Positions 1-64,000 are shown, counted from the first letter of the stretch. The stretch: DNA of 64,000 nt from an uncultured SAR86 cluster bacterium (GCA_902520725.1 CABYPB010000001.1:56111-120110); one strand, 5' to 3'. Made by a program: numbers and translations. The notes: generated by a model not told the origin, from the letters alone.

Positions 1-513
1 AAAACAGCTAAAAAAGTAAAAAATAAGTCTAGGCGAACATTCAGCTCAAAGAGGCCTAACGCTGACGTAATATCAAATAGTACAATTTTCTATTTGGTAT
101 TAGTGAGTTTTTGCCTTGCTTTTATGTCTTTCTTTTATTTTAAAACTGAAATTTCATCAATAAAGCTAGAAACTGCTGCAAACTCTGTAACTATTAATTT
201 TCCTACATCATTAATGGATGACTCTGTATTAATAGAGGAGGAGCAAGAACAAGATTTTTTATCTTGTAAATATTTTGTTCAAGTTGGGGCTTATGGCAAT
301 AAAAAATATGCAATCGAAGCAAAAGATATGCTCAAAATAGACATTCAAAATATTTCTATTAATGAGGTCTATAGTTCTCTTAATCCAGGAAAGTTACTGA
401 ATAGTGTTATATCTGGGCCTTATGAAAATCGATCTGCTGCAAATAATGCAAAAGAAAAAATTACCAGAAAAGGCTTTGATCCTCGAATGAGAACTATATG
501 CAAACAAATATAG
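1..513 (+). CDS. SPOR-domain membrane protein (FtsN-like), 5' end outside window
   Basis: Frame is open from base 1 (KTAKKVKNKSRRTFSSKRPNADVISNSTIFYLVLVSFCLAF...): basic cytoplasmic N-terminus, one TM helix, C-terminal SPOR-like YFVQVGAYGNKKYAIEAKDML...VISGPYENRSAANNAKEKI. The track's TTG start at 94 is internal. Confidence 0.75.
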   Translation, partial: KTAKKVKNKSRRTFSSKRPNADVISNSTIFYLVLVSFCLAFMSFFYFKTEISSIKLETAANSVTINFPTSLMDDSVLIEEEQEQDFLSCKYFVQVGAYGNKKYAIEAKDMLKIDIQNISINEVYSSLNPGKLLNSVISGPYENRSAANNAKEKITRKGFDPRMRTICKQI

Positions 514-1184
514 ATCAAAATATAAAGGATATTCAAAATAAGATTAAATTAGCTTGTGAGGCTATTAATAAGAGTCCTGACGAAATTACCCTTATAGCTG
601 TTTCAAAAAAGAAAGAGCATTTTATGATAGAAAGTGCTCTAGAAAATGGGATATATAATTTTGGTGAAAATTATGCTCAAGAGCTTCAGGAAAAGGTTTC
701 AAAAATTCATTCTGATAATATAATTTGGCATTTTATTGGGCCAATACAATCTAATAAAGTAAAAATAATTGCTAGGAACGCTGACTGGGTTCATACCCTT
801 TACAGAGAAAAAATAATAAGAAAACTAAATGCGGAATGTGAAGAGATTCAAAAAAAAATTAATGCATGTATTCAGATAAATATTTCATCTGAAGAAACTA
901 AAAGTGGATGCAGCCCCCATGAAGTTATAGAAATTGCTAAATTGATGAAATCTATGAAAAATATAAATTTACAAGGCATAATGGCTCTCCCAAAATTAAC
1001 TGAAAATAAAAGTAAACGAAAAGAAATGATGGATTCAATATTAAAATGCAGTCTTGATCTTCAGGATTTTTTACCTGAGGCTAGATCTATTTCATTAGGA
1101 ACAACATCCGACTTTGAAGACGCAATCATGAATGGTTCTACAATGGTTAGAATTGGTGAGTCTATTTTTGGTAAACGAGTATGA
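498..1184 (+). CDS. yggS: YggS-family PLP homeostasis protein
   Basis: LIAVSKKK...NFGENYAQELQEK...WHFIGPIQSNKVK...INISSEETKSGC...GIMALP...SLGTTSDFEDAI..GSTMVRIGESIFGKR motifs; next to proC. Confidence 0.93.
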   Translation: MQTNIDQNIKDIQNKIKLACEAINKSPDEITLIAVSKKKEHFMIESALENGIYNFGENYAQELQEKVSKIHSDNIIWHFIGPIQSNKVKIIARNADWVHTLYREKIIRKLNAECEEIQKKINACIQINISSEETKSGCSPHEVIEIAKLMKSMKNINLQGIMALPKLTENKSKRKEMMDSILKCSLDLQDFLPEARSISLGTTSDFEDAIMNGSTMVRIGESIFGKRV

Positions 1185-1972
1185 AAAATATTGTTTTGTT
1201 CGGTGGCGGCAACATTGCTCAAGCGGTTGTGGAAGGACTAATTAATGCAGACTTTAAAGCTGATAATATATTTTATATTGAAAGGAATTTAAGAAATCAA
1301 AAAGCACTTAAAAAGCTTAAAGTTAAAAATCTCAAAAAAAATGCTTCAATTAAAATCGATTTGTTTATTCTTGCTGTAAAGCCAAAAGATGCAATCGATG
1401 CCTATAAACAAATACTGAATGAATATAAAGATCCAAAAATTGTAAGTTTTGTAGCTGGAATAAAATCAAAAAAGTATATAAAACTTAATCAAGATATACA
1501 GTTTCTCAGAGCAATGCCAAATACATCTGCAAGATTTAACTTAGGCATTACAGCTATATATAATTCAAGTTTTAGCAAGAATAATCTTGCTAAGGTATCT
1601 AAGCTTTTCAAAAAAATCGGTATTGTTATGAATCTTGATAGTGAAGCAAAAATTGATACATTCACAGGTATGATTGGAAGTGGACCTGCATACTTCTTTT
1701 ATTTATTAAAATCCTATGAAAAGAAATTAATGAGTTTGTGTAATCAAGATAGGAAAAAAGTAAATGCTGTCATGGTTAATCTTATTAAAGGCGTTGGATT
1801 TTCTATTGAAAATAATGATAATCTTGATGAACTAATCGAAGCAGTAGCATCCAAAAAAGGTACAACTGAAGCTGGGCTAAAATCTTTTAAATCTGGCAAA
1901 TTAGATAAGACATTTGAGAAGGGAATTAGTGCTGCAATTAAAAGATCAAAGGAAATTTCTAATGAATTCTAA
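1181..1972 (+). CDS. proC: pyrroline-5-carboxylate reductase
   Basis: N-terminal Rossmann GGGNIAQAVVEGL, RAMPNTSARFNLGITAIY, GMIGSGPAYFFYLL, ASKKGTTEAGL. Confidence 0.93.
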   Translation: MKNIVLFGGGNIAQAVVEGLINADFKADNIFYIERNLRNQKALKKLKVKNLKKNASIKIDLFILAVKPKDAIDAYKQILNEYKDPKIVSFVAGIKSKKYIKLNQDIQFLRAMPNTSARFNLGITAIYNSSFSKNNLAKVSKLFKKIGIVMNLDSEAKIDTFTGMIGSGPAYFFYLLKSYEKKLMSLCNQDRKKVNAVMVNLIKGVGFSIENNDNLDELIEAVASKKGTTEAGLKSFKSGKLDKTFEKGISAAIKRSKEISNEF

Positions 1973-2486
1973 TCTTGAAATAGCTATTCTTTTATTAAAT
2001 ATAACAAACTATCTTTTTGTATTTTTATTAATTTTCAATCTTCTTAAGGTTAACTATTTCAATCCTATTGTTGCTATTTTTGTAAAAGTCTATGAACCTA
2101 TTTCTAAAGTGCTTGGCATATTTCCCAGCCAAGTGATAAACATTTTTATTATTGCAGTGGCTTTAAAACTGCTTTCTTTAATTATTGCTTTTGGTAGTCA
2201 GTATGAAACTTTAACTTTAGTTGGTGTAGCAATAATACAAACTCTCATGATAATGCTAAGGATAATTTTTTTTGGAGTAATCGGGGGTGTGATTTTAAGC
2301 TGGGTTTCTCCAGAAAAATCAAACCCTTTTATAGAGCTGGTTGAAGAGATATCACACAAAACACTATCTCCTGTAAGAAAGTATATTCCTTCTGCTGGAG
2401 GTCTAGATTTCTCGCCACTATTTATTCTCATACTAATAAATCTACTTGAGAGTTTCCTTGCTGATATTTTAAGGTCTATTGTATGA
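1963..2486 (+). CDS. YggT family integral membrane protein
   Basis: Hydrophobic protein with duplicated YggT-like segments (GGVILSWVSPEKSNPFIELVEEISHKTLSPVRKYIPSAGGLDFSPLFILILI); directly after proC. Start moved to ATG 1963. Confidence 0.85.
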
Positions 2487-3571
2487 AGACAAAAACAGAA
2501 TTGATGTTTTTTACTGATGGAATAGATTTAGAGTCTGGAGACAGACTGGATGCTTTTGAATTAATGGTTGAAAGTTATGGAAAATTGAATGAATCAAAAT
2601 CTAATGCTGTACTAGTTTGTCATGCTTTTTCTGGCAATCATTTCGCTGCAGGAAAAAATGATGATGGCGAGACAGGCTGGTGGAATCAAATAATTGGACC
2701 TGAAAAGGCAATTGATACAAACAAATTTTTTGTTATATGTTGCAACAACTTAGGTGGGTGTTCAGGTTCTAGTGGTCCAAAAAGTATTAACCCCAAAACA
2801 AATAAAGCATACGGAAGTAGTTTCCCTCAAGTAAGTGTTTCTGACTGGGTAAACTCGCAAAAAATACTTATGGATAAATTGAATATACCCTCTTGGGAAA
2901 TGGTTCTTGGAGGAAGTCTAGGCGGCATGCAAGCTCTTCAATGGTCAATTGCATATCCTGAAAAAATTAAAAAAGCTGGAATCTTTGCAGCAGCTGCAAA
3001 ATCAAGTACTCAAAATATTGCAATGAACGAAGTGGCTCGTGAATCAATTAGAAAGGATAAAAATTTTCATGACGGTAACTATATTGAACAAGGAGTCATT
3101 CCTAAAAATGGTATAAAAACTGCAAGGATGTTAGGCCACATTACATATCTATCAGAAAAGCATATGAATTCCAGATTTGGTAGAAAATTTCAGGATGATG
3201 ATTCAAAAGTTGATCAAGATGTAGACTTTGAAGTTGAAAATTACTTGCGGTACAAAGGCGAAAAATTTTCAGAAGTTTTTGATGCGAACACATACATATT
3301 AATGACAAAGGCTATGGACGGATATGACGCTGCAGGAAAGTTAAATGGTCTTGAGAATGCTTTAGAAGGAGTTGCTGCAGAATTATTGATCATTGGTTTT
3401 TACTCAGACTGGCTATATCCGCCTGAAAGAGGAAAAGAAATACAAATTGCTGCAATGAACAACAATATTAAATCATCTTACGTAGTCTTAGATGGTGATC
3501 ATGGACATGACAGTTTCTTGTTTCATAATGATCAATACTCACAAATTATAAGAAAATTTATTCAATCATAA
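2483..3571 (+). CDS. metX: homoserine O-acetyltransferase
   Basis: VLVCHAFSGNHFAAG, NNLGGCSGSSGP, GGSLGGMQALQWSIAYPE, DGDHGHDSFL; coupled to metW. Confidence 0.93.
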   Translation: MKTKTELMFFTDGIDLESGDRLDAFELMVESYGKLNESKSNAVLVCHAFSGNHFAAGKNDDGETGWWNQIIGPEKAIDTNKFFVICCNNLGGCSGSSGPKSINPKTNKAYGSSFPQVSVSDWVNSQKILMDKLNIPSWEMVLGGSLGGMQALQWSIAYPEKIKKAGIFAAAAKSSTQNIAMNEVARESIRKDKNFHDGNYIEQGVIPKNGIKTARMLGHITYLSEKHMNSRFGRKFQDDDSKVDQDVDFEVENYLRYKGEKFSEVFDANTYILMTKAMDGYDAAGKLNGLENALEGVAAELLIIGFYSDWLYPPERGKEIQIAAMNNNIKSSYVVLDGDHGHDSFLFHNDQYSQIIRKFIQS

Positions 3572-4164
3572 TGGCTAAGAAACTCACAAAAATTATAACC
3601 GCATGGGTCCCTCAAGATAGCAAAGTTATAGATTTTGGTTGTGGAGATGGCTCTTTATTGAAAGAGCTCATAGATTCAAAAAAAATCCTGGGGTACGGAG
3701 TAGAAATTAACAATAAAAAAATTGAAGAATGCATAGCTAAAGGTGTTCCAGTTATAAAACAAGATATTGACAAAGGCTTGCATGAATTTGAATCATCAAA
3801 TTTTGATATCTCAATAATGGCAAGGTCTATTCAGTGTCTTAAAGATCCAAGTCTTGCTTTAAATAGAATGCTCAAGCTTTCAAAAAGATGTGTCGTAACT
3901 CTTCCAAATCTTGGATATTGGAAATGTAGAATAAATTTAGCATCTGGCAAAATGCCAGTTACGCCAGAGCTGCCTTCAAGTTGGCATGAAACTGAAAATA
4001 TTCACCTATGCACAATTAAAGATTTTGAAAGTCTTTGTAAGGAAGAAGACATTAAAATTAAAGACAAGGTATTCTTAAACTCGAAAGGAAAACAAAGTAA
4101 GGTCGTTTCAATCAGCCCTAACCTTCTTGCGACTGAGGGAGTTTATTTGCTTGAAAAGGAATAA
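3571..4164 (+). CDS. metW: methionine biosynthesis protein MetW
   Basis: VIDFGCGDGSLLKEL...GYGVEINN.KIEECIAKGVPVIKQDID, TLPNLGYWKCRINLASGKMPVTPELPSSWHETENIHLCTIKDF; downstream of metX. Confidence 0.92.
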   Translation: MAKKLTKIITAWVPQDSKVIDFGCGDGSLLKELIDSKKILGYGVEINNKKIEECIAKGVPVIKQDIDKGLHEFESSNFDISIMARSIQCLKDPSLALNRMLKLSKRCVVTLPNLGYWKCRINLASGKMPVTPELPSSWHETENIHLCTIKDFESLCKEEDIKIKDKVFLNSKGKQSKVVSISPNLLATEGVYLLEKE

Positions 4165-4750
4165 AGAGATCTTAGTAGCAACTTCTAATATTGGTAAAGT
4201 TAAAGAATTTAATAAGCTATTTGATGGTCATCAATTGTTTTGTTTAAAAGATTTAGATATAGAAGATGCAATAGAAAATGGTTCTTCATTTCTTGAAAAT
4301 GCCCTGATTAAGGCCAAGCATGGAGCGGCTAAATCTGGAAAATATACTATTGCAGATGATTCTGGTCTTGTTGTTCCTGGATTAAACTGTGAACCTGGAA
4401 TTTACTCTGCAAGATATGCCGGAAATCATGCAAGTGATAAAGATAATAGAGATAAGATAATCGATAAGTTAAATGAACTTAAATTAGAAGAACTTGATGC
4501 TTATTATGTTTGTGTTTTAGTTGGTATTAAGAGTCATGATGATCCAATGCCCATTATTGCTCAGGGTGAAATTCATGGGAAGGTATCTATTAGTAGTTCG
4601 GGCGAGGGTGGTTTTGGTTATGATAAGATCTTTTATCCTGAAAATTATGACTGCTCAATGGCTTCCATAGAAGCTTCGATTAAAAATAAAATTAGCCATA
4701 GAGCGATAGCTTCTGAAAAATTATTAGCTTTGTATAAAAAAAGTTACTAA
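4151..4750 (+). CDS. rdgB: XTP/dITP diphosphatase (RdgB/HAM1)
   Basis: ILVATSNIGKVKEF, SFLENALIKAKH, DDSGLVVPGLNCEPGIYSARYAG, GGFGYDKIFYPE, SHRAIASEKL. Probable TTG start at 4151. Confidence 0.92.
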   Translation: MKRNKEILVATSNIGKVKEFNKLFDGHQLFCLKDLDIEDAIENGSSFLENALIKAKHGAAKSGKYTIADDSGLVVPGLNCEPGIYSARYAGNHASDKDNRDKIIDKLNELKLEELDAYYVCVLVGIKSHDDPMPIIAQGEIHGKVSISSSGEGGFGYDKIFYPENYDCSMASIEASIKNKISHRAIASEKLLALYKKSY

Positions 4751-5397
4751 TCTTTTTTCTGAAAATTAAACTCAAAGATTTCTCTACCTTCATCTTTCCC
4801 TCTTTGTTCAAATTTTGTTAGGGACTCTTTTTGTATGAAGAAATCCTTAGATGATTCAAAAAGAGTGCTTTGATCTAAAGTTTCTTTAATGTTTTCTGCA
4901 TAATCTGCCCAATCAGTTGAAATATAAAGATTTCCATCAGCCTTTATTGAATTGTGAAGTAATTTGAGAAAATCAGCATTAATTAGTCTTCTTTTATGAT
5001 GTCTTTCCTTTGGCCAAGGGTCAGGGCATATGATCTTTACGGCATCGAAAATTTGTTTATCTTTGTTTTCATCAAGCAAAATTCTGATGTCATCTGGAAA
5101 AATTTTAATGTTGCTGATTTCTTCTTTTTGAATGTTTCCTATTAGAGTACCAATTCCTGACATATATACTTCTGAGCCAATAAACAATACTTCTGGATTA
5201 TTTATGGCTTGAAAAAAAAGGTGCTCAGCATTACCAAAGCCAATTTCTAAACAACAATGTAAAAATTTAGATAAATGGAACTCAATATCATCAAGGGTAT
5301 TTATAGAGTAATCAGATAATGATTTTAAATTTTCTTCTTGATTGTTGGTTATTCGCCCTCTTCTTTTCACGAAAGACGGCAAGAATTTAAGGCGCAT
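4747..5397 (-). CDS. trmB: tRNA (guanine-N7)-methyltransferase
   Basis: LEIGFGNAEHLF, IGSEVYMSGIGTLI, ICPDPWPKERHHKRRLINADFLKLLHN, YISTDWADYAENI. Confidence 0.92.
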   Translation of the reverse strand: MRLKFLPSFVKRRGRITNNQEENLKSLSDYSINTLDDIEFHLSKFLHCCLEIGFGNAEHLFFQAINNPEVLFIGSEVYMSGIGTLIGNIQKEEISNIKIFPDDIRILLDENKDKQIFDAVKIICPDPWPKERHHKRRLINADFLKLLHNSIKADGNLYISTDWADYAENIKETLDQSTLFESSKDFFIQKESLTKFEQRGKDEGREIFEFNFQKKD

Positions 5398-5412
5398 TAA
5401 TTATATTTGAAT

Positions 5413-6273
5413 CTAAGCGAAATCTACCATTACGGACTTGAGTTTTTTAAGGGCGGTGTTTTCAATTTGTCTTACTCTTTCAGCAGAAATTTCATACTCT
5501 TCGGCAAGATCATGGAGGGTTGCTTTCTTATCAGCCAGATATCTCCTTTGGAGGATGTCTTTACTTCTATCATCTAAAACTTTTAAAGCATGAGCTAAAT
5601 CTTGGCTATTAACATTAGCAGCCTGTTCATTTGCAACAATAACTTCCGGATCATATCTTTTGTCTTCTAAGTATTGAGACGGTGACATCATCTGCTCATC
5701 ATCACCTGTTGAAACTGGAGCGTCAAAAGAGGAATCATTAGAAGAAAGTCTGTTTTCCATATGCAAAACATCTTTTACCTCAACATTTAAATCTTTAGCA
5801 ATTTTCTCAGCTTCCTCTTTCGTTAACCAATCTAAGGATTTCTTTTTACTTCTTAAATTAAAGAAGAGCTTTCTTTGAGCTTTTGTAGTTGCTATTTTTA
5901 CCTGTCTCCAATTTCTTAGAATATATTCATGGATTTCTGCTTTTATCCAATGAACTGCAAAAGAAACCAATTTAACACCTCTATGTGGATCGTATTTATC
6001 AACTGCTTTCATTAAACCAACATTTCCCTCTTGAACGATATCTCCTAGGGGTAATCCATACCCTTGGTATGATCTGGCAATATGAACAACAAATCGCAAG
6101 TGATGGATAACCAGCTGTCTAGCCGCATCTAAGTCATCTTCTTCATAAAGCTTTAATGCAAGTTCCTGCTCCTGTTCTTTTGTAAGAATCGGGATAGCAT
6201 GCACAGAAGATAGGTAGGATTCTATATCCTTTCCCGGACTATTAAGCTGTGACGGTTGTAATTGTGTGCCCAT
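5413..6273 (-). CDS. rpoH: RNA polymerase heat-shock sigma-32 factor
   Basis: LRFVVHIARSYQGYGLPLGDIVQEGNVGLMKAVDKYDPHRGVKLVSFAVHWIKAEIHEYILRNWRQVKIATTKAQRKLFFNLR; region 4.2 ISAERVRQIENTALKKLK. Confidence 0.96.
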   Translation of the reverse strand: MGTQLQPSQLNSPGKDIESYLSSVHAIPILTKEQEQELALKLYEEDDLDAARQLVIHHLRFVVHIARSYQGYGLPLGDIVQEGNVGLMKAVDKYDPHRGVKLVSFAVHWIKAEIHEYILRNWRQVKIATTKAQRKLFFNLRSKKKSLDWLTKEEAEKIAKDLNVEVKDVLHMENRLSSNDSSFDAPVSTGDDEQMMSPSQYLEDKRYDPEVIVANEQAANVNSQDLAHALKVLDDRSKDILQRRYLADKKATLHDLAEEYEISAERVRQIENTALKKLKSVMVDFA

Positions 6274-6327
6274 GTTATATAAATAAATTATAATTAATTA
6301 TACTGATTAATTATGAATAATAGAAAA

Positions 6328-7152
6328 TTATACCAACTTTTTAAAAAAATCTCTCAAAATAGGCAAAAATTCACTCTTTAATGCGTTATTTCTGAACGCA
6401 ATAAAGTATGGATTAAGAATAGATGACTCTTTTGCGTAGTCTAATTCTTCATTATCCTCTATCTTTACCACGCTACCACCACAAGAAGCTAAAACAGCAT
6501 GCGCTGCAGCTATATCCCATTCAGAGGTTGGCCCAAACCTTGGATAAATATCAGCCTCATTGTCTGCAAGGCTGCATAATTTTAGTGAACTCCCCTTCTC
6601 AACAATTTGATAAGATACTTTATTTATATCTAAAAATTCTAAAAACTTTTTATCATTTTCATTTTTATGACTTTTACTCACAACGATTCTAATATTGCCT
6701 AAACCTGCTTTAGTTTCAGCTTCATTATCAAACTTAGAGCCATGCCAAATTTTTCCAGTAACTGGAGCTGCAACAATTCCAAATACAGAACTTTTACCAT
6801 TGATTAAGGCAATATTTACAGTAAATTCATCTGTTTTATTTATAAATTCTTTAGTTCCATCAAGGGGATCAACAAGCCAATAGGTATCACTTAAACTATT
6901 TAGTGAAGATAGTTCAAAGGTCTCCTCTGAAATTATGGGTATATCTGGGGTTAACTTATTTAATCTATTTAAAATAATTTCATTTGCATTTTTGTCAGCG
7001 ACTGTTAAAGGAGATCCATCATTTTTGTTAATCTCACCAAAATCACCACTTTCATAAACATCTAATATTGCTTTTGAAGCATCTTTAACACATTCTTTGA
7101 GACTATCTAGATGAGAATCAATAAATGTTTTATCAATCATTGTTCTCACCAC
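6328..7152 (-). CDS. cysQ: 3'(2'),5'-bisphosphate nucleotidase (CysQ, inositol monophosphatase fold)
   Basis: PLTVADKNANEII, PIISEETFE, WLVDPLDGTKEFINKTDEFTVNIALI, WDIAAAHAVLASCGG. Confidence 0.9.
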   Translation of the reverse strand: MVRTMIDKTFIDSHLDSLKECVKDASKAILDVYESGDFGEINKNDGSPLTVADKNANEIILNRLNKLTPDIPIISEETFELSSLNSLSDTYWLVDPLDGTKEFINKTDEFTVNIALINGKSSVFGIVAAPVTGKIWHGSKFDNEAETKAGLGNIRIVVSKSHKNENDKKFLEFLDINKVSYQIVEKGSSLKLCSLADNEADIYPRFGPTSEWDIAAAHAVLASCGGSVVKIEDNEELDYAKESSILNPYFIAFRNNALKSEFLPILRDFFKKLV

Positions 7153-8272
7153 ATGTTGAGTTTTTTAAATTTTGATAATCTAAGACCTCTAAAATCTTAT
7201 AGAAAATATCAGTATTATCCATCATGCCATTAAAGTTTTGACTTCCTGGTCCGTAGGCATAGACGCCAACAGGTACACCAGTATGACTGCCTGTTCCCCA
7301 TTGAACTATAAAAGAATCATCTTTTTGCTTCATAAGTTGAAGTCCGCCTGTCTCATGATCAGCTGTTATTATTAAAAGTGTATTCTTATCAGCTGATACA
7401 AAATTAATTAAATCTTTAATGGTTAAATCAAAATCTTTGAATTCCCTGATCATGTACTCGACATCATTACTGTGTCCTGCCCAATCTATCTGGCTACCTT
7501 CAGTCATTAAAAAAAATCCATTACACTTATCATCTAAGTAATTCAAAGCAAAGTTTGTCATTTCTCTTTGAGTTGGCATATCAGGACCTCTCTCCATCCC
7601 ATCTTCATCAAATAAACCAACTATATTTTTTAAGCCATCATAATTCTTTTCTAAAGATGCTTTTTGAGTAAGAAGATAATGGTTTTTTTCTACTTCCTCT
7701 AAATTAAAAAATTCTTGACCTCCGCCTAGTGCTAGATCTACTGAAGAGTTGAGCAATTGAGCAGCTATTTCTTTTTCTTCATATCTTGAATCAATATGAG
7801 CATAAAATGCAGCTGGCGTCGCATGAGTAACCGAAGATGTAGCCACTATTCCTTTTAGATATCCTTTGTTATCTAACATTTCAAATATAGTTGTCAGTTC
7901 TTTTTTATCCTGATCTACTGCTAAGTATCTATTTTTAGTCTTATTTCCTGTCGACCAAGCAGTAGCTGCTGCGGCCGAATCTGTAATGAGGTTTTCATAT
8001 GCATGTGTCGAAGAATTGCCAGCAACAGGTAGTTGATCTATATAAAGTTTGTGGTTTGGACCGCCAATAGCTAGTCTTGATACAGTGATATGATTTAATC
8101 CGGCTCCATCTGCAATTGCCAAGATTATGTTTTTCGGTTTTGTTGATTGAGAAAAATTCTTTATTTCTAGTAAGTTTGAACCCTTGCTACCCATCTTTAC
8201 TATTTCAGTTTTTTCTTTGCTACAAGCAATTAAGACAAGCAAGGTAAAAATTATTGCAGTTACTTTTTTCAT
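7133..8272 (-). CDS. alkaline phosphatase, predicted lipoprotein
   Basis: Signal peptide with lipobox LIACS; ILAIADGAGLNH, DSAAAATAWSTG nucleophile motif, TEGSQIDWAGHSND, ITADHETGG. Confidence 0.9.
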   Translation of the reverse strand: MKKVTAIIFTLLVLIACSKEKTEIVKMGSKGSNLLEIKNFSQSTKPKNIILAIADGAGLNHITVSRLAIGGPNHKLYIDQLPVAGNSSTHAYENLITDSAAAATAWSTGNKTKNRYLAVDQDKKELTTIFEMLDNKGYLKGIVATSSVTHATPAAFYAHIDSRYEEKEIAAQLLNSSVDLALGGGQEFFNLEEVEKNHYLLTQKASLEKNYDGLKNIVGLFDEDGMERGPDMPTQREMTNFALNYLDDKCNGFFLMTEGSQIDWAGHSNDVEYMIREFKDFDLTIKDLINFVSADKNTLLIITADHETGGLQLMKQKDDSFIVQWGTGSHTGVPVGVYAYGPGSQNFNGMMDNTDIFYKILEVLDYQNLKNSTCGENND

Positions 8273-8276
8273 CTTC

Positions 8277-9110
8277 TTAGGGGCGAAGTGAATTAATTCT
8301 TATAGCTTCTGCAGCTTCTTCAGATTCAGGACTTTTATTATCATAAATTGAGTATTCCCATCTTCCGTACATGGGATTAGTTATTACAAACCATTTTGTT
8401 CCCCACATATCTGAGTATTTGTCAGCAATCTTCTTTCTTTCTGAATGAAAAACATAAGATTCATTCGCGCCAATAAAGTCTGTAAGCTGATCTCCAATTA
8501 AAAGAAGAATCCTATGGTCTTTTGCTACAAGAGTTCTTCTTGAGGTTTTATCTCTTGTCCATCCATTCTCATCACGCATTAACAAAACATCAATGTCATC
8601 ATCAAACGGCAAGCCTAATGCTTTGATATTTTTTTTAGTCGCATTTTCTAATATGTGAATTCTGTTAGTTACATAAAAAACTTTTACTCCTTTATCTTTG
8701 GCGTATAGAAGAAAATCTTTGACTCCTGAAACTAGAGTTGAGTTTTCCTCTTTTACGTATTCAACCCATCCATTTGGATAAGAAAGTCCTTCTATTATTG
8801 TTCTTGCTTGAAAGGCTGAATTATCTAGCACTGTTTCATCTACATCTAAAATGATTGCAGGCATTTTATCTCGATAAGAACCGTCTTGCTCAAGAGCTGC
8901 GGTCCATGATTTATCAACTAATGCTCTATCAAGAGCTAATTTCGCATTATTATAAGTTTGAATATTATTGGCTGAAAACTCTGCAGACGTTTGTGCATAC
9001 AGAACTGAAAGTAAGGATTGCTCTTGAAAGGATTTATCATCCACAGAGCTCCAAATGCTATTAGTTAATGTGAAAACTAAAATAAAAAAAATTTGTGCTA
9101 GTGATTTCAT
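8277..9110 (-). CDS. HAD-superfamily acid phosphatase (class B / e(P4)-like, secreted)
   Basis: Signal peptide; PAIILDVDETVLDNSAFQARTI DxDxT motif; KVFYVTNR; LLLIGDQLTDF. Confidence 0.87.
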   Translation of the reverse strand: MKSLAQIFFILVFTLTNSIWSSVDDKSFQEQSLLSVLYAQTSAEFSANNIQTYNNAKLALDRALVDKSWTAALEQDGSYRDKMPAIILDVDETVLDNSAFQARTIIEGLSYPNGWVEYVKEENSTLVSGVKDFLLYAKDKGVKVFYVTNRIHILENATKKNIKALGLPFDDDIDVLLMRDENGWTRDKTSRRTLVAKDHRILLLIGDQLTDFIGANESYVFHSERKKIADKYSDMWGTKWFVITNPMYGRWEYSIYDNKSPESEEAAEAIRINSLRP

Positions 9111-9165
9111 AGTGCAAGAGCATTATAATGCCTATTGATTAAAATTTAGTTACAAAATTATATTT

Positions 9166-9327
9166 ATGGAAAATAAAGTATTAGAAAATTTAGAGCAACT
9201 CAAAAAAATGTTGGTGCTTTTAAGTGAGGACAGAAAAGTAGTTTTATCTCATCACAAGACATTTGAGCATGTAGAGAAAATGCGAGCAATCGTCAATGAA
9301 TCAATTGAGGAGGCTAGTAAGTCATGA
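9166..9327 (+). CDS. small uncharacterised protein (53 aa), translationally coupled to downstream gene
   Basis: Hand-read ORF: MENKVLENLEQLKKMLVLLSEDRKVVLSHHKTFEHVEKMRAIVNESIEEASKS*; TGA at 9325-9327 overlaps the ATG at 9324 (ATGA). Not in the supplied track. Confidence 0.55.
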   Translation: MENKVLENLEQLKKMLVLLSEDRKVVLSHHKTFEHVEKMRAIVNESIEEASKS

Positions 9328-10190
9328 GTACTAAAGAATATAAATGTTTTAAAGTTGATGTAGAAAATCACGTAGCAAACCTTGTTTTATCTAGGCCAGA
9401 TGAGCTTAATACTATGTCTAGAGATTTCTGGGTTGAACTCGGGGATGTTTTAGAAGAAATAAATAAGAACTCAGACATTAGGGTGGTTGTTATGTCATCA
9501 ACCGGTAAGCATTTTTGTGCTGGAATGGATCTTAACGCTTTTTCTAATGGTGTAGATAATATTGCTGAGGATAAAAAACCAGATCATGCCAGAGTTGGTG
9601 AGGCTGTTTATAGAGTAGCTAAAGAACTTCAAGAGTATATAAGCACTCTTGAAAAAATTAGAGTTCCAGTAATAGCTGCCATACATGGAGGTTGTATTGG
9701 TGGAGCTGTAGATCTTGTTACAGCATGTGATATTAGATTGGCCTCTAATGATGCATTTTTTTGTATTCAAGAGATTAATATTGGTATGGCTGCTGATGTA
9801 GGGACGTTGCAAAGACTACCTAAAATAATTCCTGATTCTAAAATGCGAGAAATGGCTTATACAGGAAGAAGAATGTATGCAGATGAAGCTAAAGATACAG
9901 GATTGGTAAGTGACACTTATGAATCACAAGAAAAAATGCTTGAGGCTGCAAATAATCTTGCTAAAGAAATTGCTTCAAAGTCACCCGTTGCAATTTATGG
10001 CCTGAAAGCAGTTATGAATTACTCTAGAGATCATTCTGTAAAAGATAGCTTAGAGTATAACGCCCTTTGGAGTGGAGCCATGTTAAGTCAAAAAGATATG
10101 GCTGAAGCTATGACAGCTAATATGGAAAAGAGAGAAGCTGAATTTAATAAAATGGTTGATGTAAAGAAATTTAACGAATCTGATTCTTAA
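9324..10190 (+). CDS. enoyl-CoA hydratase/isomerase family protein (crotonase; dienoyl-CoA isomerase-like)
   Basis: HVANLVLSRPDELNTM, STGKHFCAGMDLNAF, AAIHGGCIGGAVDLVTACDIRLASNDAFFCIQEINIGMAADVGTLQRLPK. Confidence 0.88.
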   Translation: MSTKEYKCFKVDVENHVANLVLSRPDELNTMSRDFWVELGDVLEEINKNSDIRVVVMSSTGKHFCAGMDLNAFSNGVDNIAEDKKPDHARVGEAVYRVAKELQEYISTLEKIRVPVIAAIHGGCIGGAVDLVTACDIRLASNDAFFCIQEINIGMAADVGTLQRLPKIIPDSKMREMAYTGRRMYADEAKDTGLVSDTYESQEKMLEAANNLAKEIASKSPVAIYGLKAVMNYSRDHSVKDSLEYNALWSGAMLSQKDMAEAMTANMEKREAEFNKMVDVKKFNESDS

Positions 10191-10960
10191 GACTGCTTTC
10201 TTAAAAAGACAGGTGTCGTTGAAGTAGATTCCGCTTTTGAATATTTATAGCCATCTACATCGAAGTCTTTCAAATTTTCAAAGTCCGTAACTTTATTCTG
10301 AATAATCCACCTAGCCATAAGCCCTCTAGCTTTTTTTGCATAAAAACTAATGATTTTATACTTGCCATTTTTAAAGTCTTTAAAAGCTGGAGAAATAACA
10401 TTAATATCCTCAGGTACTTTACCTAAAACGCTAAAATATTCCTTTGAGGCAAGATTGATTAGAAGATCAGATTTCTGATTTTTTAATTCATCTAAGACAT
10501 TTTTTTGTATCTTATCGCCCCAAAATTCGTAAAGATTTTTGCCTTGAGCTGTTTCTAATTTAGTTCCCATTTCTAATCTATAGGGTTTCATTAAATCTAA
10601 TGGCCTTAAAATCCCATAAAGTCCAGATAAAATTCTTATGTGTTTCTGGGCAAAATTCATTTCTTTTTTAGATAAATCTTCAGCCTGAAGTCCTTGGTAT
10701 ACATCTCCTTTGAAAACAAGCAAAGCTGGCTTTGAATCATCTGATGCTTTTTTTGAAGCTGTCCAAGATTGATATCTATCATAATTTAATGTTGCCAGCT
10801 TATCGCTAAGACCCATTAATGATGCAATATCTTTAGGCTCTTTTTTCTTTAATTGGCCTATAAGTTTAGATGATTGGCTTAAGAAAGACGGCACAGAGTT
10901 ATTTGTGTCATTATCAAATTCGTAATCGAGTGTTTTTGCTGGAGAAAGTACTATAATCAT
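10187..10960 (-). CDS. yaaA: peroxide stress protein YaaA (DUF328)
   Basis: MIIVLSPAKTLDYE, FKGDVYQGLQAEDLS, RILSGLYGILRPLDLMKPYRLEMGTKL, INLASKEYFSVL, KKARGLMARWII. Confidence 0.95.
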   Translation of the reverse strand: MIIVLSPAKTLDYEFDNDTNNSVPSFLSQSSKLIGQLKKKEPKDIASLMGLSDKLATLNYDRYQSWTASKKASDDSKPALLVFKGDVYQGLQAEDLSKKEMNFAQKHIRILSGLYGILRPLDLMKPYRLEMGTKLETAQGKNLYEFWGDKIQKNVLDELKNQKSDLLINLASKEYFSVLGKVPEDINVISPAFKDFKNGKYKIISFYAKKARGLMARWIIQNKVTDFENLKDFDVDGYKYSKAESTSTTPVFLRKQS

Positions 10961-10995
10961 GTGTGTATTTTAACGAATATATAAAGACTTATTCA

Positions 10996-11469
10996 ATGAT
11001 AAACATAGAAAAAACAATAAATTCTTTAGGAAAATTCATATCATTGATGATTCCCACCATGACAATATTGATGATAGTTATAATCATAGCAAGATATTTC
11101 CTTGGAATTGGATTAACAGGCATCCAAGAGTTAGTTATGTATATGCATGCATTGGTCTTTTTAGGATGTTCTGGATACGTTCATTATAAAAATGAGCATG
11201 TAAGAGTTGATATTTTCTATAGAGAATCATCAAATTCATACAAAGCTAAAATAAATTTTTTCCTTAGTATTCTTTTCCTATTGCCTTTGTGTTTCGTTGT
11301 AGGTTATTACTCAATTGAATTAATAAATATGGCCTGGAAGATTAAAGAGGCATCTACTGAGGCAGGTGGTCTTGGATTTGTATATATTCAAAAAACTTTG
11401 ATTGTATTATTCCCAATCACGCTATTGATCACTCTTTTTTATCAACTTACTAGAAACAAATGGAACTAA
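10996..11469 (+). CDS. TRAP transporter small permease (DctQ-like)
   Basis: Four-TM protein with GIQELVMYMHALVFLGCSGYVHYKNEHVRVDIFY; overlaps DctM-like gene. Confidence 0.88.
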   Translation: MINIEKTINSLGKFISLMIPTMTILMIVIIIARYFLGIGLTGIQELVMYMHALVFLGCSGYVHYKNEHVRVDIFYRESSNSYKAKINFFLSILFLLPLCFVVGYYSIELINMAWKIKEASTEAGGLGFVYIQKTLIVLFPITLLITLFYQLTRNKWN

Positions 11470-12797
11470 TTCCCCTACTTTTATTATTATTAATATGTGC
11501 TGCATTATTAATTGGTTATCCTGTTGCATTTACCCTAGCAGGAGTATCCATACTCTTTGCCTTAATTTGCATTCCATTTGGAGTATTTGATCCAACCATT
11601 TTTAAAAGCATACCCATAAGAATTTTTGGAATCATGAATAATGTAACGTTACTTGCTGTACCACTATTTATCTTCATGGGAACCATTTTAGAAAAGTCAG
11701 GTATTGCAGCAAAAATGTTAGAGAATATGGCAACTGCTTTTAGGAAAACTAAAGGCGGTTTATCAATATCAATAATAATTGTTGGGGCACTTTTAGCTGC
11801 AAGCACAGGTATCGTTGGGGCAACTGTTGTAACTATGGGGCTTATGTCTCTTCCAATTCTTATTAACCAAGGTTACGAAAAAAGTTTTTCTGCAGGTCTT
11901 GTTGCGTCAACAGGAACCTTAGGCCAAATCATTCCTCCATCCATTGCTTTGGTTCTTTTGGGTGATGTTATGTCCAATGCTTATCAGAGAGCCCAAAACG
12001 ATATGGGTATTTTTTCTCAACAAACAGTTACAGTTGGTGATCTTTTTATAGGTGCAGTAATACCAGGAATAATGATCTGTCTTGGTTATCTTTTTTATAC
12101 CATGTATAAAAACAAAATAAATCTAAATATTAAAAATTACTCAGATGGTAAGGGCATAAATAAAGTAGATTTATTTAAAACCCTTGCGCTTCCAATTACT
12201 TTAATTTTCCTTGTGCTAGGGTCAATATTTGCAGGGATTGCTACTCCTACAGAGGCAGCTGCCATTGGGGCTTTTGGAGCGCTGGTAATAGCATTTATTA
12301 ATAGAAAAATAAATCTAAGCTTTATCAAAGAAACATCAGAAAAGACTGCTGTTGTATCTACAATGATTTTTTCTATTCTTATCGGTGCTTCGATATTTTC
12401 ATTAATTTTTAGGGGTGTCGGTGGGGATGAATTAATAAATCTTATATTTAGCTCTTTACCCGGTGGTTCCTATACGGCATTGATTTTTGTATTACTTGTA
12501 ATATTTTTATTAGGTTTTATTTTGGACTTTATAGAAATTTGCTATGTGATAGTGCCTTTGATAGCTCCACCACTTTTAATGATGGGCTTTGATCCAGTCT
12601 GGTTAGCCATCCTGTTTGCTATTAATCTTCAAACATCTTTCTTAACACCTCCTTTTGGATTTTCTTTATTTTATTTAAGAGGAGTTGCTGATGAAACAAT
12701 TCAGACAAGTGAGATTTATAGGGGTGTAATACCTTTTATATTAATTCAGTTATTGATACTTTCTATGGTTCTTGTGTTCCCAGCAATTATAATTTAA
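11460..12797 (+). CDS. TRAP transporter large permease (DctM-like)
   Basis: GYPVAFTLAGVSILFAL, VPLFIFMGTILEKSGIAAKML, GTLGQIIPPSIALVLLGDV, GIATPTEAAAIGAFGAL, NLQTSFLTPPFGFSLFYLRGVA. Confidence 0.94.
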   Translation: MELIPLLLLLLICAALLIGYPVAFTLAGVSILFALICIPFGVFDPTIFKSIPIRIFGIMNNVTLLAVPLFIFMGTILEKSGIAAKMLENMATAFRKTKGGLSISIIIVGALLAASTGIVGATVVTMGLMSLPILINQGYEKSFSAGLVASTGTLGQIIPPSIALVLLGDVMSNAYQRAQNDMGIFSQQTVTVGDLFIGAVIPGIMICLGYLFYTMYKNKINLNIKNYSDGKGINKVDLFKTLALPITLIFLVLGSIFAGIATPTEAAAIGAFGALVIAFINRKINLSFIKETSEKTAVVSTMIFSILIGASIFSLIFRGVGGDELINLIFSSLPGGSYTALIFVLLVIFLLGFILDFIEICYVIVPLIAPPLLMMGFDPVWLAILFAINLQTSFLTPPFGFSLFYLRGVADETIQTSEIYRGVIPFILIQLLILSMVLVFPAIII

Positions 12798-13171
12798 TCA
12801 AGTAAAGGATCTTTTCCAAATCTGTTTTCGCCGTCAGTTCCTTTTTGACAATACCAAATAATCAATACAAGAATTCCTATAATTGTTAGAAATATAAAAT
12901 ACCACCAACCACTTCTATCTGTATCATGAAGTCTGCGTATTACTAGTGCAAAAGATGCAATTGTTAGGAATATTTGTATAGGCACTAAAAGAAGCTGAAT
13001 TGTTGTCATAGACAAGCCAGCCAGGGCTCCAAAAAATCCTACAATAAAGCCAAGAAGGGCTGAAATTATAGTGACTGAAAGTACAGCCCACCAATATTCT
13101 GAACGAGAACTTCTACCCTGAAAATCTTTCCATCTTAAAAAATAGCTTTTTGTAGCCTGTACAAATGTCAT
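12794..13171 (-). CDS. DUF805 family inner membrane protein
   Basis: FLRWKDFQGRSSRSEYWWAVL...VIRRLHDTDRSGWWYFIFL...WYCQKGTDGENRFGKDPL. Confidence 0.93.
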   Translation of the reverse strand: MTFVQATKSYFLRWKDFQGRSSRSEYWWAVLSVTIISALLGFIVGFFGALAGLSMTTIQLLLVPIQIFLTIASFALVIRRLHDTDRSGWWYFIFLTIIGILVLIIWYCQKGTDGENRFGKDPLLD

Positions 13172-13278
13172 TAATTAAAGATAACTCACATTTAAAATTA
13201 AGTCATTTTTAATAATATAAAAATAATATAATTAGATTTTATAAGTAATCAAGGATATACCTAAATCGGTTTTTAGTT

Positions 13279-13821
13279 CTAAGCATAGCTTACCCATCCA
13301 GTGCCTTCGCAATAATGACAATGTCTGAGCGCATCTCCTCTGCACTTTGGACAAAGCGCTGCATCAGGACGATATCCAGTTATTTTTTCTTTATGTTTAT
13401 GTATCTCTAAGGCATTAGCCTCAGCTTGTTGAAGAGCTTTTTGCTCTTGTTCCTTATGAAGCTGTCTTGCCTCTTGGATTGCTTTTCTTTGCTTATGTTT
13501 TAGTTTTTCCTCTTCCTCATATTCTTTGATCCTATTATCTGCATTTTTTTGATTATGTTTACAGTAACCTATTACCCATTCCTTCGAAACGTTTCTTCCC
13601 TTATATTTCTGAGTATATGCTTGATTTCTATGAGATATTATTTTGAAATATTTAAGTTGTGTTATCTCTTTTTTATACCCAAAGAGTTGTGTATAAAAGC
13701 TATGCTGAAGGTCAAGCCATACTTCATTATTAATTCCTTTGGGATGAAGTTGAATGTTTGAGCTAGTATAATTTAATCCAAAACCATAACTTTCTATTTC
13801 ATGTTCATAAAGTGTTGGCAT
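13279..13821 (-). CDS. uncharacterised protein, charged/coiled-coil region plus C-terminal CxxC...CxxC zinc-ribbon-like motif
   Basis: Intact 180-aa ORF ending ALCPKCRGDALRHCHYCEGTGWVSYA (DnaJ-type Cys pattern); last gene of a tight run. Confidence 0.6.
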   Translation of the reverse strand: MPTLYEHEIESYGFGLNYTSSNIQLHPKGINNEVWLDLQHSFYTQLFGYKKEITQLKYFKIISHRNQAYTQKYKGRNVSKEWVIGYCKHNQKNADNRIKEYEEEEKLKHKQRKAIQEARQLHKEQEQKALQQAEANALEIHKHKEKITGYRPDAALCPKCRGDALRHCHYCEGTGWVSYA

Positions 13822-13828
13822 AATTTTA

Positions 13829-14197
13829 TTAAGTGTTAATAATTTCTTCTTTTTTTGTTCTCAAATTTGGATATTTTTTAACATCATGGATTTTCTGATA
13901 TTCATCAGATTTATTTTTATAAGATTTGATGACTTCGAGTTTTTTTTCTGATTCTTTTAATGAAGTAATCCATTTAAAAGATAGTAAAGTCCACATAATT
14001 AATGTGAAAACTATCAAAGTATACATATAAAGAGGTATAAAAAGTTTTTCGGGATTGGTGATAAGCAATAAAGATTCATACTTTGTGTATATAAAATTAA
14101 CTATAAATATTATTGCAATCGAAACAAATAATCTAAAAATAATTTTTGCATTAGCGCCTATAAAAGCAAATAAGGTGAGTTTAGTTATTATTCCCAT
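13829..14197 (-). CDS. uncharacterised small membrane protein (about 2 TM)
   Basis: Intact 122-aa ORF with hydrophobic segments IIFRLFVSIAIIFIVNFIY and LYMYTLIVFTLIMWTLL; overlaps upstream gene by 1 nt. Confidence 0.55.
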   Translation of the reverse strand: MGIITKLTLFAFIGANAKIIFRLFVSIAIIFIVNFIYTKYESLLLITNPEKLFIPLYMYTLIVFTLIMWTLLSFKWITSLKESEKKLEVIKSYKNKSDEYQKIHDVKKYPNLRTKKEEIINT

Positions 14198-14460
14198 TAT
14201 GGCGCTCCAAAAAATGCTATTCCAACTAAAGAAATCAAACCACCTTTTTTATATTTTTCCCAAACTAAAATTTCTTCTTCGGCAACAATAAACTCCCACT
14301 CGTCTGGAGTAAGATCATGTAATTTTCTGCCGGCCAAAATAAGTGCCTTTTCTGAATTTTTAATTGCTCTATTTCTAACTTTTTGCTTAAATTTGTTGGT
14401 TTGCTTGGTTACAAAATTTTCTATTGCTTCTTCTGGTTTTATAGACTTTAAATTAAACAT
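14197..14460 (-). CDS. uncharacterised 87-aa protein
   Basis: Intact ORF overlapping both neighbours; basic N-terminal half, C-terminal hydrophobic GGLISLVGIAFFG. Confidence 0.5.
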   Translation of the reverse strand: MFNLKSIKPEEAIENFVTKQTNKFKQKVRNRAIKNSEKALILAGRKLHDLTPDEWEFIVAEEEILVWEKYKKGGLISLVGIAFFGAP

Positions 14461-14935
14461 AAGCTTCTTTTGTTCCTTTTAGGAGATGAAAATAAGCTAC
14501 TTTAGGCCTATTAATCTGATTTTTAGTTTTCTTTGATGTTTTAAAATTATGAAAGTTATTCTTTTTAAGATTTTTTTTACTTGATCCGACTGGCCTTCCG
14601 TTCCAGACTGTTATTATCTTTATACGTCTAATGTTATTTAAAGAATCTTTTTCATTTATTTTTGGAAAGTATAAAATGCTTGTTAATTTCGTCTTAGGGT
14701 CATAAACAGGATATTTTGTTTCATTATTAAAGTTTAAATCAAAGGCGCCATCTTCTTTTGTATGAAGATTTAACCAAAGATTCCAATCATCTGATTCAGC
14801 TAAATTAGACAAATATTTAACGTATTGATCTTGAGATATTTTCCTTTCTGATTTTCTATTATTAGCATGTTTAGTCGCTTCAAATAAAATATCATTTACT
14901 AAAACGTTATTTTTATCTTTATTATTCATATTCAT
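14453..14935 (-). CDS. uncharacterised 160-aa protein with weak DUF4258-like features
   Basis: Intact ORF; ATKHANNRKSERKIS...IRRIKIITVWNGRP weakly resembles the HAxxRxxER...ViTv pattern of DUF4258/BrnT-like RelE-fold proteins. Confidence 0.5.
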   Translation of the reverse strand: MNMNNKDKNNVLVNDILFEATKHANNRKSERKISQDQYVKYLSNLAESDDWNLWLNLHTKEDGAFDLNFNNETKYPVYDPKTKLTSILYFPKINEKDSLNNIRRIKIITVWNGRPVGSSKKNLKKNNFHNFKTSKKTKNQINRPKVAYFHLLKGTKEAYV

Positions 14936-16083
14936 TACCCCTTTAAAATTACTTGTATATTATCTATAGGAATATCATATTTCTTAGATAGTCCTATTTT
15001 TGCTTGGTCTATTGAAAGTTCGCCAACATTATCTTTTTTGTATACATTAATAAATGGGCGGTGGTCGAGATTGTCCTCGCTATTTACTATAATCTGCCCT
15101 CCATTGCTGTTGCTGAGATCATTAGTCCATTCAACATCAATATTAAGATTATTTGCAATATCTTGAGATTCTTCACTACTTATTACAATCTCATTGTCAG
15201 TAATTTCACCTTTTTTACGTTTTTTATCAATTATTTCTTGAATGCTTTGAGTGTACTGTGTTGCTTTGACCATCATCCAGTAGGAATGCTCTGCATGTTC
15301 TTCAATTGTTTTTAGTATTTCTATAACTGAGCCCTCTTTATTACAAACTTCAAAAGGGAAATCTATCTTAAGCTCACCATCTTTAAATTTTTTCTTTTGT
15401 TGTTCAATGAATAAGTTCTTAGATACCTCATCATTATTCACATAAACATTTGATCCAATGATTTCATCCATTTCAGTTTGAGTAAAAAGATTAAGATCTT
15501 CGTAAAATTTAGTCTCTTCTCTGTTATGCATCATTATTGCCGAGATAGCATTCTCATCAAAAACATTTGTTTCACCAAAAAACTTTGGCTTCACAAAATT
15601 TTCTAGAGACCAATCCAAATCATCAAAAGATTTGATGTTTAATAAATCTAAAATCTCTTGCTCTGAAAAATATGAAATAGGATTTTTCTTATTCTCATAT
15701 AATGAAGGGATATTTATCTCAGCATATTCTCTAAAAGAAATTTCATAAAAAGGATCATCTGGATGAATATTTGAATGCTTCTTATTAGATAATTTATCTA
15801 TATTTGATATTTTACAAATCATAAATCCAGTATCCTGATTGGGAATCTTATCTATGTAAAAATGATCTAATTGCATAAATCGTGAACTTGAAATATTGGA
15901 TATAAACTCTCTAAATAATGATGAATTTTTATTTAATGAAAATACTACATAGTCACATTTACTCGCCCTCTTAATATTAAGATTGTTTCTTGGGGCAGAC
16001 CTTAATGTTGATTTTAAGACATGCTCTGTTCTATGGGTGTGTAGGCATATTATTTCTTTTTCTTTGTCATTTGTGTTTTTCAT
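14935..16083 (-). CDS. uncharacterised 382-aa acidic protein, first gene of the hypothetical operon
   Basis: Long intact ORF; no recognisable family; 1-nt overlap with the 160-aa gene. Confidence 0.6.
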   Translation of the reverse strand: MKNTNDKEKEIICLHTHRTEHVLKSTLRSAPRNNLNIKRASKCDYVVFSLNKNSSLFREFISNISSSRFMQLDHFYIDKIPNQDTGFMICKISNIDKLSNKKHSNIHPDDPFYEISFREYAEINIPSLYENKKNPISYFSEQEILDLLNIKSFDDLDWSLENFVKPKFFGETNVFDENAISAIMMHNREETKFYEDLNLFTQTEMDEIIGSNVYVNNDEVSKNLFIEQQKKKFKDGELKIDFPFEVCNKEGSVIEILKTIEEHAEHSYWMMVKATQYTQSIQEIIDKKRKKGEITDNEIVISSEESQDIANNLNIDVEWTNDLSNSNGGQIIVNSEDNLDHRPFINVYKKDNVGELSIDQAKIGLSKKYDIPIDNIQVILKG

Positions 16084-16129
16084 TATTGTATTGAAACATA
16101 ATATTTATATATTTGCAATACTTATGTAA

Positions 16130-16212
16130 TACTTTTTATATACTTTATTCTTTATTAGTTGCTTATACACATATATTAAGTATATTTATTAATAAATAAT
16201 ATATAAAAAGTA
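16130..16212. repeat. 13-bp perfect inverted repeat (TACTTTTTATATA ... TATATAAAAAGTA) in an AT-rich intergenic region
   Basis: Left arm 16130-16142, right arm 16200-16212, 57-nt spacer; between the hypothetical operon start (16083) and lipA end (16261). Confidence 0.55.
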
Positions 16213-16260
16213 AATGATTAGTATGGAAATTAAGGATTGAGGATGTATGTTTAAAATTTT

Positions 16261-17235
16261 TTAAGTGGTAAAAGATAAGCCAGCGTTATTTTTTTCAAGT
16301 GCTTTTTCAGCTCTATAGCTAGATCGAACCATTGGACCTGATACAACTTCAAGAAATCCTTTTTTTAGTCCAATCTGTCTGTAATTCTCAAACTCCTCAG
16401 GTGTTACCCACCTTTCAATAGGATGATGATTTCTGGTTGGTCTCAAATATTGACCAATTGTTAATATATCTACTTTATTTTTAATTAAGTCATCCATGGT
16501 ATTTTCTATCTCAATATTGGTTTCTCCAAGACCTAAAATAATACTTGTTTTGGTAAGCACCTTTGGGTTGATGCGTTTTGATTCAGCAAGTACATCTAAT
16601 GTCTGCTGATATCCTGCTCGAATATCTCTAACTTGATGCGTTAGCCTTTCAACAGTTTCGATGTTTTGAGCAAAAACCTCTAATCCACAATTTACTATAG
16701 TATCTATTGATGAAGATAGCCCTTTGAAATCTGGGGTTAGAGCTTCGACTGAAGTATTTGGATTTAATTCTTTTATAAGTTTTACTGTATCAGCAAAATG
16801 TTGTGCTCCTCCGTCAGGAAGGTCATCTCTGTTTACAGATGTTAAAACAACGTATTTGAGTTTCATTATCTTGACAGCCTTAGCAGTATTCATTGGCTCA
16901 TCCTTATCGAGCCATCCGTTAGGATTGCCAGTATCGACTGAGCAAAACTTGCAAGCTCTTGTGCACACCGACCCCATCAACATAAACGTTGCTGTTCCAG
17001 CAGACCAACACTCACTTATATTTGGGCAGTGAGCTTCCTCACAAACTGTATAAAGTTGTTTACTTTGGACTTGTTCTTTTACTTTGTGAAAATTTGGATT
17101 GAATTCTGCTTTTACTTTGAGCCAGCTAGGTTTCTTAGGTGTTGGAATATCAGCATACTTATTAAATTTTTGACCATTTTTAATAGCTTTGATGCCATCT
17201 CTATTGGTTATCTTGGTTGTAGTAATTATTTCCAT
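16261..17235 (-). CDS. lipA: lipoyl synthase
   Basis: [12 protein letters not shown] (CxxxxCxxxxxC) and CTRACKFC radical-SAM CxxxCxx[38 protein letters not shown]. Confidence 0.97.
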
Positions 17236-17237
17236 GA

Positions 17238-17840
17238 TTAAAAAATATTTCTTAGTAAATCTATTACTAATTTCTCTAATTGTAATTTAGATATATCTTT
17301 ATTTAAATCTTTTATCTGTATAACCTCAAGACCTTCATAGCCACATGGATTGATTTGTTTGAATGGTGATAAGTCCATATCAAAATTAAGACTAATGCCA
17401 TGGTAAGTTTTCCCTTTTGAAATTCTTAAACCGATAGAGGCAATTTTCTTTTTATCTACATATACCCCAGGCGCACCCTCAACAAAATTACAATCAATTG
17501 AAACTTGTTTAAGTAAATCTTTAATAAAATTTTGTATGGTTAAGACTAATTTCTTTGGGCTAAAGTCTAATTTTTTTATATCGAGTAAGAAATAGATAAC
17601 TAGTTGGCCAGGCCCATGATAGGTTACCTCTCCTCCTCTATCTGATTGAACAACTGGAATTTCTTTTGCATTTAAGATGTGACTTCTATCTGCTGCTGTT
17701 CCAAGGGTGAATATAGGCGGGTGTTCAAGCAACCAAATCTCATTGGTGAAATTCTCACTTTGTATATGAGATTTCATTAAATCTAATGTTTCATGGTAAT
17801 TAACAACACCAAGAGATTTAAAAGTTAAGTCTTCAAGCAC
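17238..17840 (-). CDS. lipB: octanoyltransferase
   Basis: [90 protein letters not shown]. Confidence 0.96.
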
Positions 17841-18925
17841 TATTTATTTCTTGATTCAACAAAGGCATCTTCAGAAATTTGATGATAAGCAGATACATTA
17901 TTCTTAAATTTTAGATATGAATCATATACCTTTGCAATAGACTCATCTTCTTTGGCTAAGTCTTCAAGAATTTTATTGGAAATCTCTCTAAATTCTTCTA
18001 TTACATCATCTGGTAACTTTCTTAGCTCAACGCCATGAACATCAACTAATTCGGTAAGTGCTTGATTATTTTTTGCTAAATATTCATCTAGCATATCTTG
18101 ATTAACCGCTTTGGAAGCAGTCTCAATAATAACTTGTAAATGTTTTGGCAAAGAGTTCCAGGCATCCATATTGATTAATAATTCAAGCATAGGGCCAGGT
18201 TCGTGCCACCCTGGATAGTAATAATATTTGGCTGCTTGATGAAAGCCAAAGGTAAGATCATTGTATGGACCAACCCATTCTGTTGCATCTATTACTCCTG
18301 TTTGAAGAGCCGTGAAGAGCTCTCCACCTGGTAGAGTCACTGGAATACCGCCAGCTTCTTTCAATACCTCACCACCAATACCAGGAATACGCATTTTGAG
18401 ACCTTTGATGTCATCAAGAGAATTAATTTCTTTGTTAAACCAGCCAAACATTTGGGTGCCTGTATTTCCAGCTGGAATAGGATAGATATTAAAGGGTTCA
18501 TAGATCTCTCTCCATAATTCTAGTCCTCCGCCCCTATTAACCCAGGCGTTAATTTCATCTGCTGTAAGACCAAAAGGAACACTGGTGAAAAATTGTGCAG
18601 CAGGTACCTTTCCTTTCCAAAAGTATCCTCCGCTATGGCCCATTTGATGAGAGCCACTAGAAACAGCGTCAAATACTCCAAATGCTGGAACCTGTTCTTC
18701 AGCACCATAAACAGTTATTGTCATTTGACCATCGCTCATTTCTTCGACAAGATCTGCAATGCGCTCTGGTGCCATTCCAAGTCCTGGATAATTCTTTGGC
18801 CACGAAGTAACCAGTCGCCAATTGTATGTTTTTTCTTTATCTACAGATGTTATCTCAACATTTGTAGCTTCACTGGAGCAGCCAGCTATAAGAATTATTA
18901 AAGATAAGGAAATAATTTTATTCAT
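17840..18925 (-). CDS. TRAP transporter substrate-binding protein (DctP family), predicted lipoprotein
   Basis: Lipobox IAGCSS; WRLVTSWPKNYPGLGMAPERIADLVEEMSDGQMTITVYGAEEQVPAFGVFDAVSSGSHQMGHSGGYFW; GLKMRIPGIGGEVLKEAGG. Confidence 0.92.
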   Translation of the reverse strand: MNKIISLSLIILIAGCSSEATNVEITSVDKEKTYNWRLVTSWPKNYPGLGMAPERIADLVEEMSDGQMTITVYGAEEQVPAFGVFDAVSSGSHQMGHSGGYFWKGKVPAAQFFTSVPFGLTADEINAWVNRGGGLELWREIYEPFNIYPIPAGNTGTQMFGWFNKEINSLDDIKGLKMRIPGIGGEVLKEAGGIPVTLPGGELFTALQTGVIDATEWVGPYNDLTFGFHQAAKYYYYPGWHEPGPMLELLINMDAWNSLPKHLQVIIETASKAVNQDMLDEYLAKNNQALTELVDVHGVELRKLPDDVIEEFREISNKILEDLAKEDESIAKVYDSYLKFKNNVSAYHQISEDAFVESRNK

Positions 18926-21099
18926 TATAATTTTTCAAGATTTGCATATGCCATTACTAACCATTTTGTCCCAAAATCATCAAAATTTACTTGGACTCTT
19001 GCGGTATCTCCAGAGCCTTCATAATTTAAAACAATACCTTCACCAAATTTCTTATGTAGAACTTTCTGGCCTAATGAAATACCTATTTCCTCCTCAAATT
19101 CCATTTTTGTTTCATTAAAGTCTTTTCTATTATAAGGAATATTAGTTTGTGCTCTAGGCCTTATTTCATCAATAAGATCTTTTGGAATTTCACGCAAAAA
19201 TCTTGAAGGTGGATTGAAGGTATCTGTACCATGCAATCTTCTTGATTCAGCATGAGTTATATAAAGTTTTTCCATTGCTCTTGTTATTGCGACATAACAT
19301 AACCTTCTTTCTTCCTCCAATTGAGAGGCGCTTTCCATGGATCTTCCATGAGGAAATAAACTTTCTTCAAGCCCGGTAAGAAGTACTAATTTAAATTCTA
19401 AACCCTTTGCAGAGTGCATTGTCATTAATTGAGCAGCATCATCGTGTTCTGAGGCCTGCCTATCTCCAGAGTCTAAAGAAATAATATCTAGATAACTTTC
19501 TGCTATTTCTAAATTAGATTTATCTTCACTGATGCTTTGTTCAAAGTTCTTAGTAGCAGTAATTAATTCCTCTAAATTTTCTGTTCTTGTTTTACCCTTC
19601 TCGCCAGGCTCTTTAGCATGATAGGCATACAAACCTGTTTCTTTGATAATTAATTCCATTAGTTCTGATAATAAATTCTCTTCAATAAAAGATTTACATC
19701 CAGCAATAAATTCTAAATAGTCTTTTAATCCTGCGCCGCCTCTTCCTCCGATGGATCCTTCATCTACTAATTTAGCTGATGCTTTTATGTAAGATAAATT
19801 AAATTGTTTGGCAGTATTTCTGATCTTTGCAAGGGTCTTTTCTCCTACGCCTCTTGTAGGATTAGAAATAGATCTCTCAAATGATGGATTGTCATTGTTA
19901 TTAAAAACAACTTTTAAATAAGCTATTGCATTTTTTATTTCTAATCTTTCATAAAACCTAAGCCCTCCATAAATTCTATAGGGGATGCTCACTCTTAATA
20001 GGGCTTCTTCTATTGCTCTGGATTGAGCATTTGATCTATATAAAACCGCTGTCTCTTCATATACTCCGCCTTTATGCATCCAGTCTTTTAGAATATCTGC
20101 AATAAATCTAGCCTCGTCTTGTTCGTTGTAAGCCTGATAAAGAATTATTTGTTCTCCCTCTACCTTATCTGTCCATAGGTTTTTACCTAATCTATCTTGA
20201 TTGTTGCCGATAAGGGCATTTGCAGCATTGAGAATTATGTTAGTTGACCTATAGTTTTGTTCTAGTCTTATCACTTCGGTGTCTTTAAAATCCTCAGTAA
20301 AAGCATTTACATGCTCTACTTTGGCACCACGCCAACCATAAATTGATTGATCATCATCACCTACTGCAGTTATATTGGCTTTGTCAGAGGCAATTTCCTG
20401 TAGCCACTTATATTGAATCGTATTTGTATCTTGAAACTCATCTATTAAGACAGATTTGAATCTAGTTTGAAAAAAAGTTTTTACAGATTTTGAATTTAAT
20501 AAACATTCGTAAGATTTTAATAGTAGCTCGCCGAAGTCTACTAAATGGTCTCTTTGACAAATCTCCTCATACTCTTTGTATACCTTTTTAACTGTTTCTG
20601 TATAAAAATCTCCTTTATCGTCCACACCATTACTTCGAAGTCCATCATCTTTCCAAGAATTTATTTGCCACTGACTTTGTCGTGCTGGCCAAGTAGCTTC
20701 ATCTAAACTAAATTCTTTAGAGATTCTCTTCACAATTCTTAACTGATCATCTGAATCTATAATAGTAAATCCACTGGATAAGCCTGCTTCTTTATGAAAT
20801 CTTTTTAAGAGTTTATGAGATAAGCCATGGAAAGTTCCAACCCAAGAATCCACCATTGGGGACTGCAGTAAAGTCTCTATTCTTGATCGCATCTCATTAG
20901 CAGCCTTGTTAGTAAAAGTAACTGCCATGATTGAAGAGGGATTAACTCCAAGAGCCTCAACCTCCCATGCAATTTTATGAACCAAGACCCTAGTTTTTCC
21001 AGAGCCTGCGCCTGCTAAAACAAGTAAGTGCTGTTTTTCAGAAGTAACAGCACTTCTTTGATCGTCGTTTAAATTTTCTAAAATATGAGATACATCCAT
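18925..21099 (-). CDS. uvrD: ATP-dependent DNA helicase UvrD/PcrA family
   Basis: LNDDQRSAVTS, LAGAGSGKTRVLVHKIAW, VTFTNKAANEMRSRI, LIDEFQDTNTIQYKWL, VGDDDQSIYGWRGA, EQNYRST, TMHSAKGLEFKLVLLTGLEE, YVAITRA. Confidence 0.95.
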   Translation of the reverse strand: MDVSHILENLNDDQRSAVTSEKQHLLVLAGAGSGKTRVLVHKIAWEVEALGVNPSSIMAVTFTNKAANEMRSRIETLLQSPMVDSWVGTFHGLSHKLLKRFHKEAGLSSGFTIIDSDDQLRIVKRISKEFSLDEATWPARQSQWQINSWKDDGLRSNGVDDKGDFYTETVKKVYKEYEEICQRDHLVDFGELLLKSYECLLNSKSVKTFFQTRFKSVLIDEFQDTNTIQYKWLQEIASDKANITAVGDDDQSIYGWRGAKVEHVNAFTEDFKDTEVIRLEQNYRSTNIILNAANALIGNNQDRLGKNLWTDKVEGEQIILYQAYNEQDEARFIADILKDWMHKGGVYEETAVLYRSNAQSRAIEEALLRVSIPYRIYGGLRFYERLEIKNAIAYLKVVFNNNDNPSFERSISNPTRGVGEKTLAKIRNTAKQFNLSYIKASAKLVDEGSIGGRGGAGLKDYLEFIAGCKSFIEENLLSELMELIIKETGLYAYHAKEPGEKGKTRTENLEELITATKNFEQSISEDKSNLEIAESYLDIISLDSGDRQASEHDDAAQLMTMHSAKGLEFKLVLLTGLEESLFPHGRSMESASQLEEERRLCYVAITRAMEKLYITHAESRRLHGTDTFNPPSRFLREIPKDLIDEIRPRAQTNIPYNRKDFNETKMEFEEEIGISLGQKVLHKKFGEGIVLNYEGSGDTARVQVNFDDFGTKWLVMAYANLEKL

Positions 21100-21141
21100 T
21101 TAGGGATTCATTTTTTTCGTTAAGTTAGATATTCTAACCTT

Positions 21142-21987
21142 ATGTCGACAAAATTATTGAGACAAATTAAAAATTCACTTCCTGATTTAAGAAAGTCTGA
21201 AAAGGTTGTTGGTGAGTTCATCCTAAAAGACCCTAAATCAATCATAACTATGAAGACGGCTGAAGCTTCAGGAGCTATGGGGATAAGCGAGCCAACTCTC
21301 ATAAGATTTTGTAAGGCTATAGGTTTTACAGGATTTCAGGATCTAAAAATTAATCTATCTCAACAGTTAGCAGCCGATGATTACTTTGTAATGTATGAAA
21401 TAAAGGAAGATGATTCTATTCATGAATTATGTGAGAAAGTTTTTGATACTACAATTAGCGAAATTCTAAATGTTAGATCTCAAATTGATCAAGGTATTTT
21501 AGAGAGCGCGATTGAAACTTTGGTTAATGCAGAAAGAGTAGAGTTTTATGCTTTTGGTGGCTCAGCTCCTGTTGCCATGGATGGGCAACACAAATTCTTT
21601 AGATTAAAAATTCCTTCATCGTATATTTCAGATCCTCATCTTCAATTTATGTCAGCAAATTCACTAGAAAAAAATGATGTTGTGGTAGCAATTTCTCAAT
21701 CAGGAACTACTGCTGCTTTAATAGACAGTGTAAAAATTGTCAGAAAAAATGGAGTTAAGGTTATTGGAATAATGCCAGGAAATACCCCATTGGCAAATGT
21801 TTGTGACTTTCCATTAACTATTGATGTGGGCATAAATAATCGTATATCAAAACCTGTTACATCCAGGATAGCTTACACAGCTATTATTGACGTTTTAACA
21901 ATGGGGGTTGCTCAATTAAAACCAGAAGCACAAGAGCATTTATACAATATCGCTGATAGTCAAAGGTCTCTTAAAGTAGATAATTAA
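21142..21987 (+). CDS. hexR: RpiR/HexR-family transcriptional regulator (HTH + SIS domain)
   Basis: LRKSEKVVGEFILKDP..ITMKTAEASGAMGISEPTLIRFCKAIGFTGFQDLKINLSQQLA; SIS domain YAFGGSAPVAMDGQHKFFRLKIPSSYISDPHLQFMSA, VAISQSGTTAALIDSV. Confidence 0.88.
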   Translation: MSTKLLRQIKNSLPDLRKSEKVVGEFILKDPKSIITMKTAEASGAMGISEPTLIRFCKAIGFTGFQDLKINLSQQLAADDYFVMYEIKEDDSIHELCEKVFDTTISEILNVRSQIDQGILESAIETLVNAERVEFYAFGGSAPVAMDGQHKFFRLKIPSSYISDPHLQFMSANSLEKNDVVVAISQSGTTAALIDSVKIVRKNGVKVIGIMPGNTPLANVCDFPLTIDVGINNRISKPVTSRIAYTAIIDVLTMGVAQLKPEAQEHLYNIADSQRSLKVDN

Positions 21988-22601
21988 TAAATTGCTGATT
22001 CTCTAAACCAGAGATTAACTGCCCATTTTTCACCCGCAACAACTGGGGAACCGGCATGCAATGCATCTGGATTAATTTCAGTAGTGCCTTCTATGCAATT
22101 ATGAAAAACAACAACATCACCTTTTTTTGGTTTGACTGAAACACCCACTTCAGGAAACTCAGTTGCTCCTCCCTCTTCTACATCATTTAAATATGCCAAA
22201 GCTGTGACCATTCGCTGCCCTCCAGGAAACCAATTATTTTGACCTTCTTCGGTTGTTTTATCAAATGCATCAAAATGAGGCTTATATTCATTACCAGGAC
22301 CATAATACACTAGCTGAAATTGCTCAGCATTATTTATAGGCATTTGAACTAAAACTGAAAATCTTTTACTAACCTCGTGAACAATATCATTTGCACTATG
22401 CTCTAACCAACAATAATCATTAGTTCTACTGGCATGAACCTCGTGTTCTGAATCTGTGATGACAGTTGCCCTTTCCATTTTTCCTTTGCCAAGTTCTACA
22501 AATGAGTCGCATTCTAAATCAGAAAGAAAATTAGACACTACATAAACCATAGGATTAGTAGAATATAGGGTTACGTTTTCAGATATTTTTTTTGGTTTCA
22601 T
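21984..22601 (-). CDS. prolyl 4-hydroxylase-like 2-oxoglutarate/Fe(II) oxygenase
   Basis: QLVYYGPGNEYKPHFDAF (HxD), GGQRMVTALAYLNDVEEGGATEFPEVGVSVKPKKGDVVVFHN, DALHAGSPVVAGEKWAVNLWFRE (distal His and 2OG-binding Lys). Confidence 0.92.
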   Translation of the reverse strand: MKPKKISENVTLYSTNPMVYVVSNFLSDLECDSFVELGKGKMERATVITDSEHEVHASRTNDYCWLEHSANDIVHEVSKRFSVLVQMPINNAEQFQLVYYGPGNEYKPHFDAFDKTTEEGQNNWFPGGQRMVTALAYLNDVEEGGATEFPEVGVSVKPKKGDVVVFHNCIEGTTEINPDALHAGSPVVAGEKWAVNLWFRESAIY

Positions 22602-22647
22602 TTTCGATTCAAATTATACTATTTTTGTAAATTAAATTTAAATAGTA
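22602..22647. promoter_or_regulatory. candidate bidirectional promoter between the prolyl hydroxylase and glycosyltransferase genes
   Basis: Only 46 bp between divergent start codons; consensus TATAAT on the minus strand at 22613-22618. Geometry supports it; no strong -35 found. Confidence 0.35.
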
Positions 22648-23634
22648 ATGAAAATCTTTATTTCGATAGCTTCTTACCAAGATGCGCTTCTGGAGACGAC
22701 AATCAAAAGTGCATATGAGAAATCTGATATGCCAGAAAACCTCATTTTTGGTATTTGTGATCAATCGTCTATTCCTCTAGATATAGAATCTATTAAATTT
22801 AATAATCAAATGAAGTACGAGCATATTGATCCTTTAGAGTCTGAGGGACCATGCTGGGCAAGATCTAGGATACAAGAAAAATTTGAAGATGAAGAATATT
22901 ACCTTCAGATAGATTCTCATATGCAATTTGATCAAAGTTGGGATTCATATTTAATAAAATATATCGAAGAAATAAGATCTGTTGATTCTGAAATGCATCA
23001 ACTTCCAATTATTACTTGTTACCCTCGTTCTTTTGATGTTGTTAGTATTGAAACTAAAAAATTTGAGCTTAATAAAAGTGATTGCAATACCCACACCATT
23101 GCTTATAGAGAAGATGCCATGTTTATAAAAGAAAGTTTTTGTAGGCAAATTGGATCGATTGCAACAAAAGAAATATCTCATGGATATTTAATAGCTGCAG
23201 GATTTTTATTTTCAACAAAAGAATTTGTAAAACAAATTCCGTATGACTCTGATTTTTATTTTTATGGAGAAGAAATATCCATAATGCTCAGGGCTTTTAC
23301 AAGAGGTTTTGGAATATTTCATTTACCAGCAATTCCAATTTTTCATTTGTATACTGAAACTACAGATATCAAAAGGAAGTTGCATTGGGATGAAGATGAA
23401 GATAGCAAGAGAGAGACAAAGTGGCATCAAAGGGAAGAAATTAGCATTAAAAAGTTAAGTGATATTATTAATAACAAAATAGAAGGAATATTTGGATTAG
23501 GAAACAAAAGAACTATGAAGGATTATGAATATTTATCTGGTGTTGATCTGATAAATAAAAAAGTCATTGAAAAGGATAAAGCTTTTACTGGAAATTTTGT
23601 TTCATCATTACCATGGGATAAGGAGCTTTTTTAA
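22648..23634 (+). CDS. glycosyltransferase of the GlcNAc/Skp1-hydroxyproline GlcNAc-transferase family (GT60-like)
   Basis: IFISIASYQDALLETTIKSAYEKSDMPENLIFGICDQ...EGPCWARSRIQEKFEDEEYYLQIDSHMQFDQSWDSYLIKYI and GYLIAAGFLFSTKEFVKQIPYDSDFYFYGEEISIMLRAFTRGFGIFHLP...FHLY, characteristic of that family. Confidence 0.88.
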   Translation: MKIFISIASYQDALLETTIKSAYEKSDMPENLIFGICDQSSIPLDIESIKFNNQMKYEHIDPLESEGPCWARSRIQEKFEDEEYYLQIDSHMQFDQSWDSYLIKYIEEIRSVDSEMHQLPIITCYPRSFDVVSIETKKFELNKSDCNTHTIAYREDAMFIKESFCRQIGSIATKEISHGYLIAAGFLFSTKEFVKQIPYDSDFYFYGEEISIMLRAFTRGFGIFHLPAIPIFHLYTETTDIKRKLHWDEDEDSKRETKWHQREEISIKKLSDIINNKIEGIFGLGNKRTMKDYEYLSGVDLINKKVIEKDKAFTGNFVSSLPWDKELF

Positions 23635-23673
23635 AATAATCTTGGCTTAAATGATAAAATTATTAAATAACAT

Positions 23674-24102
23674 TTGGGAGAAAATATGAGCGAAGAAATA
23701 AAGAAATTCTTCAGTACCTATACTGATTTTGTAACAAAAGTAACAAGTGAGCCAAGTATTGATTTAGATGCTCTAAAGAAAAGTTTTGATGAAATTGAGC
23801 AAAATTCAGGCATTAAAACGCCTCGATTACTTACTGCAGCTCTAGGGCTAGGTAGCGAAACAGGTGAGTTTGTTGAGATTGTCAAAAAGATGTATCTCCA
23901 AGGCAAACCGCCTTCAGAAGATAATATATTTCATATGAAAAGAGAGCTTGGAGACATTATGTGGTACTGGGTAACTGCATGCGCTTCTCTTAATTTAGAC
24001 CCTTATGAAGTTATAAGTGAAAATCAAGAAAAACTTGCTGCGAGATATGGAGAAAAATTTGAAGTTCAAAGAAGTGAAACTCGTAAAGAAGGCGATCTAT
24101 AG
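23674..24102 (+). CDS. MazG-like nucleotide pyrophosphohydrolase
   Basis: LLTAALGLGSETGEFVEIVKKMYLQGKPPSEDNIFHMKRELGDIMWYWVTACASLNLDPYEVISENQEKLAARYGEKF (EExxE/ExxD-type pattern). Confidence 0.85.
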   Translation: MGENMSEEIKKFFSTYTDFVTKVTSEPSIDLDALKKSFDEIEQNSGIKTPRLLTAALGLGSETGEFVEIVKKMYLQGKPPSEDNIFHMKRELGDIMWYWVTACASLNLDPYEVISENQEKLAARYGEKFEVQRSETRKEGDL

Positions 24103-24119
24103 GCAGTTATACAAAGTTT

Positions 24120-24905
24120 ATGGACCACATAAAAGATTTAAAGATTGTTATCACAGCTGGAGCATCTGGAATAGGTTCAGAAGCAGCGATTGCTTTATCA
24201 AAAGCTGGAGCTAAGGTCATGGTGTGCGACGTAAACAAAAACACTCTAAAGTCTTTTTCAAATAATAATCCAGAAATTGGTACTTACCATGCTGATGTAT
24301 CAAATGAATCTGATGTTCATTCTTTCTTTAAAGACATAAAAAGTAAATTTAATAGTATCGACGTCTTGATTAATAATGCTGGTATCTCTGGGCCATCGGG
24401 TAAGCTTGAAGATATAGATTTTGATAAATGGGAGGAAACATTAAATGTTAATTTGAATGGTTTATTTCTAGTAACAAGGTCTGCTATTCCACTTTTAAAA
24501 GATAAAGGAGGATCAATTATTAATATTGGCTCTACATCATCTTTTTTAGGTAATCCTTTAAGATCTGCATACTCTGCGACTAAATGGGGTTTAATTGGAT
24601 TAACAAAAACATGGGCTATGGAATATGGCGAAAATAATATAAGAGTCAATGCTGTCTGTCCTTGTTCGGTCAATGGAGAGCGAATCGAGAGTGTTATTGA
24701 AAAAGAAGCAAAATATAGAAACACAACTTCTGAAAAAATTAAATCTGCATATTTAGAACAAACCTCTTTAAAAACATTTATAGATGTTGAAGAGGTTATT
24801 GGAATGTTAGTATATTTAATATCGCCTTTAGCAAAAAAAATTACAGGTCAAATGTTGGTTATAGACGGGAACACTGAGAGCCTGTCTATGAAATATATGG
24901 ATTAA
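24120..24905 (+). CDS. SDR family oxidoreductase
   Basis: VITAGASGIGSEAAIALSKAGAKVMVCDVN, DVLINNAGISGPSG, YSATKWGLIGLTKTWAMEYGENNIRVNAVCP, GQMLVIDGN. Confidence 0.93.
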   Translation: MDHIKDLKIVITAGASGIGSEAAIALSKAGAKVMVCDVNKNTLKSFSNNNPEIGTYHADVSNESDVHSFFKDIKSKFNSIDVLINNAGISGPSGKLEDIDFDKWEETLNVNLNGLFLVTRSAIPLLKDKGGSIINIGSTSSFLGNPLRSAYSATKWGLIGLTKTWAMEYGENNIRVNAVCPCSVNGERIESVIEKEAKYRNTTSEKIKSAYLEQTSLKTFIDVEEVIGMLVYLISPLAKKITGQMLVIDGNTESLSMKYMD

Positions 24906-24907
24906 AA

Positions 24908-25888
24908 ATGAAAGCTGTATGGTACACAAAAACTGGTAAAGCAGGAGACGTTCTTCAAATCGGGGAGCAGGATAATCCTGTGCTAATTGCAGGAGAGGTA
25001 TTAGTTAGAGTTAGAGCGTCTGGCATAAACCCATCAGATGTAAAAACTAGAGCCGGTGCAAGAGGTAAGCTTCAATTCCCTAGGGTAATACCACATTCTG
25101 ATGGTAGTGGAGAAATTATAGATGTTGGTGAGGGGATAGACAAAAGCAGGATTGGTGAAAAGGTCTGGATATGGAATGCTGCATTTGGCAGAGCTCATGG
25201 CACATGCGCAGAGTTAGTTACCTTGCCTGATCAGCAGGCGGTTAAGATAAACGATAATGTTTCATATGAATCAGCGGCATGTATGGGCATTCCAGCATCG
25301 ACTGCTTATTATGGAATACATTCAAATGGTTCTGTTAAGGATAAAACGGTTTTGGTTTCTGGTGGAGCTGGTGCCGTCGGTTTTTATGGAATTCAGTTAG
25401 CCAAGTTAGCTGGCGCTAATGTAATCACAACAATAAGTAATGACGAAAAAGCTAATATTGCCAGTTCTGCTGGAGCAGACAAAATAATTAACTATAAGAC
25501 TGGAAATGTTGTTGAAGAGGTCATGGAATACACTGACAACAATGGTGTGGATAGAATCTTTGAAGTTGAGTTTGGGGGCAACCTTCCAATTAACGAAAAG
25601 ATTATAAATTCTAACGGTGTGATTGTAACGTATGGGTCAATGGCAGAAATGGAGCCGAAGCTTCCCTTCTATAATCTAATGTTCAAAGGCGTTAAAATTG
25701 ATACTTTTCTTATATATACAATTGAAGAAACATTTAGAAAAGAAATATTGAGCGGGCTTTCAGAATTATTAAATCAAGAATCTCTAAAACATATGATTTC
25801 AAAAACCTATTCGATTGATGACATTATTGATGCTCATAATGCAATGGAGAGTGGCTCAATTATTGGAAATATTGTTATAGAGGTTTAA
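24908..25888 (+). CDS. NADPH:quinone reductase / zinc-type alcohol dehydrogenase-like (MDR)
   Basis: GEVLVRVRASGINPSDVKTRAG, IPHSDGSGEIIDVGEGI, VLVSGGAGAVGFYGIQLAKLAGANVITTIS, VDRIFEVEFGGN. Confidence 0.92.
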   Translation: MKAVWYTKTGKAGDVLQIGEQDNPVLIAGEVLVRVRASGINPSDVKTRAGARGKLQFPRVIPHSDGSGEIIDVGEGIDKSRIGEKVWIWNAAFGRAHGTCAELVTLPDQQAVKINDNVSYESAACMGIPASTAYYGIHSNGSVKDKTVLVSGGAGAVGFYGIQLAKLAGANVITTISNDEKANIASSAGADKIINYKTGNVVEEVMEYTDNNGVDRIFEVEFGGNLPINEKIINSNGVIVTYGSMAEMEPKLPFYNLMFKGVKIDTFLIYTIEETFRKEILSGLSELLNQESLKHMISKTYSIDDIIDAHNAMESGSIIGNIVIEV

Positions 25889-25896
25889 TGAGATAA

Positions 25897-26709
25897 TTGG
25901 CTATGAGATTCCCTTCAAATATTCATAAGATTCTTAAAAATTATATATATGCATATTACGATCCGACTGATGGTTCATATCTTCCGTTTTATGTTGGTCG
26001 AGGAATTGAAAACCGAGCATTTTCACACTTAAAAGGATCGCATAACTTCGAGGTTCAAAAAATATTAGACAAGCTTAAAGATCTTGGATTAAGTCCACAA
26101 ATTAAAATTATTGTTCATGGTTTGACCCTTCAACAAGCAAAAGTTGCAGAAACTGCTGCAATTGCTTTGCTTGGCAAAGATAATCTTGCAAACGTTGTAA
26201 AAGGAAGTCGATCTAATTTTACAAATGCTAGTCCAAGAGAAATTATTGATCACTACAATGCTAAAGAAGTGATTTTAAAACATAAAGTTATAATGATAAT
26301 TAGAAATCCTTGGAATCCTGATTTACCAGAATATGAGCATTATGATAGAACAAGATCTGCGTGGCGCCTAGGAAGTAAAAAAGATCTAGCTCAGTATGCT
26401 TTTCTTGTTCATCAGGGAATTGTTAAGCGAGTATATACAGTAAAAGCTTGGTACCCTGATGGTACGACATTCCATTCAAGAAATAATCCTGATCCAAATA
26501 ATCCTTTTTACAAAAAAGATTACACTCATAGGGATAGATTTGAATTTGTTGGACGTTTGCTTAATCAAGATGATGAAATTTCAAAAAAATATCTTGGCAA
26601 ATCAATTAAGCGATACATAAGGGCAAGTGGATCGCCCTGCCACTATAGTTATAATAGATCTGGAGATGTATATAAGTTTGATACAAAGGGAAAAATCACT
26701 AATCCTTGA
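25897..26709 (+). CDS. GIY-YIG nuclease domain protein, LEM-3-like
   Basis: NYIYAYYDPTDGSYLPFYVGRGIENRAFSHLKG...IKIIVHGLTLQQAKVAETAAIALLG..NLANVVKGS, followed by a C-terminal domain RSAWRLGSKKDLAQYAFLVHQGIVKRVYTVKAWYPDG...DRFEFVGRLLN..ISKKYLGKSIKRYIR. Confidence 0.82.
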   Translation: MAMRFPSNIHKILKNYIYAYYDPTDGSYLPFYVGRGIENRAFSHLKGSHNFEVQKILDKLKDLGLSPQIKIIVHGLTLQQAKVAETAAIALLGKDNLANVVKGSRSNFTNASPREIIDHYNAKEVILKHKVIMIIRNPWNPDLPEYEHYDRTRSAWRLGSKKDLAQYAFLVHQGIVKRVYTVKAWYPDGTTFHSRNNPDPNNPFYKKDYTHRDRFEFVGRLLNQDDEISKKYLGKSIKRYIRASGSPCHYSYNRSGDVYKFDTKGKITNP

Positions 26710-26742
26710 TTGGTAATATATCCTTAAAGTACCATATTTTAT

Positions 26743-28617
26743 CTAATTATCAGAAAAAACTATTATCTTGTCATAAGGCTTATATTGTCTTCTTTGTGAT
26801 TTTTTAGGATTAATGTTTACTCCAGCATTTAGAGATCTTAACTTTTTCTTTTTTGAAGCTTGATAGCCTATTGCTGTTTCCCCTTTTTCTCCAGCAGATT
26901 TGCATATGGTATAAAAATCTATTGGTTCTGAAATATCAACATAGTCAGTTATTGGTCTAAAATAAATTTCGGAACCTTGAGGTGAAGACAAATAATCAAA
27001 GAACTTACCCAATAATGGATTTTCTGCGATTTGAACCAGCATTGATTGAACAATGTCTTCGCTATATAAATAATCATCGTCAGAATCAGATGCAAATATT
27101 TCAGCATTTTGGGAATTAATTAATTCAGTTGTTAGTAGAAAATTTTTATTTGTCTTCTTTTCTATATCCCTAAGATTAATTAAAGTAAATAAAGTTTCAG
27201 CATCACAATCATCAATGTTATTAACTCCATTAAAAGAACTAACAATTAAAACGTTGTCGCCATCGTTAATATCCAAAGTATCTAAAAATTCTCTTGATTT
27301 AATATCACCATTTATAAAGCTTATATCTATGTCTTTATTTGAATCTAGCTTTTCGATTAAATCTAAGGTATTTGGATTATCATTCACAAGTTTTATATTT
27401 GATCCGCTATCAAGATATTTTGCTAAATGGCTACAAACAACATTTATTTTATCTAAGCCATCAAATGCGCCTCCAAAGATAAAAACAGTTTCAACTTTCT
27501 TTGTTTTCGATTTTGTATTAACTATTTTAGTTGTATCTATATTGGTATGCGATTCACCATCTTTGATAACAGTATCATCATCTTCTGAAATTGCTATTAA
27601 GTTATCATTTGCCTCTATAGTCTCATCAAAACTTGGGTTAATTAAAATCTTACCGTCTCTTTCAATTCCAATAATGCTTGACGAGTCATAGGAGATTACA
27701 GCCTCACCATAATTTAATCCTATTAATGATTTTTCTTTATGGAAATAGATCTCATCTCCATCGAAATTAACTAGCTCAAGGTACACATTAGCTAGTCCGG
27801 TCTGAAGGCATGTTTGAGCATCAATACGAGCAAGCATGTCCCCAAAATATAAAACTTGAGCTTCATCACCACCAATTATTTTTGCAAGATCATAATTTTC
27901 TTTTTTATTAAGTTTTGAAACAATATTATATTTTTCTTCTTTTCTATCAGGATTATTTATAATCGCAGCGAGCGTTTTAATAGTTTTCATATCATCGTTA
28001 TGATTAATCAATACTGACTTGGCTGCGTTTAAATTCACATGGTTCAGGTGTTTCCTGTTATATGTTGCGCCTTGTTTAGGTATTATTTTTTGATAATCTT
28101 TTTTTTCTGAGAACATATGTTGTATTTTTTCATTTGCCTCAACTGGATTCATTTGATCTAGAATTACTATGTTCGCATTCGTCTTATTTTCATTTGCTAG
28201 TAGCAGTTCTCTAATAACAAGAGATATCCCTGAGGACCAACCAAGAATTAGTTGATGATCTGATTCTTGTATTGCCGATTTACCTTGTCTTATCTCATCT
28301 ATCCTATCGCTTATAACGTTTACAATTAAACCAATGACAACTGATGAGAAGAATAATCCAGTTATAGCTATGACAGTATTATTCAGAATATTAACTAAGC
28401 TAGAATTCGAGTCGTTGCCTTCTCCAATCAAGGATGCGAAAAAGAAATCAAAAAATCTTTCTATAAAGCTATTAGATTGTCCAGAAGATTGAAAGTCTAA
28501 CGTTGTTATTAATAAAACCACCAGCACAACCACTATAAATAAAATATATATAACGCTTAAAAAGCTTCTTGAGAGGCTTTTATCGATTTGATACCTAAGT
28601 CTTTGAAATAGTTTCAT
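26743..28617 (-). CDS. CASTOR/POLLUX-like ion channel with RCK/TrkA_N-type domains
   Basis: N-terminal TM, pore-like region, second TM leading to NVISDRIDEIRQGKSAIQESDHQLILGWSSGISLVIRELLLANENKTNANIVILDQM; second Rossmann-like region VETVFIFGGAFDGLDKINVVCSHLAKYL. Confidence 0.85.
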   Translation of the reverse strand: MKLFQRLRYQIDKSLSRSFLSVIYILFIVVVLVVLLITTLDFQSSGQSNSFIERFFDFFFASLIGEGNDSNSSLVNILNNTVIAITGLFFSSVVIGLIVNVISDRIDEIRQGKSAIQESDHQLILGWSSGISLVIRELLLANENKTNANIVILDQMNPVEANEKIQHMFSEKKDYQKIIPKQGATYNRKHLNHVNLNAAKSVLINHNDDMKTIKTLAAIINNPDRKEEKYNIVSKLNKKENYDLAKIIGGDEAQVLYFGDMLARIDAQTCLQTGLANVYLELVNFDGDEIYFHKEKSLIGLNYGEAVISYDSSSIIGIERDGKILINPSFDETIEANDNLIAISEDDDTVIKDGESHTNIDTTKIVNTKSKTKKVETVFIFGGAFDGLDKINVVCSHLAKYLDSGSNIKLVNDNPNTLDLIEKLDSNKDIDISFINGDIKSREFLDTLDINDGDNVLIVSSFNGVNNIDDCDAETLFTLINLRDIEKKTNKNFLLTTELINSQNAEIFASDSDDDYLYSEDIVQSMLVQIAENPLLGKFFDYLSSPQGSEIYFRPITDYVDISEPIDFYTICKSAGEKGETAIGYQASKKKKLRSLNAGVNINPKKSQRRQYKPYDKIIVFSDN

Positions 28618-28813
28618 CTTTAAAATAATAATATAAACCTAATCATTCGTAATATATAGAAATAAAATAAATAAAAGATAAGAAATTCATACTTAAAAGT
28701 GTTTAAAAAACTTCTATTTATCACTATAAAATATGAAAAGCTACCCATCACTAATTTGCGTTCACTATAAAAAGAAATTATATTTAAATTAGGGTAAATA
28801 AAGAGGGTATGAA

Positions 28814-29122
28814 ATGGGAATCAAATTTGATGGAACAAAAGTAAAGGATGGAAGTAAAACCATTGCTAACGTTTATAGAGATGCCTTAAAAGAGGGAAGC
28901 TCTTCTGGGGGCAAGACCTTAGGAAATATATATCGTGATGCTATTAAGTTAGGTAGCTCTTCAGGAGGCAAGACTCTTTGTAATATTTCAAGAGGAGATA
29001 TAAGAGAAGGTAGTTCCTCTGGAGGAAAAAAACTAATAAGTCTTAAAGATGCTGCAAAATCAATTGGTACAACTTCACAAGGACCATCAACTGCGCTAGT
29101 TTGGTGGTTTTTTGGAAGATAA
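28814..29122 (+). CDS. small protein with three tandem ~19-aa repeats
   Basis: KEGSSSGGKTLGNIYRDAI / KLGSSSGGKTLCNISRGDI / REGSSSGGKKL, preceded by divergent copy KDGSKTIANVYRDAL; C-terminal hydrophobic STALVWWFFGR. Corresponding 57-bp DNA period. Confidence 0.72.
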   Translation: MGIKFDGTKVKDGSKTIANVYRDALKEGSSSGGKTLGNIYRDAIKLGSSSGGKTLCNISRGDIREGSSSGGKKLISLKDAAKSIGTTSQGPSTALVWWFFGR

Positions 29123-29140
29123 AATATAAGGTAGTTAAAA

Positions 29141-29452
29141 ATGTTGAGATGGGCAATAAGAGCGGTAGCTGCAAATAGCTATAGAAAAAAAGCAATTTCA
29201 GAGTCATCAAGAGCAAGTAGTAAAGCTAATGATGCTAAAAGAAAGTTTAGTTATGCAAAAAGAGAGAAGGATACAAATAAAAAACTAGATTATATGTGTG
29301 AAGGTTTGGATAACTTAGCCGAGGCAGTTAGTCATAGCTCGAATTCTATTGAGCCACTCGCTGAGGTATCTTTTGTAGCATCACTGCTGGTAGAAAGTAT
29401 TCAAAATAATCTCGATGAGCAAACTAAAGATATTGTTGAAAAATTAAAATAA
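29141..29452 (+). CDS. uncharacterised helical 103-aa protein
   Basis: Intact ORF 18 nt downstream of the repeat protein, same strand; predicted helical and charged. Confidence 0.5.
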   Translation: MLRWAIRAVAANSYRKKAISESSRASSKANDAKRKFSYAKREKDTNKKLDYMCEGLDNLAEAVSHSSNSIEPLAEVSFVASLLVESIQNNLDEQTKDIVEKLK

Positions 29453-29476
29453 AATTTTAAAGCTGAATAAGTATTA

Positions 29477-30970
29477 TCAACTATCCATTATCAACAATAA
29501 TTTTTTATAGATTGCTATCATTGCATAAGTATCAAGCCAACAGTATTTAAGCAAACTTTCTCTGATTTCATCGATTTTATTATCATCATTATGTTTCAAT
29601 TCTCTAAAAGCAGTTGAGGCCATTCCACCATCGCTAATTTTTAGATTCTTATAATTTAAATCTGGATCATTTTTATAAAGAGCTGGAAGAACTTTTTTAA
29701 TAGAGAAGCTTCCTCCAAAATCAGGATGATAATATCCACCTTTTGCAAAAGGATCTTTAAGGTCTAATATTCTATTATTTAAGTCAAGTAACCTATCTGA
29801 AAGATCGAGACAAAAAATACTAAGATCTTTTATAACCCCCTTTTCAAATATTTGATGATAGGTAATTATTGAGCCCTCCTCTGGGATATTTTTGAGCATA
29901 CTTTCTGCGATAGCTCTTCTAGGGTCATCATCATGATTTGCCAGAAATTCAAAATGATCTATATCCTCTAATGAATCATTAGGATTCTTTTGCACATGAA
30001 GTGAATACTGGAATGGCATCTTTTCATTGGGCATCTGATCAATATGATTTGGAAGTGGCTCACTATAAGTTTCAAAATCAAAATAACTAATTGGATAAGA
30101 TACTGAAGAAATAAAGCTTTGAATTAATTTTTTATCAATAAATGGAGTATTGCTAAGCGTTGATTTAATTTGTATCTGCTGGATATTAGAAAAGTCAGAA
30201 ATATTTTCTATTTTTTCAAAGGTATCTATGCCTTGATCATATAATTTAAACTTCTTTTTACTTCTCATTCTATAGAGTTTAAAAACAGAATTAATATCGT
30301 CTTTTGCTTTAGGCCAACAATGATCTTCAAAAGAGCATTTCTGATTCTTGTTATGGTGACCACTAATTCTTTCATCAGGTGGGGAATCCATGGATGAGAT
30401 TTCTTTTAAATTTACGAGGGTCTGAGAAATTTCTATTTGATTTGATTTAACATCTTCAGTTAATAAATGGCGTTTGAAAACATTATTGAGATCTAGCTCT
30501 TTCTTTCTTTTATAAACTTTTTCTAAGGTTATTACATATATATCATTTAATTTTAGGCCGTCGATTTGATTTAAAACAAACCATTGTATGCTAGCGTCCT
30601 CTTTATGAACTTCTTTCAAGCTTGAGGAAGACTTTACTTCGAATATGTCCCAGCCATTTGATGTTTTGTTCATAACATCAACTCTGACAAAAACACCATC
30701 TACATAAAAGGAACCCTCAAAAATGACCTTAGTTCCATTTTTTATAGCATCTTGAGTTAAGTCATGCATTTCTTGGTAGTTTCCAGCAAGGAAAGGAATC
30801 TCAACACCGTTAGAAAAAGTATCTTTTACCCTTTCTCCAACTTCTTCACCATCTCTTAATCTTTGTAAGGCCTGATTATCTTTTAAATTAGGGTCTTCAT
30901 ATCCATTATATTTAAACCAAAAGCATCTTTGGCACTCTTGCCCTACCACAAAGTTTGATTTAGTAATCAT
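29477..30970 (-). CDS. DUF2779 protein: Cas4-like Fe-S PD-(D/E)XK nuclease fused to DEDD-type exonuclease-like domain
   Basis: CQRCFWFKY, VRVDVMNKTSNGWDIFEVKSSSSLKE (PD-(D/E)XK), KCSFEDHCWP distal Cys pair; YFDFETYSEPLPNHIDQMPNEKMPFQYSLHV (DxE of DUF2779), GGYYHPDFGGSFSIKKVLPALY, YCWLDTYAMIAIYKKL. Confidence 0.83.
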   Translation of the reverse strand: MITKSNFVVGQECQRCFWFKYNGYEDPNLKDNQALQRLRDGEEVGERVKDTFSNGVEIPFLAGNYQEMHDLTQDAIKNGTKVIFEGSFYVDGVFVRVDVMNKTSNGWDIFEVKSSSSLKEVHKEDASIQWFVLNQIDGLKLNDIYVITLEKVYKRKKELDLNNVFKRHLLTEDVKSNQIEISQTLVNLKEISSMDSPPDERISGHHNKNQKCSFEDHCWPKAKDDINSVFKLYRMRSKKKFKLYDQGIDTFEKIENISDFSNIQQIQIKSTLSNTPFIDKKLIQSFISSVSYPISYFDFETYSEPLPNHIDQMPNEKMPFQYSLHVQKNPNDSLEDIDHFEFLANHDDDPRRAIAESMLKNIPEEGSIITYHQIFEKGVIKDLSIFCLDLSDRLLDLNNRILDLKDPFAKGGYYHPDFGGSFSIKKVLPALYKNDPDLNYKNLKISDGGMASTAFRELKHNDDNKIDEIRESLLKYCWLDTYAMIAIYKKLLLIMDS

Positions 30971-30982
30971 GAGATGATTATT

Positions 30983-31288
30983 TTAAATAATCTCATTAAT
31001 TATTTTCATGAGACATTCTTCTGGCGAGCAAAGGAGTGAATGCTCCCATGAATTAATCCAAATTTGTTTAAAGTCATCTATGGAGTCATCTTCTTTATTG
31101 AATATCTCAAGATCGTTCCATATCTGATTTAATAATGAAGTCTTGCCACTACCCCATTCTCCTTGAACTCCTATTGTCATTGGGGTATCTGTTCTTTTTA
31201 CAAAATCTACAAGAGCATCCTTATAAGAAGAAATTTTTAATGCGTCATCTCCACCCTGACGCAAAGCCTCATCTACAATCCCAACCAT
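30983..31288 (-). pseudogene. truncated KAP-family P-loop NTPase (N-terminal Walker A segment only)
   Basis: 101 aa: GVQGEWGSGKTSLLNQIWNDLE...QIWINSWEHSLLCSPEECLMKIINEII then stop; no Walker B or C-terminal KAP region in the sequence that follows, where DUF2779 starts after 12 nt. Confidence 0.65.
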
Positions 31289-31372
31289 AATCTATTACCA
31301 AAAAATAACTACATAAATAATATACATATAAATGTAGTCATCTGCAAAATAGAAATGATATAAACTAGCTTT

Positions 31373-31741
31373 ATGATTTATTTATTGTCATCGTTGTATT
31401 TTCTATATGGTTTTGTACTTTTTTATACGTACTTCAAAGGTTATAGCCTTTTGAGATATTTACTAAAAAGAAAAAATATAAATGCTGTTTTAACAATAGA
31501 GTTAATCTTTATTATTTTAGCTTCCTTCATTGTATTCACATCACAACCATTGAATTGGATTGTTGCTTTAATAATGTTTACGCATCTAATTGGAGTTGGC
31601 TGGTTAATTTCTAATCCTGATAGTTATTACACAATGATTGATACAAATTCTACAGATATGGATTCACTTGAAACTGCTTCGGCTATGATTGTGTTTGGGT
31701 ATGGAGTTTTTGTTTATTCTTCTAAGTTTTTTTTAGGTTAA
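31373..31741 (+). CDS. uncharacterised small membrane protein (about 4 TM)
   Basis: Intact 122-aa ORF, strongly hydrophobic segments. Confidence 0.6.
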   Translation: MIYLLSSLYFLYGFVLFYTYFKGYSLLRYLLKRKNINAVLTIELIFIILASFIVFTSQPLNWIVALIMFTHLIGVGWLISNPDSYYTMIDTNSTDMDSLETASAMIVFGYGVFVYSSKFFLG

Positions 31742-32608
31742 TTCTTCTATCCTTTTTAGCAAACTGGAAGTATCCCATCTTCCTCCTTCAGCATCTTGAA
31801 TATCTTTATAGAATTCATTAATAATTTTAGTCACATCAAGACTGATATTAGATTTATCTGCTTCTTTTAATACTATATCTAAATCCTTTCTCATTAAATC
31901 AACAGCAAATCCATAGTCATATTTGTTTTGAGTCATTGTTTTCCATCGGTTATCCATTTGCCATGATTGTGCTGCGCCCTTTGAAACAACCTCAAGAACA
32001 TCTTGAGTATTTAAGCCAACTTTTTTTGAGAAATTAATACCTTCAGCCAGTGCCTGAATAAGCCCAGCAATACATATCTGATTAACCATCTTTGTGAGTT
32101 GACCAGATCCAGATGGCCCCATATATTTAATAAATTTAGTATACGGTTCTAAAATGTTTTCAACTAAATTAAATGCTTCTTTGTCTCCTCCAGCCATAAT
32201 GGACAATTGACCTGATTGAGCACCAGCCTCACCCCCAGATACAGGAGCATCAATATAAAAGATGTCATTAGGATTAAGCAATTCATTCATTTCCATAGAT
32301 AGATCTGATGATGTTGTTGTGTGATCAACTATTATTGAACCTTGTTTAAGATAATTAATCATTCCGTCTTTTCCTGCAATTACATCTCGAACATCACTAT
32401 CATTTCCAATACAGATCATTATCACATCTGATAATTTAGCAATCTCCGCAGGAGAATTACAAATAACGCCTTTATATTTAGTATTCCAAATTTTAGATTT
32501 TTCTGATGTTCTATTAAAAACAGAAATATTATTATTTTGATTTGCCAGATGCCCAGCCATGGGGAACCCCATCACACCTAAACCAATAAAGCCCAAGGCT
32601 TTACTCAT
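31733..32608 (-). CDS. NAD(P)-dependent beta-hydroxyacid dehydrogenase (3-hydroxyisobutyrate/tartronate semialdehyde reductase family)
   Basis: GFIGLGVMGFPMAGHLA, YIDAPVSGGEAGAQSGQLSIMAGGD, GPSGSGQLTKMVNQICIAG, DLMRKDLDIVLKEAD. Confidence 0.93.
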   Translation of the reverse strand: MSKALGFIGLGVMGFPMAGHLANQNNNISVFNRTSEKSKIWNTKYKGVICNSPAEIAKLSDVIMICIGNDSDVRDVIAGKDGMINYLKQGSIIVDHTTTSSDLSMEMNELLNPNDIFYIDAPVSGGEAGAQSGQLSIMAGGDKEAFNLVENILEPYTKFIKYMGPSGSGQLTKMVNQICIAGLIQALAEGINFSKKVGLNTQDVLEVVSKGAAQSWQMDNRWKTMTQNKYDYGFAVDLMRKDLDIVLKEADKSNISLDVTKIINEFYKDIQDAEGGRWDTSSLLKRIEELT

Positions 32609-32772
32609 ACTATAAAATCTTCTCTATCTTTTTTAGCAGTTCTTTTAGTTCCATCTTTTGTCTGATACTCAGATGTAATACCCTTAGTGCCTTCAATATT
32701 CTTTAATAAAAGAGTATAGATGACGACCATAACTATCCATAAAATTGGAATTATAATGACTGTCTCTATCAT
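32605..32772 (-). CDS. small single-TM protein (55 aa), coupled to the beta-hydroxyacid dehydrogenase gene
   Basis: Hand-read ORF: MIETVIIIPILWIVMVVIYTLLLKNIEGTKGITSEYQTKDGTKRTAKKDREDFIV*; stop overlaps the next ATG (ATGA). Not in the supplied track. Confidence 0.55.
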   Translation of the reverse strand: MIETVIIIPILWIVMVVIYTLLLKNIEGTKGITSEYQTKDGTKRTAKKDREDFIV

Positions 32773-32781
32773 AGAATTTAC

Positions 32782-33756
32782 TTAACCACTGATTTTTGAC
32801 TTGAATGCGTTAAAAGCAGATTCATATTCTGATTTAATTCTGCCAACAAGCTCTGCAACAGATGGAGAGTCTTTAATGCCACCAATGCCCTGTCCTGAAC
32901 CCCATATATCCTTCCAAGCTTTTGAATCAGTGTTTCCACCTGAGCCAAAATTCATAGATGATTTGTCTGCATCTGGAAGATTATCTGGATCTAATCCAGC
33001 ATTTTTAATAGAAGGCTTTAAATAATTGCCATGCACTCCAGTAAATAATGATGAATAAACAATATCTTCAGCTGCACTAGCTTCTAACATTCTTTTGTAT
33101 TCTTGATCTGCATTTGCTTCTTCAGTAGCGATAAATCTAGTACCTAGATATGCAAAATCTGCACCTAATGCAATCGCTGAAGCAACTGCATGCCCATCTC
33201 CAATTGAGCCTGATAAAATTACTGTTCCATCAAACCATTTCTTGACCTCTCTTAGTAGAGCAAATGGTGACAATGCTCCAGCATGTCCTCCAGCTCCTGC
33301 ACAAACTAGAATTAAACCATCAACACCTTGTTCAGCTGCTTTCTTTGCATGTCTTACGCTAATCACATCATGATAAACAAGTCCGCCATAGCTATGTGCT
33401 GCCTCAACAACCTCAGCAGGCGGTCTCAATGAGGTTATTATTATTGGAACTTCATGTTTTACACATGTTTCCATATCCTGCATTAATCTATCATTTGATC
33501 CATGGCAAATCTGATTTACTGCAAATGGGGCAACTTTTGCATCTGGGTTCTGCTCTTGATATTCGGCGAGCTCAGTCTTAATCCTAGTGATCCATTCTTC
33601 AAGGACATGTTGCGGTCTTGCATTTAAAGCTGGAAAAGAACCTATAACTCCAGCTTTGCATTGAGCAATTACTAGATCTGGTCCAGAAACTAAAAAAAGT
33701 GGTGCTCCAATTACTGGTATAGAAATATTTTCTTCGATATGTTTATGAATAGGCAC
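32782..33756 (-). CDS. nitronate monooxygenase / 2-nitropropane dioxygenase-like flavoprotein
   Basis: IPVIGAPLFLVSGPDLVIAQCKAGVIGSFPALNARP, DGLILVCAGAGGHAG, LSGSIGDGHAVASAIALGADFAYLGTRFIATEEA. Confidence 0.92.
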   Translation of the reverse strand: MPIHKHIEENISIPVIGAPLFLVSGPDLVIAQCKAGVIGSFPALNARPQHVLEEWITRIKTELAEYQEQNPDAKVAPFAVNQICHGSNDRLMQDMETCVKHEVPIIITSLRPPAEVVEAAHSYGGLVYHDVISVRHAKKAAEQGVDGLILVCAGAGGHAGALSPFALLREVKKWFDGTVILSGSIGDGHAVASAIALGADFAYLGTRFIATEEANADQEYKRMLEASAAEDIVYSSLFTGVHGNYLKPSIKNAGLDPDNLPDADKSSMNFGSGGNTDSKAWKDIWGSGQGIGGIKDSPSVAELVGRIKSEYESAFNAFKSKISG

Positions 33757-33783
33757 TTAAGGACTCCTTAATAAAAATATTTT

Positions 33784-35097
33784 TTAAAACTTTCCTGGAT
33801 AATCATCAATCAGATAGACAAAGGCTCTTACCCCTTCATCTAAAGCGGAATCATCAACATAAAAATATGGTGAATGATTACCAGCAACATCTGTTCTTTC
33901 TCCAAAGTTAGCAGATTCTAAACCAACTCCAGGTTTATTAATACCCAGCCAAAAATACATTCCTGGGATTTCTTGAGAAAAATATGAGAAATCTTCTGCT
34001 CCAGTGACAGGTATATTTGATTCATAAAACCTACCAGGCGAAGCTTTCATTAAAGAGCCTTTCATTGCATTAACTAGTTTTGGTTCATTATAAGTAACTG
34101 GATAAAAGCCACCAACATCAAATTCAACAGATATTTCTGTTCCTGTTCCAAGTGCAACACCCTTAGCTATTTGTTCAATTTCTTCGTATATTTGCTTTCT
34201 AAGCAGTGGATCAAAAGTCCTTATAGTCCCCATAATCTGTGCATCTTCAGGAATAATATTGTTTCTTGTGCCTGCTTTTACAAGCCCAACAGAAACAACT
34301 GCAGGATTATTGATGATATTAATTCTTCTGCTAACAATGGTATTTAAGGATTCTATAAGTTCTGCTGTAGCCATTATTGGATCTATTCCAGACCAAGGAG
34401 TTGATCCATGTGTTTGAACTCCTTTAATATTTATTCTGTATGCTGATGCTGCAGCCATAGCTGGTCCAGGTTTTACCGATAGAACACCATTTGGAATATT
34501 AGTAACATGCAATCCAAATATTACTTCTGGGTTATATCTATCAAAAATACCTTCAGCCAACATCATTTCAGCACCACCACCTTCTCCCTCTGGTGGACCT
34601 TCTTCAGCTGGTTGAAAGATAAACATAACCTTGCCTTTTAAACTGGATTTATTCTTTGACAGGAATTCAGCAACACCCATTAATATTGCAACATGAGCAT
34701 CATGACCACAAGCATGCATTACTCCAACATCATTACCTAAATAAGTTGTTCTAACCTTTGAGGCAAAAGGTAGTCCTGTTTTTTCTTCAACCGGTAGAGC
34801 ATCCATATCTGCTCTTAAAGCCATAGTGGGTCCTGGCAAGTCGCCTTCTAACATACCTACCACGCCTGTATAAGCGATATTTGTTTGGACCTTAATACCA
34901 AGAGATCTCAGATGATCCTCAATTTTTTTTGATGTTCTGAACTCTCTGTTGCCAAGTTCAGGATGTTCATGAATGTCATGTCTCCACTCAATCACTTTTT
35001 TCATAAGGTTGTCTATATCATTGTCTAAATTCTGTTTTAGATCAGCCAGAATATTAAAAGAGATAATTGATAGAGAAAATGTAATAAATTTTTTCAT
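33784..35097 (-). CDS. M20 family amidohydrolase (secreted)
   Basis: Signal peptide; WRHDIHEHPELGNREFRTSKKI, ALRADMDALPVEEKTG, VMHACGHDAHVAILMGVAEFL, FIFQPAEEGP, TGAEDFSYFSQEIPGMYFWLG. Confidence 0.95.
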   Translation of the reverse strand: MKKFITFSLSIISFNILADLKQNLDNDIDNLMKKVIEWRHDIHEHPELGNREFRTSKKIEDHLRSLGIKVQTNIAYTGVVGMLEGDLPGPTMALRADMDALPVEEKTGLPFASKVRTTYLGNDVGVMHACGHDAHVAILMGVAEFLSKNKSSLKGKVMFIFQPAEEGPPEGEGGGAEMMLAEGIFDRYNPEVIFGLHVTNIPNGVLSVKPGPAMAAASAYRINIKGVQTHGSTPWSGIDPIMATAELIESLNTIVSRRINIINNPAVVSVGLVKAGTRNNIIPEDAQIMGTIRTFDPLLRKQIYEEIEQIAKGVALGTGTEISVEFDVGGFYPVTYNEPKLVNAMKGSLMKASPGRFYESNIPVTGAEDFSYFSQEIPGMYFWLGINKPGVGLESANFGERTDVAGNHSPYFYVDDSALDEGVRAFVYLIDDYPGKF

Positions 35098-35210
35098 AGT
35101 TCAGCCAATTATAGATAAATAACTCATCAAATAATATAAATTGAAATAGTTTTCTTTAAGAAGAACATTGAATATTTACCTTTATTTAAATGGTTTTGAT
35201 AAGATGAGTT

Positions 35211-35903
35211 ATGCAATATCTTTTTTTAGTAACTGCATTCTTAGGATTTTCTATATTTTCTTTATCTGATGAAGAAAAAAAAGAAAAATATGAAGGTTTT
35301 AAATATTCCTCAATAGGTATTGATTTAATTCAAACAGAAAAGACAGCATTAGGTGCAAAAGCATCATTACCATTGCCTGGAGGACTATATATTGTTTTAG
35401 AAAGAAAAGCAGAAGGTATTGATACCTCAAATGAATCTTATGATCGAATTATTAACGCAGCAAGAATTGGGGTTCATGCTGGTATTGGAGATATCTTTAG
35501 CTCGGTTTCTGCAAAGGGTTTAAAGCTAAGTGTAAAAAATATTTTTGATGTTTACGCAGAGTTTGGAGTAAAAAGCACAGCCTATGAGAGTGATATTAAT
35601 TCTTTTTCTGAAGACGACGCAAAAGCTAATGTTATTGCAGGTATAAGATTTGGTAATAGCTCTGGTTGGGAAGGAAAGTTATTTATAGATCTATCAAAAG
35701 ACTCAGAACTTAAAATAAAATCTTGTCAAACCGGTCAAGTTTGCTCTCAATTAGTTGAATATGAGTTAGAAGATGAAACAGATCAGAAGTTTGGTGCTGG
35801 TATTTTATATAATATCAATAAAAGAAGTGCGGTATCTTTTGAAATGTCATCTAGCAAAATATTTGATGCTTCTATGAAAATTGGTTATCAATTTAATTTT
35901 TAA
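35211..35903 (+). CDS. predicted outer-membrane beta-barrel protein
   Basis: Signal peptide, alternating beta-strand pattern, C-terminal aromatic KIGYQFNF. Confidence 0.6.
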   Translation: MQYLFLVTAFLGFSIFSLSDEEKKEKYEGFKYSSIGIDLIQTEKTALGAKASLPLPGGLYIVLERKAEGIDTSNESYDRIINAARIGVHAGIGDIFSSVSAKGLKLSVKNIFDVYAEFGVKSTAYESDINSFSEDDAKANVIAGIRFGNSSGWEGKLFIDLSKDSELKIKSCQTGQVCSQLVEYELEDETDQKFGAGILYNINKRSAVSFEMSSSKIFDASMKIGYQFNF

Positions 35904-35923
35904 AAATCTTTTCTAATGTTAAA

Positions 35924-36784
35924 TTAAGAGTTACTCATTGCATCTAATATTTCTAGTAACAAGTTGATAATATCCAAATAAAGTATAAAGGCCATATCCA
36001 GAGCGGTTTCCCAATTATTTGATGAAGATAAGCCTGATTGTTTCTTAATATAGTTAAAATCATAAAGTAAAAATAATGAAAAAAGGAAGGACCCAAAAAT
36101 TGCTGCAGCTCTTGTTGTAGCTCTACTAATTTCCATAAAAAAACGGGCGAAATTGAATATTAAAAGAGCTAACAAAGAAAAAAACAGCGAAATTGCAAAT
36201 AAGGTACTATCTGCAAAAGAAATAAAGTCTCCATAACCTATGAAGCCAGTTAAAATAGTAACTATAAGAACTATTTTCATTGCAGTAAATCCGTCATTTT
36301 CATCCATTTCTAGCATAATCCACGCTAATAATGGTCCAAAACTTAAACTGCATAAAGTAAAAAGAGTCATTCCAACCCAAACATTAACATCGATAAATGA
36401 TGTTAATATTGATGTGCCAAACAAAGTACAAAACCAAAAAATCATTAATCCAACAATGAACTTACTTCCTTCAACTTGATGAAAATAACCATCTTTAAGT
36501 AGTTTGATTACCTCATCTTGATTATTAGCTTGTTCATGAAGATTGGTATCCTTGTCTATGTTCTTATACATTGGTTTTGGAAAAGTTTCTTTTATTTGAA
36601 TATAAGGAATTAGGTTAAGCTGATTCTTCATATTTACAGAGCCTCTGAAAGATGTCCCAAACAAAGTCGTGTTGTTCTCATATGCTAGCCTTGCCTGTTT
36701 TAAAGTGTAGAAACACATTATCAAAATGATGCCTAATTGAGCTGAGAGTATTATGAGAGTTTTAAAAAGTAATGAAGTTTCCAT
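35924..36784 (-). CDS. Bax inhibitor-1 (TMBIM/YccA) family membrane protein
   Basis: Seven-TM pattern; STLFAISLFFSLLALLIFNFARFF, FGSFLFSLFLLYDFNYI, ALDMAFILYLDIINLLLEIL. Confidence 0.82.
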   Translation of the reverse strand: METSLLFKTLIILSAQLGIILIMCFYTLKQARLAYENNTTLFGTSFRGSVNMKNQLNLIPYIQIKETFPKPMYKNIDKDTNLHEQANNQDEVIKLLKDGYFHQVEGSKFIVGLMIFWFCTLFGTSILTSFIDVNVWVGMTLFTLCSLSFGPLLAWIMLEMDENDGFTAMKIVLIVTILTGFIGYGDFISFADSTLFAISLFFSLLALLIFNFARFFMEISRATTRAAAIFGSFLFSLFLLYDFNYIKKQSGLSSSNNWETALDMAFILYLDIINLLLEILDAMSNS

Positions 36785-36827
36785 CTATTTAATGATACTA
36801 AAAAAATATGTTTTATTAAAATACAAT

Positions 36828-37331
36828 TTATTTTTGGAAATATGCAACAGAATGATCTATGAAATCATGCTTACCCACTTGTGAAAAACCAAAGTCTTCA
36901 TGGAATTTTATAGAAATATCATTTAGAGGAATTGTATTTACTTCGCAACATAAAGGTATAGTTTCAGCATTAGCTTGAATTTCAATCATTGAATACAGAT
37001 TTTTTGCTATGCCCTTTCTTCTGTATGTATCTTTGATTGCAATTCTATCTACATATAAAAACTTTTTTTCTTTTTTACTGAAGAATTTATAGTTCTCAGA
37101 ATGATAATAAGAGTTCTCTCTAAAACAAATCATAAATGCAATAATTTCGTCTTTAATAGAAATGTAGTAATTATTTGAACTTTGTCTGGCTAAATTCTGA
37201 AGTTCCTTAATTGAGGCTAAGTTGCCGACTTCTGGAGTATTATCTTGATTAAGGGCCAGAATTTCTGATAATAAAGCTTGATCAGTAGAACTAGAAAATT
37301 CTTTTACACTATATCTAAATTTGTTCTTCAC
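36828..37331 (-). CDS. GNAT family N-acetyltransferase
   Basis: YVDRIAIKDTYRRKGIAKNLYSMIE..A...IPLCCEVNTIPLNDISIKFHEDFGFSQVG. Confidence 0.88.
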   Translation of the reverse strand: MKNKFRYSVKEFSSSTDQALLSEILALNQDNTPEVGNLASIKELQNLARQSSNNYYISIKDEIIAFMICFRENSYYHSENYKFFSKKEKKFLYVDRIAIKDTYRRKGIAKNLYSMIEIQANAETIPLCCEVNTIPLNDISIKFHEDFGFSQVGKHDFIDHSVAYFQK

Positions 37332-37344
37332 AAAGGGGTATATA

Positions 37345-38034
37345 TTAGCCGCTAGTGTATTCCTTCATAGCCTCATTAATTTTAGACATTGGTTCTGCAA
37401 TAAAAAGTTCTTTTGTGATGCTATAACTGGGATGCCCCATGGTTTGAAGATCCTTTGCCTTTTCTTTTGCAGCTTTCATTAAATCTTCTTGATTTACAAC
37501 CTCGTCAATCAGTCCAGCATGTATTGCCTGTTCTAAGGTATACATTTCTGCTCCAAGAACAGCTCTATATTTATGAGAATTGTTAACTCTAAATTTAATT
37601 AACTCTAGAATTGGTGTTGGAATTACCATATTAGTTCTCATTTCATTTGCTCCAAGCATGAAGTCACCTTTTACTCCTATCCTATAATCACAGCAGCATA
37701 GTAAAAAAGTTCCCAATGCTATTCCATGTCCTGAACAGGCTGCGATAACCGGTCTTGGAAAAGAAAATATTCTTGCCAACAATTTGAAAGCATTTTTGGA
37801 CATCTCCATAATCTTATCCACATCTCCACTTTGAATAGTTTTTAAATCCAGCCCTGCAGAAAACATGCCTTCTTTTCCAGTTATTATTAGGCATCCTTTT
37901 TCTGTTTCAACTTGATCTAAACATTCGTTTACTTGTTTTGACATCTCTGCTGAAAAAACATTAGCTTTTCCATCATCTAATATTAGTATTGATATATCTT
38001 CTTCCTGCTTAAGAGTGGCTATTTTTTCTGACAT
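37345..38034 (-). CDS. enoyl-CoA hydratase/isomerase family protein
   Basis: ILILDDGKANVFSAEMS, ITGKEGMFSAGLDLKTI, AACSGHGIALGTFLLCCCDYRIG. Confidence 0.88.
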   Translation of the reverse strand: MSEKIATLKQEEDISILILDDGKANVFSAEMSKQVNECLDQVETEKGCLIITGKEGMFSAGLDLKTIQSGDVDKIMEMSKNAFKLLARIFSFPRPVIAACSGHGIALGTFLLCCCDYRIGVKGDFMLGANEMRTNMVIPTPILELIKFRVNNSHKYRAVLGAEMYTLEQAIHAGLIDEVVNQEDLMKAAKEKAKDLQTMGHPSYSITKELFIAEPMSKINEAMKEYTSG

Positions 38035-38069
38035 AATAGTTAGTAATTGTTTAAAAAATAAATTTTATC

Positions 38070-39917
38070 ATGATTAAAAAAATACTTAAGTCAGTTTCAA
38101 AACTTTTATATGTAACTTCAAGGCTTTTGCTTATAGTTCTTGGGATTGCATCTTTGTACCTTGCAAACTTATTTCTTATGAAGCCTGTTTCAATCGATCA
38201 CTTTTTAGGCAAAGAGCTTGCTCTTGGGCTTATTGATTCACCTGAAGCATTAACATACATAGGTTTGTTTGATAGCTTTGATTGGATCACTGGGCATAAT
38301 TCGAGACTATCAATACCAAAGGAAGGAGATAACGAGAAAAGTGTTAAGGAGCTTGAGAAATCAATAAAGACTTTATACAAGTATAAGGACTCTAGACTAT
38401 CCGATATTCAAAAAAGTACAAAAAAAATTGCCATATTTGATTTTGAAAATAACTTGAGACAATTAAAAGAATTTCCACATCACGATTATCCATTAAATCA
38501 AATTGGTGGAATCCATTTGAATACCATTGAATTTATGAGTGACATGCACCCTGTTAGAAACGTACCCGAAGCACAAGGTTTCATTGATAGAGTGAATTTA
38601 ATAAAGGAGGTTTATTTAGGCACTCTTTTTGAATTAGAAAAGCAAGCTAATGCAGGCATCTTTCCACCTGAGTTTGTTTATGGACATGTTATTGGACAGC
38701 TTGATAAATTTATTAACTATAGTTATGAGGAACATCCTCTATTTACTCAATTTATGAAAAAAGTGCGAGACCTCAATCTTGACAGTGAACAAGAAGATTA
38801 TTTTGAGGAAGCTATAAAAAGGGGAATAGATGAAAGTGTTACACCTGGTTTTATTCTGCTTAAAGAATTTATGGTTAAAACACAAATTAACGCTAATAAG
38901 AATCATGGCATATGGTCGCAACCTAACGGTGATGAATACTACAAACTTAGAATAAGATCTTATACAACCACTAATTATTCACCTCAAGAAATTCATCAAA
39001 TGGGTCTTGATGAAGTAGAAAGAATTTCAACTAGGATGAAAGAAATTCTAACTATGCTTGGATATGATAAAGATAAAAGTGTTGGTGAGTTAATGAATCA
39101 ACTCAATGAAAGTTCTGAATTTTTATATGCTGACACTCCAGATAGGAAAGACATTATTGTTAATGATTATACTGAAATGGTGGAAGAAGCTATTGATGTT
39201 ATGACAGATTATTTTCATACAATGCCAAAGGCTGATGTAATTGTAAAAGCTGTACCAGAATACTCAGAACAAACTGCAGCAGGAGGTTACTATCAAGCTC
39301 CAGCGTTAGATGGAAGCAGGCCTGGGGTATTTTATGCAAATCTATATGACATAAAACAAACACCTACTTACAGCATGAGAACTCTTGCTTATCATGAGGC
39401 AACGCCTGGTCATCACCATCAGATTGCTCATTCGTTAGAAAACAAAGATCTCACTATGTATAGAAGATTTGGATACAGAACGTCAGCCTTCTCAGAAGGT
39501 TGGGCTCTCTATGCTGAGCGGCTTGCTCTCGAAGTTGGCCTTGCAGAAAATCCATATGATGAACTTGGCATTTTACAAAGTGAAATATTTAGAGCTGTTA
39601 GATTGGTTGTAGATACTGGTATGCATTACAAAAGATGGACGAGAGAAGAAGCAATGGAATATATGAAATCTATGACAGGCATGTCAGATACTGAAGTAAA
39701 AGTAGAGATAGAAAGATATATTGTTTGGCCAGGTCAGGCTCTTAGCTATAAGGTGGGAATGATAAAAATCTTAGAACTAAGAGAAAAGGCTATGGAAGAA
39801 TTAGGAGATAAATTCAATATCAAAGATTTTCATTCTGCCGTTCTTGATCATGGTAATCCTCCACTATTTATAGTAGAAGAAATGGTTGAAAATATGATAG
39901 ATGTAGCTCTAAATTAG
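38070..39917 (+). CDS. DUF885 family protein (membrane-anchored)
   Basis: N-terminal TM; Y...EVERI...M, GGYYQAPALDGSRPGVFYANLYD, LAYHEATPGHHHQIAHS, SAFSEGWALYAERLALEVG, PGQALSYKVGMIKILELRE. Confidence 0.92.
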   Translation: MIKKILKSVSKLLYVTSRLLLIVLGIASLYLANLFLMKPVSIDHFLGKELALGLIDSPEALTYIGLFDSFDWITGHNSRLSIPKEGDNEKSVKELEKSIKTLYKYKDSRLSDIQKSTKKIAIFDFENNLRQLKEFPHHDYPLNQIGGIHLNTIEFMSDMHPVRNVPEAQGFIDRVNLIKEVYLGTLFELEKQANAGIFPPEFVYGHVIGQLDKFINYSYEEHPLFTQFMKKVRDLNLDSEQEDYFEEAIKRGIDESVTPGFILLKEFMVKTQINANKNHGIWSQPNGDEYYKLRIRSYTTTNYSPQEIHQMGLDEVERISTRMKEILTMLGYDKDKSVGELMNQLNESSEFLYADTPDRKDIIVNDYTEMVEEAIDVMTDYFHTMPKADVIVKAVPEYSEQTAAGGYYQAPALDGSRPGVFYANLYDIKQTPTYSMRTLAYHEATPGHHHQIAHSLENKDLTMYRRFGYRTSAFSEGWALYAERLALEVGLAENPYDELGILQSEIFRAVRLVVDTGMHYKRWTREEAMEYMKSMTGMSDTEVKVEIERYIVWPGQALSYKVGMIKILELREKAMEELGDKFNIKDFHSAVLDHGNPPLFIVEEMVENMIDVALN

Positions 39918-40519
39918 TAGTTCTCTGGATGTTTTGGAGTAAAGGCTTTGTAATAATTTTTTAGATACGCTATATCTTTTTGATTATCACCAGAAGGTTT
40001 AAATATTTTACCCAATAAAATTTCCTTTTTTGCAAAATCAATAGACGCTGGAACTATTTTTGTATTCAATTCATTTGCGATTCTTAAAAATCCTGTTTTC
40101 CACTCTTTTACCTTTGATCTAGTTCCTTCTGGCGCCATACCAATTAATGTTCCATTGATCTCTCTAATCTGATCTATTGCATCTTGGATGATTCCACCTG
40201 GCTTCGTTCGATCGACTGGAATACCGCCCATATATCGCATAAAAGCTCCTAAACCAAAATATTTAAATACAGTATGTTTACCGATGAAAGTAATTTTTGC
40301 ATCAAGACCCGCTATGGTAGCAACACCTAAAATACCATCCCAGTTAGAAGTATGAGGAGCAACAATTACCACGAGCTTTTGGCCAGCATACTCATCTGAT
40401 ATGCCTCCATTTACTTTCCATCCAAGAAAGGACAGCACAGTTCTTCCAAGCCATTGCAAGGCCTTAGGTCTATTGGCTCTAAAACTCTTTGGAATTTGAT
40501 TGGTAGATACGCTTGGCAT
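39914..40519 (-). CDS. 1-acyl-sn-glycerol-3-phosphate acyltransferase-like protein
   Basis: VVIVAPHTSNWDGILG (HTSNWD), YMGGIPVDRTKPGG, GMAPEGTRSKVKEWKTGFLRIANEL. Start moved to ATG 40519 (MPSVSTNQ). Confidence 0.9.
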   Translation of the reverse strand: MPSVSTNQIPKSFRANRPKALQWLGRTVLSFLGWKVNGGISDEYAGQKLVVIVAPHTSNWDGILGVATIAGLDAKITFIGKHTVFKYFGLGAFMRYMGGIPVDRTKPGGIIQDAIDQIREINGTLIGMAPEGTRSKVKEWKTGFLRIANELNTKIVPASIDFAKKEILLGKIFKPSGDNQKDIAYLKNYYKAFTPKHPENY

Positions 40520-41214
40520 TATGAGTTTTTGTTTAAATTGTCTTTTATCGAGTATGGAACATACAGTAAGTAGCAAACAATAACAGCAAGAATATAAACG
40601 TCAATCATATGATAAGGTGCATCGCGCATAAGATCAGTTACATTAAATCCTGGTGGTTTTTCGATTACGAACCAATAATTTGCAGGTGGTCCTAACAAGA
40701 AATTTATAGGATACATAAGTAATAACAAGACTGTTAAAGCTCCTAATACTCTATGCACATCTCTAAGTAGAGGCCTTTGATGGTCAACAATCATTGCATA
40801 AGTCACACCCAGAAGAATCATGGAGTGTCCTATCATATGTCTTATATAATCAATGTGAGGAAATGAATACAAAACATCGGGAGTAAGTATCGCCATTCCT
40901 GCACCAGAAATTCCAGCAAAAAAAGCAAATAGGAAAAATTCTTTCCTTTTTGTAACAAAATATAAAATGATAGATGCAGAAGAAAAGTCACACAGATGAA
41001 GTGGTAGACCAAGTTTCCAATTACCCGCTCCATAACCTTCCCTAAAAAAATCCATCCCCTGGTTGGTAAAAATCAATAAAGTAATAACTATAAGAAGTAT
41101 ATTTTTAATTAAATCACTCTTATCCACAAATAATCGAGGTAAAAAAACTATTACAGCAATACAAATAATTGTAAACATGATATGAGAACTACTAGATAGA
41201 CTGAAGTCAATCAT
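40519..41214 (-). CDS. TIGR02206 family (YwaF-like) membrane protein
   Basis: LPLHLCDFSSASIILYFVTKRKEFFLFAFFAGISGAGMAILTPDVLYSFPHIDYIRHMIGHSMILLGVTYAM, NFLLGPPANYWFVIEKPPG. Confidence 0.88.
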   Translation of the reverse strand: MIDFSLSSSSHIMFTIICIAVIVFLPRLFVDKSDLIKNILLIVITLLIFTNQGMDFFREGYGAGNWKLGLPLHLCDFSSASIILYFVTKRKEFFLFAFFAGISGAGMAILTPDVLYSFPHIDYIRHMIGHSMILLGVTYAMIVDHQRPLLRDVHRVLGALTVLLLLMYPINFLLGPPANYWFVIEKPPGFNVTDLMRDAPYHMIDVYILAVIVCYLLYVPYSIKDNLNKNS

Positions 41215-41226
41215 TTGGCTGAAGTT

Positions 41227-41718
41227 CTAGGGTGACTCTGGTAAATTTTCGTAATTTAGTTCTTCGTATGGATTCTGAATACCTATTGCATCAGGATGAA
41301 CAACTGATATATCAATGTCACTTCCATAATCCCCTGCAAAAAACCCTGCAAAGGTTCCTCGTGGAGCTATATAAATTGTTGCAAACCTTCCTGATTTGGC
41401 ATAAACAAGAGTTACCTCTTCGCCAACCTTTGAAGAAATTAACTGCCATCCAGTCGTTAGAGTTTCAGTCCCATAAAAAATAAGATTTTCAGCCGGGCTA
41501 TAGCCAGATGTTAAAATAATTCTTCCAGAAATTGCTTCACCTGTTCCGAGCAAGACTGTTGGTGCTTTAACAATTTGTGCATCTTCAGGCAAAGGAAGAT
41601 CCTCTAATAAATACGCAATAACTTTTCTTTGATTCGCTTGATACTCATCAGTTACAAGAGCGCAACCAGAAAAGAATATTAGCAAAATAAATATTGAAGA
41701 AAGTGTCTTAGTATTCAT
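41227..41718 (-). CDS. uncharacterised lipoprotein
   Basis: LIFFSGCALVTDEY lipobox; ATIYIAPRGTF-type C-terminal region. Confidence 0.65.
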   Translation of the reverse strand: MNTKTLSSIFILLIFFSGCALVTDEYQANQRKVIAYLLEDLPLPEDAQIVKAPTVLLGTGEAISGRIILTSGYSPAENLIFYGTETLTTGWQLISSKVGEEVTLVYAKSGRFATIYIAPRGTFAGFFAGDYGSDIDISVVHPDAIGIQNPYEELNYENLPESP

Positions 41719-41752
41719 ATATATTTCTCATTAATTAATAAAGATTAGTATG

Positions 41753-42769
41753 TTAAGCATATACCTGACCAAATTTATTTTCAATAAAATCCTTCCAAGA
41801 TAAGGATTCTTGTTTAACAAAACCTTTATTAGAAATTTTTCCATCTAAATACATCTTTAATACACTACAAACACCAGATGCCGTAGTTAATTGAATTGCG
41901 CTATAGTTTTCATCGCCATAAATCTTTCGAAGATATGTTTGCTCTTGAAGAACTCCGTCAATTAATCCAATAACTTTTACAAAAAATATGATTACATCAT
42001 TTTTTGTTCTGGGAACTTCTTTATCAAATAATTTTTCGAGAACTTCTTTATTCTTTTTAAGATGAAGGTCATTGAATAAAAATTTCATGTGATTGAGATG
42101 GCCTGGATACCTAATTGTTTTATAAGAAAGTGTTTCAACTTTATTTTCATAGGTCTCGCACATAGTTGCGCAACCACCGCTTGTATTGAATGCTTCAAAG
42201 CTTTCACCATCGATTACAATTTTTTCAGCTCCCTCCAGAGGCATTACTTTAATTGCCTTGCTTTCATATATTGCATCAGCTTCATTGCAATATTCATTTA
42301 TTAGTCCATTGGTAGACCAGCTAAGATAATAACTCATTTCGTTTGTTGTGAATCTTGGTAAAGCACCAACTCTCATCATTACCTCGTTAACACTATCAAA
42401 ATGTTCCATCATTCCAGCAGCGCATATATTAATTGCTCCTGGTGCTAATCCACATTGAGGCATTAGAATATTTGATGATTCAAGAGACTGAATAAATTCA
42501 GTCGTTTCAACATCTTCGGTCAAATCAAAATATCCTATGCCTTTTTCTGATGCCACTTTTGCAATATTTTTATTTACTGCAAATGGTCCTGCTGATATAA
42601 CAGCATCAATACCCTCAAGAAAATCATTTACTTGAGAAATATCTGATGCATCAAAACCATCAGTTATATCACCTTGTCTTATTTCATAGTCATCTTTCAA
42701 TAATTTTTTTAAAGCCCATCCAATATTCCCACTACCAACAATTCCTATTTTAGCTTTCATCAAATTCAA
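41753..42769 (-). CDS. saccharopine dehydrogenase family protein
   Basis: KIGIVGSGNIGWALKKLL, AVISAGPFAVNKNIAKVASEKGIGYFDLTEDV, MPQCGLAPGAINICAAGM, TLSYKTIRYPGHLNHMKFL; overlaps ALDH gene. Confidence 0.88.
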   Translation of the reverse strand: MNLMKAKIGIVGSGNIGWALKKLLKDDYEIRQGDITDGFDASDISQVNDFLEGIDAVISAGPFAVNKNIAKVASEKGIGYFDLTEDVETTEFIQSLESSNILMPQCGLAPGAINICAAGMMEHFDSVNEVMMRVGALPRFTTNEMSYYLSWSTNGLINEYCNEADAIYESKAIKVMPLEGAEKIVIDGESFEAFNTSGGCATMCETYENKVETLSYKTIRYPGHLNHMKFLFNDLHLKKNKEVLEKLFDKEVPRTKNDVIIFFVKVIGLIDGVLQEQTYLRKIYGDENYSAIQLTTASGVCSVLKMYLDGKISNKGFVKQESLSWKDFIENKFGQVYA

Positions 42770-44120
42770 CTCCTTGAGCTAGAGGTAGGTCTTCGCCATA
42801 ATTTACAGTTGCAGTTACTCTTCTCATATAATTTTTCCATGCATCAGAGCCAGACTCTCTTCCTCCTCCAGTATCTTTCTCACCTCCAAATGCTCCCCCA
42901 ATCTCAGCACCACTTGTACCAATGTTTACATTAGCAATTCCACAATCACTTCCTTCTTCACTCAAAAATAATTCTGACTCTCTAATATCATTAGTAAAAA
43001 TCGAGCTACTTAATCCCTGCGCTACATCATTTTGCATATGGATTGCATCTTTAATATCTTCATAGTCTTTTACATATAAGATTGGTGCAAAGGTTTCTGT
43101 AAGCATTTCATCTTCTATATTTTTAACAAGAACTAAGGCAGGTTTTACATAAAATTCCGAAGGATCTTCTATTTCTAGCCTTTCACCGCCAATAACTTCA
43201 ACGCCTTTATCCTTTAGAGAATCTAAGATTTTCTGCATTGAGTTAAAACTGTTTTCAGAAATTAAAGGCCCAATTTGAGTATCATCTTTTGATGGACAGC
43301 CTATAACTAAATCATCAAAACAATTTTTCAGCCTTTCGACACAGTCCTTGTAAATATCTTTATGAACAAATAGCCTTCTAAGAGATGTGCATCTTTGACC
43401 AGCCGTGCCGCATGCAGAAAAAGCTATGCCTTTAATAGTTAAATCCAAATTCGCTGAAGGAGATACAATTGCTGCATTGTTGCCTCCTAGCTCTAGTAAA
43501 AGTTTTCCAAGCCTAGCTGAAACAATTGGAGCTAACTCTTTACCCATCTTAGTGCTTCCTGTAGCAGAAACAAGGACTATTCTTTTATCTTTGCAAATGG
43601 AAACAGCTTCTTCATTACCACCTTCTAAAATCAATATTAAATCTGCGAACTCACTGCTAACTTTATCCCAAGCTTGTTTTATGCCTTTAGCACATTCATT
43701 GGAGTGAGGGCTTGGTTTCCAAATAATACTATTTCCACAAACAGCTGCTAAGCAGAAATTCCAGGCAAATACAGCCATCGGAAAGTTAAAAGCAGTTATG
43801 CACCCCACAACTCCAAGTGGATGCCATAATTCTTGGAGTCTGTGATTTGGTCTTTCGCTTGGCATAGTTAAACCATATAACTGTCTGCTTAAACCGACTG
43901 CAAAATCACACATGTCTATAGCCTCTTGTACTTCACCTAAAGACTCAGTTTTTATTTTTCTAGCTTCTTTAGTTATAGTTTTGGCTAGAGATTCTTTTTG
44001 TGATCTGAGTTCTTCTCCAAACTGTCTAATCATCTCTCCTCTTTGAGGAGCAGGGATATTTCTCCACTTCTTAGAGATATCTTTAGATTTAGTCACGATT
44101 GTTTCAAAATTATTTATCAT
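42750..44120 (-). CDS. aldehyde dehydrogenase, ALDH7/alpha-aminoadipic semialdehyde dehydrogenase-like
   Basis: LQELWHPLGVVGCITAFNFPMAVFAWNFCLAAVCGNSIIWKPSP, LLELGGNNAAIVSPSANL, CGTAGQRCTSLRRLFVHKDIY, NIGTSGAEIGGAFGGEKDTGGGRESGSDAWKNYMRR. Confidence 0.92.
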   Translation of the reverse strand: MINNFETIVTKSKDISKKWRNIPAPQRGEMIRQFGEELRSQKESLAKTITKEARKIKTESLGEVQEAIDMCDFAVGLSRQLYGLTMPSERPNHRLQELWHPLGVVGCITAFNFPMAVFAWNFCLAAVCGNSIIWKPSPHSNECAKGIKQAWDKVSSEFADLILILEGGNEEAVSICKDKRIVLVSATGSTKMGKELAPIVSARLGKLLLELGGNNAAIVSPSANLDLTIKGIAFSACGTAGQRCTSLRRLFVHKDIYKDCVERLKNCFDDLVIGCPSKDDTQIGPLISENSFNSMQKILDSLKDKGVEVIGGERLEIEDPSEFYVKPALVLVKNIEDEMLTETFAPILYVKDYEDIKDAIHMQNDVAQGLSSSIFTNDIRESELFLSEEGSDCGIANVNIGTSGAEIGGAFGGEKDTGGGRESGSDAWKNYMRRVTATVNYGEDLPLAQGVEFDES

Positions 44121-44271
44121 TATGCAACCCTCCCTTAATTAAAAAGATTTTATATTTTGCTAAGACTGCATAAATTACTAGGTTATAAATAACTAATAGA
44201 TAAATGCCTGATATGATTCCAGCAGTTCCAACAATAGTGTGGAACCATCCAATTAATGAAATTCCAATCAT
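44110..44271 (-). CDS. small membrane protein (53 aa) overlapping the ALDH start
   Basis: Hand-read ORF: MIGISLIGWFHTIVGTAGIISGIYLLVIYNLVIYAVLAKYKIFLIKGGLHNDK*; not in the supplied track. Confidence 0.5.
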   Translation of the reverse strand: MIGISLIGWFHTIVGTAGIISGIYLLVIYNLVIYAVLAKYKIFLIKGGLHNDK

Positions 44272-44304
44272 CTATAGCCCCCTATGTACGTAATGTTTAT
44301 TTTA

Positions 44305-45093
44305 CTACACTTGGTCTAAAAGATATTCCAATAAGATACTAATCTTAGTATTACCACCAAAATAATCTGATTCATCCTCATCTAATTGCTCAAGACTATT
44401 TATAAGGTTTTGTTTTTGCTTTGTATGATTAAAAATTTCTTTTAAAGGCTGAAATAAAACATTAATTGTAAAAAGCGAGTAATCTTCATGATATCTACAG
44501 ATTGTCTCTTTTTCAGATCTTATAAACCATTCTGAAGGATTCGTCTTAAGTGACTCTTCTTCCTTTAAATGGAATCTTTTTGTATCGCCATGTATTAACC
44601 AATTTTGTCTAGCAAAAGGTTTCATTATTGGCGCCTGTCGAATGAATGTTGAAATTTTATCTCCTATTTTCTTATCCAATGAAACTACAGGATCATGAAT
44701 TTCTTTTAGGGGCCTGCCAATCTTTGTTCTCACATCCCAATAACTTGGAGAGCATATGCTTGCAGCAATGAGCCTCTGATCATTACTGGACTCCATTACA
44801 CATAAATCGTCTTGAATATTTAAGCTTAGCTCAGCTATTAAATCAGGATATTTCGTATCTCTGATTCCAAAGATATCTCCTAAACATTTTTGAGCATTTA
44901 AAGAATATCGTGTTGTTGCGATAACTTTGTTGTAATTAGACTCCAAGAGATCTTTTTTATGACCGTATAGAGCATCGTTTGGTTTTCTGTTTAACCATTT
45001 TTCATGTTCGATTGGCTTTAAGCCGAGTCGATACTTCTGCTTACCATCTCCCCATGGAGGGTCTTCCCAAAAATCAGTATTAATCAAGGACAT
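44305..45093 (-). CDS. DUF3445 family (heme-dependent oxidative N-demethylase-like)
   Basis: KYRLGLKPIEHEKWLN, VMESSNDQRLIAASICSPSYWDVRTKIGRPLKEIHDPVV, NWLIHGDTKRFHL, WFIRSEKETICRYHEDYSLFTINV. Confidence 0.85.
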   Translation of the reverse strand: MSLINTDFWEDPPWGDGKQKYRLGLKPIEHEKWLNRKPNDALYGHKKDLLESNYNKVIATTRYSLNAQKCLGDIFGIRDTKYPDLIAELSLNIQDDLCVMESSNDQRLIAASICSPSYWDVRTKIGRPLKEIHDPVVSLDKKIGDKISTFIRQAPIMKPFARQNWLIHGDTKRFHLKEEESLKTNPSEWFIRSEKETICRYHEDYSLFTINVLFQPLKEIFNHTKQKQNLINSLEQLDEDESDYFGGNTKISILLEYLLDQV

Positions 45094-45118
45094 TTAAGAA
45101 TTTAATAAAACAGATATT

Positions 45119-45424
45119 TTAAAAAATTTTATGTTTACCCTGCAAGATTTCAAAATACATTTTATGGTCTCCAATGAAGCTATAAAAAGGATATTTGAAT
45201 GTGGCTGGCTTGTTTTTCTCAATAAAAAAATGCCCTACCCATGCAAAAGCATAGCCTGACAATAAGGCAAATAGAATATTAATAAAATTAAAAGTTAAGA
45301 AGAATTGAATCAAAAAGATGATTCCAATACTTGTGCCTATAAAATGCATAAGCTTTGTATATTTATTATCGTGTTCAGATAAATAATAGGGGTAAAATTC
45401 TTTAAAAGTCTTATATCTTTCCAT
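45119..45424 (-). CDS. DUF962 / Mpo1-like membrane protein
   Basis: FKEFYPYYLSEHDNKYTKLMHFIGTSIGIIF...AFAWVGHFFIEKNKPATFKYPFYSFIGDHKMYFEIL. Confidence 0.92.
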   Translation of the reverse strand: MERYKTFKEFYPYYLSEHDNKYTKLMHFIGTSIGIIFLIQFFLTFNFINILFALLSGYAFAWVGHFFIEKNKPATFKYPFYSFIGDHKMYFEILQGKHKIF

Positions 45425-45428
45425 ATCT

Positions 45429-45740
45429 CTATTTCCTTGACGGCAGTCCGCTCACTCTGGTCAAAGTTGTAGTAACGCTTGCTCTTCTATGTTCTGAAAG
45501 CTCTTGATACTCTGGATCTGCATACCATTCGTCAGCATGCTTTGCAGATGGAAAGCTAAATAAAATTATTCTGCCCTCCATTGGTTTGTCCCCTTCGACA
45601 TTTATGATGTTGTCATCAAAAGTGATGAATTCACCACTATGTTTTTTTAATATTGGGAAGAAGCCTTTTTCGTATTCTCTATATCTATCAGCATCATGTA
45701 TCTGCAGATTTGCTATTAAATAAACTTTGAGTTCTTCCAT
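45429..45740 (-). CDS. DUF1330 family protein
   Basis: VYLIANLQIHDADRYREYEKGFFPILKKHSGEFITFDD...EGRIILFSFPSAKHADEWYADPEYQELSEHR. Confidence 0.92.
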   Translation of the reverse strand: MEELKVYLIANLQIHDADRYREYEKGFFPILKKHSGEFITFDDNIINVEGDKPMEGRIILFSFPSAKHADEWYADPEYQELSEHRRASVTTTLTRVSGLPSRK

Positions 45741-45746
45741 TATTAT

Positions 45747-46358
45747 TTATTTAGGTGCAGCCTCAGGCTGAAAATCATAATATCCTGATACAGGAATCAT
45801 AAGATGAACATATGGTGTTCCTTTAAACATCACATAAGGTGATCCTGTCGTGAAATCGGTTGTCGTATTTTCTAAAGATTTTGGATCTTTTGGCATCAAC
45901 ATTAGATGTGCGCCAGATTCAATCCAATCTTCTGGATCAGTACCGGCTTTATCTCCCTCAGAGTATGCTCTAAAGTTATCAGCTCCAGTATCACCATGAA
46001 TCATCCACGCCCATCCATCATTTGCAAGTTCTGGCACTTCCTCTTTCATGTACGCGTTTGCCCAAGCCATAGCATTAGAATCCATGCATGCTGGTGTAGC
46101 CATTCTTGGATCCATTGAATCTCCCATCATATTTGCAGTAAATGCTAAACACGTCCAACCATTTGTACCTTCTTTTAAGACTGTCCCATCAGCACCAATT
46201 ACTGAAGCAAAATCTCCTATAAAACTTGGAGCGGCACCTGTATATGCTTTAATCTGCCATTTTGGTGAATCACTATGCATATGACCTCCTTCATGATGGC
46301 CAGCTATAGAACTTACTGAAAATATTATTGCGATAAAACTAATAAACTTTGTATTCAT
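45747..46358 (-). CDS. secreted protein of unknown function
   Basis: Signal peptide ...SSIAGHHEGGH; intact 203-aa ORF with GWTCLAFTANMMGDSMDPRMATPACMDSNAMAWANAYM and GAHLMLMPKDPKSL. Confidence 0.65.
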   Translation of the reverse strand: MNTKFISFIAIIFSVSSIAGHHEGGHMHSDSPKWQIKAYTGAAPSFIGDFASVIGADGTVLKEGTNGWTCLAFTANMMGDSMDPRMATPACMDSNAMAWANAYMKEEVPELANDGWAWMIHGDTGADNFRAYSEGDKAGTDPEDWIESGAHLMLMPKDPKSLENTTTDFTTGSPYVMFKGTPYVHLMIPVSGYYDFQPEAAPK

Positions 46359-46422
46359 TTTTTTCTCCTGTGATTTTTAAATATCAATACTAATTCTATG
46401 AAAGAATTAAATCTAATACAAA

Positions 46423-47631
46423 TCAATCACTTATGCTTTGCTGAATGTGATTTGTTATAGATCTAAACATGGCTATATGAGCTGCTTTTGAATATTCTTT
46501 TTCAGCTCTGAATCTATGATTAGAAGAGGTTTTTGCTATTACGATGCCTGACTCGGGATCAACATATATAAATTGGTTGTAAACTCCATGAGCTGTAAAG
46601 TCAGTGATTGGATTACCAGGTACCCACCACTGATATCCATATCCCCATTCGCTTGAAGATAATTCTCCAGCATTTGGCATTAAGTGATCAGCATCAGGTG
46701 TGTGTGAGGCTTTTACCCATTCCTTTGGAACAATTTGTTCACCAAACCAACTGCCATTATTTAAATATAAATAACCAAACTTAGAATAGTCTCTTAGGGT
46801 TGCATTTAATCCACCAAGAGCCATATCAACTCCAGTTTTATCAGTTATGTAATAAGCATCACTTTCCATGCCGATTTTGCTCCAGATTTTTTTAGATAGA
46901 TACTCTCTAAGTGGCATATTAGATACTGATTCTAGAATCATACCAAGGACTTGAGTATCTATACTGACGTAGTGATTGAAAGTACCCTGTTCTTTTTCAT
47001 TTGTTAAGGTTTTTGCAAAATCTCTAAATGGTGTTCCTCTTGCTGCAGCCCTGCCAAATTTATTTATATCTGAATTTGGGTCAGCATAGTCTTCATTGAA
47101 GCCAACCCCTGATGACATCTGAAGAATATTTTTAATTTTTATACCTTCATATCCTGTGTCCTTAAAATCAGGTAAATATTTTGTAGCTGGGTCCTCAATG
47201 CTATCGATTAGACCTTCATCTATGGCTATACCAATTAACGCAGATAAAAATGACTTAGCTACTGACCATGAAATGTGCTTGCTATAACGATCATTGCCGT
47301 TCCAATAATTTTCATAAAGGATTTTATCTTTATGAAGAATGATTAATCCGTCTGTAGAAAAATATTCTAATCCTTCAATAAGATTGTGTTCCTCTCCATC
47401 AAGGCTATATGTTGCTGGCAAATTGATATAGCTTTCTTCAAAAAAGTATGGATTATCTGACGCAGAAATTGGCTCAGATATGAAAAAAAACTTATCCATG
47501 TTTATAAAGTTATAGGCTATCGTCTTTTCGTTATAAAGGTTAGAAAGCTTATAAAGACGAATTAAGTTTGGGCTATAGATTACAAATACGGTAACTAAGA
47601 GAAATATAACAAGAAGTAAAAATTTACTCAT
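46423..47631 (-). CDS. serine hydrolase, class C beta-lactamase-like
   Basis: HISWSVAKSFLSALIGIAIDEG (SxxK), FNHYVSIDTQVLGMILE (YxS), LGGLNATLRDYSKFGYLYLNNG, FTAHGVYNQFIYVDPE. Confidence 0.93.
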   Translation of the reverse strand: MSKFLLLVIFLLVTVFVIYSPNLIRLYKLSNLYNEKTIAYNFINMDKFFFISEPISASDNPYFFEESYINLPATYSLDGEEHNLIEGLEYFSTDGLIILHKDKILYENYWNGNDRYSKHISWSVAKSFLSALIGIAIDEGLIDSIEDPATKYLPDFKDTGYEGIKIKNILQMSSGVGFNEDYADPNSDINKFGRAAARGTPFRDFAKTLTNEKEQGTFNHYVSIDTQVLGMILESVSNMPLREYLSKKIWSKIGMESDAYYITDKTGVDMALGGLNATLRDYSKFGYLYLNNGSWFGEQIVPKEWVKASHTPDADHLMPNAGELSSSEWGYGYQWWVPGNPITDFTAHGVYNQFIYVDPESGIVIAKTSSNHRFRAEKEYSKAAHIAMFRSITNHIQQSISD

Positions 47632-47699
47632 AAGTACAAGTTAACATAACTTCATGATCTACTAATAATATTTGATCAGAATTTGAAGCAGGGAAAAGA

Positions 47700-49130
47700 T
47701 TAATCTGTGATGTTTTTATTAGTGGTGTATATTTCAATGCTTCCTGAAGTATTAATTTTTAAAGGGAAAACAATTAAATCAGGCGTTGCGTTGTCATCAA
47801 TATCATACAAATAACCTTGAGAATCGTCTGTATAAGAGTAAACAGGCCAGTTTGATGTATCTAAATTGAAATAACTTCCATTATCATTAATATATACTTC
47901 CGGCACTCCCCTGTTATTATCTTGATCATTCCACTGTTCACTGAAAACTTGGGCAATAATGTCTTTCCGTTGATCATTATTTACATCAATACAGTCAAAA
48001 AAATTAAAATTATGATTGATCTCCTCGTTAATAATATTAATATCAAGTTCCCTAAGGGATTCATTGTAAATTTCATAAAAAGAAAATATTACAACAGGCA
48101 TTGTTTCAGATTCTGAATAATAGCCTCCTTCTTCTATCTCACCTGAAATAAGCTTGCTAGCATTTATAGTCGCAACGATAATGTCATCTTTTTTACACAT
48201 CTCAGATATCATTCCATGAAAATAATTTTCGCCTTGAATGTTGTAAACGCCTAATTCACTAAAATTATTTGAGCCAGCATTATTCCAGCTTTCAAAATTA
48301 ACCTTAAAGGACTCTTCAATCATAATAGATGAAATAACTTTATTATCTTTGATGAGTTCAAGTCCTTGAGAAAATTCTTTTCTTACACTGTTAATAATAA
48401 AGTCATCGAAAATTAAGAAACTTGCGAAACTCAGATTGTCATAAGAATCAGAAATATTAATCCAGTTTGATCCAATAAGTTCAAAAACTTGTGATGAGTG
48501 CCCAGCAAAAAATACTTTTTTATCTTTGATTTGAACTGAATGACCCCAGTCTTCAGCACCTAATCTTATTACCTGATAACCTGAATCATTGCTTAAAAGG
48601 ACTGCCGGTTTGGCGTAATTTGAGATCATAGATTGATAATTAAATGAAGCTCTGCCATCTTCCCAGTTTATAGCGAAAGCAAAGTCGTCTTTTCCATCTT
48701 CGTTTATATCTCCGCGAGCATACTTTCTACTTGCGCCTCCAAGCTTTGGATTTATTTCACCGAAAACATTAACATTATCGATCTTATATTCTCCAAAATT
48801 ATCACTAACGTAGGCAACTAAAGCATCTGGAGTTGGAGCAATATCGTATTCTGCAGGAGTAAGGCTGTCACACCAATAATGTGCAATAAAGTCTGTATAA
48901 GCATCTTCATTTATCTTAGTTGGAATTAAGAATTGAAATGATGGGTTGTTACATGCATTGGAGTAATAACTTGCAGCATCAAGAAGTGTAATTGGATCAG
49001 AATTGAATAAAGCAATTGGTTCAGGTATTTGATTTGAATTATCAATTGGCAAAGGCGATGAGGTACCTCCTCCGCAACCTGATAATATTATTAAACAAAA
49101 TATAAGGTTATCTTTTAAGATATTTTTCAT
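47700..49130 (-). CDS. FG-GAP/VCBS-like repeat lipoprotein
   Basis: Lipobox LSGCGGG; RGDINEDGKDDFAFAINW, CIDVNNDQRKDIIAQVF, DIDDNATPDLIVFPL repeats. Confidence 0.8.
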   Translation of the reverse strand: MKNILKDNLIFCLIILSGCGGGTSSPLPIDNSNQIPEPIALFNSDPITLLDAASYYSNACNNPSFQFLIPTKINEDAYTDFIAHYWCDSLTPAEYDIAPTPDALVAYVSDNFGEYKIDNVNVFGEINPKLGGASRKYARGDINEDGKDDFAFAINWEDGRASFNYQSMISNYAKPAVLLSNDSGYQVIRLGAEDWGHSVQIKDKKVFFAGHSSQVFELIGSNWINISDSYDNLSFASFLIFDDFIINSVRKEFSQGLELIKDNKVISSIMIEESFKVNFESWNNAGSNNFSELGVYNIQGENYFHGMISEMCKKDDIIVATINASKLISGEIEEGGYYSESETMPVVIFSFYEIYNESLRELDINIINEEINHNFNFFDCIDVNNDQRKDIIAQVFSEQWNDQDNNRGVPEVYINDNGSYFNLDTSNWPVYSYTDDSQGYLYDIDDNATPDLIVFPLKINTSGSIEIYTTNKNITD

Positions 49131-49142
49131 TTAGATAAATAT

Positions 49143-49502
49143 CTAGATCCATTGATCATTAGGTGCAGTTAGTTCTCCTTCATTGTCTCCAGTATTAACA
49201 ACTCCTGATGGCTCAACTAACATTATTTTTGCTTCCTTCTTTGCATAGGGTTTATGCTTGGTACCAATGGGAACAACTATCATTTCACCCTCATTAATCT
49301 CAACTGTTTCGTTTTCAAACTCAATAAATATTTGCCCTTCAAGCACTATAAATACCTCATCTGTATCGTCATGCTTATGCCAAGTAAAGTCATTCTCAAT
49401 TTTGACAAGTTTAAATTGATAGTCGTTCATTTGCGCAATTACTTTAGGAGACCACTGATCGGTGAACTTACTAAATTTTGATGTGAAGTTTATCTTTTTC
49501 AT
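49143..49502 (-). CDS. cupin domain protein
   Basis: FTWHKHDDTDEVFIVLEGQIFIEFENETVEINEGEMIVVPIGTKHKPYA. Confidence 0.94.
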   Translation of the reverse strand: MKKINFTSKFSKFTDQWSPKVIAQMNDYQFKLVKIENDFTWHKHDDTDEVFIVLEGQIFIEFENETVEINEGEMIVVPIGTKHKPYAKKEAKIMLVEPSGVVNTGDNEGELTAPNDQWI

Positions 49503-49547
49503 AATTAATTAATATTAGTATATTTTTCTAAATGCTAAAATAATAGT

Positions 49548-51002
49548 ATGCAAAACTATAACATCCTATTTGCTTGCCTGATTTCTTGTTCTTTGATATC
49601 CGAAGAGGTTGATAAGACTTATGGTAAAGGTTTGCCAAGGGATTCAGAGAGTTTAATTCCAAGTGATGCTTCATATCCAGAATGGGAAACTGGGGAATAT
49701 ACATCAATAGATCCTCAAAGAATGAAAGATGTTGTTATAGATATTTCAAATATCGCTTTGGAAAGTGAAAAAAGGACACCTTATTGGGGAAGACTGCCTG
49801 GAACTCCTGAAGATAAAAAAACCATGGACTATATTGAAGCTAAATTAGTTAATCTTGGCTTTAATATTGAAAAAAAAGATGTTTACATAACAAAAGAGTG
49901 GCGGCCGAGACAGTGGTCATTAAATTACGAATTTAATGATAAGTCTTACTCTATTGCTTCTGCATTTCCAACAGGTGAAAACATCAAGCATCTTGATAGT
50001 AGTTTTAAGACAGAGCTTGTATGGGTCGGTTTAGGATCAGAGGCAGATTTCATTGGAAAAGATATCAAAGGAAAGGCTGTAGTTATTTATAGCTTCTTTG
50101 TGCCTGGTGGAAGAAGTCATTCAGCCAGTAGCAGAGCAGAATTATTTTATGCAAATAAAATCGCCTCTGAGAAAGGCGCAGCATTAATTATAAACATTAT
50201 GGGTGTGCCTGGAGATGCAATGTTTGCAGGAGGCGCATTTCATGGAACAAGTGGGAAGCCTGCATCATCATTTAATGCTCCAGTAATAACTATCAGCCAA
50301 GATGAAGGTTTCTTATTAAGGGATAGAATGCTTAAAGAAACAATTTTTATAGACTTTGATTTAAAGATTGATGTAATTGAAAACCTTAAAACTACTTACA
50401 TGATAGCTAGATTAGATGGTGTGTCAGAAGAGGAAATTTTCATGGGAGCTCATACAGATGGTTATTTCCAAGGTTCAATGGATAATGCAAGTGGTATTGC
50501 AGTAGGGTTAGAAATGGCTGAGTATTACTCAAAGCTAAAAAAATCAGATAGGCCTAGATCTATATCATTTTTTTTATATCCTGATCATCATCATGGAGAA
50601 TATAGCGTTAGAGAAGTCGAAGAGTATTACGACTGGGATAATGTTGCGGTCATTCTTACTTTGGAGCATCCAAGCCAGTCTCAATTATATTGGTTCAACG
50701 AAGATATTATGGTTTCAAATGCAATAGGTTCTTTTCGATGGAATGTTATGGGTAGCGACAAACTTAAATCTATATTTAAAAGAAGGCTCAAAGAAAACGG
50801 TGTTTCAATTTATAACTATATGACTGATGGTCCTAAGCTCACGGATAAAGCTCCTGGCTTTCATATTATTGATCATGTTATTTATCACACAACATTTGAT
50901 ATACCTGAACTTGTGCCAGCCGAGGGCATGAAAAGATCCGCCAAGGCATTTCTTGGAATTATTGATGATGTAAATAAGCTCTCTTTAGAAGAATTGAGAT
51001 AA
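49548..51002 (+). CDS. M28 family metallopeptidase (secreted)
   Basis: GRLPGTPEDKKTMDYIEAKL, PA-like insert, EEIFMGAHTDGYFQGSMDNASGIAVGLEMAEYYSKL, FHIIDHVIYHTTFD. Confidence 0.88.
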   Translation: MQNYNILFACLISCSLISEEVDKTYGKGLPRDSESLIPSDASYPEWETGEYTSIDPQRMKDVVIDISNIALESEKRTPYWGRLPGTPEDKKTMDYIEAKLVNLGFNIEKKDVYITKEWRPRQWSLNYEFNDKSYSIASAFPTGENIKHLDSSFKTELVWVGLGSEADFIGKDIKGKAVVIYSFFVPGGRSHSASSRAELFYANKIASEKGAALIINIMGVPGDAMFAGGAFHGTSGKPASSFNAPVITISQDEGFLLRDRMLKETIFIDFDLKIDVIENLKTTYMIARLDGVSEEEIFMGAHTDGYFQGSMDNASGIAVGLEMAEYYSKLKKSDRPRSISFFLYPDHHHGEYSVREVEEYYDWDNVAVILTLEHPSQSQLYWFNEDIMVSNAIGSFRWNVMGSDKLKSIFKRRLKENGVSIYNYMTDGPKLTDKAPGFHIIDHVIYHTTFDIPELVPAEGMKRSAKAFLGIIDDVNKLSLEELR

Positions 51003-51003
51003 G

Positions 51004-51498
51004 TTAATTTTTCAGCTCTGCTGATCTTGTCCCATCTTTATTTAGGGTAATATTCAATGGCTGCCATTCTTCATGACCACAGACTCCCATAAAGCATCCC
51101 TCAACTTTTAGATTACCATTTTCAAGTAATTGAAGATTTGATTTAAAAACTCTTCCGCGCCCTGGGTCATAAATCTTTCCCTCTTTATAATGCGTTTCTC
51201 TAGATTGAGAGTATTCAAAACCTTCAAGTAAATTAATTCCAACTAATGGTCTATTTCTTAAAGATTTTTTTTTGTTATTGGTGTCGAGTATAGATTTTGG
51301 ATCTACTCCCTCCTCAACAAAAATATGTTCTATTGTTGCGCAAAGCTCGTTGTCGCATTTTTTTACTTCGACAATTGAAGCCGATGTAAGCCAATAGCCC
51401 TCAATTAAATTATCTTCTTGAGCGTTAGTATTAAGTGAACACAAAACTAAAAAAGAAATGTGAATAAATTTATAGACTGAAGTATTTAATAATTTCAT
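51004..51498 (-). CDS. DUF2147 family protein
   Basis: IEGYWLTSASIVEVKKCDNELCATIEHI, ETHYKEGKIYDPGRGRVFKSNLQLLENGNLKVEGCFMGVCGHEEW. Confidence 0.88.
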   Translation of the reverse strand: MKLLNTSVYKFIHISFLVLCSLNTNAQEDNLIEGYWLTSASIVEVKKCDNELCATIEHIFVEEGVDPKSILDTNNKKKSLRNRPLVGINLLEGFEYSQSRETHYKEGKIYDPGRGRVFKSNLQLLENGNLKVEGCFMGVCGHEEWQPLNITLNKDGTRSAELKN

Positions 51499-52018
51499 TC
51501 TCTAGTGTATTTTTGGATAAGCATTTTCTATAAGGATTTGCGTCATATACTGGATTCCCAACAAGTAAGTCCTTTGATTTATTTGTAGCAAATCTCCATC
51601 TGGTTCCCGTTTCCTTTGATGTAAAAGTATACTTTATGTGAAATTTTTCAAACAGAACGCCTTTATCAGCATTTTTTAGTTTGATATCAACGTCTGCTTT
51701 AAGCTTGGTGCCAAATATTCTTTCTATGTAATCAACATAAATTTCATCATTCATGAAGCCACAGTCAATATAGGAAGGTATATCTTCAACATTAAAGTTT
51801 ATAGAAATAGGCTCTTCTAGATTTATTTTATCTTTTTGTAAGAACATTTGTAGTTTTATCTTAATCTGCTCAATCTGATCATTAGAATAAGCAACTAATT
51901 CGTATATATTTTTAAATTCCTCAAGCTCTTGCGGCGGCTTGTAGATATTTTTTGATTCTTGGACCTCACATCCTGCCAAGAAGAAAAATGAAAAAATAAG
52001 AAAATATTTCTTACTCAT
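51470..52018 (-). CDS. uncharacterised lipoprotein
   Basis: Signal peptide and lipobox FFFLAGCEVQE; intact 182-aa ORF. Confidence 0.65.
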   Translation of the reverse strand: MSKKYFLIFSFFFLAGCEVQESKNIYKPPQELEEFKNIYELVAYSNDQIEQIKIKLQMFLQKDKINLEEPISINFNVEDIPSYIDCGFMNDEIYVDYIERIFGTKLKADVDIKLKNADKGVLFEKFHIKYTFTSKETGTRWRFATNKSKDLLVGNPVYDANPYRKCLSKNTLENEIIKYFSL

Positions 52019-52024
52019 TTTAAA

Positions 52025-53062
52025 TTAGTCCTTGAGCAATAAAATCCAGTCTTTAACCATTTCAACAGCCTCTTGATGAGTAAGAGCTCTTCCAGATTCT
52101 GGCATCATCACTCCAGGGTCCATTGATATCATCCTATGCAATAAGATAGATTCTTCTGGCTTTCCAGGAACAATCGAATATTTCATTCCTCCACTACCTC
52201 GACCAGTAGCAACTGGTTTTTTGTATATTCCTAGATGAGTCTCCCTGCTCTCATTTAAATGGAGATATAAACCCGTTGAATTTGCATTTCCTGTTGGTGA
52301 GTGACAATGTCCACAATTAATATCTAAATAAGACCTAACTCTGTCATTGATGTCCTGATTAGTATCGGTCCAGTCAACAGGTGAAGTAAGTTCTAGAGGG
52401 TATTCATCAATTATTTGTCTATTCATCCAATATGCAAGCTGATTAAATTCTCCGTCTTTAAACTCAAGGTCTTTATTAATATTTCTTGCTTTGGGTCCAA
52501 TAGGAGTTATTTCGTCATCAGCTGCATGACACTCTTTGCATTGATTTACATTTGGAACTCTATATCTGACATTTTTTTCAACTCCCGTAAAGTCTGTCCA
52601 AGCAGCATTGATAGTTTTACCAGCAACTTTTTTGAAAGCTTCATTTTGTTCTTCATTCCAAGCATAAGATACAGCTTCCCAACCATCCTCTTTTCTTAAA
52701 AGAAGTCTGGTCTCTAAAAGATTTTTACCTTTTTCAGGGTCTCTTTCGTCAACAGGATAGTAAAAAGTTTTTATCAACGCCGATCCTTCAGGAAAATCAA
52801 ATACCCAATCCTCTTTATATTGAGCTTTAGTATTTTTTGGGACATAAACCCACCTTTGCTTATACGAATAATCTGAAAATAAAGTAGAAATCAGTTCATA
52901 TGGAAGTACATCATCATGAGGAATTTGTGCCGAAGCATCTTTAAAAAAACTGAAATCAGATAACTTGTTTGGGAAAGTATCTGCAGTTATTAAGACACCA
53001 TTTACTGCATATATATTTGTACACAGCAAAATCGCCATTAAAAATTTAGATACCTTTTTCAT
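52025..53062 (-). CDS. SO2930-type diheme c-type cytochrome
   Basis: Two CxxCH: QCKECHAADDE and NCGHCHSPTGNANSTGLYL; PYELISTLFSDYSYKQRWVYVP; adjacent to parallel beta-helix protein. Confidence 0.9.
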   Translation of the reverse strand: MKKVSKFLMAILLCTNIYAVNGVLITADTFPNKLSDFSFFKDASAQIPHDDVLPYELISTLFSDYSYKQRWVYVPKNTKAQYKEDWVFDFPEGSALIKTFYYPVDERDPEKGKNLLETRLLLRKEDGWEAVSYAWNEEQNEAFKKVAGKTINAAWTDFTGVEKNVRYRVPNVNQCKECHAADDEITPIGPKARNINKDLEFKDGEFNQLAYWMNRQIIDEYPLELTSPVDWTDTNQDINDRVRSYLDINCGHCHSPTGNANSTGLYLHLNESRETHLGIYKKPVATGRGSGGMKYSIVPGKPEESILLHRMISMDPGVMMPESGRALTHQEAVEMVKDWILLLKD

Positions 53063-53067
53063 AATCC

Positions 53068-54339
53068 TTATATGCCTTCAATGTTAATCGGCTTGAGTGG
53101 ATTAATTACCCCTTGAAATTCATCAATGTCTGTTAGTATTGGGTTAGAAAATCCCATCATGTATTTGATAGCACTGATGGTAAGAAAGGTTACATTTTCA
53201 TCTTCGCTTATTATTAATTTTTCTTCTTCAGGTTGACCGAATATTAATTGTGATAATGGCGCAACACCATCCCAAAAAATATCAGGCATATTTCCGTCAC
53301 TTATTTCAAAAAGCGTCTTAGCTAATTCTCCAGTGTTAATGTCAGGATCAAATCCAGCAGGGCCGTATGTGTTGTTATGAACTTGAATTCTTTTCGGGTG
53401 TGGGTAATAGTTTGGATCGTCTGTTTTATCAGAATATGAAACAATAGATAGATTAACTGTTCCATTACCACTCATAAGATTATTGAAAACTTCAACATCT
53501 GAATTAGCCATAATTATTATTCCAGTGCCTCTTGGAACCTCCCCTACTATATTTCCTTCAGGTGCAAAGTTATCAGTATCATTATCAATTGATTGATTAT
53601 CAAAAACTCTTATGTGATGGCCTCCTTGTTGAGGTAGGTCAGGAAGATCAAATATAAGAATGCCTCCAGTATTATGAGATGCTAGATTATTATAGACGTC
53701 TGCATAATAAGAGTTCTCTATCTCAATTCCAGCAACGTTATATTGAGCAATACTATTTCTGACTATTATGTTTTTAGACTGACCTACATAGATTCCTGCA
53801 TCAGACGCGCCAATTGCAACACACCCATCAATCAAAACATCTTCTGATTCGACTGGATAAAATCCGTATGCCCCGTTTGTACTTTTTGGTCCACCAGTCC
53901 ATTCTGTTCTGAGGTTAATCATGTTAATCCCATCAGCACCAATAACTTTTAAGGCATCTCCTTTTGCATCTAAAATAGCAAAATCTTTAAGTGTTACTTT
54001 ATTAGAGGTTACTAACAGGCCCTGTGCCCCTGATTGCTGATTCTTGAAATCTAGAATGGTCTTATCCATGCCTTCTCCAATTACAGTAACACCATCGATG
54101 TCAAGTGAGAGACCATCTTCAAAACTATAGTAGCCAGACTTTATTAAAAGAATGTCTCCTTCTTCCATCAAGATCATAGCCTCTTGAAGTCTTTCATGAG
54201 CATTTTCACCAGGCTCAATAATCATTTCTTTAGAAAAGACGTTTGTAATAAGAAATAAGACAGGCAATAAAAATATATAATGCTTAAGAATCCCTAAAGA
54301 AGAAATATTTTTTGATTTTTTTAAAGAAATAATTTTCAC
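53068..54339 (-). CDS. parallel beta-helix repeat protein (partner of SO2930-type cytochrome)
   Basis: Repeated beta-helix rungs: TVIGEGMDKTILDFKNQ, VLIDGCVAIGASDAGIYVGQSKNIIVRNSIAQYNVAGIEIENSYYADVYNNLASHNTGGILIFDLPDLPQQGG. Confidence 0.9.
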   Translation of the reverse strand: MKIISLKKSKNISSLGILKHYIFLLPVLFLITNVFSKEMIIEPGENAHERLQEAMILMEEGDILLIKSGYYSFEDGLSLDIDGVTVIGEGMDKTILDFKNQQSGAQGLLVTSNKVTLKDFAILDAKGDALKVIGADGINMINLRTEWTGGPKSTNGAYGFYPVESEDVLIDGCVAIGASDAGIYVGQSKNIIVRNSIAQYNVAGIEIENSYYADVYNNLASHNTGGILIFDLPDLPQQGGHHIRVFDNQSIDNDTDNFAPEGNIVGEVPRGTGIIIMANSDVEVFNNLMSGNGTVNLSIVSYSDKTDDPNYYPHPKRIQVHNNTYGPAGFDPDINTGELAKTLFEISDGNMPDIFWDGVAPLSQLIFGQPEEEKLIISEDENVTFLTISAIKYMMGFSNPILTDIDEFQGVINPLKPINIEGI

Positions 54340-54403
54340 CCCAAATAGTATGCTGTCATCATTGTATTAGAAATAACCATCAAGAAACAGATATGTCTTT
54401 ATA

Positions 54404-54862
54404 TTAAGGAAGAATTTCTACAGTAATTTCATTAGATAAAGCGAGTTCTTTTTTATCATTAATTATGACTGGCGTATGCTGATAATCTCCTAGGGCAAGT
54501 TGAAGAACATACTTACCAGGTGGTAATGAGAGCTCGGCTTCTGTTTGCCCTCCACCAAAATGCAAAACATTCCTATCAAAAGGTATAGGTATGCCTACAT
54601 TTTCTGTTACGTTGTAAGCCTTATTTATTATTAAGTGATGATGGCCGCTAACATTGCATTTGTCGATTCTTTCAACCATAACTCCAGCTGGACTAATAGA
54701 GATATTTTTAGAACCAAACTCAACTTTAAAGGTGGATTCTGACGTTTGAAAGCCATCTTTTGGTGAGGTAAAAAATAATTCTACTGGATCACAGTTGCCA
54801 GAATCTTGCTCCAAGGATATGAGTAAAGGTGATAAGAACATTAGTACATAGAGTTTTTTCAT
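54404..54862 (-). CDS. DUF4399 family secreted protein
   Basis: FFTSPKDGFQTSESTFKVEFGSKNISISPAG...GHHHLIIN...HFGGGQTEAELSLPPGKYVLQLALGDYQHTP. Confidence 0.92.
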   Translation of the reverse strand: MKKLYVLMFLSPLLISLEQDSGNCDPVELFFTSPKDGFQTSESTFKVEFGSKNISISPAGVMVERIDKCNVSGHHHLIINKAYNVTENVGIPIPFDRNVLHFGGGQTEAELSLPPGKYVLQLALGDYQHTPVIINDKKELALSNEITVEILP

Positions 54863-54864
54863 AA

Positions 54865-55698
54865 TTAATTTTTTGTTGGTGGTGGCCCAAAGAACGAATA
54901 TAAGGCCTCGTTGAAATTCTTAGCTTCTTTTATATTTTTAAATATTTTTTGCCAGCCCATAAATGTAATTTTAGTTGGATTATATGTGTTTACATTATTT
55001 ACAAGACCAAATTTTACTTTCTCCTGCTCTGGTTCGAAGGTTCCAAACATTCTATCCCAAATTATTAATAGATTTCCATAATTTTTATCTATGTATTGGC
55101 TATTAGAGCCATGGTGAACCCTATGATGCGATGGAGTGTTAAAAATCCATTCTAATGGGCCTAATTTCCCAACTATTTGAGTATGGCCAACTATTCCCCA
55201 CAAGGTGCTTATTACCCCAGCAACAGCAATTATTGTAGGATCAAAGCCAATTAAAGGAAGAATCATAAAAAATGGAATCTTTGATAATGGACCAAACCAA
55301 GCTTGCCTAAATGAAACAGCAAAATTCATTTCTTCACTTGAATGATGGCTCATATGAATAGCCCACAAAAAATTTACCCTATGAGAAATTCGGTGGTAAA
55401 TATAAAAAACTAGGTCTATCAATATAAAAGTAGCTATCCAAATCATCCACACTGGCATGAGTTCCTGAAGATTGAATATTTTGAATTGGAACAAATAAAA
55501 ATGTAATGCAAGGGTCAGTCCCTTTAGTGCAAAAACCATTAAAATGTTTCCAGAAAGCAAGCCAACAGTGCAAAAAGTATCGTTTTTTCTGTAAAGGTTT
55601 TTGTTGTATATGCTTGAAAATAAAACTTCCAATAATATCATTCCTAAGACGATCGGAGCCCCTATTGCGTATACTTCATTTATTGTTATTTCTGTCAT
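54865..55698 (-). CDS. sterol desaturase / fatty acid hydroxylase family protein
   Basis: YIYHRISHRVNFLWAIHMSHHSSEEMN, GHTQIVGKLGPLEWIFNTPSHHRVHHGSNSQYIDKNYGNLLIIWDRMFGTF (eight-His pattern). Confidence 0.94.
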   Translation of the reverse strand: MTEITINEVYAIGAPIVLGMILLEVLFSSIYNKNLYRKNDTFCTVGLLSGNILMVFALKGLTLALHFYLFQFKIFNLQELMPVWMIWIATFILIDLVFYIYHRISHRVNFLWAIHMSHHSSEEMNFAVSFRQAWFGPLSKIPFFMILPLIGFDPTIIAVAGVISTLWGIVGHTQIVGKLGPLEWIFNTPSHHRVHHGSNSQYIDKNYGNLLIIWDRMFGTFEPEQEKVKFGLVNNVNTYNPTKITFMGWQKIFKNIKEAKNFNEALYSFFGPPPTKN

Positions 55699-55704
55699 AA
55701 AAAA

Positions 55705-56064
55705 CTATTTTTTTTCAGATTCTACTAAAACTTCTTTAGGTAATTCAAATCCACATCTGTCTAAACACCAAGTGTTGATAACGTCTTGAGTAGTTAATTT
55801 ACCATATAGATGAGGAAATGTTCCTGTTCGTCCTTCAGAGTTGGCTTTTTCAAAAACCAAGTTATCTTTAATATTCTCTTTATCAATTTGTAGTAAGACA
55901 ACTTTCTTTTGATCTTTAAAATACAAATGAAGAGTTAAGGCGAGTTGCTTTGAGGTAGAGAAGTGAACAAAACCATCTTCTTCATCTAAGTTTGTAATGA
56001 TTTGACCAGAAGAAGAAGCTGCATGCCACTCGTCTTCGGTAAGCACTTTATATATGTCAGACAT
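55705..56064 (-). CDS. DUF952 family protein
   Basis: IYKVLTEDEWHAASSSG....LDEEDGFVHFSTSKQLALTLHLYFKDQKKVVLLQID....FPHLYGKL. Confidence 0.93.
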   Translation of the reverse strand: MSDIYKVLTEDEWHAASSSGQIITNLDEEDGFVHFSTSKQLALTLHLYFKDQKKVVLLQIDKENIKDNLVFEKANSEGRTGTFPHLYGKLTTQDVINTWCLDRCGFELPKEVLVESEKK

Positions 56065-56452
56065 TGCTTTTCAAAACTTGCTTTATGCCTTCAATTGAAA
56101 TCAACATTCCATGATGAATTGCTTCTGCAAAAATTTCTGGATCAATTTCGGTTGTCCATATTAGTTTACAACTTTCATCATTAATAAATTGGACATTCAT
56201 TGTTGCGAGATGGTGATTTATAGGTGTTCTTGTTTCAACAGCAGAATACTGTAACAACTTGTTATCACTGTCATTTTTTAATATTTTTTCTTTCACAACT
56301 CCCATCCCATCCATTTCAAAAATCCTACAGTCTCCTTCAATTTTTATTTCACTTACAGATGGCACCCAGTCACATCTTGTGACGTCAGACAATATAATCC
56401 ACAAGTTTTCAGCGCTGCAATTAAAAGTAATTTCTTCTTTAAGAACTTTCAT
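56057..56452 (-). CDS. SRPBCC (START-like) family protein
   Basis: EEITFNCSAENLWIILSDVTRCDWVPSVSEIKIEGD...ILKNDSDNKLLQYSAVE...EAIHHGMLISIEGIKQVL. Confidence 0.82.
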   Translation of the reverse strand: MKVLKEEITFNCSAENLWIILSDVTRCDWVPSVSEIKIEGDCRIFEMDGMGVVKEKILKNDSDNKLLQYSAVETRTPINHHLATMNVQFINDESCKLIWTTEIDPEIFAEAIHHGMLISIEGIKQVLKSNV

Positions 56453-56505
56453 ATATATATTATGTCTATAATTACTAATCTAGAGCAAATTTATAGGGGT
56501 AAAGC

Positions 56506-56928
56506 ATGCTTGAAGTATATCAATATTCACTTTTAGGATTATGGTTAATACTTTCTACAATCATTATTCAATCAATGGTGGCGGTAAGGGTACACCGCAG
56601 GCAAAAAGGTGGTTATATGCCTGGCATAATAAAGCCCGAGCTCAATCATTCATCAATAGTTTTTAGAACATACAGAACATTTCAAAATTCTATAGAAAAT
56701 GCCATACCCATACTTGGTATGTCGGTTATAGCAATGCTGTCTGAATACAGCGCCTATAAACTATCAATAATTATTTGGGTTTATGCAATAGCAAGAATTA
56801 TACATATGGCTTTGTATTACAAAATTGCTACAAACAAGAATCCCAGCCCTAGGAGTACTTTTTGGGCAGTTGGCTTTCTAACAAATTTTTATTTGATGGT
56901 TGATTTGGGCATCTTTCTTGTAGTATAA
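56506..56928 (+). CDS. MAPEG family membrane protein
   Basis: VYQYSLLGLWLILSTIIIQ..VAVRVHR, SIVFRTYRTFQNSIENAIPILGMSVIAML, IARIIHMALYY. Confidence 0.85.
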   Translation: MLEVYQYSLLGLWLILSTIIIQSMVAVRVHRRQKGGYMPGIIKPELNHSSIVFRTYRTFQNSIENAIPILGMSVIAMLSEYSAYKLSIIIWVYAIARIIHMALYYKIATNKNPSPRSTFWAVGFLTNFYLMVDLGIFLVV

Positions 56929-56982
56929 AAATCACTTGCCTAAGCATTTTGGCAAATATTAATTTAATCTAAGGGAGAAATA

Positions 56983-57402
56983 ATGAAAAAATATTTTTTA
57001 ATGGTTGCTACTGTTATCATTTCAGCATCTGCTTATGCATATGATGTTTCAGGAGATAGCTTTAAAGCAAAATTTGTAATTGATTCTATTAACGTAGGTA
57101 AATACGAAAGCACTTTTAATTTTTCAAGTGATGATACAGGTCAATATGGGAAGGTATATTTATCTTATACTTTAAAATCTAACAGAAACATAACAACTTC
57201 TGGAACTTGGACAGGTCATGGAAGAGGTATTAATTCTGATGGGGTATTGGCAAGAGGAGATCTTATGGGGGTTTGGACCATGGATGGAACAAAAATTCAT
57301 ATAAAGTCTCTTGATAGCGTTAGTGATGGAATTAACTACGTTGAGGCTACTATTGATCTTCTTAAGGGAGAAATGGAGTCAGAAGTTTTCAAAGTAGAAT
57401 AA
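56983..57402 (+). CDS. secreted protein of unknown function
   Basis: Signal peptide MKKYFLMVATVIISASAYA; intact 139-aa ORF with RBS-like AAGGGAG upstream; followed by a terminator. Confidence 0.65.
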   Translation: MKKYFLMVATVIISASAYAYDVSGDSFKAKFVIDSINVGKYESTFNFSSDDTGQYGKVYLSYTLKSNRNITTSGTWTGHGRGINSDGVLARGDLMGVWTMDGTKIHIKSLDSVSDGINYVEATIDLLKGEMESEVFKVE

Positions 57403-57420
57403 GGTTTGTTTGAGAATTTA

Positions 57421-57446
57421 AAAAGCGGCTTTGGCCGCTTTTTTTT
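57421..57446 (+). terminator. rho-independent terminator
   Basis: AAAAGCGGC-TTTG-GCCGCTTTTTTTT hairpin plus U-tract just after the 57402 stop; symmetric A/T flanks could also serve the convergent GFA gene. Confidence 0.85.
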
Positions 57447-57897
57447 AAAATGATTTTAGCAAAGTCTTTATACCAGACATTATTCCAGGATTTCCTTCAA
57501 AGCACTTAATAGATTCGTCTGGTGCATTCCAGTCATTTGCAGATTTTGTAAAAAAATTAGAATCGATTGTTAACCAGCTTGAATCATTTAGTGTTCCTGC
57601 CTTTAAGTATAAAATATGTGATATTTCATTTGCGTAGCTTAAGACTCCTGATCCACAGTTTGGGCAAAACCCTCTTCTTATATGAGATCCAGACGACCCT
57701 TTGCTTTCATAAAATTTTAAATCGCCATTAATCTCTATATATTTTTTTGCTATAAATAATATGGTTGCCTTTCCTGAACCAGTTGCTCTTTGGCAATCTT
57801 TGCAATGGCAGTGATGAGCTGAAATTACTTTTTTCTTGTCAAAAGAATAAGAGATTAAACCACACTGGCAATTACCAGTTTCGTTATTGTTCATCAT
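57445..57897 (-). CDS. GFA family (DUF636) zinc protein
   Basis: GNCQCGLISYSF, AHHCHCKDCQRATGSGKATILFI, FCPNCGSGVLSY. Confidence 0.94.
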   Translation of the reverse strand: MMNNNETGNCQCGLISYSFDKKKVISAHHCHCKDCQRATGSGKATILFIAKKYIEINGDLKFYESKGSSGSHIRRGFCPNCGSGVLSYANEISHILYLKAGTLNDSSWLTIDSNFFTKSANDWNAPDESIKCFEGNPGIMSGIKTLLKSF

Positions 57898-58852
57898 TTT
57901 ATTCTACAGTAAACTCTTAGAGCTGATGAATAAATCTTTAATGCTAATGTTTTTATCTTTTATCTTTAACAACAATCTATCTGCAGATCTTGCAACAGGA
58001 AAATTAGAGGAATTTTTTATTGATAATGGCAAATACGATAGAAAGGTTAGAATCTATTATCCATCAAATAATCCTATAAATGAACAAACAACGTTTATTA
58101 TTATGAATGATGGGGAAGAGTTATTTTTAGAGCAAGATTCTTGGAATGGAAAGTCATGGAGAGTTGATAAAAGCTTTGATGAGCTCAATAAAAAAGATAT
58201 TGAACATAATACTGTAATAGTTGCTGTTCACAGCGCAAAAAGATTCAAAGGAAGATTTTTTGATGATACGAGAAGATATATAGAGCTCTTTCCCAAAGAA
58301 GCGATTAATTATTTTGAAAAAGGCCAAAAGAAGAACCTTTATAGTTCTTTGTCCCAAAGAAGCTATCCAGAATTTTTAGTTACAGCAGTATTGCCGTTTC
58401 TTGAAGATAAATTTCAATTGACTTTAGATAAAGACAATCTGGGTGTTATGGGTTCAAGTATGGGTGGGCTTTCAGCACTAAACACAATCATTGAGTACCC
58501 AGATATCTTTGGCTTTGCAGGCTGCTTATCTACACATTGGGTTGGTATCAAGCCCATAGAATACCTGCTACTTCCTTTTACAAAAAAAATTGACGGTGAT
58601 AAGGAAACATTTGATGCCATTAAAAAATATGTGGTGGCCAATCTTTCAAAAATAAAGAATCATAGGATTTATTTTGACCATGGAACGGTAGGTTTAGATT
58701 ACTTATATAGAAATCCTCAAAATGATATAAATAAAATTTTTACCGAAAATGGCATGACTTTTGAAACTAAGGTTTTTGAAGGTCATGATCATGATCCAAA
58801 TGATTTTGGAAAAAGATTTACTCCATCCTTGAATTATCTTACAAAAAAATAG
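57887..58852 (+). CDS. esterase family alpha/beta hydrolase
   Basis: KVRIYYPSNNPINEQTTFIIMNDGEELF, LGVMGSSMGGLSALNTIIEYPDIFGFAGCLS, FDHGTVGLD, GHDHDPNDF. Confidence 0.88.
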   Translation: MFIILFYSKLLELMNKSLMLMFLSFIFNNNLSADLATGKLEEFFIDNGKYDRKVRIYYPSNNPINEQTTFIIMNDGEELFLEQDSWNGKSWRVDKSFDELNKKDIEHNTVIVAVHSAKRFKGRFFDDTRRYIELFPKEAINYFEKGQKKNLYSSLSQRSYPEFLVTAVLPFLEDKFQLTLDKDNLGVMGSSMGGLSALNTIIEYPDIFGFAGCLSTHWVGIKPIEYLLLPFTKKIDGDKETFDAIKKYVVANLSKIKNHRIYFDHGTVGLDYLYRNPQNDINKIFTENGMTFETKVFEGHDHDPNDFGKRFTPSLNYLTKK

Positions 58853-58854
58853 TT

Positions 58855-59262
58855 CTATTTAATTAAAAGACCTGCACATAATTTATTGCCAGTCGGATCT
58901 CTTAAATATGCCAAATACATACTAAATTTTCCATAATTCCTAATGCCGGGATCTTCTTCTATAGAAGTTCCTCCATTTTCAATTCCTGCTTTATGCCAGG
59001 AATCACCTTGGTCAGTGCTTTCGATATTAAATCCAATCGTCGCTCCATTTGAAACTGTTGCGGGTTTTCCATCTATTGGCTCTGTAATACAAAAACTGGT
59101 TCCTTTAAAATTATAAAAATATCTTTTCTGTCCTGTTAAATTTGGATACATTTTTCCAGGTCTTGCTCCTAAAGCTTCGAAGATTTTGTCATAAAAAATT
59201 CGTGATTCTTCTATATCATTTGTTCCGACCATAACATGACTGAACATACCCTCTCCCCTCAA
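58855..59262 (-). CDS. VOC family protein (glyoxalase/bleomycin resistance fold)
   Basis: FSHVMVGTNDIEESRIFYDKIFEALGARPG...YLAYLRDPTGNKLCA. Confidence 0.94.
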   Translation of the reverse strand: MRGEGMFSHVMVGTNDIEESRIFYDKIFEALGARPGKMYPNLTGQKRYFYNFKGTSFCITEPIDGKPATVSNGATIGFNIESTDQGDSWHKAGIENGGTSIEEDPGIRNYGKFSMYLAYLRDPTGNKLCAGLLIK

Positions 59263-60171
59263 TTAAATTAACTTAATGAAATAATAAGAAATCATAATAG
59301 CAAATAGCCATAACAACAAAGCTAAGACAGAAGTTTTTAGATTAATCTCTTTAATGGATTGGTAGTCAACCTGAGCGCCAATACAGAATAGAGCACCAAC
59401 AAGAAATGAACTGCTTACATTCTCTAAAGCTAAAATCATTTGATTACTAAAATTAAGTTGAGGTCCTATGAAAATTGCAATAATAAAAGCAATCACAAAT
59501 AAAGGAAGGATATTTTTATTACTGCTATCTTTATAAAAAATTCCAAGAATAATTGTTAAGGGTATTAACCAAAGGGTTCTTGCTAATTTGAGTGTTGCTG
59601 CTGTCTCAACAGTCCCATCACCAAAAGACATTGCTGCCCCTATTACAGAACTTGTATCGTGAATAGCCAATGCAATCCATGAACCAAATTCTTCACTAGA
59701 CATGCCAATGTTATTTCCAATAATTGGAAATATTGCCATAGCAAAAGCATTTAAAAGAAAAATAATTCCTATGCATATGAATAAATCTTTTGGTTTTGCT
59801 TTTATTAATGGAGAAATTGCTGCCATGGCAGTTGCTCCACATATTGCTGTTCCTGATGCTATTAGAATTGATAGCCTAGTGTCGATTCTTAAAATTTTAG
59901 AAATCAGAATACCTATTGCAAAAACTAAAATTACGAAAATAGAAATGAACGGGAAATATGTTGCAGTTAGAGCCATTACATTTGATGCTGATAATGTTAA
60001 GCCCAAAATTACTATGCCTATTTGTAGAAGCTTTGTTCCAACTGTTTTATTAATTAATTCTTTGGGTGACTCAAAAAACAAAGTAAAACTTATTCCTAGC
60101 AGCAAAGCCAATAAAGGCGATCCAAAAAGCAACGCTATAAAAGCAAATAAAATTCCTAGAAATAAATGCAT
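59263..60171 (-). CDS. YeiH family putative sulfate exporter (UPF0324)
   Basis: GTAICGATAMAAISPLIKAKPKD, WIALAIHDTSSVIGAAMSFGDGTVETAATLKLARTLWLIPLTI. Confidence 0.93.
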   Translation of the reverse strand: MHLFLGILFAFIALLFGSPLLALLLGISFTLFFESPKELINKTVGTKLLQIGIVILGLTLSASNVMALTATYFPFISIFVILVFAIGILISKILRIDTRLSILIASGTAICGATAMAAISPLIKAKPKDLFICIGIIFLLNAFAMAIFPIIGNNIGMSSEEFGSWIALAIHDTSSVIGAAMSFGDGTVETAATLKLARTLWLIPLTIILGIFYKDSSNKNILPLFVIAFIIAIFIGPQLNFSNQMILALENVSSSFLVGALFCIGAQVDYQSIKEINLKTSVLALLLWLFAIMISYYFIKLI

Positions 60172-61013
60172 TACGACAAATGCTCTATAAGAAGGGTTGG
60201 TACATTATTTGTATGTGACTTTATAGTTGCAACCAAGGTATTTTCTTTAATTCCTTTTTTAACCTCTGTTATTTCAATGCCATCATTAGTTAATCTTTCA
60301 TGAGCCTCTTTAATTGATTCAACTTCCCATGCCAGGCCCCAAAGCATGTCAAGACTTTCATCATCATTTTTTTGTTCTACAACTTCAATAGTTGTTTTAT
60401 TTAAACTAAAAAATAACATTCTAGTTTTCCAATGCTCTATAACTCTGTCTAAAGCTAATCGTATGTTAAAAATATCTCTATAAATATTTATAAACCCATC
60501 AGCATCATTTGTATTTAAAACAACATGATCTAGTTTATTAATAGAGGATTTATCATAGTTGCTTATAGTTGGAAGGCTGCCTTCAGTATGATGAATAATA
60601 AAAGAAAATATTCCTCTAGTTAGTTCTGGTGGTAAAAAAATGTTTTTCCATTTTCTTATTTCATCACTTTGACTGTTCTTACCTTCACCATTAGATACCT
60701 CTGAAATGGCGAAACCCTTGTCTTTGAGAATGGCTGCGGTGGAATTAATATCTTCTGTGCCTAAAGCTAGCCCTAACATTCCTTCTCCATTTTCTTTTAA
60801 TTGATTATTTACAAGATCAGCCCCCAGGCCATCGCCATTTACTGATAACAGCTCAAAGTAAGTATTCTTAAAATTAAATATCACATTAGCTGTTCCTAAT
60901 TCTTTATGAATGCCTTTCCAAACAGGAGGAATGCCAAATATTTTTTTATAATTTTCTTCCGCTTCATCTAAATCCTGAACTACAATAATCAGATGATCAA
61001 GTGTCTCTATCAT
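60171..61013 (-). CDS. VOC family protein with two glyoxalase-like modules
   Basis: TLDHLIIVVQDLDEAEENYKKIFGIPP...NVIFNFKNTYFELLSV and KLDHVVLNTNDADGFINIYRDIFNIRL. Confidence 0.9.
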   Translation of the reverse strand: MIETLDHLIIVVQDLDEAEENYKKIFGIPPVWKGIHKELGTANVIFNFKNTYFELLSVNGDGLGADLVNNQLKENGEGMLGLALGTEDINSTAAILKDKGFAISEVSNGEGKNSQSDEIRKWKNIFLPPELTRGIFSFIIHHTEGSLPTISNYDKSSINKLDHVVLNTNDADGFINIYRDIFNIRLALDRVIEHWKTRMLFFSLNKTTIEVVEQKNDDESLDMLWGLAWEVESIKEAHERLTNDGIEITEVKKGIKENTLVATIKSHTNNVPTLLIEHLS

Positions 61014-61885
61014 GATTTCCTTTTTTTGAATTTAAATAGCTCTCTCATAAATGGAAGTATCCAAATAATCTTGAAGAAATTTTTGGGAAATAACCTACTT
61101 GCGATGTCGTAAAAATGTGCATCATAACCAATTAGAATTCTTTTATTCTTTTTCCTAATATTTTTTAAAATTACTCTTGCTGCTTTTGATGGACTGGTGG
61201 GAGCATTTTCTTTAAAAACAATGCCGGCATCTTCTTTATTTGCCGCTACCCCAAAAAAAGCTGATAGCTCTGGGTCATAACTCTTAAATCTTGAGGATTT
61301 GTATATATCTGTGCCTATGTGGCCTGGGAAAACACAGTAAACTTCTACAGGCGATTCGGCTGCCTGCATTTCCATTGAAAGAGATTCTGTAAAAGCCTTT
61401 ACGCCGAATTTTCCTACATTATATATGGACTGTTTTGGAACACTAAATAAGCCAAAAATAGAGGAAACATTTACAAGGGCCGCCTCTTTTTGTTTTTGTA
61501 GGTGTGGAAGGAACTCTGTAGTCATTTGAATTACCGAATTAAGCAATGTATCCAACCCAAAGCTCCAATCATCTTCGTTTACTTCCTCAACAGATCCAAT
61601 AACTGAGATTCCTGCATTATTAATTACGATGTCTATTTGGTTATGAGAATTAATAACTTTCTGAGGAAGTTCTTTTATTTTTTCTTTATCTTTAATGTCT
61701 AAAACATGTGTTGAAACAGAAACATTCTTTTTTCTTATTAGCTCCTTTGTCTCTTCAAGCGATTCATTATTCCAGTCTACTAAGGCTAAGTTGCAGCCCT
61801 CATTAGCAAGTTCTTCTGCAAGAGCTCTGCCTATTCCAGAGCCTGCACCAGTTATCAAGGCAACTTTGTCTGCAAAGTTCTTCAC
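61010..61885 (-). CDS. SDR family NAD(P)-dependent oxidoreductase
   Basis: VALITGAGSGIGRALAEELANEGCNLALVDWN, DIVINNAGISVIG, YNVGKFGVKAFTESLSMEM. Confidence 0.94.
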   Translation of the reverse strand: MKNFADKVALITGAGSGIGRALAEELANEGCNLALVDWNNESLEETKELIRKKNVSVSTHVLDIKDKEKIKELPQKVINSHNQIDIVINNAGISVIGSVEEVNEDDWSFGLDTLLNSVIQMTTEFLPHLQKQKEAALVNVSSIFGLFSVPKQSIYNVGKFGVKAFTESLSMEMQAAESPVEVYCVFPGHIGTDIYKSSRFKSYDPELSAFFGVAANKEDAGIVFKENAPTSPSKAARVILKNIRKKNKRILIGYDAHFYDIASRLFPKNFFKIIWILPFMRELFKFKKRKS

Positions 61886-62106
61886 TTATCTATAGATTGG
61901 AGTTTTCTTCTTTCAACCTCTTTATTTACCATTTTTGCGCAATCACTTGCAGCAGTTTCAAATATAAATGGAAGAACTGAGTGGACTATTGCAGCTAAGC
62001 CTGACACAACCATTCTTAAACCATAATAAGAAGCACAGCGCATATGCTCAAAGTAAGTCTCACCATTTGACTTTGGATGATGGGTAAATAATTTAGATAT
62101 CTTCAA
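61882..62106 (-). CDS. DUF6356 family protein
   Basis: KISKLFTHHPKSNGETYFEHMRCASYYGLRMVVSGLAAIVHSVLPFIFETAASDCAKMVNKEVERR; TTG start at 62106 proposed because the track's ATG (62310) lies deep in the upstream gene. Confidence 0.8.
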   Translation of the reverse strand: MKISKLFTHHPKSNGETYFEHMRCASYYGLRMVVSGLAAIVHSVLPFIFETAASDCAKMVNKEVERRKLQSIDK

Positions 62107-63118
62107 CAAAATTAGATCCAAGATTCTTTTTAAAAAATTCAACGTATTCTTTATATGAAACGTCTTCTCCGCCGTTTCTCTTAAAATATGATTTTTCATA
62201 TTTCCACTCCATAAAGGAGCCTTCATGCTCATAATCTTCGATAGATAAAACATCTTTTCCACTAAAATCATTGATATAGAGTGCTTGGAATGCAGCATCT
62301 TCATCTTCAAAAAGTAAATCTGTGAGCTGTGTATCTTCTAACAGTTTCTTGTTTATATCTACTAAAAAAAGATTTCTTGTAAGAAAACCTAAAAATACAT
62401 CTCTAAGAATAGGGTTTATTCTCCAGTCAAAGTGCTCTTGTTGTTGTTTTGGAAGATACTGGTCTATATAAGATAAAAGAAAAGGGTCAGGCCCAACGGC
62501 TACAAAATATTTTTCCATTTGTGAAAGCAGGCATTTCTTTGCTTCTTTCCAACTTTCAATATCAGCCCATTCAATATTCAAATAATCGTCTTTTGAATTA
62601 ATAAAATCGATAATCCTGTCATAAGAAACTTGTTCTGATTCCTTTTGGTCTTTTGACACCTTTCTTGCTAAATCAACAATATCGTCTTCAAGCGAAACCA
62701 TATCGGAATTTGTTTGTTCGTAATATTCATCCCATGGAAGCTCTTCATCCGTGTCATCGCTATCTTCATCATAATTAGGAGGTTCGTGCCAAAAATCATT
62801 ATTAAATCCAATAGTAAAAGTGTGGATTGAATCTAATAAGTCACAAGTTCTTTCCCAGAAAATTGCTTGCAATGACTTCCTGTCGGTTAGTTCTAGATTT
62901 TCATATACATAACCAGATATTCCTCTTCTATAATCTCCTCCTCCAAAGGTTAAGGTGGATGTTATTACATTTTCTGGGGACTCTTCTGTTTCATCAATTG
63001 TATCTTCTTCTGGATATGCAGGATTAGGAGCGTACTCATTCCAAAGTGTTTCCATAAAATCTGCACGTAATATTTCAAATGAACAACTATTTATATATTT
63101 CCACTTTATTTGATTCAT
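62093..63118 (-). CDS. uncharacterised acidic 341-aa protein
   Basis: Intact ORF overlapping both neighbours (4 nt with ankyrin gene); D/E-rich; no family recognised. Confidence 0.6.
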   Translation of the reverse strand: MNQIKWKYINSCSFEILRADFMETLWNEYAPNPAYPEEDTIDETEESPENVITSTLTFGGGDYRRGISGYVYENLELTDRKSLQAIFWERTCDLLDSIHTFTIGFNNDFWHEPPNYDEDSDDTDEELPWDEYYEQTNSDMVSLEDDIVDLARKVSKDQKESEQVSYDRIIDFINSKDDYLNIEWADIESWKEAKKCLLSQMEKYFVAVGPDPFLLSYIDQYLPKQQQEHFDWRINPILRDVFLGFLTRNLFLVDINKKLLEDTQLTDLLFEDEDAAFQALYINDFSGKDVLSIEDYEHEGSFMEWKYEKSYFKRNGGEDVSYKEYVEFFKKNLGSNFVEDI

Positions 63119-63990
63119 TTTTCTCCTCTTTCTTTTAATAGACCGTCTATATATTCTATACCTAGTTCTAGCTTGTTAATAATAGAATTCGTTTTATCTC
63201 TATTTTTTACTAGTTTATAAAGTGGTTTCAGATCTATTTTACTGAATATCTTATTTTTATCTTTCTCATAAAAGCCATACCACGCATAATCTTTGTAAAA
63301 CTTAAATTTATCCTGAAGTAATATTCTTGCCCCAATTACGCTTGATATAGAGAGATTAAATTTATAAGTTTTAGATTTATATGCTTTTATATCTAAACCG
63401 CTTTCAATAAAATAGATTAAATTGTCTATATCCTCTTGGGTTTTAAGATGACATATAAGCTGAATCCATAAAGGCACTTTTTCTTCGTCTCTTTTCCATG
63501 CTGAATAAGGTATTTTTGCGCCCTTTTCTATTAACACTCTTGCTGATTCATAATTATTATAGTTAAAAGCTAGGTGAGTTGGTGAGTGCCCATCTTCATT
63601 TGCCAGATCAAGACTGCTATTAACATCTTGCTTATCCTTATTGTGTGAAAAAAGATCATAATTTTTAGGCTCAACTAAGATTTTCATTATTGAATATGAT
63701 AGATGCCTATCTCTTATGGTGGCTGCACTATGAAATGCATTATAGCCCTGATCATCTTGTACATATGGAGAAAGCCCTTTGCCAATAAAGTATTTTACAA
63801 GTTTCTCCGAACCCATCCGAGCAGACAATTTGAGTAAATTGTTTTTATGAATATCTATAAAATCAAATTTAACAAGATTGTTTTCTAAAACTTCTAATAT
63901 AAGCTTTTCTCTTTTAATTTTCTCATTTGACTCCATTTTCTGTGTGAACAGTAAGCTCATTGCATTTTTATCAATAACTTCATTTTGCAT
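63115..63990 (-). CDS. ankyrin-repeat protein
   Basis: NNLLKLSARMGSEKLVKYFIGKGLSPYVQDDQGYNAFHSAATIRDRHLSYSIMKILVEP, EDGHSPTHLAFNYNNYESARVLIEKGAKIPYSAW. Confidence 0.82.
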   Translation of the reverse strand: MQNEVIDKNAMSLLFTQKMESNEKIKREKLILEVLENNLVKFDFIDIHKNNLLKLSARMGSEKLVKYFIGKGLSPYVQDDQGYNAFHSAATIRDRHLSYSIMKILVEPKNYDLFSHNKDKQDVNSSLDLANEDGHSPTHLAFNYNNYESARVLIEKGAKIPYSAWKRDEEKVPLWIQLICHLKTQEDIDNLIYFIESGLDIKAYKSKTYKFNLSISSVIGARILLQDKFKFYKDYAWYGFYEKDKNKIFSKIDLKPLYKLVKNRDKTNSIINKLELGIEYIDGLLKERGEK

Positions 63991-64000
63991 CTTGTTTTCA

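Follow-up and report, generated by a model that had tools for sequence, protein, structure and literature searches.

Skp1 is a eukaryotic SCF subunit, and the pathway that modifies it in Dictyostelium and Toxoplasma joins a prolyl hydroxylase, PhyA, to a GT60-family glycosyltransferase, Gnt1, after which PgtA/AgtA lengthen the glycan. Characterised members of GT60 are Gnt1, which acts on Skp1 hydroxyproline, and an alpha-GlcNAc-transferase of T. cruzi that has polypeptide acceptors; the Toxoplasma Gnt1 (TgGnt1) requires PhyA for its activity (PMC6939170). A duet system for DdPhyA and Gnt1 also exists (PMC12101541). A survey of GT-A enzymes grouped GT60 with GT27, both families having DxH instead of DxD, and the two are said to have Ser/Thr O-glycosylation in common (PMC7185993). 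The hydroxylases of the Skp1 pathway and of EF-Tu are both PHD-type (PMC7864055). The genes considered here lie in a 64,000-nucleotide stretch of DNA (the window) from an uncultured SAR86 bacterium (Gammaproteobacteria), whose 1.0-Mb genome is 78%-complete. We argue that they probably, albeit far from certainly, specify a relay from a prolyl hydroxylase to a GT60 enzyme via hydroxyproline, a system in bacteria analogous to the hydroxyproline-GlcNAc pathway of Skp1. As far as the open-access literature shows, a relay of this kind has so far been described only in protists and would be without precedent in bacteria: a search of that literature found no bacterial Hyp-GlcNAc pathway.

The first gene (21984..22601, minus strand) is intact and encodes a prolyl-4-hydroxylase-like 2OG-Fe(II) oxygenase (P4H) of 205 aa, in which no N-terminal membrane segment is seen; an HMM search (PF13640, E 4.9e-17) places it in the family to which an earlier note on this DNA had assigned it. 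The HxD...H triad and the 2OG-binding lysine are all present, namely, the iron ligands H109-F-D111 (22269..22277, minus strand), read directly from the sequence, and, with the additional help of an alignment, the distal iron ligand H182 in LHAGSP (22056..22058, minus strand) and K192 in GEKW (22026..22028, minus strand); the motifs quoted in the note, HFD, RMVTALAYLNDVEEGGATEFPE and AGEKW, are there as well. By sequence, the closest solved structures are those of the Bacillus anthracis P4H (3itq/5hv0, E 4e-32), with Chlamydomonas P4H-1 and human collagen P4H alpha-2 (C-P4H-alpha2) as further relatives, and sequence and profile searches together put 3itq, 5hv0, 2jig, 7zsc and 5c5t at the top. 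A profile of 16 SAR86 P4H sequences matches Bacillus, algal, human collagen, chlorovirus and transmembrane P4H structures and, even at E<=10, none of the PHD2, PPHD and DdPhyA structures, so that the first step in SAR86 is analogous, not orthologous, to PhyA. The suggestion that both steps of the Skp1 pathway are paired here therefore stands for the second enzyme, a GT60, but not for the first, which is not of the PHD/PhyA type. Judging from the sequence, the P4H is of the collagen/Bacillus/Chlamydomonas type, in the peptidyl-proline class, and would hydroxylate peptidyl proline. A collagen-like substrate was rejected, since PF01391 proteins are absent from 34/34 genomes of the genus. The dN/dS of the P4H is 0.02-0.05 in most pairs of close relatives and 0.11 in one pair of genus g7.

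The second gene (22648..23634, plus strand), likewise intact, encodes a glycosyltransferase (GT) of 328 aa that falls within GT60, as had been proposed: it matches PF11397 with 144.4 bits (E 8.2e-42), the curated Pfam cut-off being 21, and contains each of the motifs SIASYQD, GPCWAR, YYLQIDSHMQF and FYGEE. D89 and H91 of the DxH metal/donor motif D89-S-H91 (22912..22920, plus strand) are invariant in 55 aligned sequences, and the C-terminal histidine H233 (23344..23346, plus strand), the predicted third metal ligand, is invariant in alignments of 23 and of 55 sequences. Alongside these residues, E208-E209 are conserved; they belong to the Y206-G-E-E motif of the xED region (23263..23274, plus strand), where Y206 is the mark of the P4H-coupled subtype discussed below. 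The AlphaFold2 model of the GT, built from a 55-row alignment, has a pLDDT of 90.2 and a pTM of 0.91, and the top PDB matches retrieved with it by Foldseek are polypeptide GalNAc-transferases of GT27 (E about 1e-9, the best being 7e-10; TM(query) 0.51-0.60), GalNAc-T2 and TgGalNAc-T3 among them. The model thus supports a GT-A fold related to GT27; the likeness is in fold only, no sequence match to GT27 structures being detectable in the PDB. From this GalNAc-transferase-like fold and from the characterised GT60 enzymes (PMC6939170, PMC7185993), it appears likely that the acceptor is a polypeptide; the sequence does not tell whether hydroxyproline or Ser/Thr would be the residue modified.

The two genes are divergent, with 46 bp between their start codons (22602..22647), as the earlier note had it. 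In this region, a TATAAT/TACAAT-like element (about 22613-22618, minus strand), resembling a -10 element for the P4H and located ~12-16 nt upstream of its start, is kept in 28 relatives while the remaining intergenic sequence diverges, the GT side being less conserved than the P4H side; this suggests that a P4H promoter is maintained. A HexR binding site was considered and rejected because the signal is too weak and the region AT-rich. The cassette is bounded by, and does not include, a gene for an RpiR/HexR-like regulator (21142..21987, plus strand; PF01418/PF01380), present in relatives with and without the pair, and one for a MazG-like nucleotide pyrophosphohydrolase (23686..24102, plus strand; PF03819). 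Among the window ORFs and their Pfam matches, no further glycosyltransferase adjoins the pair, and no obvious biosynthetic cluster or export genes lie beside it. The genes 3' of MazG differ among relatives; in the window, a protein with a LEM-3-like GIY-YIG endonuclease domain (25897-26709, plus strand; PF22945, E 3.9e-6) is encoded a short way downstream, and a 102-aa ORF of short tandem repeats (KEGSSSGGKTLGNIYRDA...; 28814-29122, plus strand) represents either an unusual repeat protein or a non-coding repeat.

The pairing is conserved well beyond the window. In its genus, PF11397 is found in 11/34 genomes and the P4H in 10/34, in the same genomes and in every case as divergent neighbours; the one further PF11397 genome is G018, where the GT is cut by a contig end and no P4H is seen. 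Across the window's own SAR86 family, f1, the divergent pair is present in 46 genomes. The arrangement is kept in five genera, where the start codons lie 22-63 bp apart. Since genus relatives that have one gene have both, in divergent orientation and contig ends excepted, and since this extends over five genera, the adjacency is not due to chance. In genomes that lack the pair, HexR directly abuts MazG, leaving a clean empty site, which indicates that P4H and GT were gained or lost together; the HexR tree requires at least 4 such changes in the genus. Hence, the expectation that the genes would be neighbours in relatives was borne out, down to their loss as a unit. Within f1, a P4H without a GT occurs only in G132, at a contig end, and in G127, a complete genome in which a 272-aa protein (L310:6771-7589) replaces the GT; the latter protein matches phrog_2954, labelled ferrochelatase (E 8.6e-38), and no Pfam family. 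Another f1 genome, G114, has an intact P4H together with a broken GT. Among most members of the genus, identities are 65-78% for the GT and 85-93% for the P4H, so that the GT diverges faster. An apparent second copy in G001 (L031:9762-10451), where MazG is joined to the C-terminus of another GT, is not a real duplication: a run of unknown bases beside an identical GT copy identifies it as an assembly artefact, and for the same reason it was rejected as a recombination remnant. An f1-like pair on a 3535-bp contig of a family-f3 genome (L109, G182:C67) probably reflects a binning error or a recent transfer.

At the level of the order, PF11397 is found in 62 of 204 genomes and a match to the P4H profile in 91; both are present in 61, only the GT in 1 (G018, at a contig edge), only the P4H in 30, and neither in 112. 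The Fisher p for this co-occurrence is tiny, with phylogeny ignored and the counts partly reflecting it. A GT without a P4H gene is seen in no testable SAR86 genome, and a P4H without a GT is common, which is the pattern expected if the P4H acts first. This asymmetry is weak evidence in f4, a sister family within SAR86, because the P4H is nearly universal there: it is present in 14/14 GT-bearing genomes and in 5 more that have no GT. In f4, the two genes are unlinked: the P4H, with an N-terminal hydrophobic membrane anchor, is encoded beside uvrD-lipB-lipA, a neighbourhood common to f1 too, and the GT away from it, directly 3' of an AlgH/YqgE-like gene (PF02622; L071, L085, L090 and other f4 loci). 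The claimed pairing is thus strict in f1 but not universal, given the unlinked genes of f4 and the dead P4Hs that accompany some GTs of another subtype.

The GTs of f1 are of two types, distinguished by the residue that precedes GEE: Tyr (FYGEE) in 39 genomes and His (FHGEE) in 8. In the FYGEE genomes, the active-site Tyr/His/Asp/His/Lys of the P4H is intact in 39/39, as against 4/8 in the FHGEE genomes; in the other 4/8, the P4H is broken, by H109R in G088 and G092 and by loss of H109, H182 and K192 in G121 and G122. The association has a Fisher p of 4e-4, with the caveat that the genomes are not independent and that the P4H decay may comprise only two events. Two genera are represented in the single clade (support 100/100) to which the FHGEE GTs belong; the P4H tree, which agrees with the genera, rejects this grouping (AU p 7.5e-5), and the GT tree, in turn, rejects the monophyly of genus g5 (AU p 4.6e-4). 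From this conflict it appears that the GT alone was exchanged horizontally between lineages, in place. The divergence of decayed P4Hs relative to HexR is 5.4-5.7 in g5, compared to 1.9-3.7 in Tyr-type mates, and 22.9 in g7, compared to 4.5-7.7, and their dN/dS is 0.27 (G121/G122) and 0.18 (G088/G092), against 0.02-0.11 in intact pairs. The sequences thus point to decay of the P4H at least twice, and possibly only twice, after the GT swap. In the other four FHGEE genomes, the P4H evolves at rates like those of Tyr-type mates, so decay is either not inevitable or not yet visible. The simplest reading of this correlational pattern, in which the residue link was noticed post hoc, is that a hydroxylated proline is needed by the FYGEE GT but not by the FHGEE type; the FHGEE GTs beside a catalytically dead P4H imply, in any case, that hydroxyproline made by the P4H of the pair is not the acceptor for every SAR86 GT60. 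It is conceivable, although we would not yet call it probable, that GT60 reads hydroxyproline through a switch at this position, with Y206 coupled and H206 uncoupled, in a bacterial O2/2OG relay where a GT swap ends the need for the hydroxylase and lets it decay.

Outside SAR86, GT60 is rare in Gammaproteobacteria, and no sampled relative is accompanied by an adjacent P4H. PF11397 was found in 3 of ~365 other gammaproteobacterial genomes, and a genome-wide scan yielded 278 GT relatives; among the 80 kept, only two loci, both of SAR86 f1, adjoin a collagen-type P4H. Of these genomic loci, 66/80 have FHGEE; FYGEE is hardly seen outside SAR86 and nearly confined to P4H-linked GTs. Annotated GT60s on plasmids and phages lie next to an RTX repeat protein and type I secretion genes, a fimbrial protein encoded among T6SS genes, genes for phage tails or a carbamoyltransferase, and a TPS-secretion-domain protein flanks several Burkholderiales GT60s. 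Viral contigs (IMG/VR; L230-L309) are rich in GT60, with at least 553 confirmed relatives, classed as phage morons/AMGs, and some of these cluster with SAR86 GTs in the phylogeny. No P4H was found close to GT60 in these contigs, two weak oxygenase matches lying ~2.2 kb off, and the idea that viral contigs carry the pair was rejected, since a single weak P4H fragment was all that they yielded. Within the sampled genomes, therefore, the pairing of GT60 with a P4H looks like a SAR86 innovation.

Taken together, these data fit a cytosolic, two-enzyme relay, in which the P4H would use O2, 2-oxoglutarate and Fe(II) to hydroxylate a prolyl residue of one or a few endogenous proteins, and the GT60 would then glycosylate the resulting 4-hydroxyproline, most likely by a retaining transfer of alpha-GlcNAc with UDP-GlcNAc as the donor. 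The GT would depend on the P4H, with a weaker dependence in reverse, much as in the PhyA-Gnt1 steps of the protist pathway, with the P4H drawn from another branch. For the FYGEE GTs, the comparative pattern (39/39 against 4/8) fits such a dependence on the P4H product, albeit as a correlation and with exceptions among the FHGEE GTs; the unlinked genes of f4, with their membrane-anchored P4H, the GT60s of other bacteria and phages without an adjacent P4H, and the lack of a collagen-like substrate family in the genus genomes count against the relay. The coupling could, alternatively, exist without any GlcNAc-Hyp bond, with the GT acting on Ser/Thr of a polypeptide and the P4H either hydroxylating nearby prolines or serving as a structural partner, both in one protein or complex. 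Such an arrangement would agree with the T. cruzi enzyme (PMC6939170), with the Ser/Thr O-glycosylation said to be common to GT27 and GT60 (PMC7185993), the nearest folds being those of Ser/Thr GalNAc-transferases, and with the fact that some active-site-dead P4H partners stay open at a dN/dS that, at 0.27, is still below 1; however, retention of the P4H catalytic residues in all FYGEE genomes indicates that activity, not mere presence, is under selection, and we consider this reading rather unlikely.

It is improbable that the two genes are neighbours by location only, sharing a variable HexR-MazG interval and acting on unrelated substrates. The unrelated gene that takes the GT's place in G127, the separate f4 loci and the frequency of solitary P4Hs in the order would all be expected on such an account, but a divergent arrangement conserved over five genera, joint loss and a P4H constraint that varies with the GT subtype would not. 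A small-molecule or envelope pathway, with a free amino acid or a peptide natural product as the substrate of the P4H and a lipid or a surface glycan, for instance, a phage receptor, as that of the GT, seems very unlikely: the P4H belongs to the peptidyl-proline class, the GT model matches polypeptide transferases, and the surroundings of the pair lack obvious biosynthetic or export genes, even though the abundance of moron-type relatives in viral contigs and the fast divergence and horizontal replacement of the GT, as often seen in surface-modifying genes, are in its favour.

As to the acceptor of the proposed relay, the earlier note had named EF-Tu as a candidate, which gains no special support. 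Genomes have the switch-I proline (NAPEERERG) whether or not they carry the pair, the SAR86 switch-I reading PEERERG or PEEKERG, unlike the E. coli motif, and the P4H is not PPHD-like; EF-Tu was accordingly dropped as the favoured acceptor, though not as a possible one. Given that the pair is dispensable and that the GT has been swapped between genera, a variable, ecologically selected modification appears likelier than that of a core translation factor, and these features, together with the faster divergence of the GT, would favour a variable substrate or a surface role. If the relay is real, hydroxyproline glycosylation is not confined to eukaryotes, and protein glycosylation gated by O2 and 2OG operates in some of the most abundant bacteria of the surface ocean. 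The relay would then also bear on the origin of the protist Skp1 oxygen-sensing pathway, or on a parallel rise with a different hydroxylase, and the decay of the hydroxylase after a GT swap in nature offers a ready test of what lets GT60 read hydroxyproline.

Each of the known systems shares a part of these features. The bacterial and phage "GlcNAc-transferase family proteins" of GT60 (Burkholderiales, Rhizobiales, Campylobacterota and jumbo phages) have PF11397 and the DxH motif in common with the SAR86 GT but differ in having no adjacent P4H and mostly FHGEE, not FYGEE. The GT27 enzymes provide the nearest solved folds, the DxH motif and the precedent of protein acceptors; the SAR86 GT, unlike them, is shorter, comprises the catalytic domain only and is predicted to be cytosolic. 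The P4Hs of Bacillus anthracis, Chlamydomonas (P4H-1) and collagen biosynthesis agree with the SAR86 enzyme in sequence class and in all active-site residues, but the latter is coupled to a GT60 in a genus that lacks the collagen-like substrate family. Pseudomonas PPHD is another gammaproteobacterial 2OG prolyl hydroxylase; it is not matched by the SAR86 P4H profile, its EF-Tu target proline does not track the pair, and the passages on it in PMC7864055 mention no glycosyltransferase partner. The Skp1 pathway comes closest, with a P4H without an export signal and a GT60 in one genome, the GT of which may depend on the P4H; the SAR86 pair departs from it in that the P4H is collagen/BaP4H-type, not PHD/PhyA-type, the host is a bacterium, and the two genes are adjacent and lost together.
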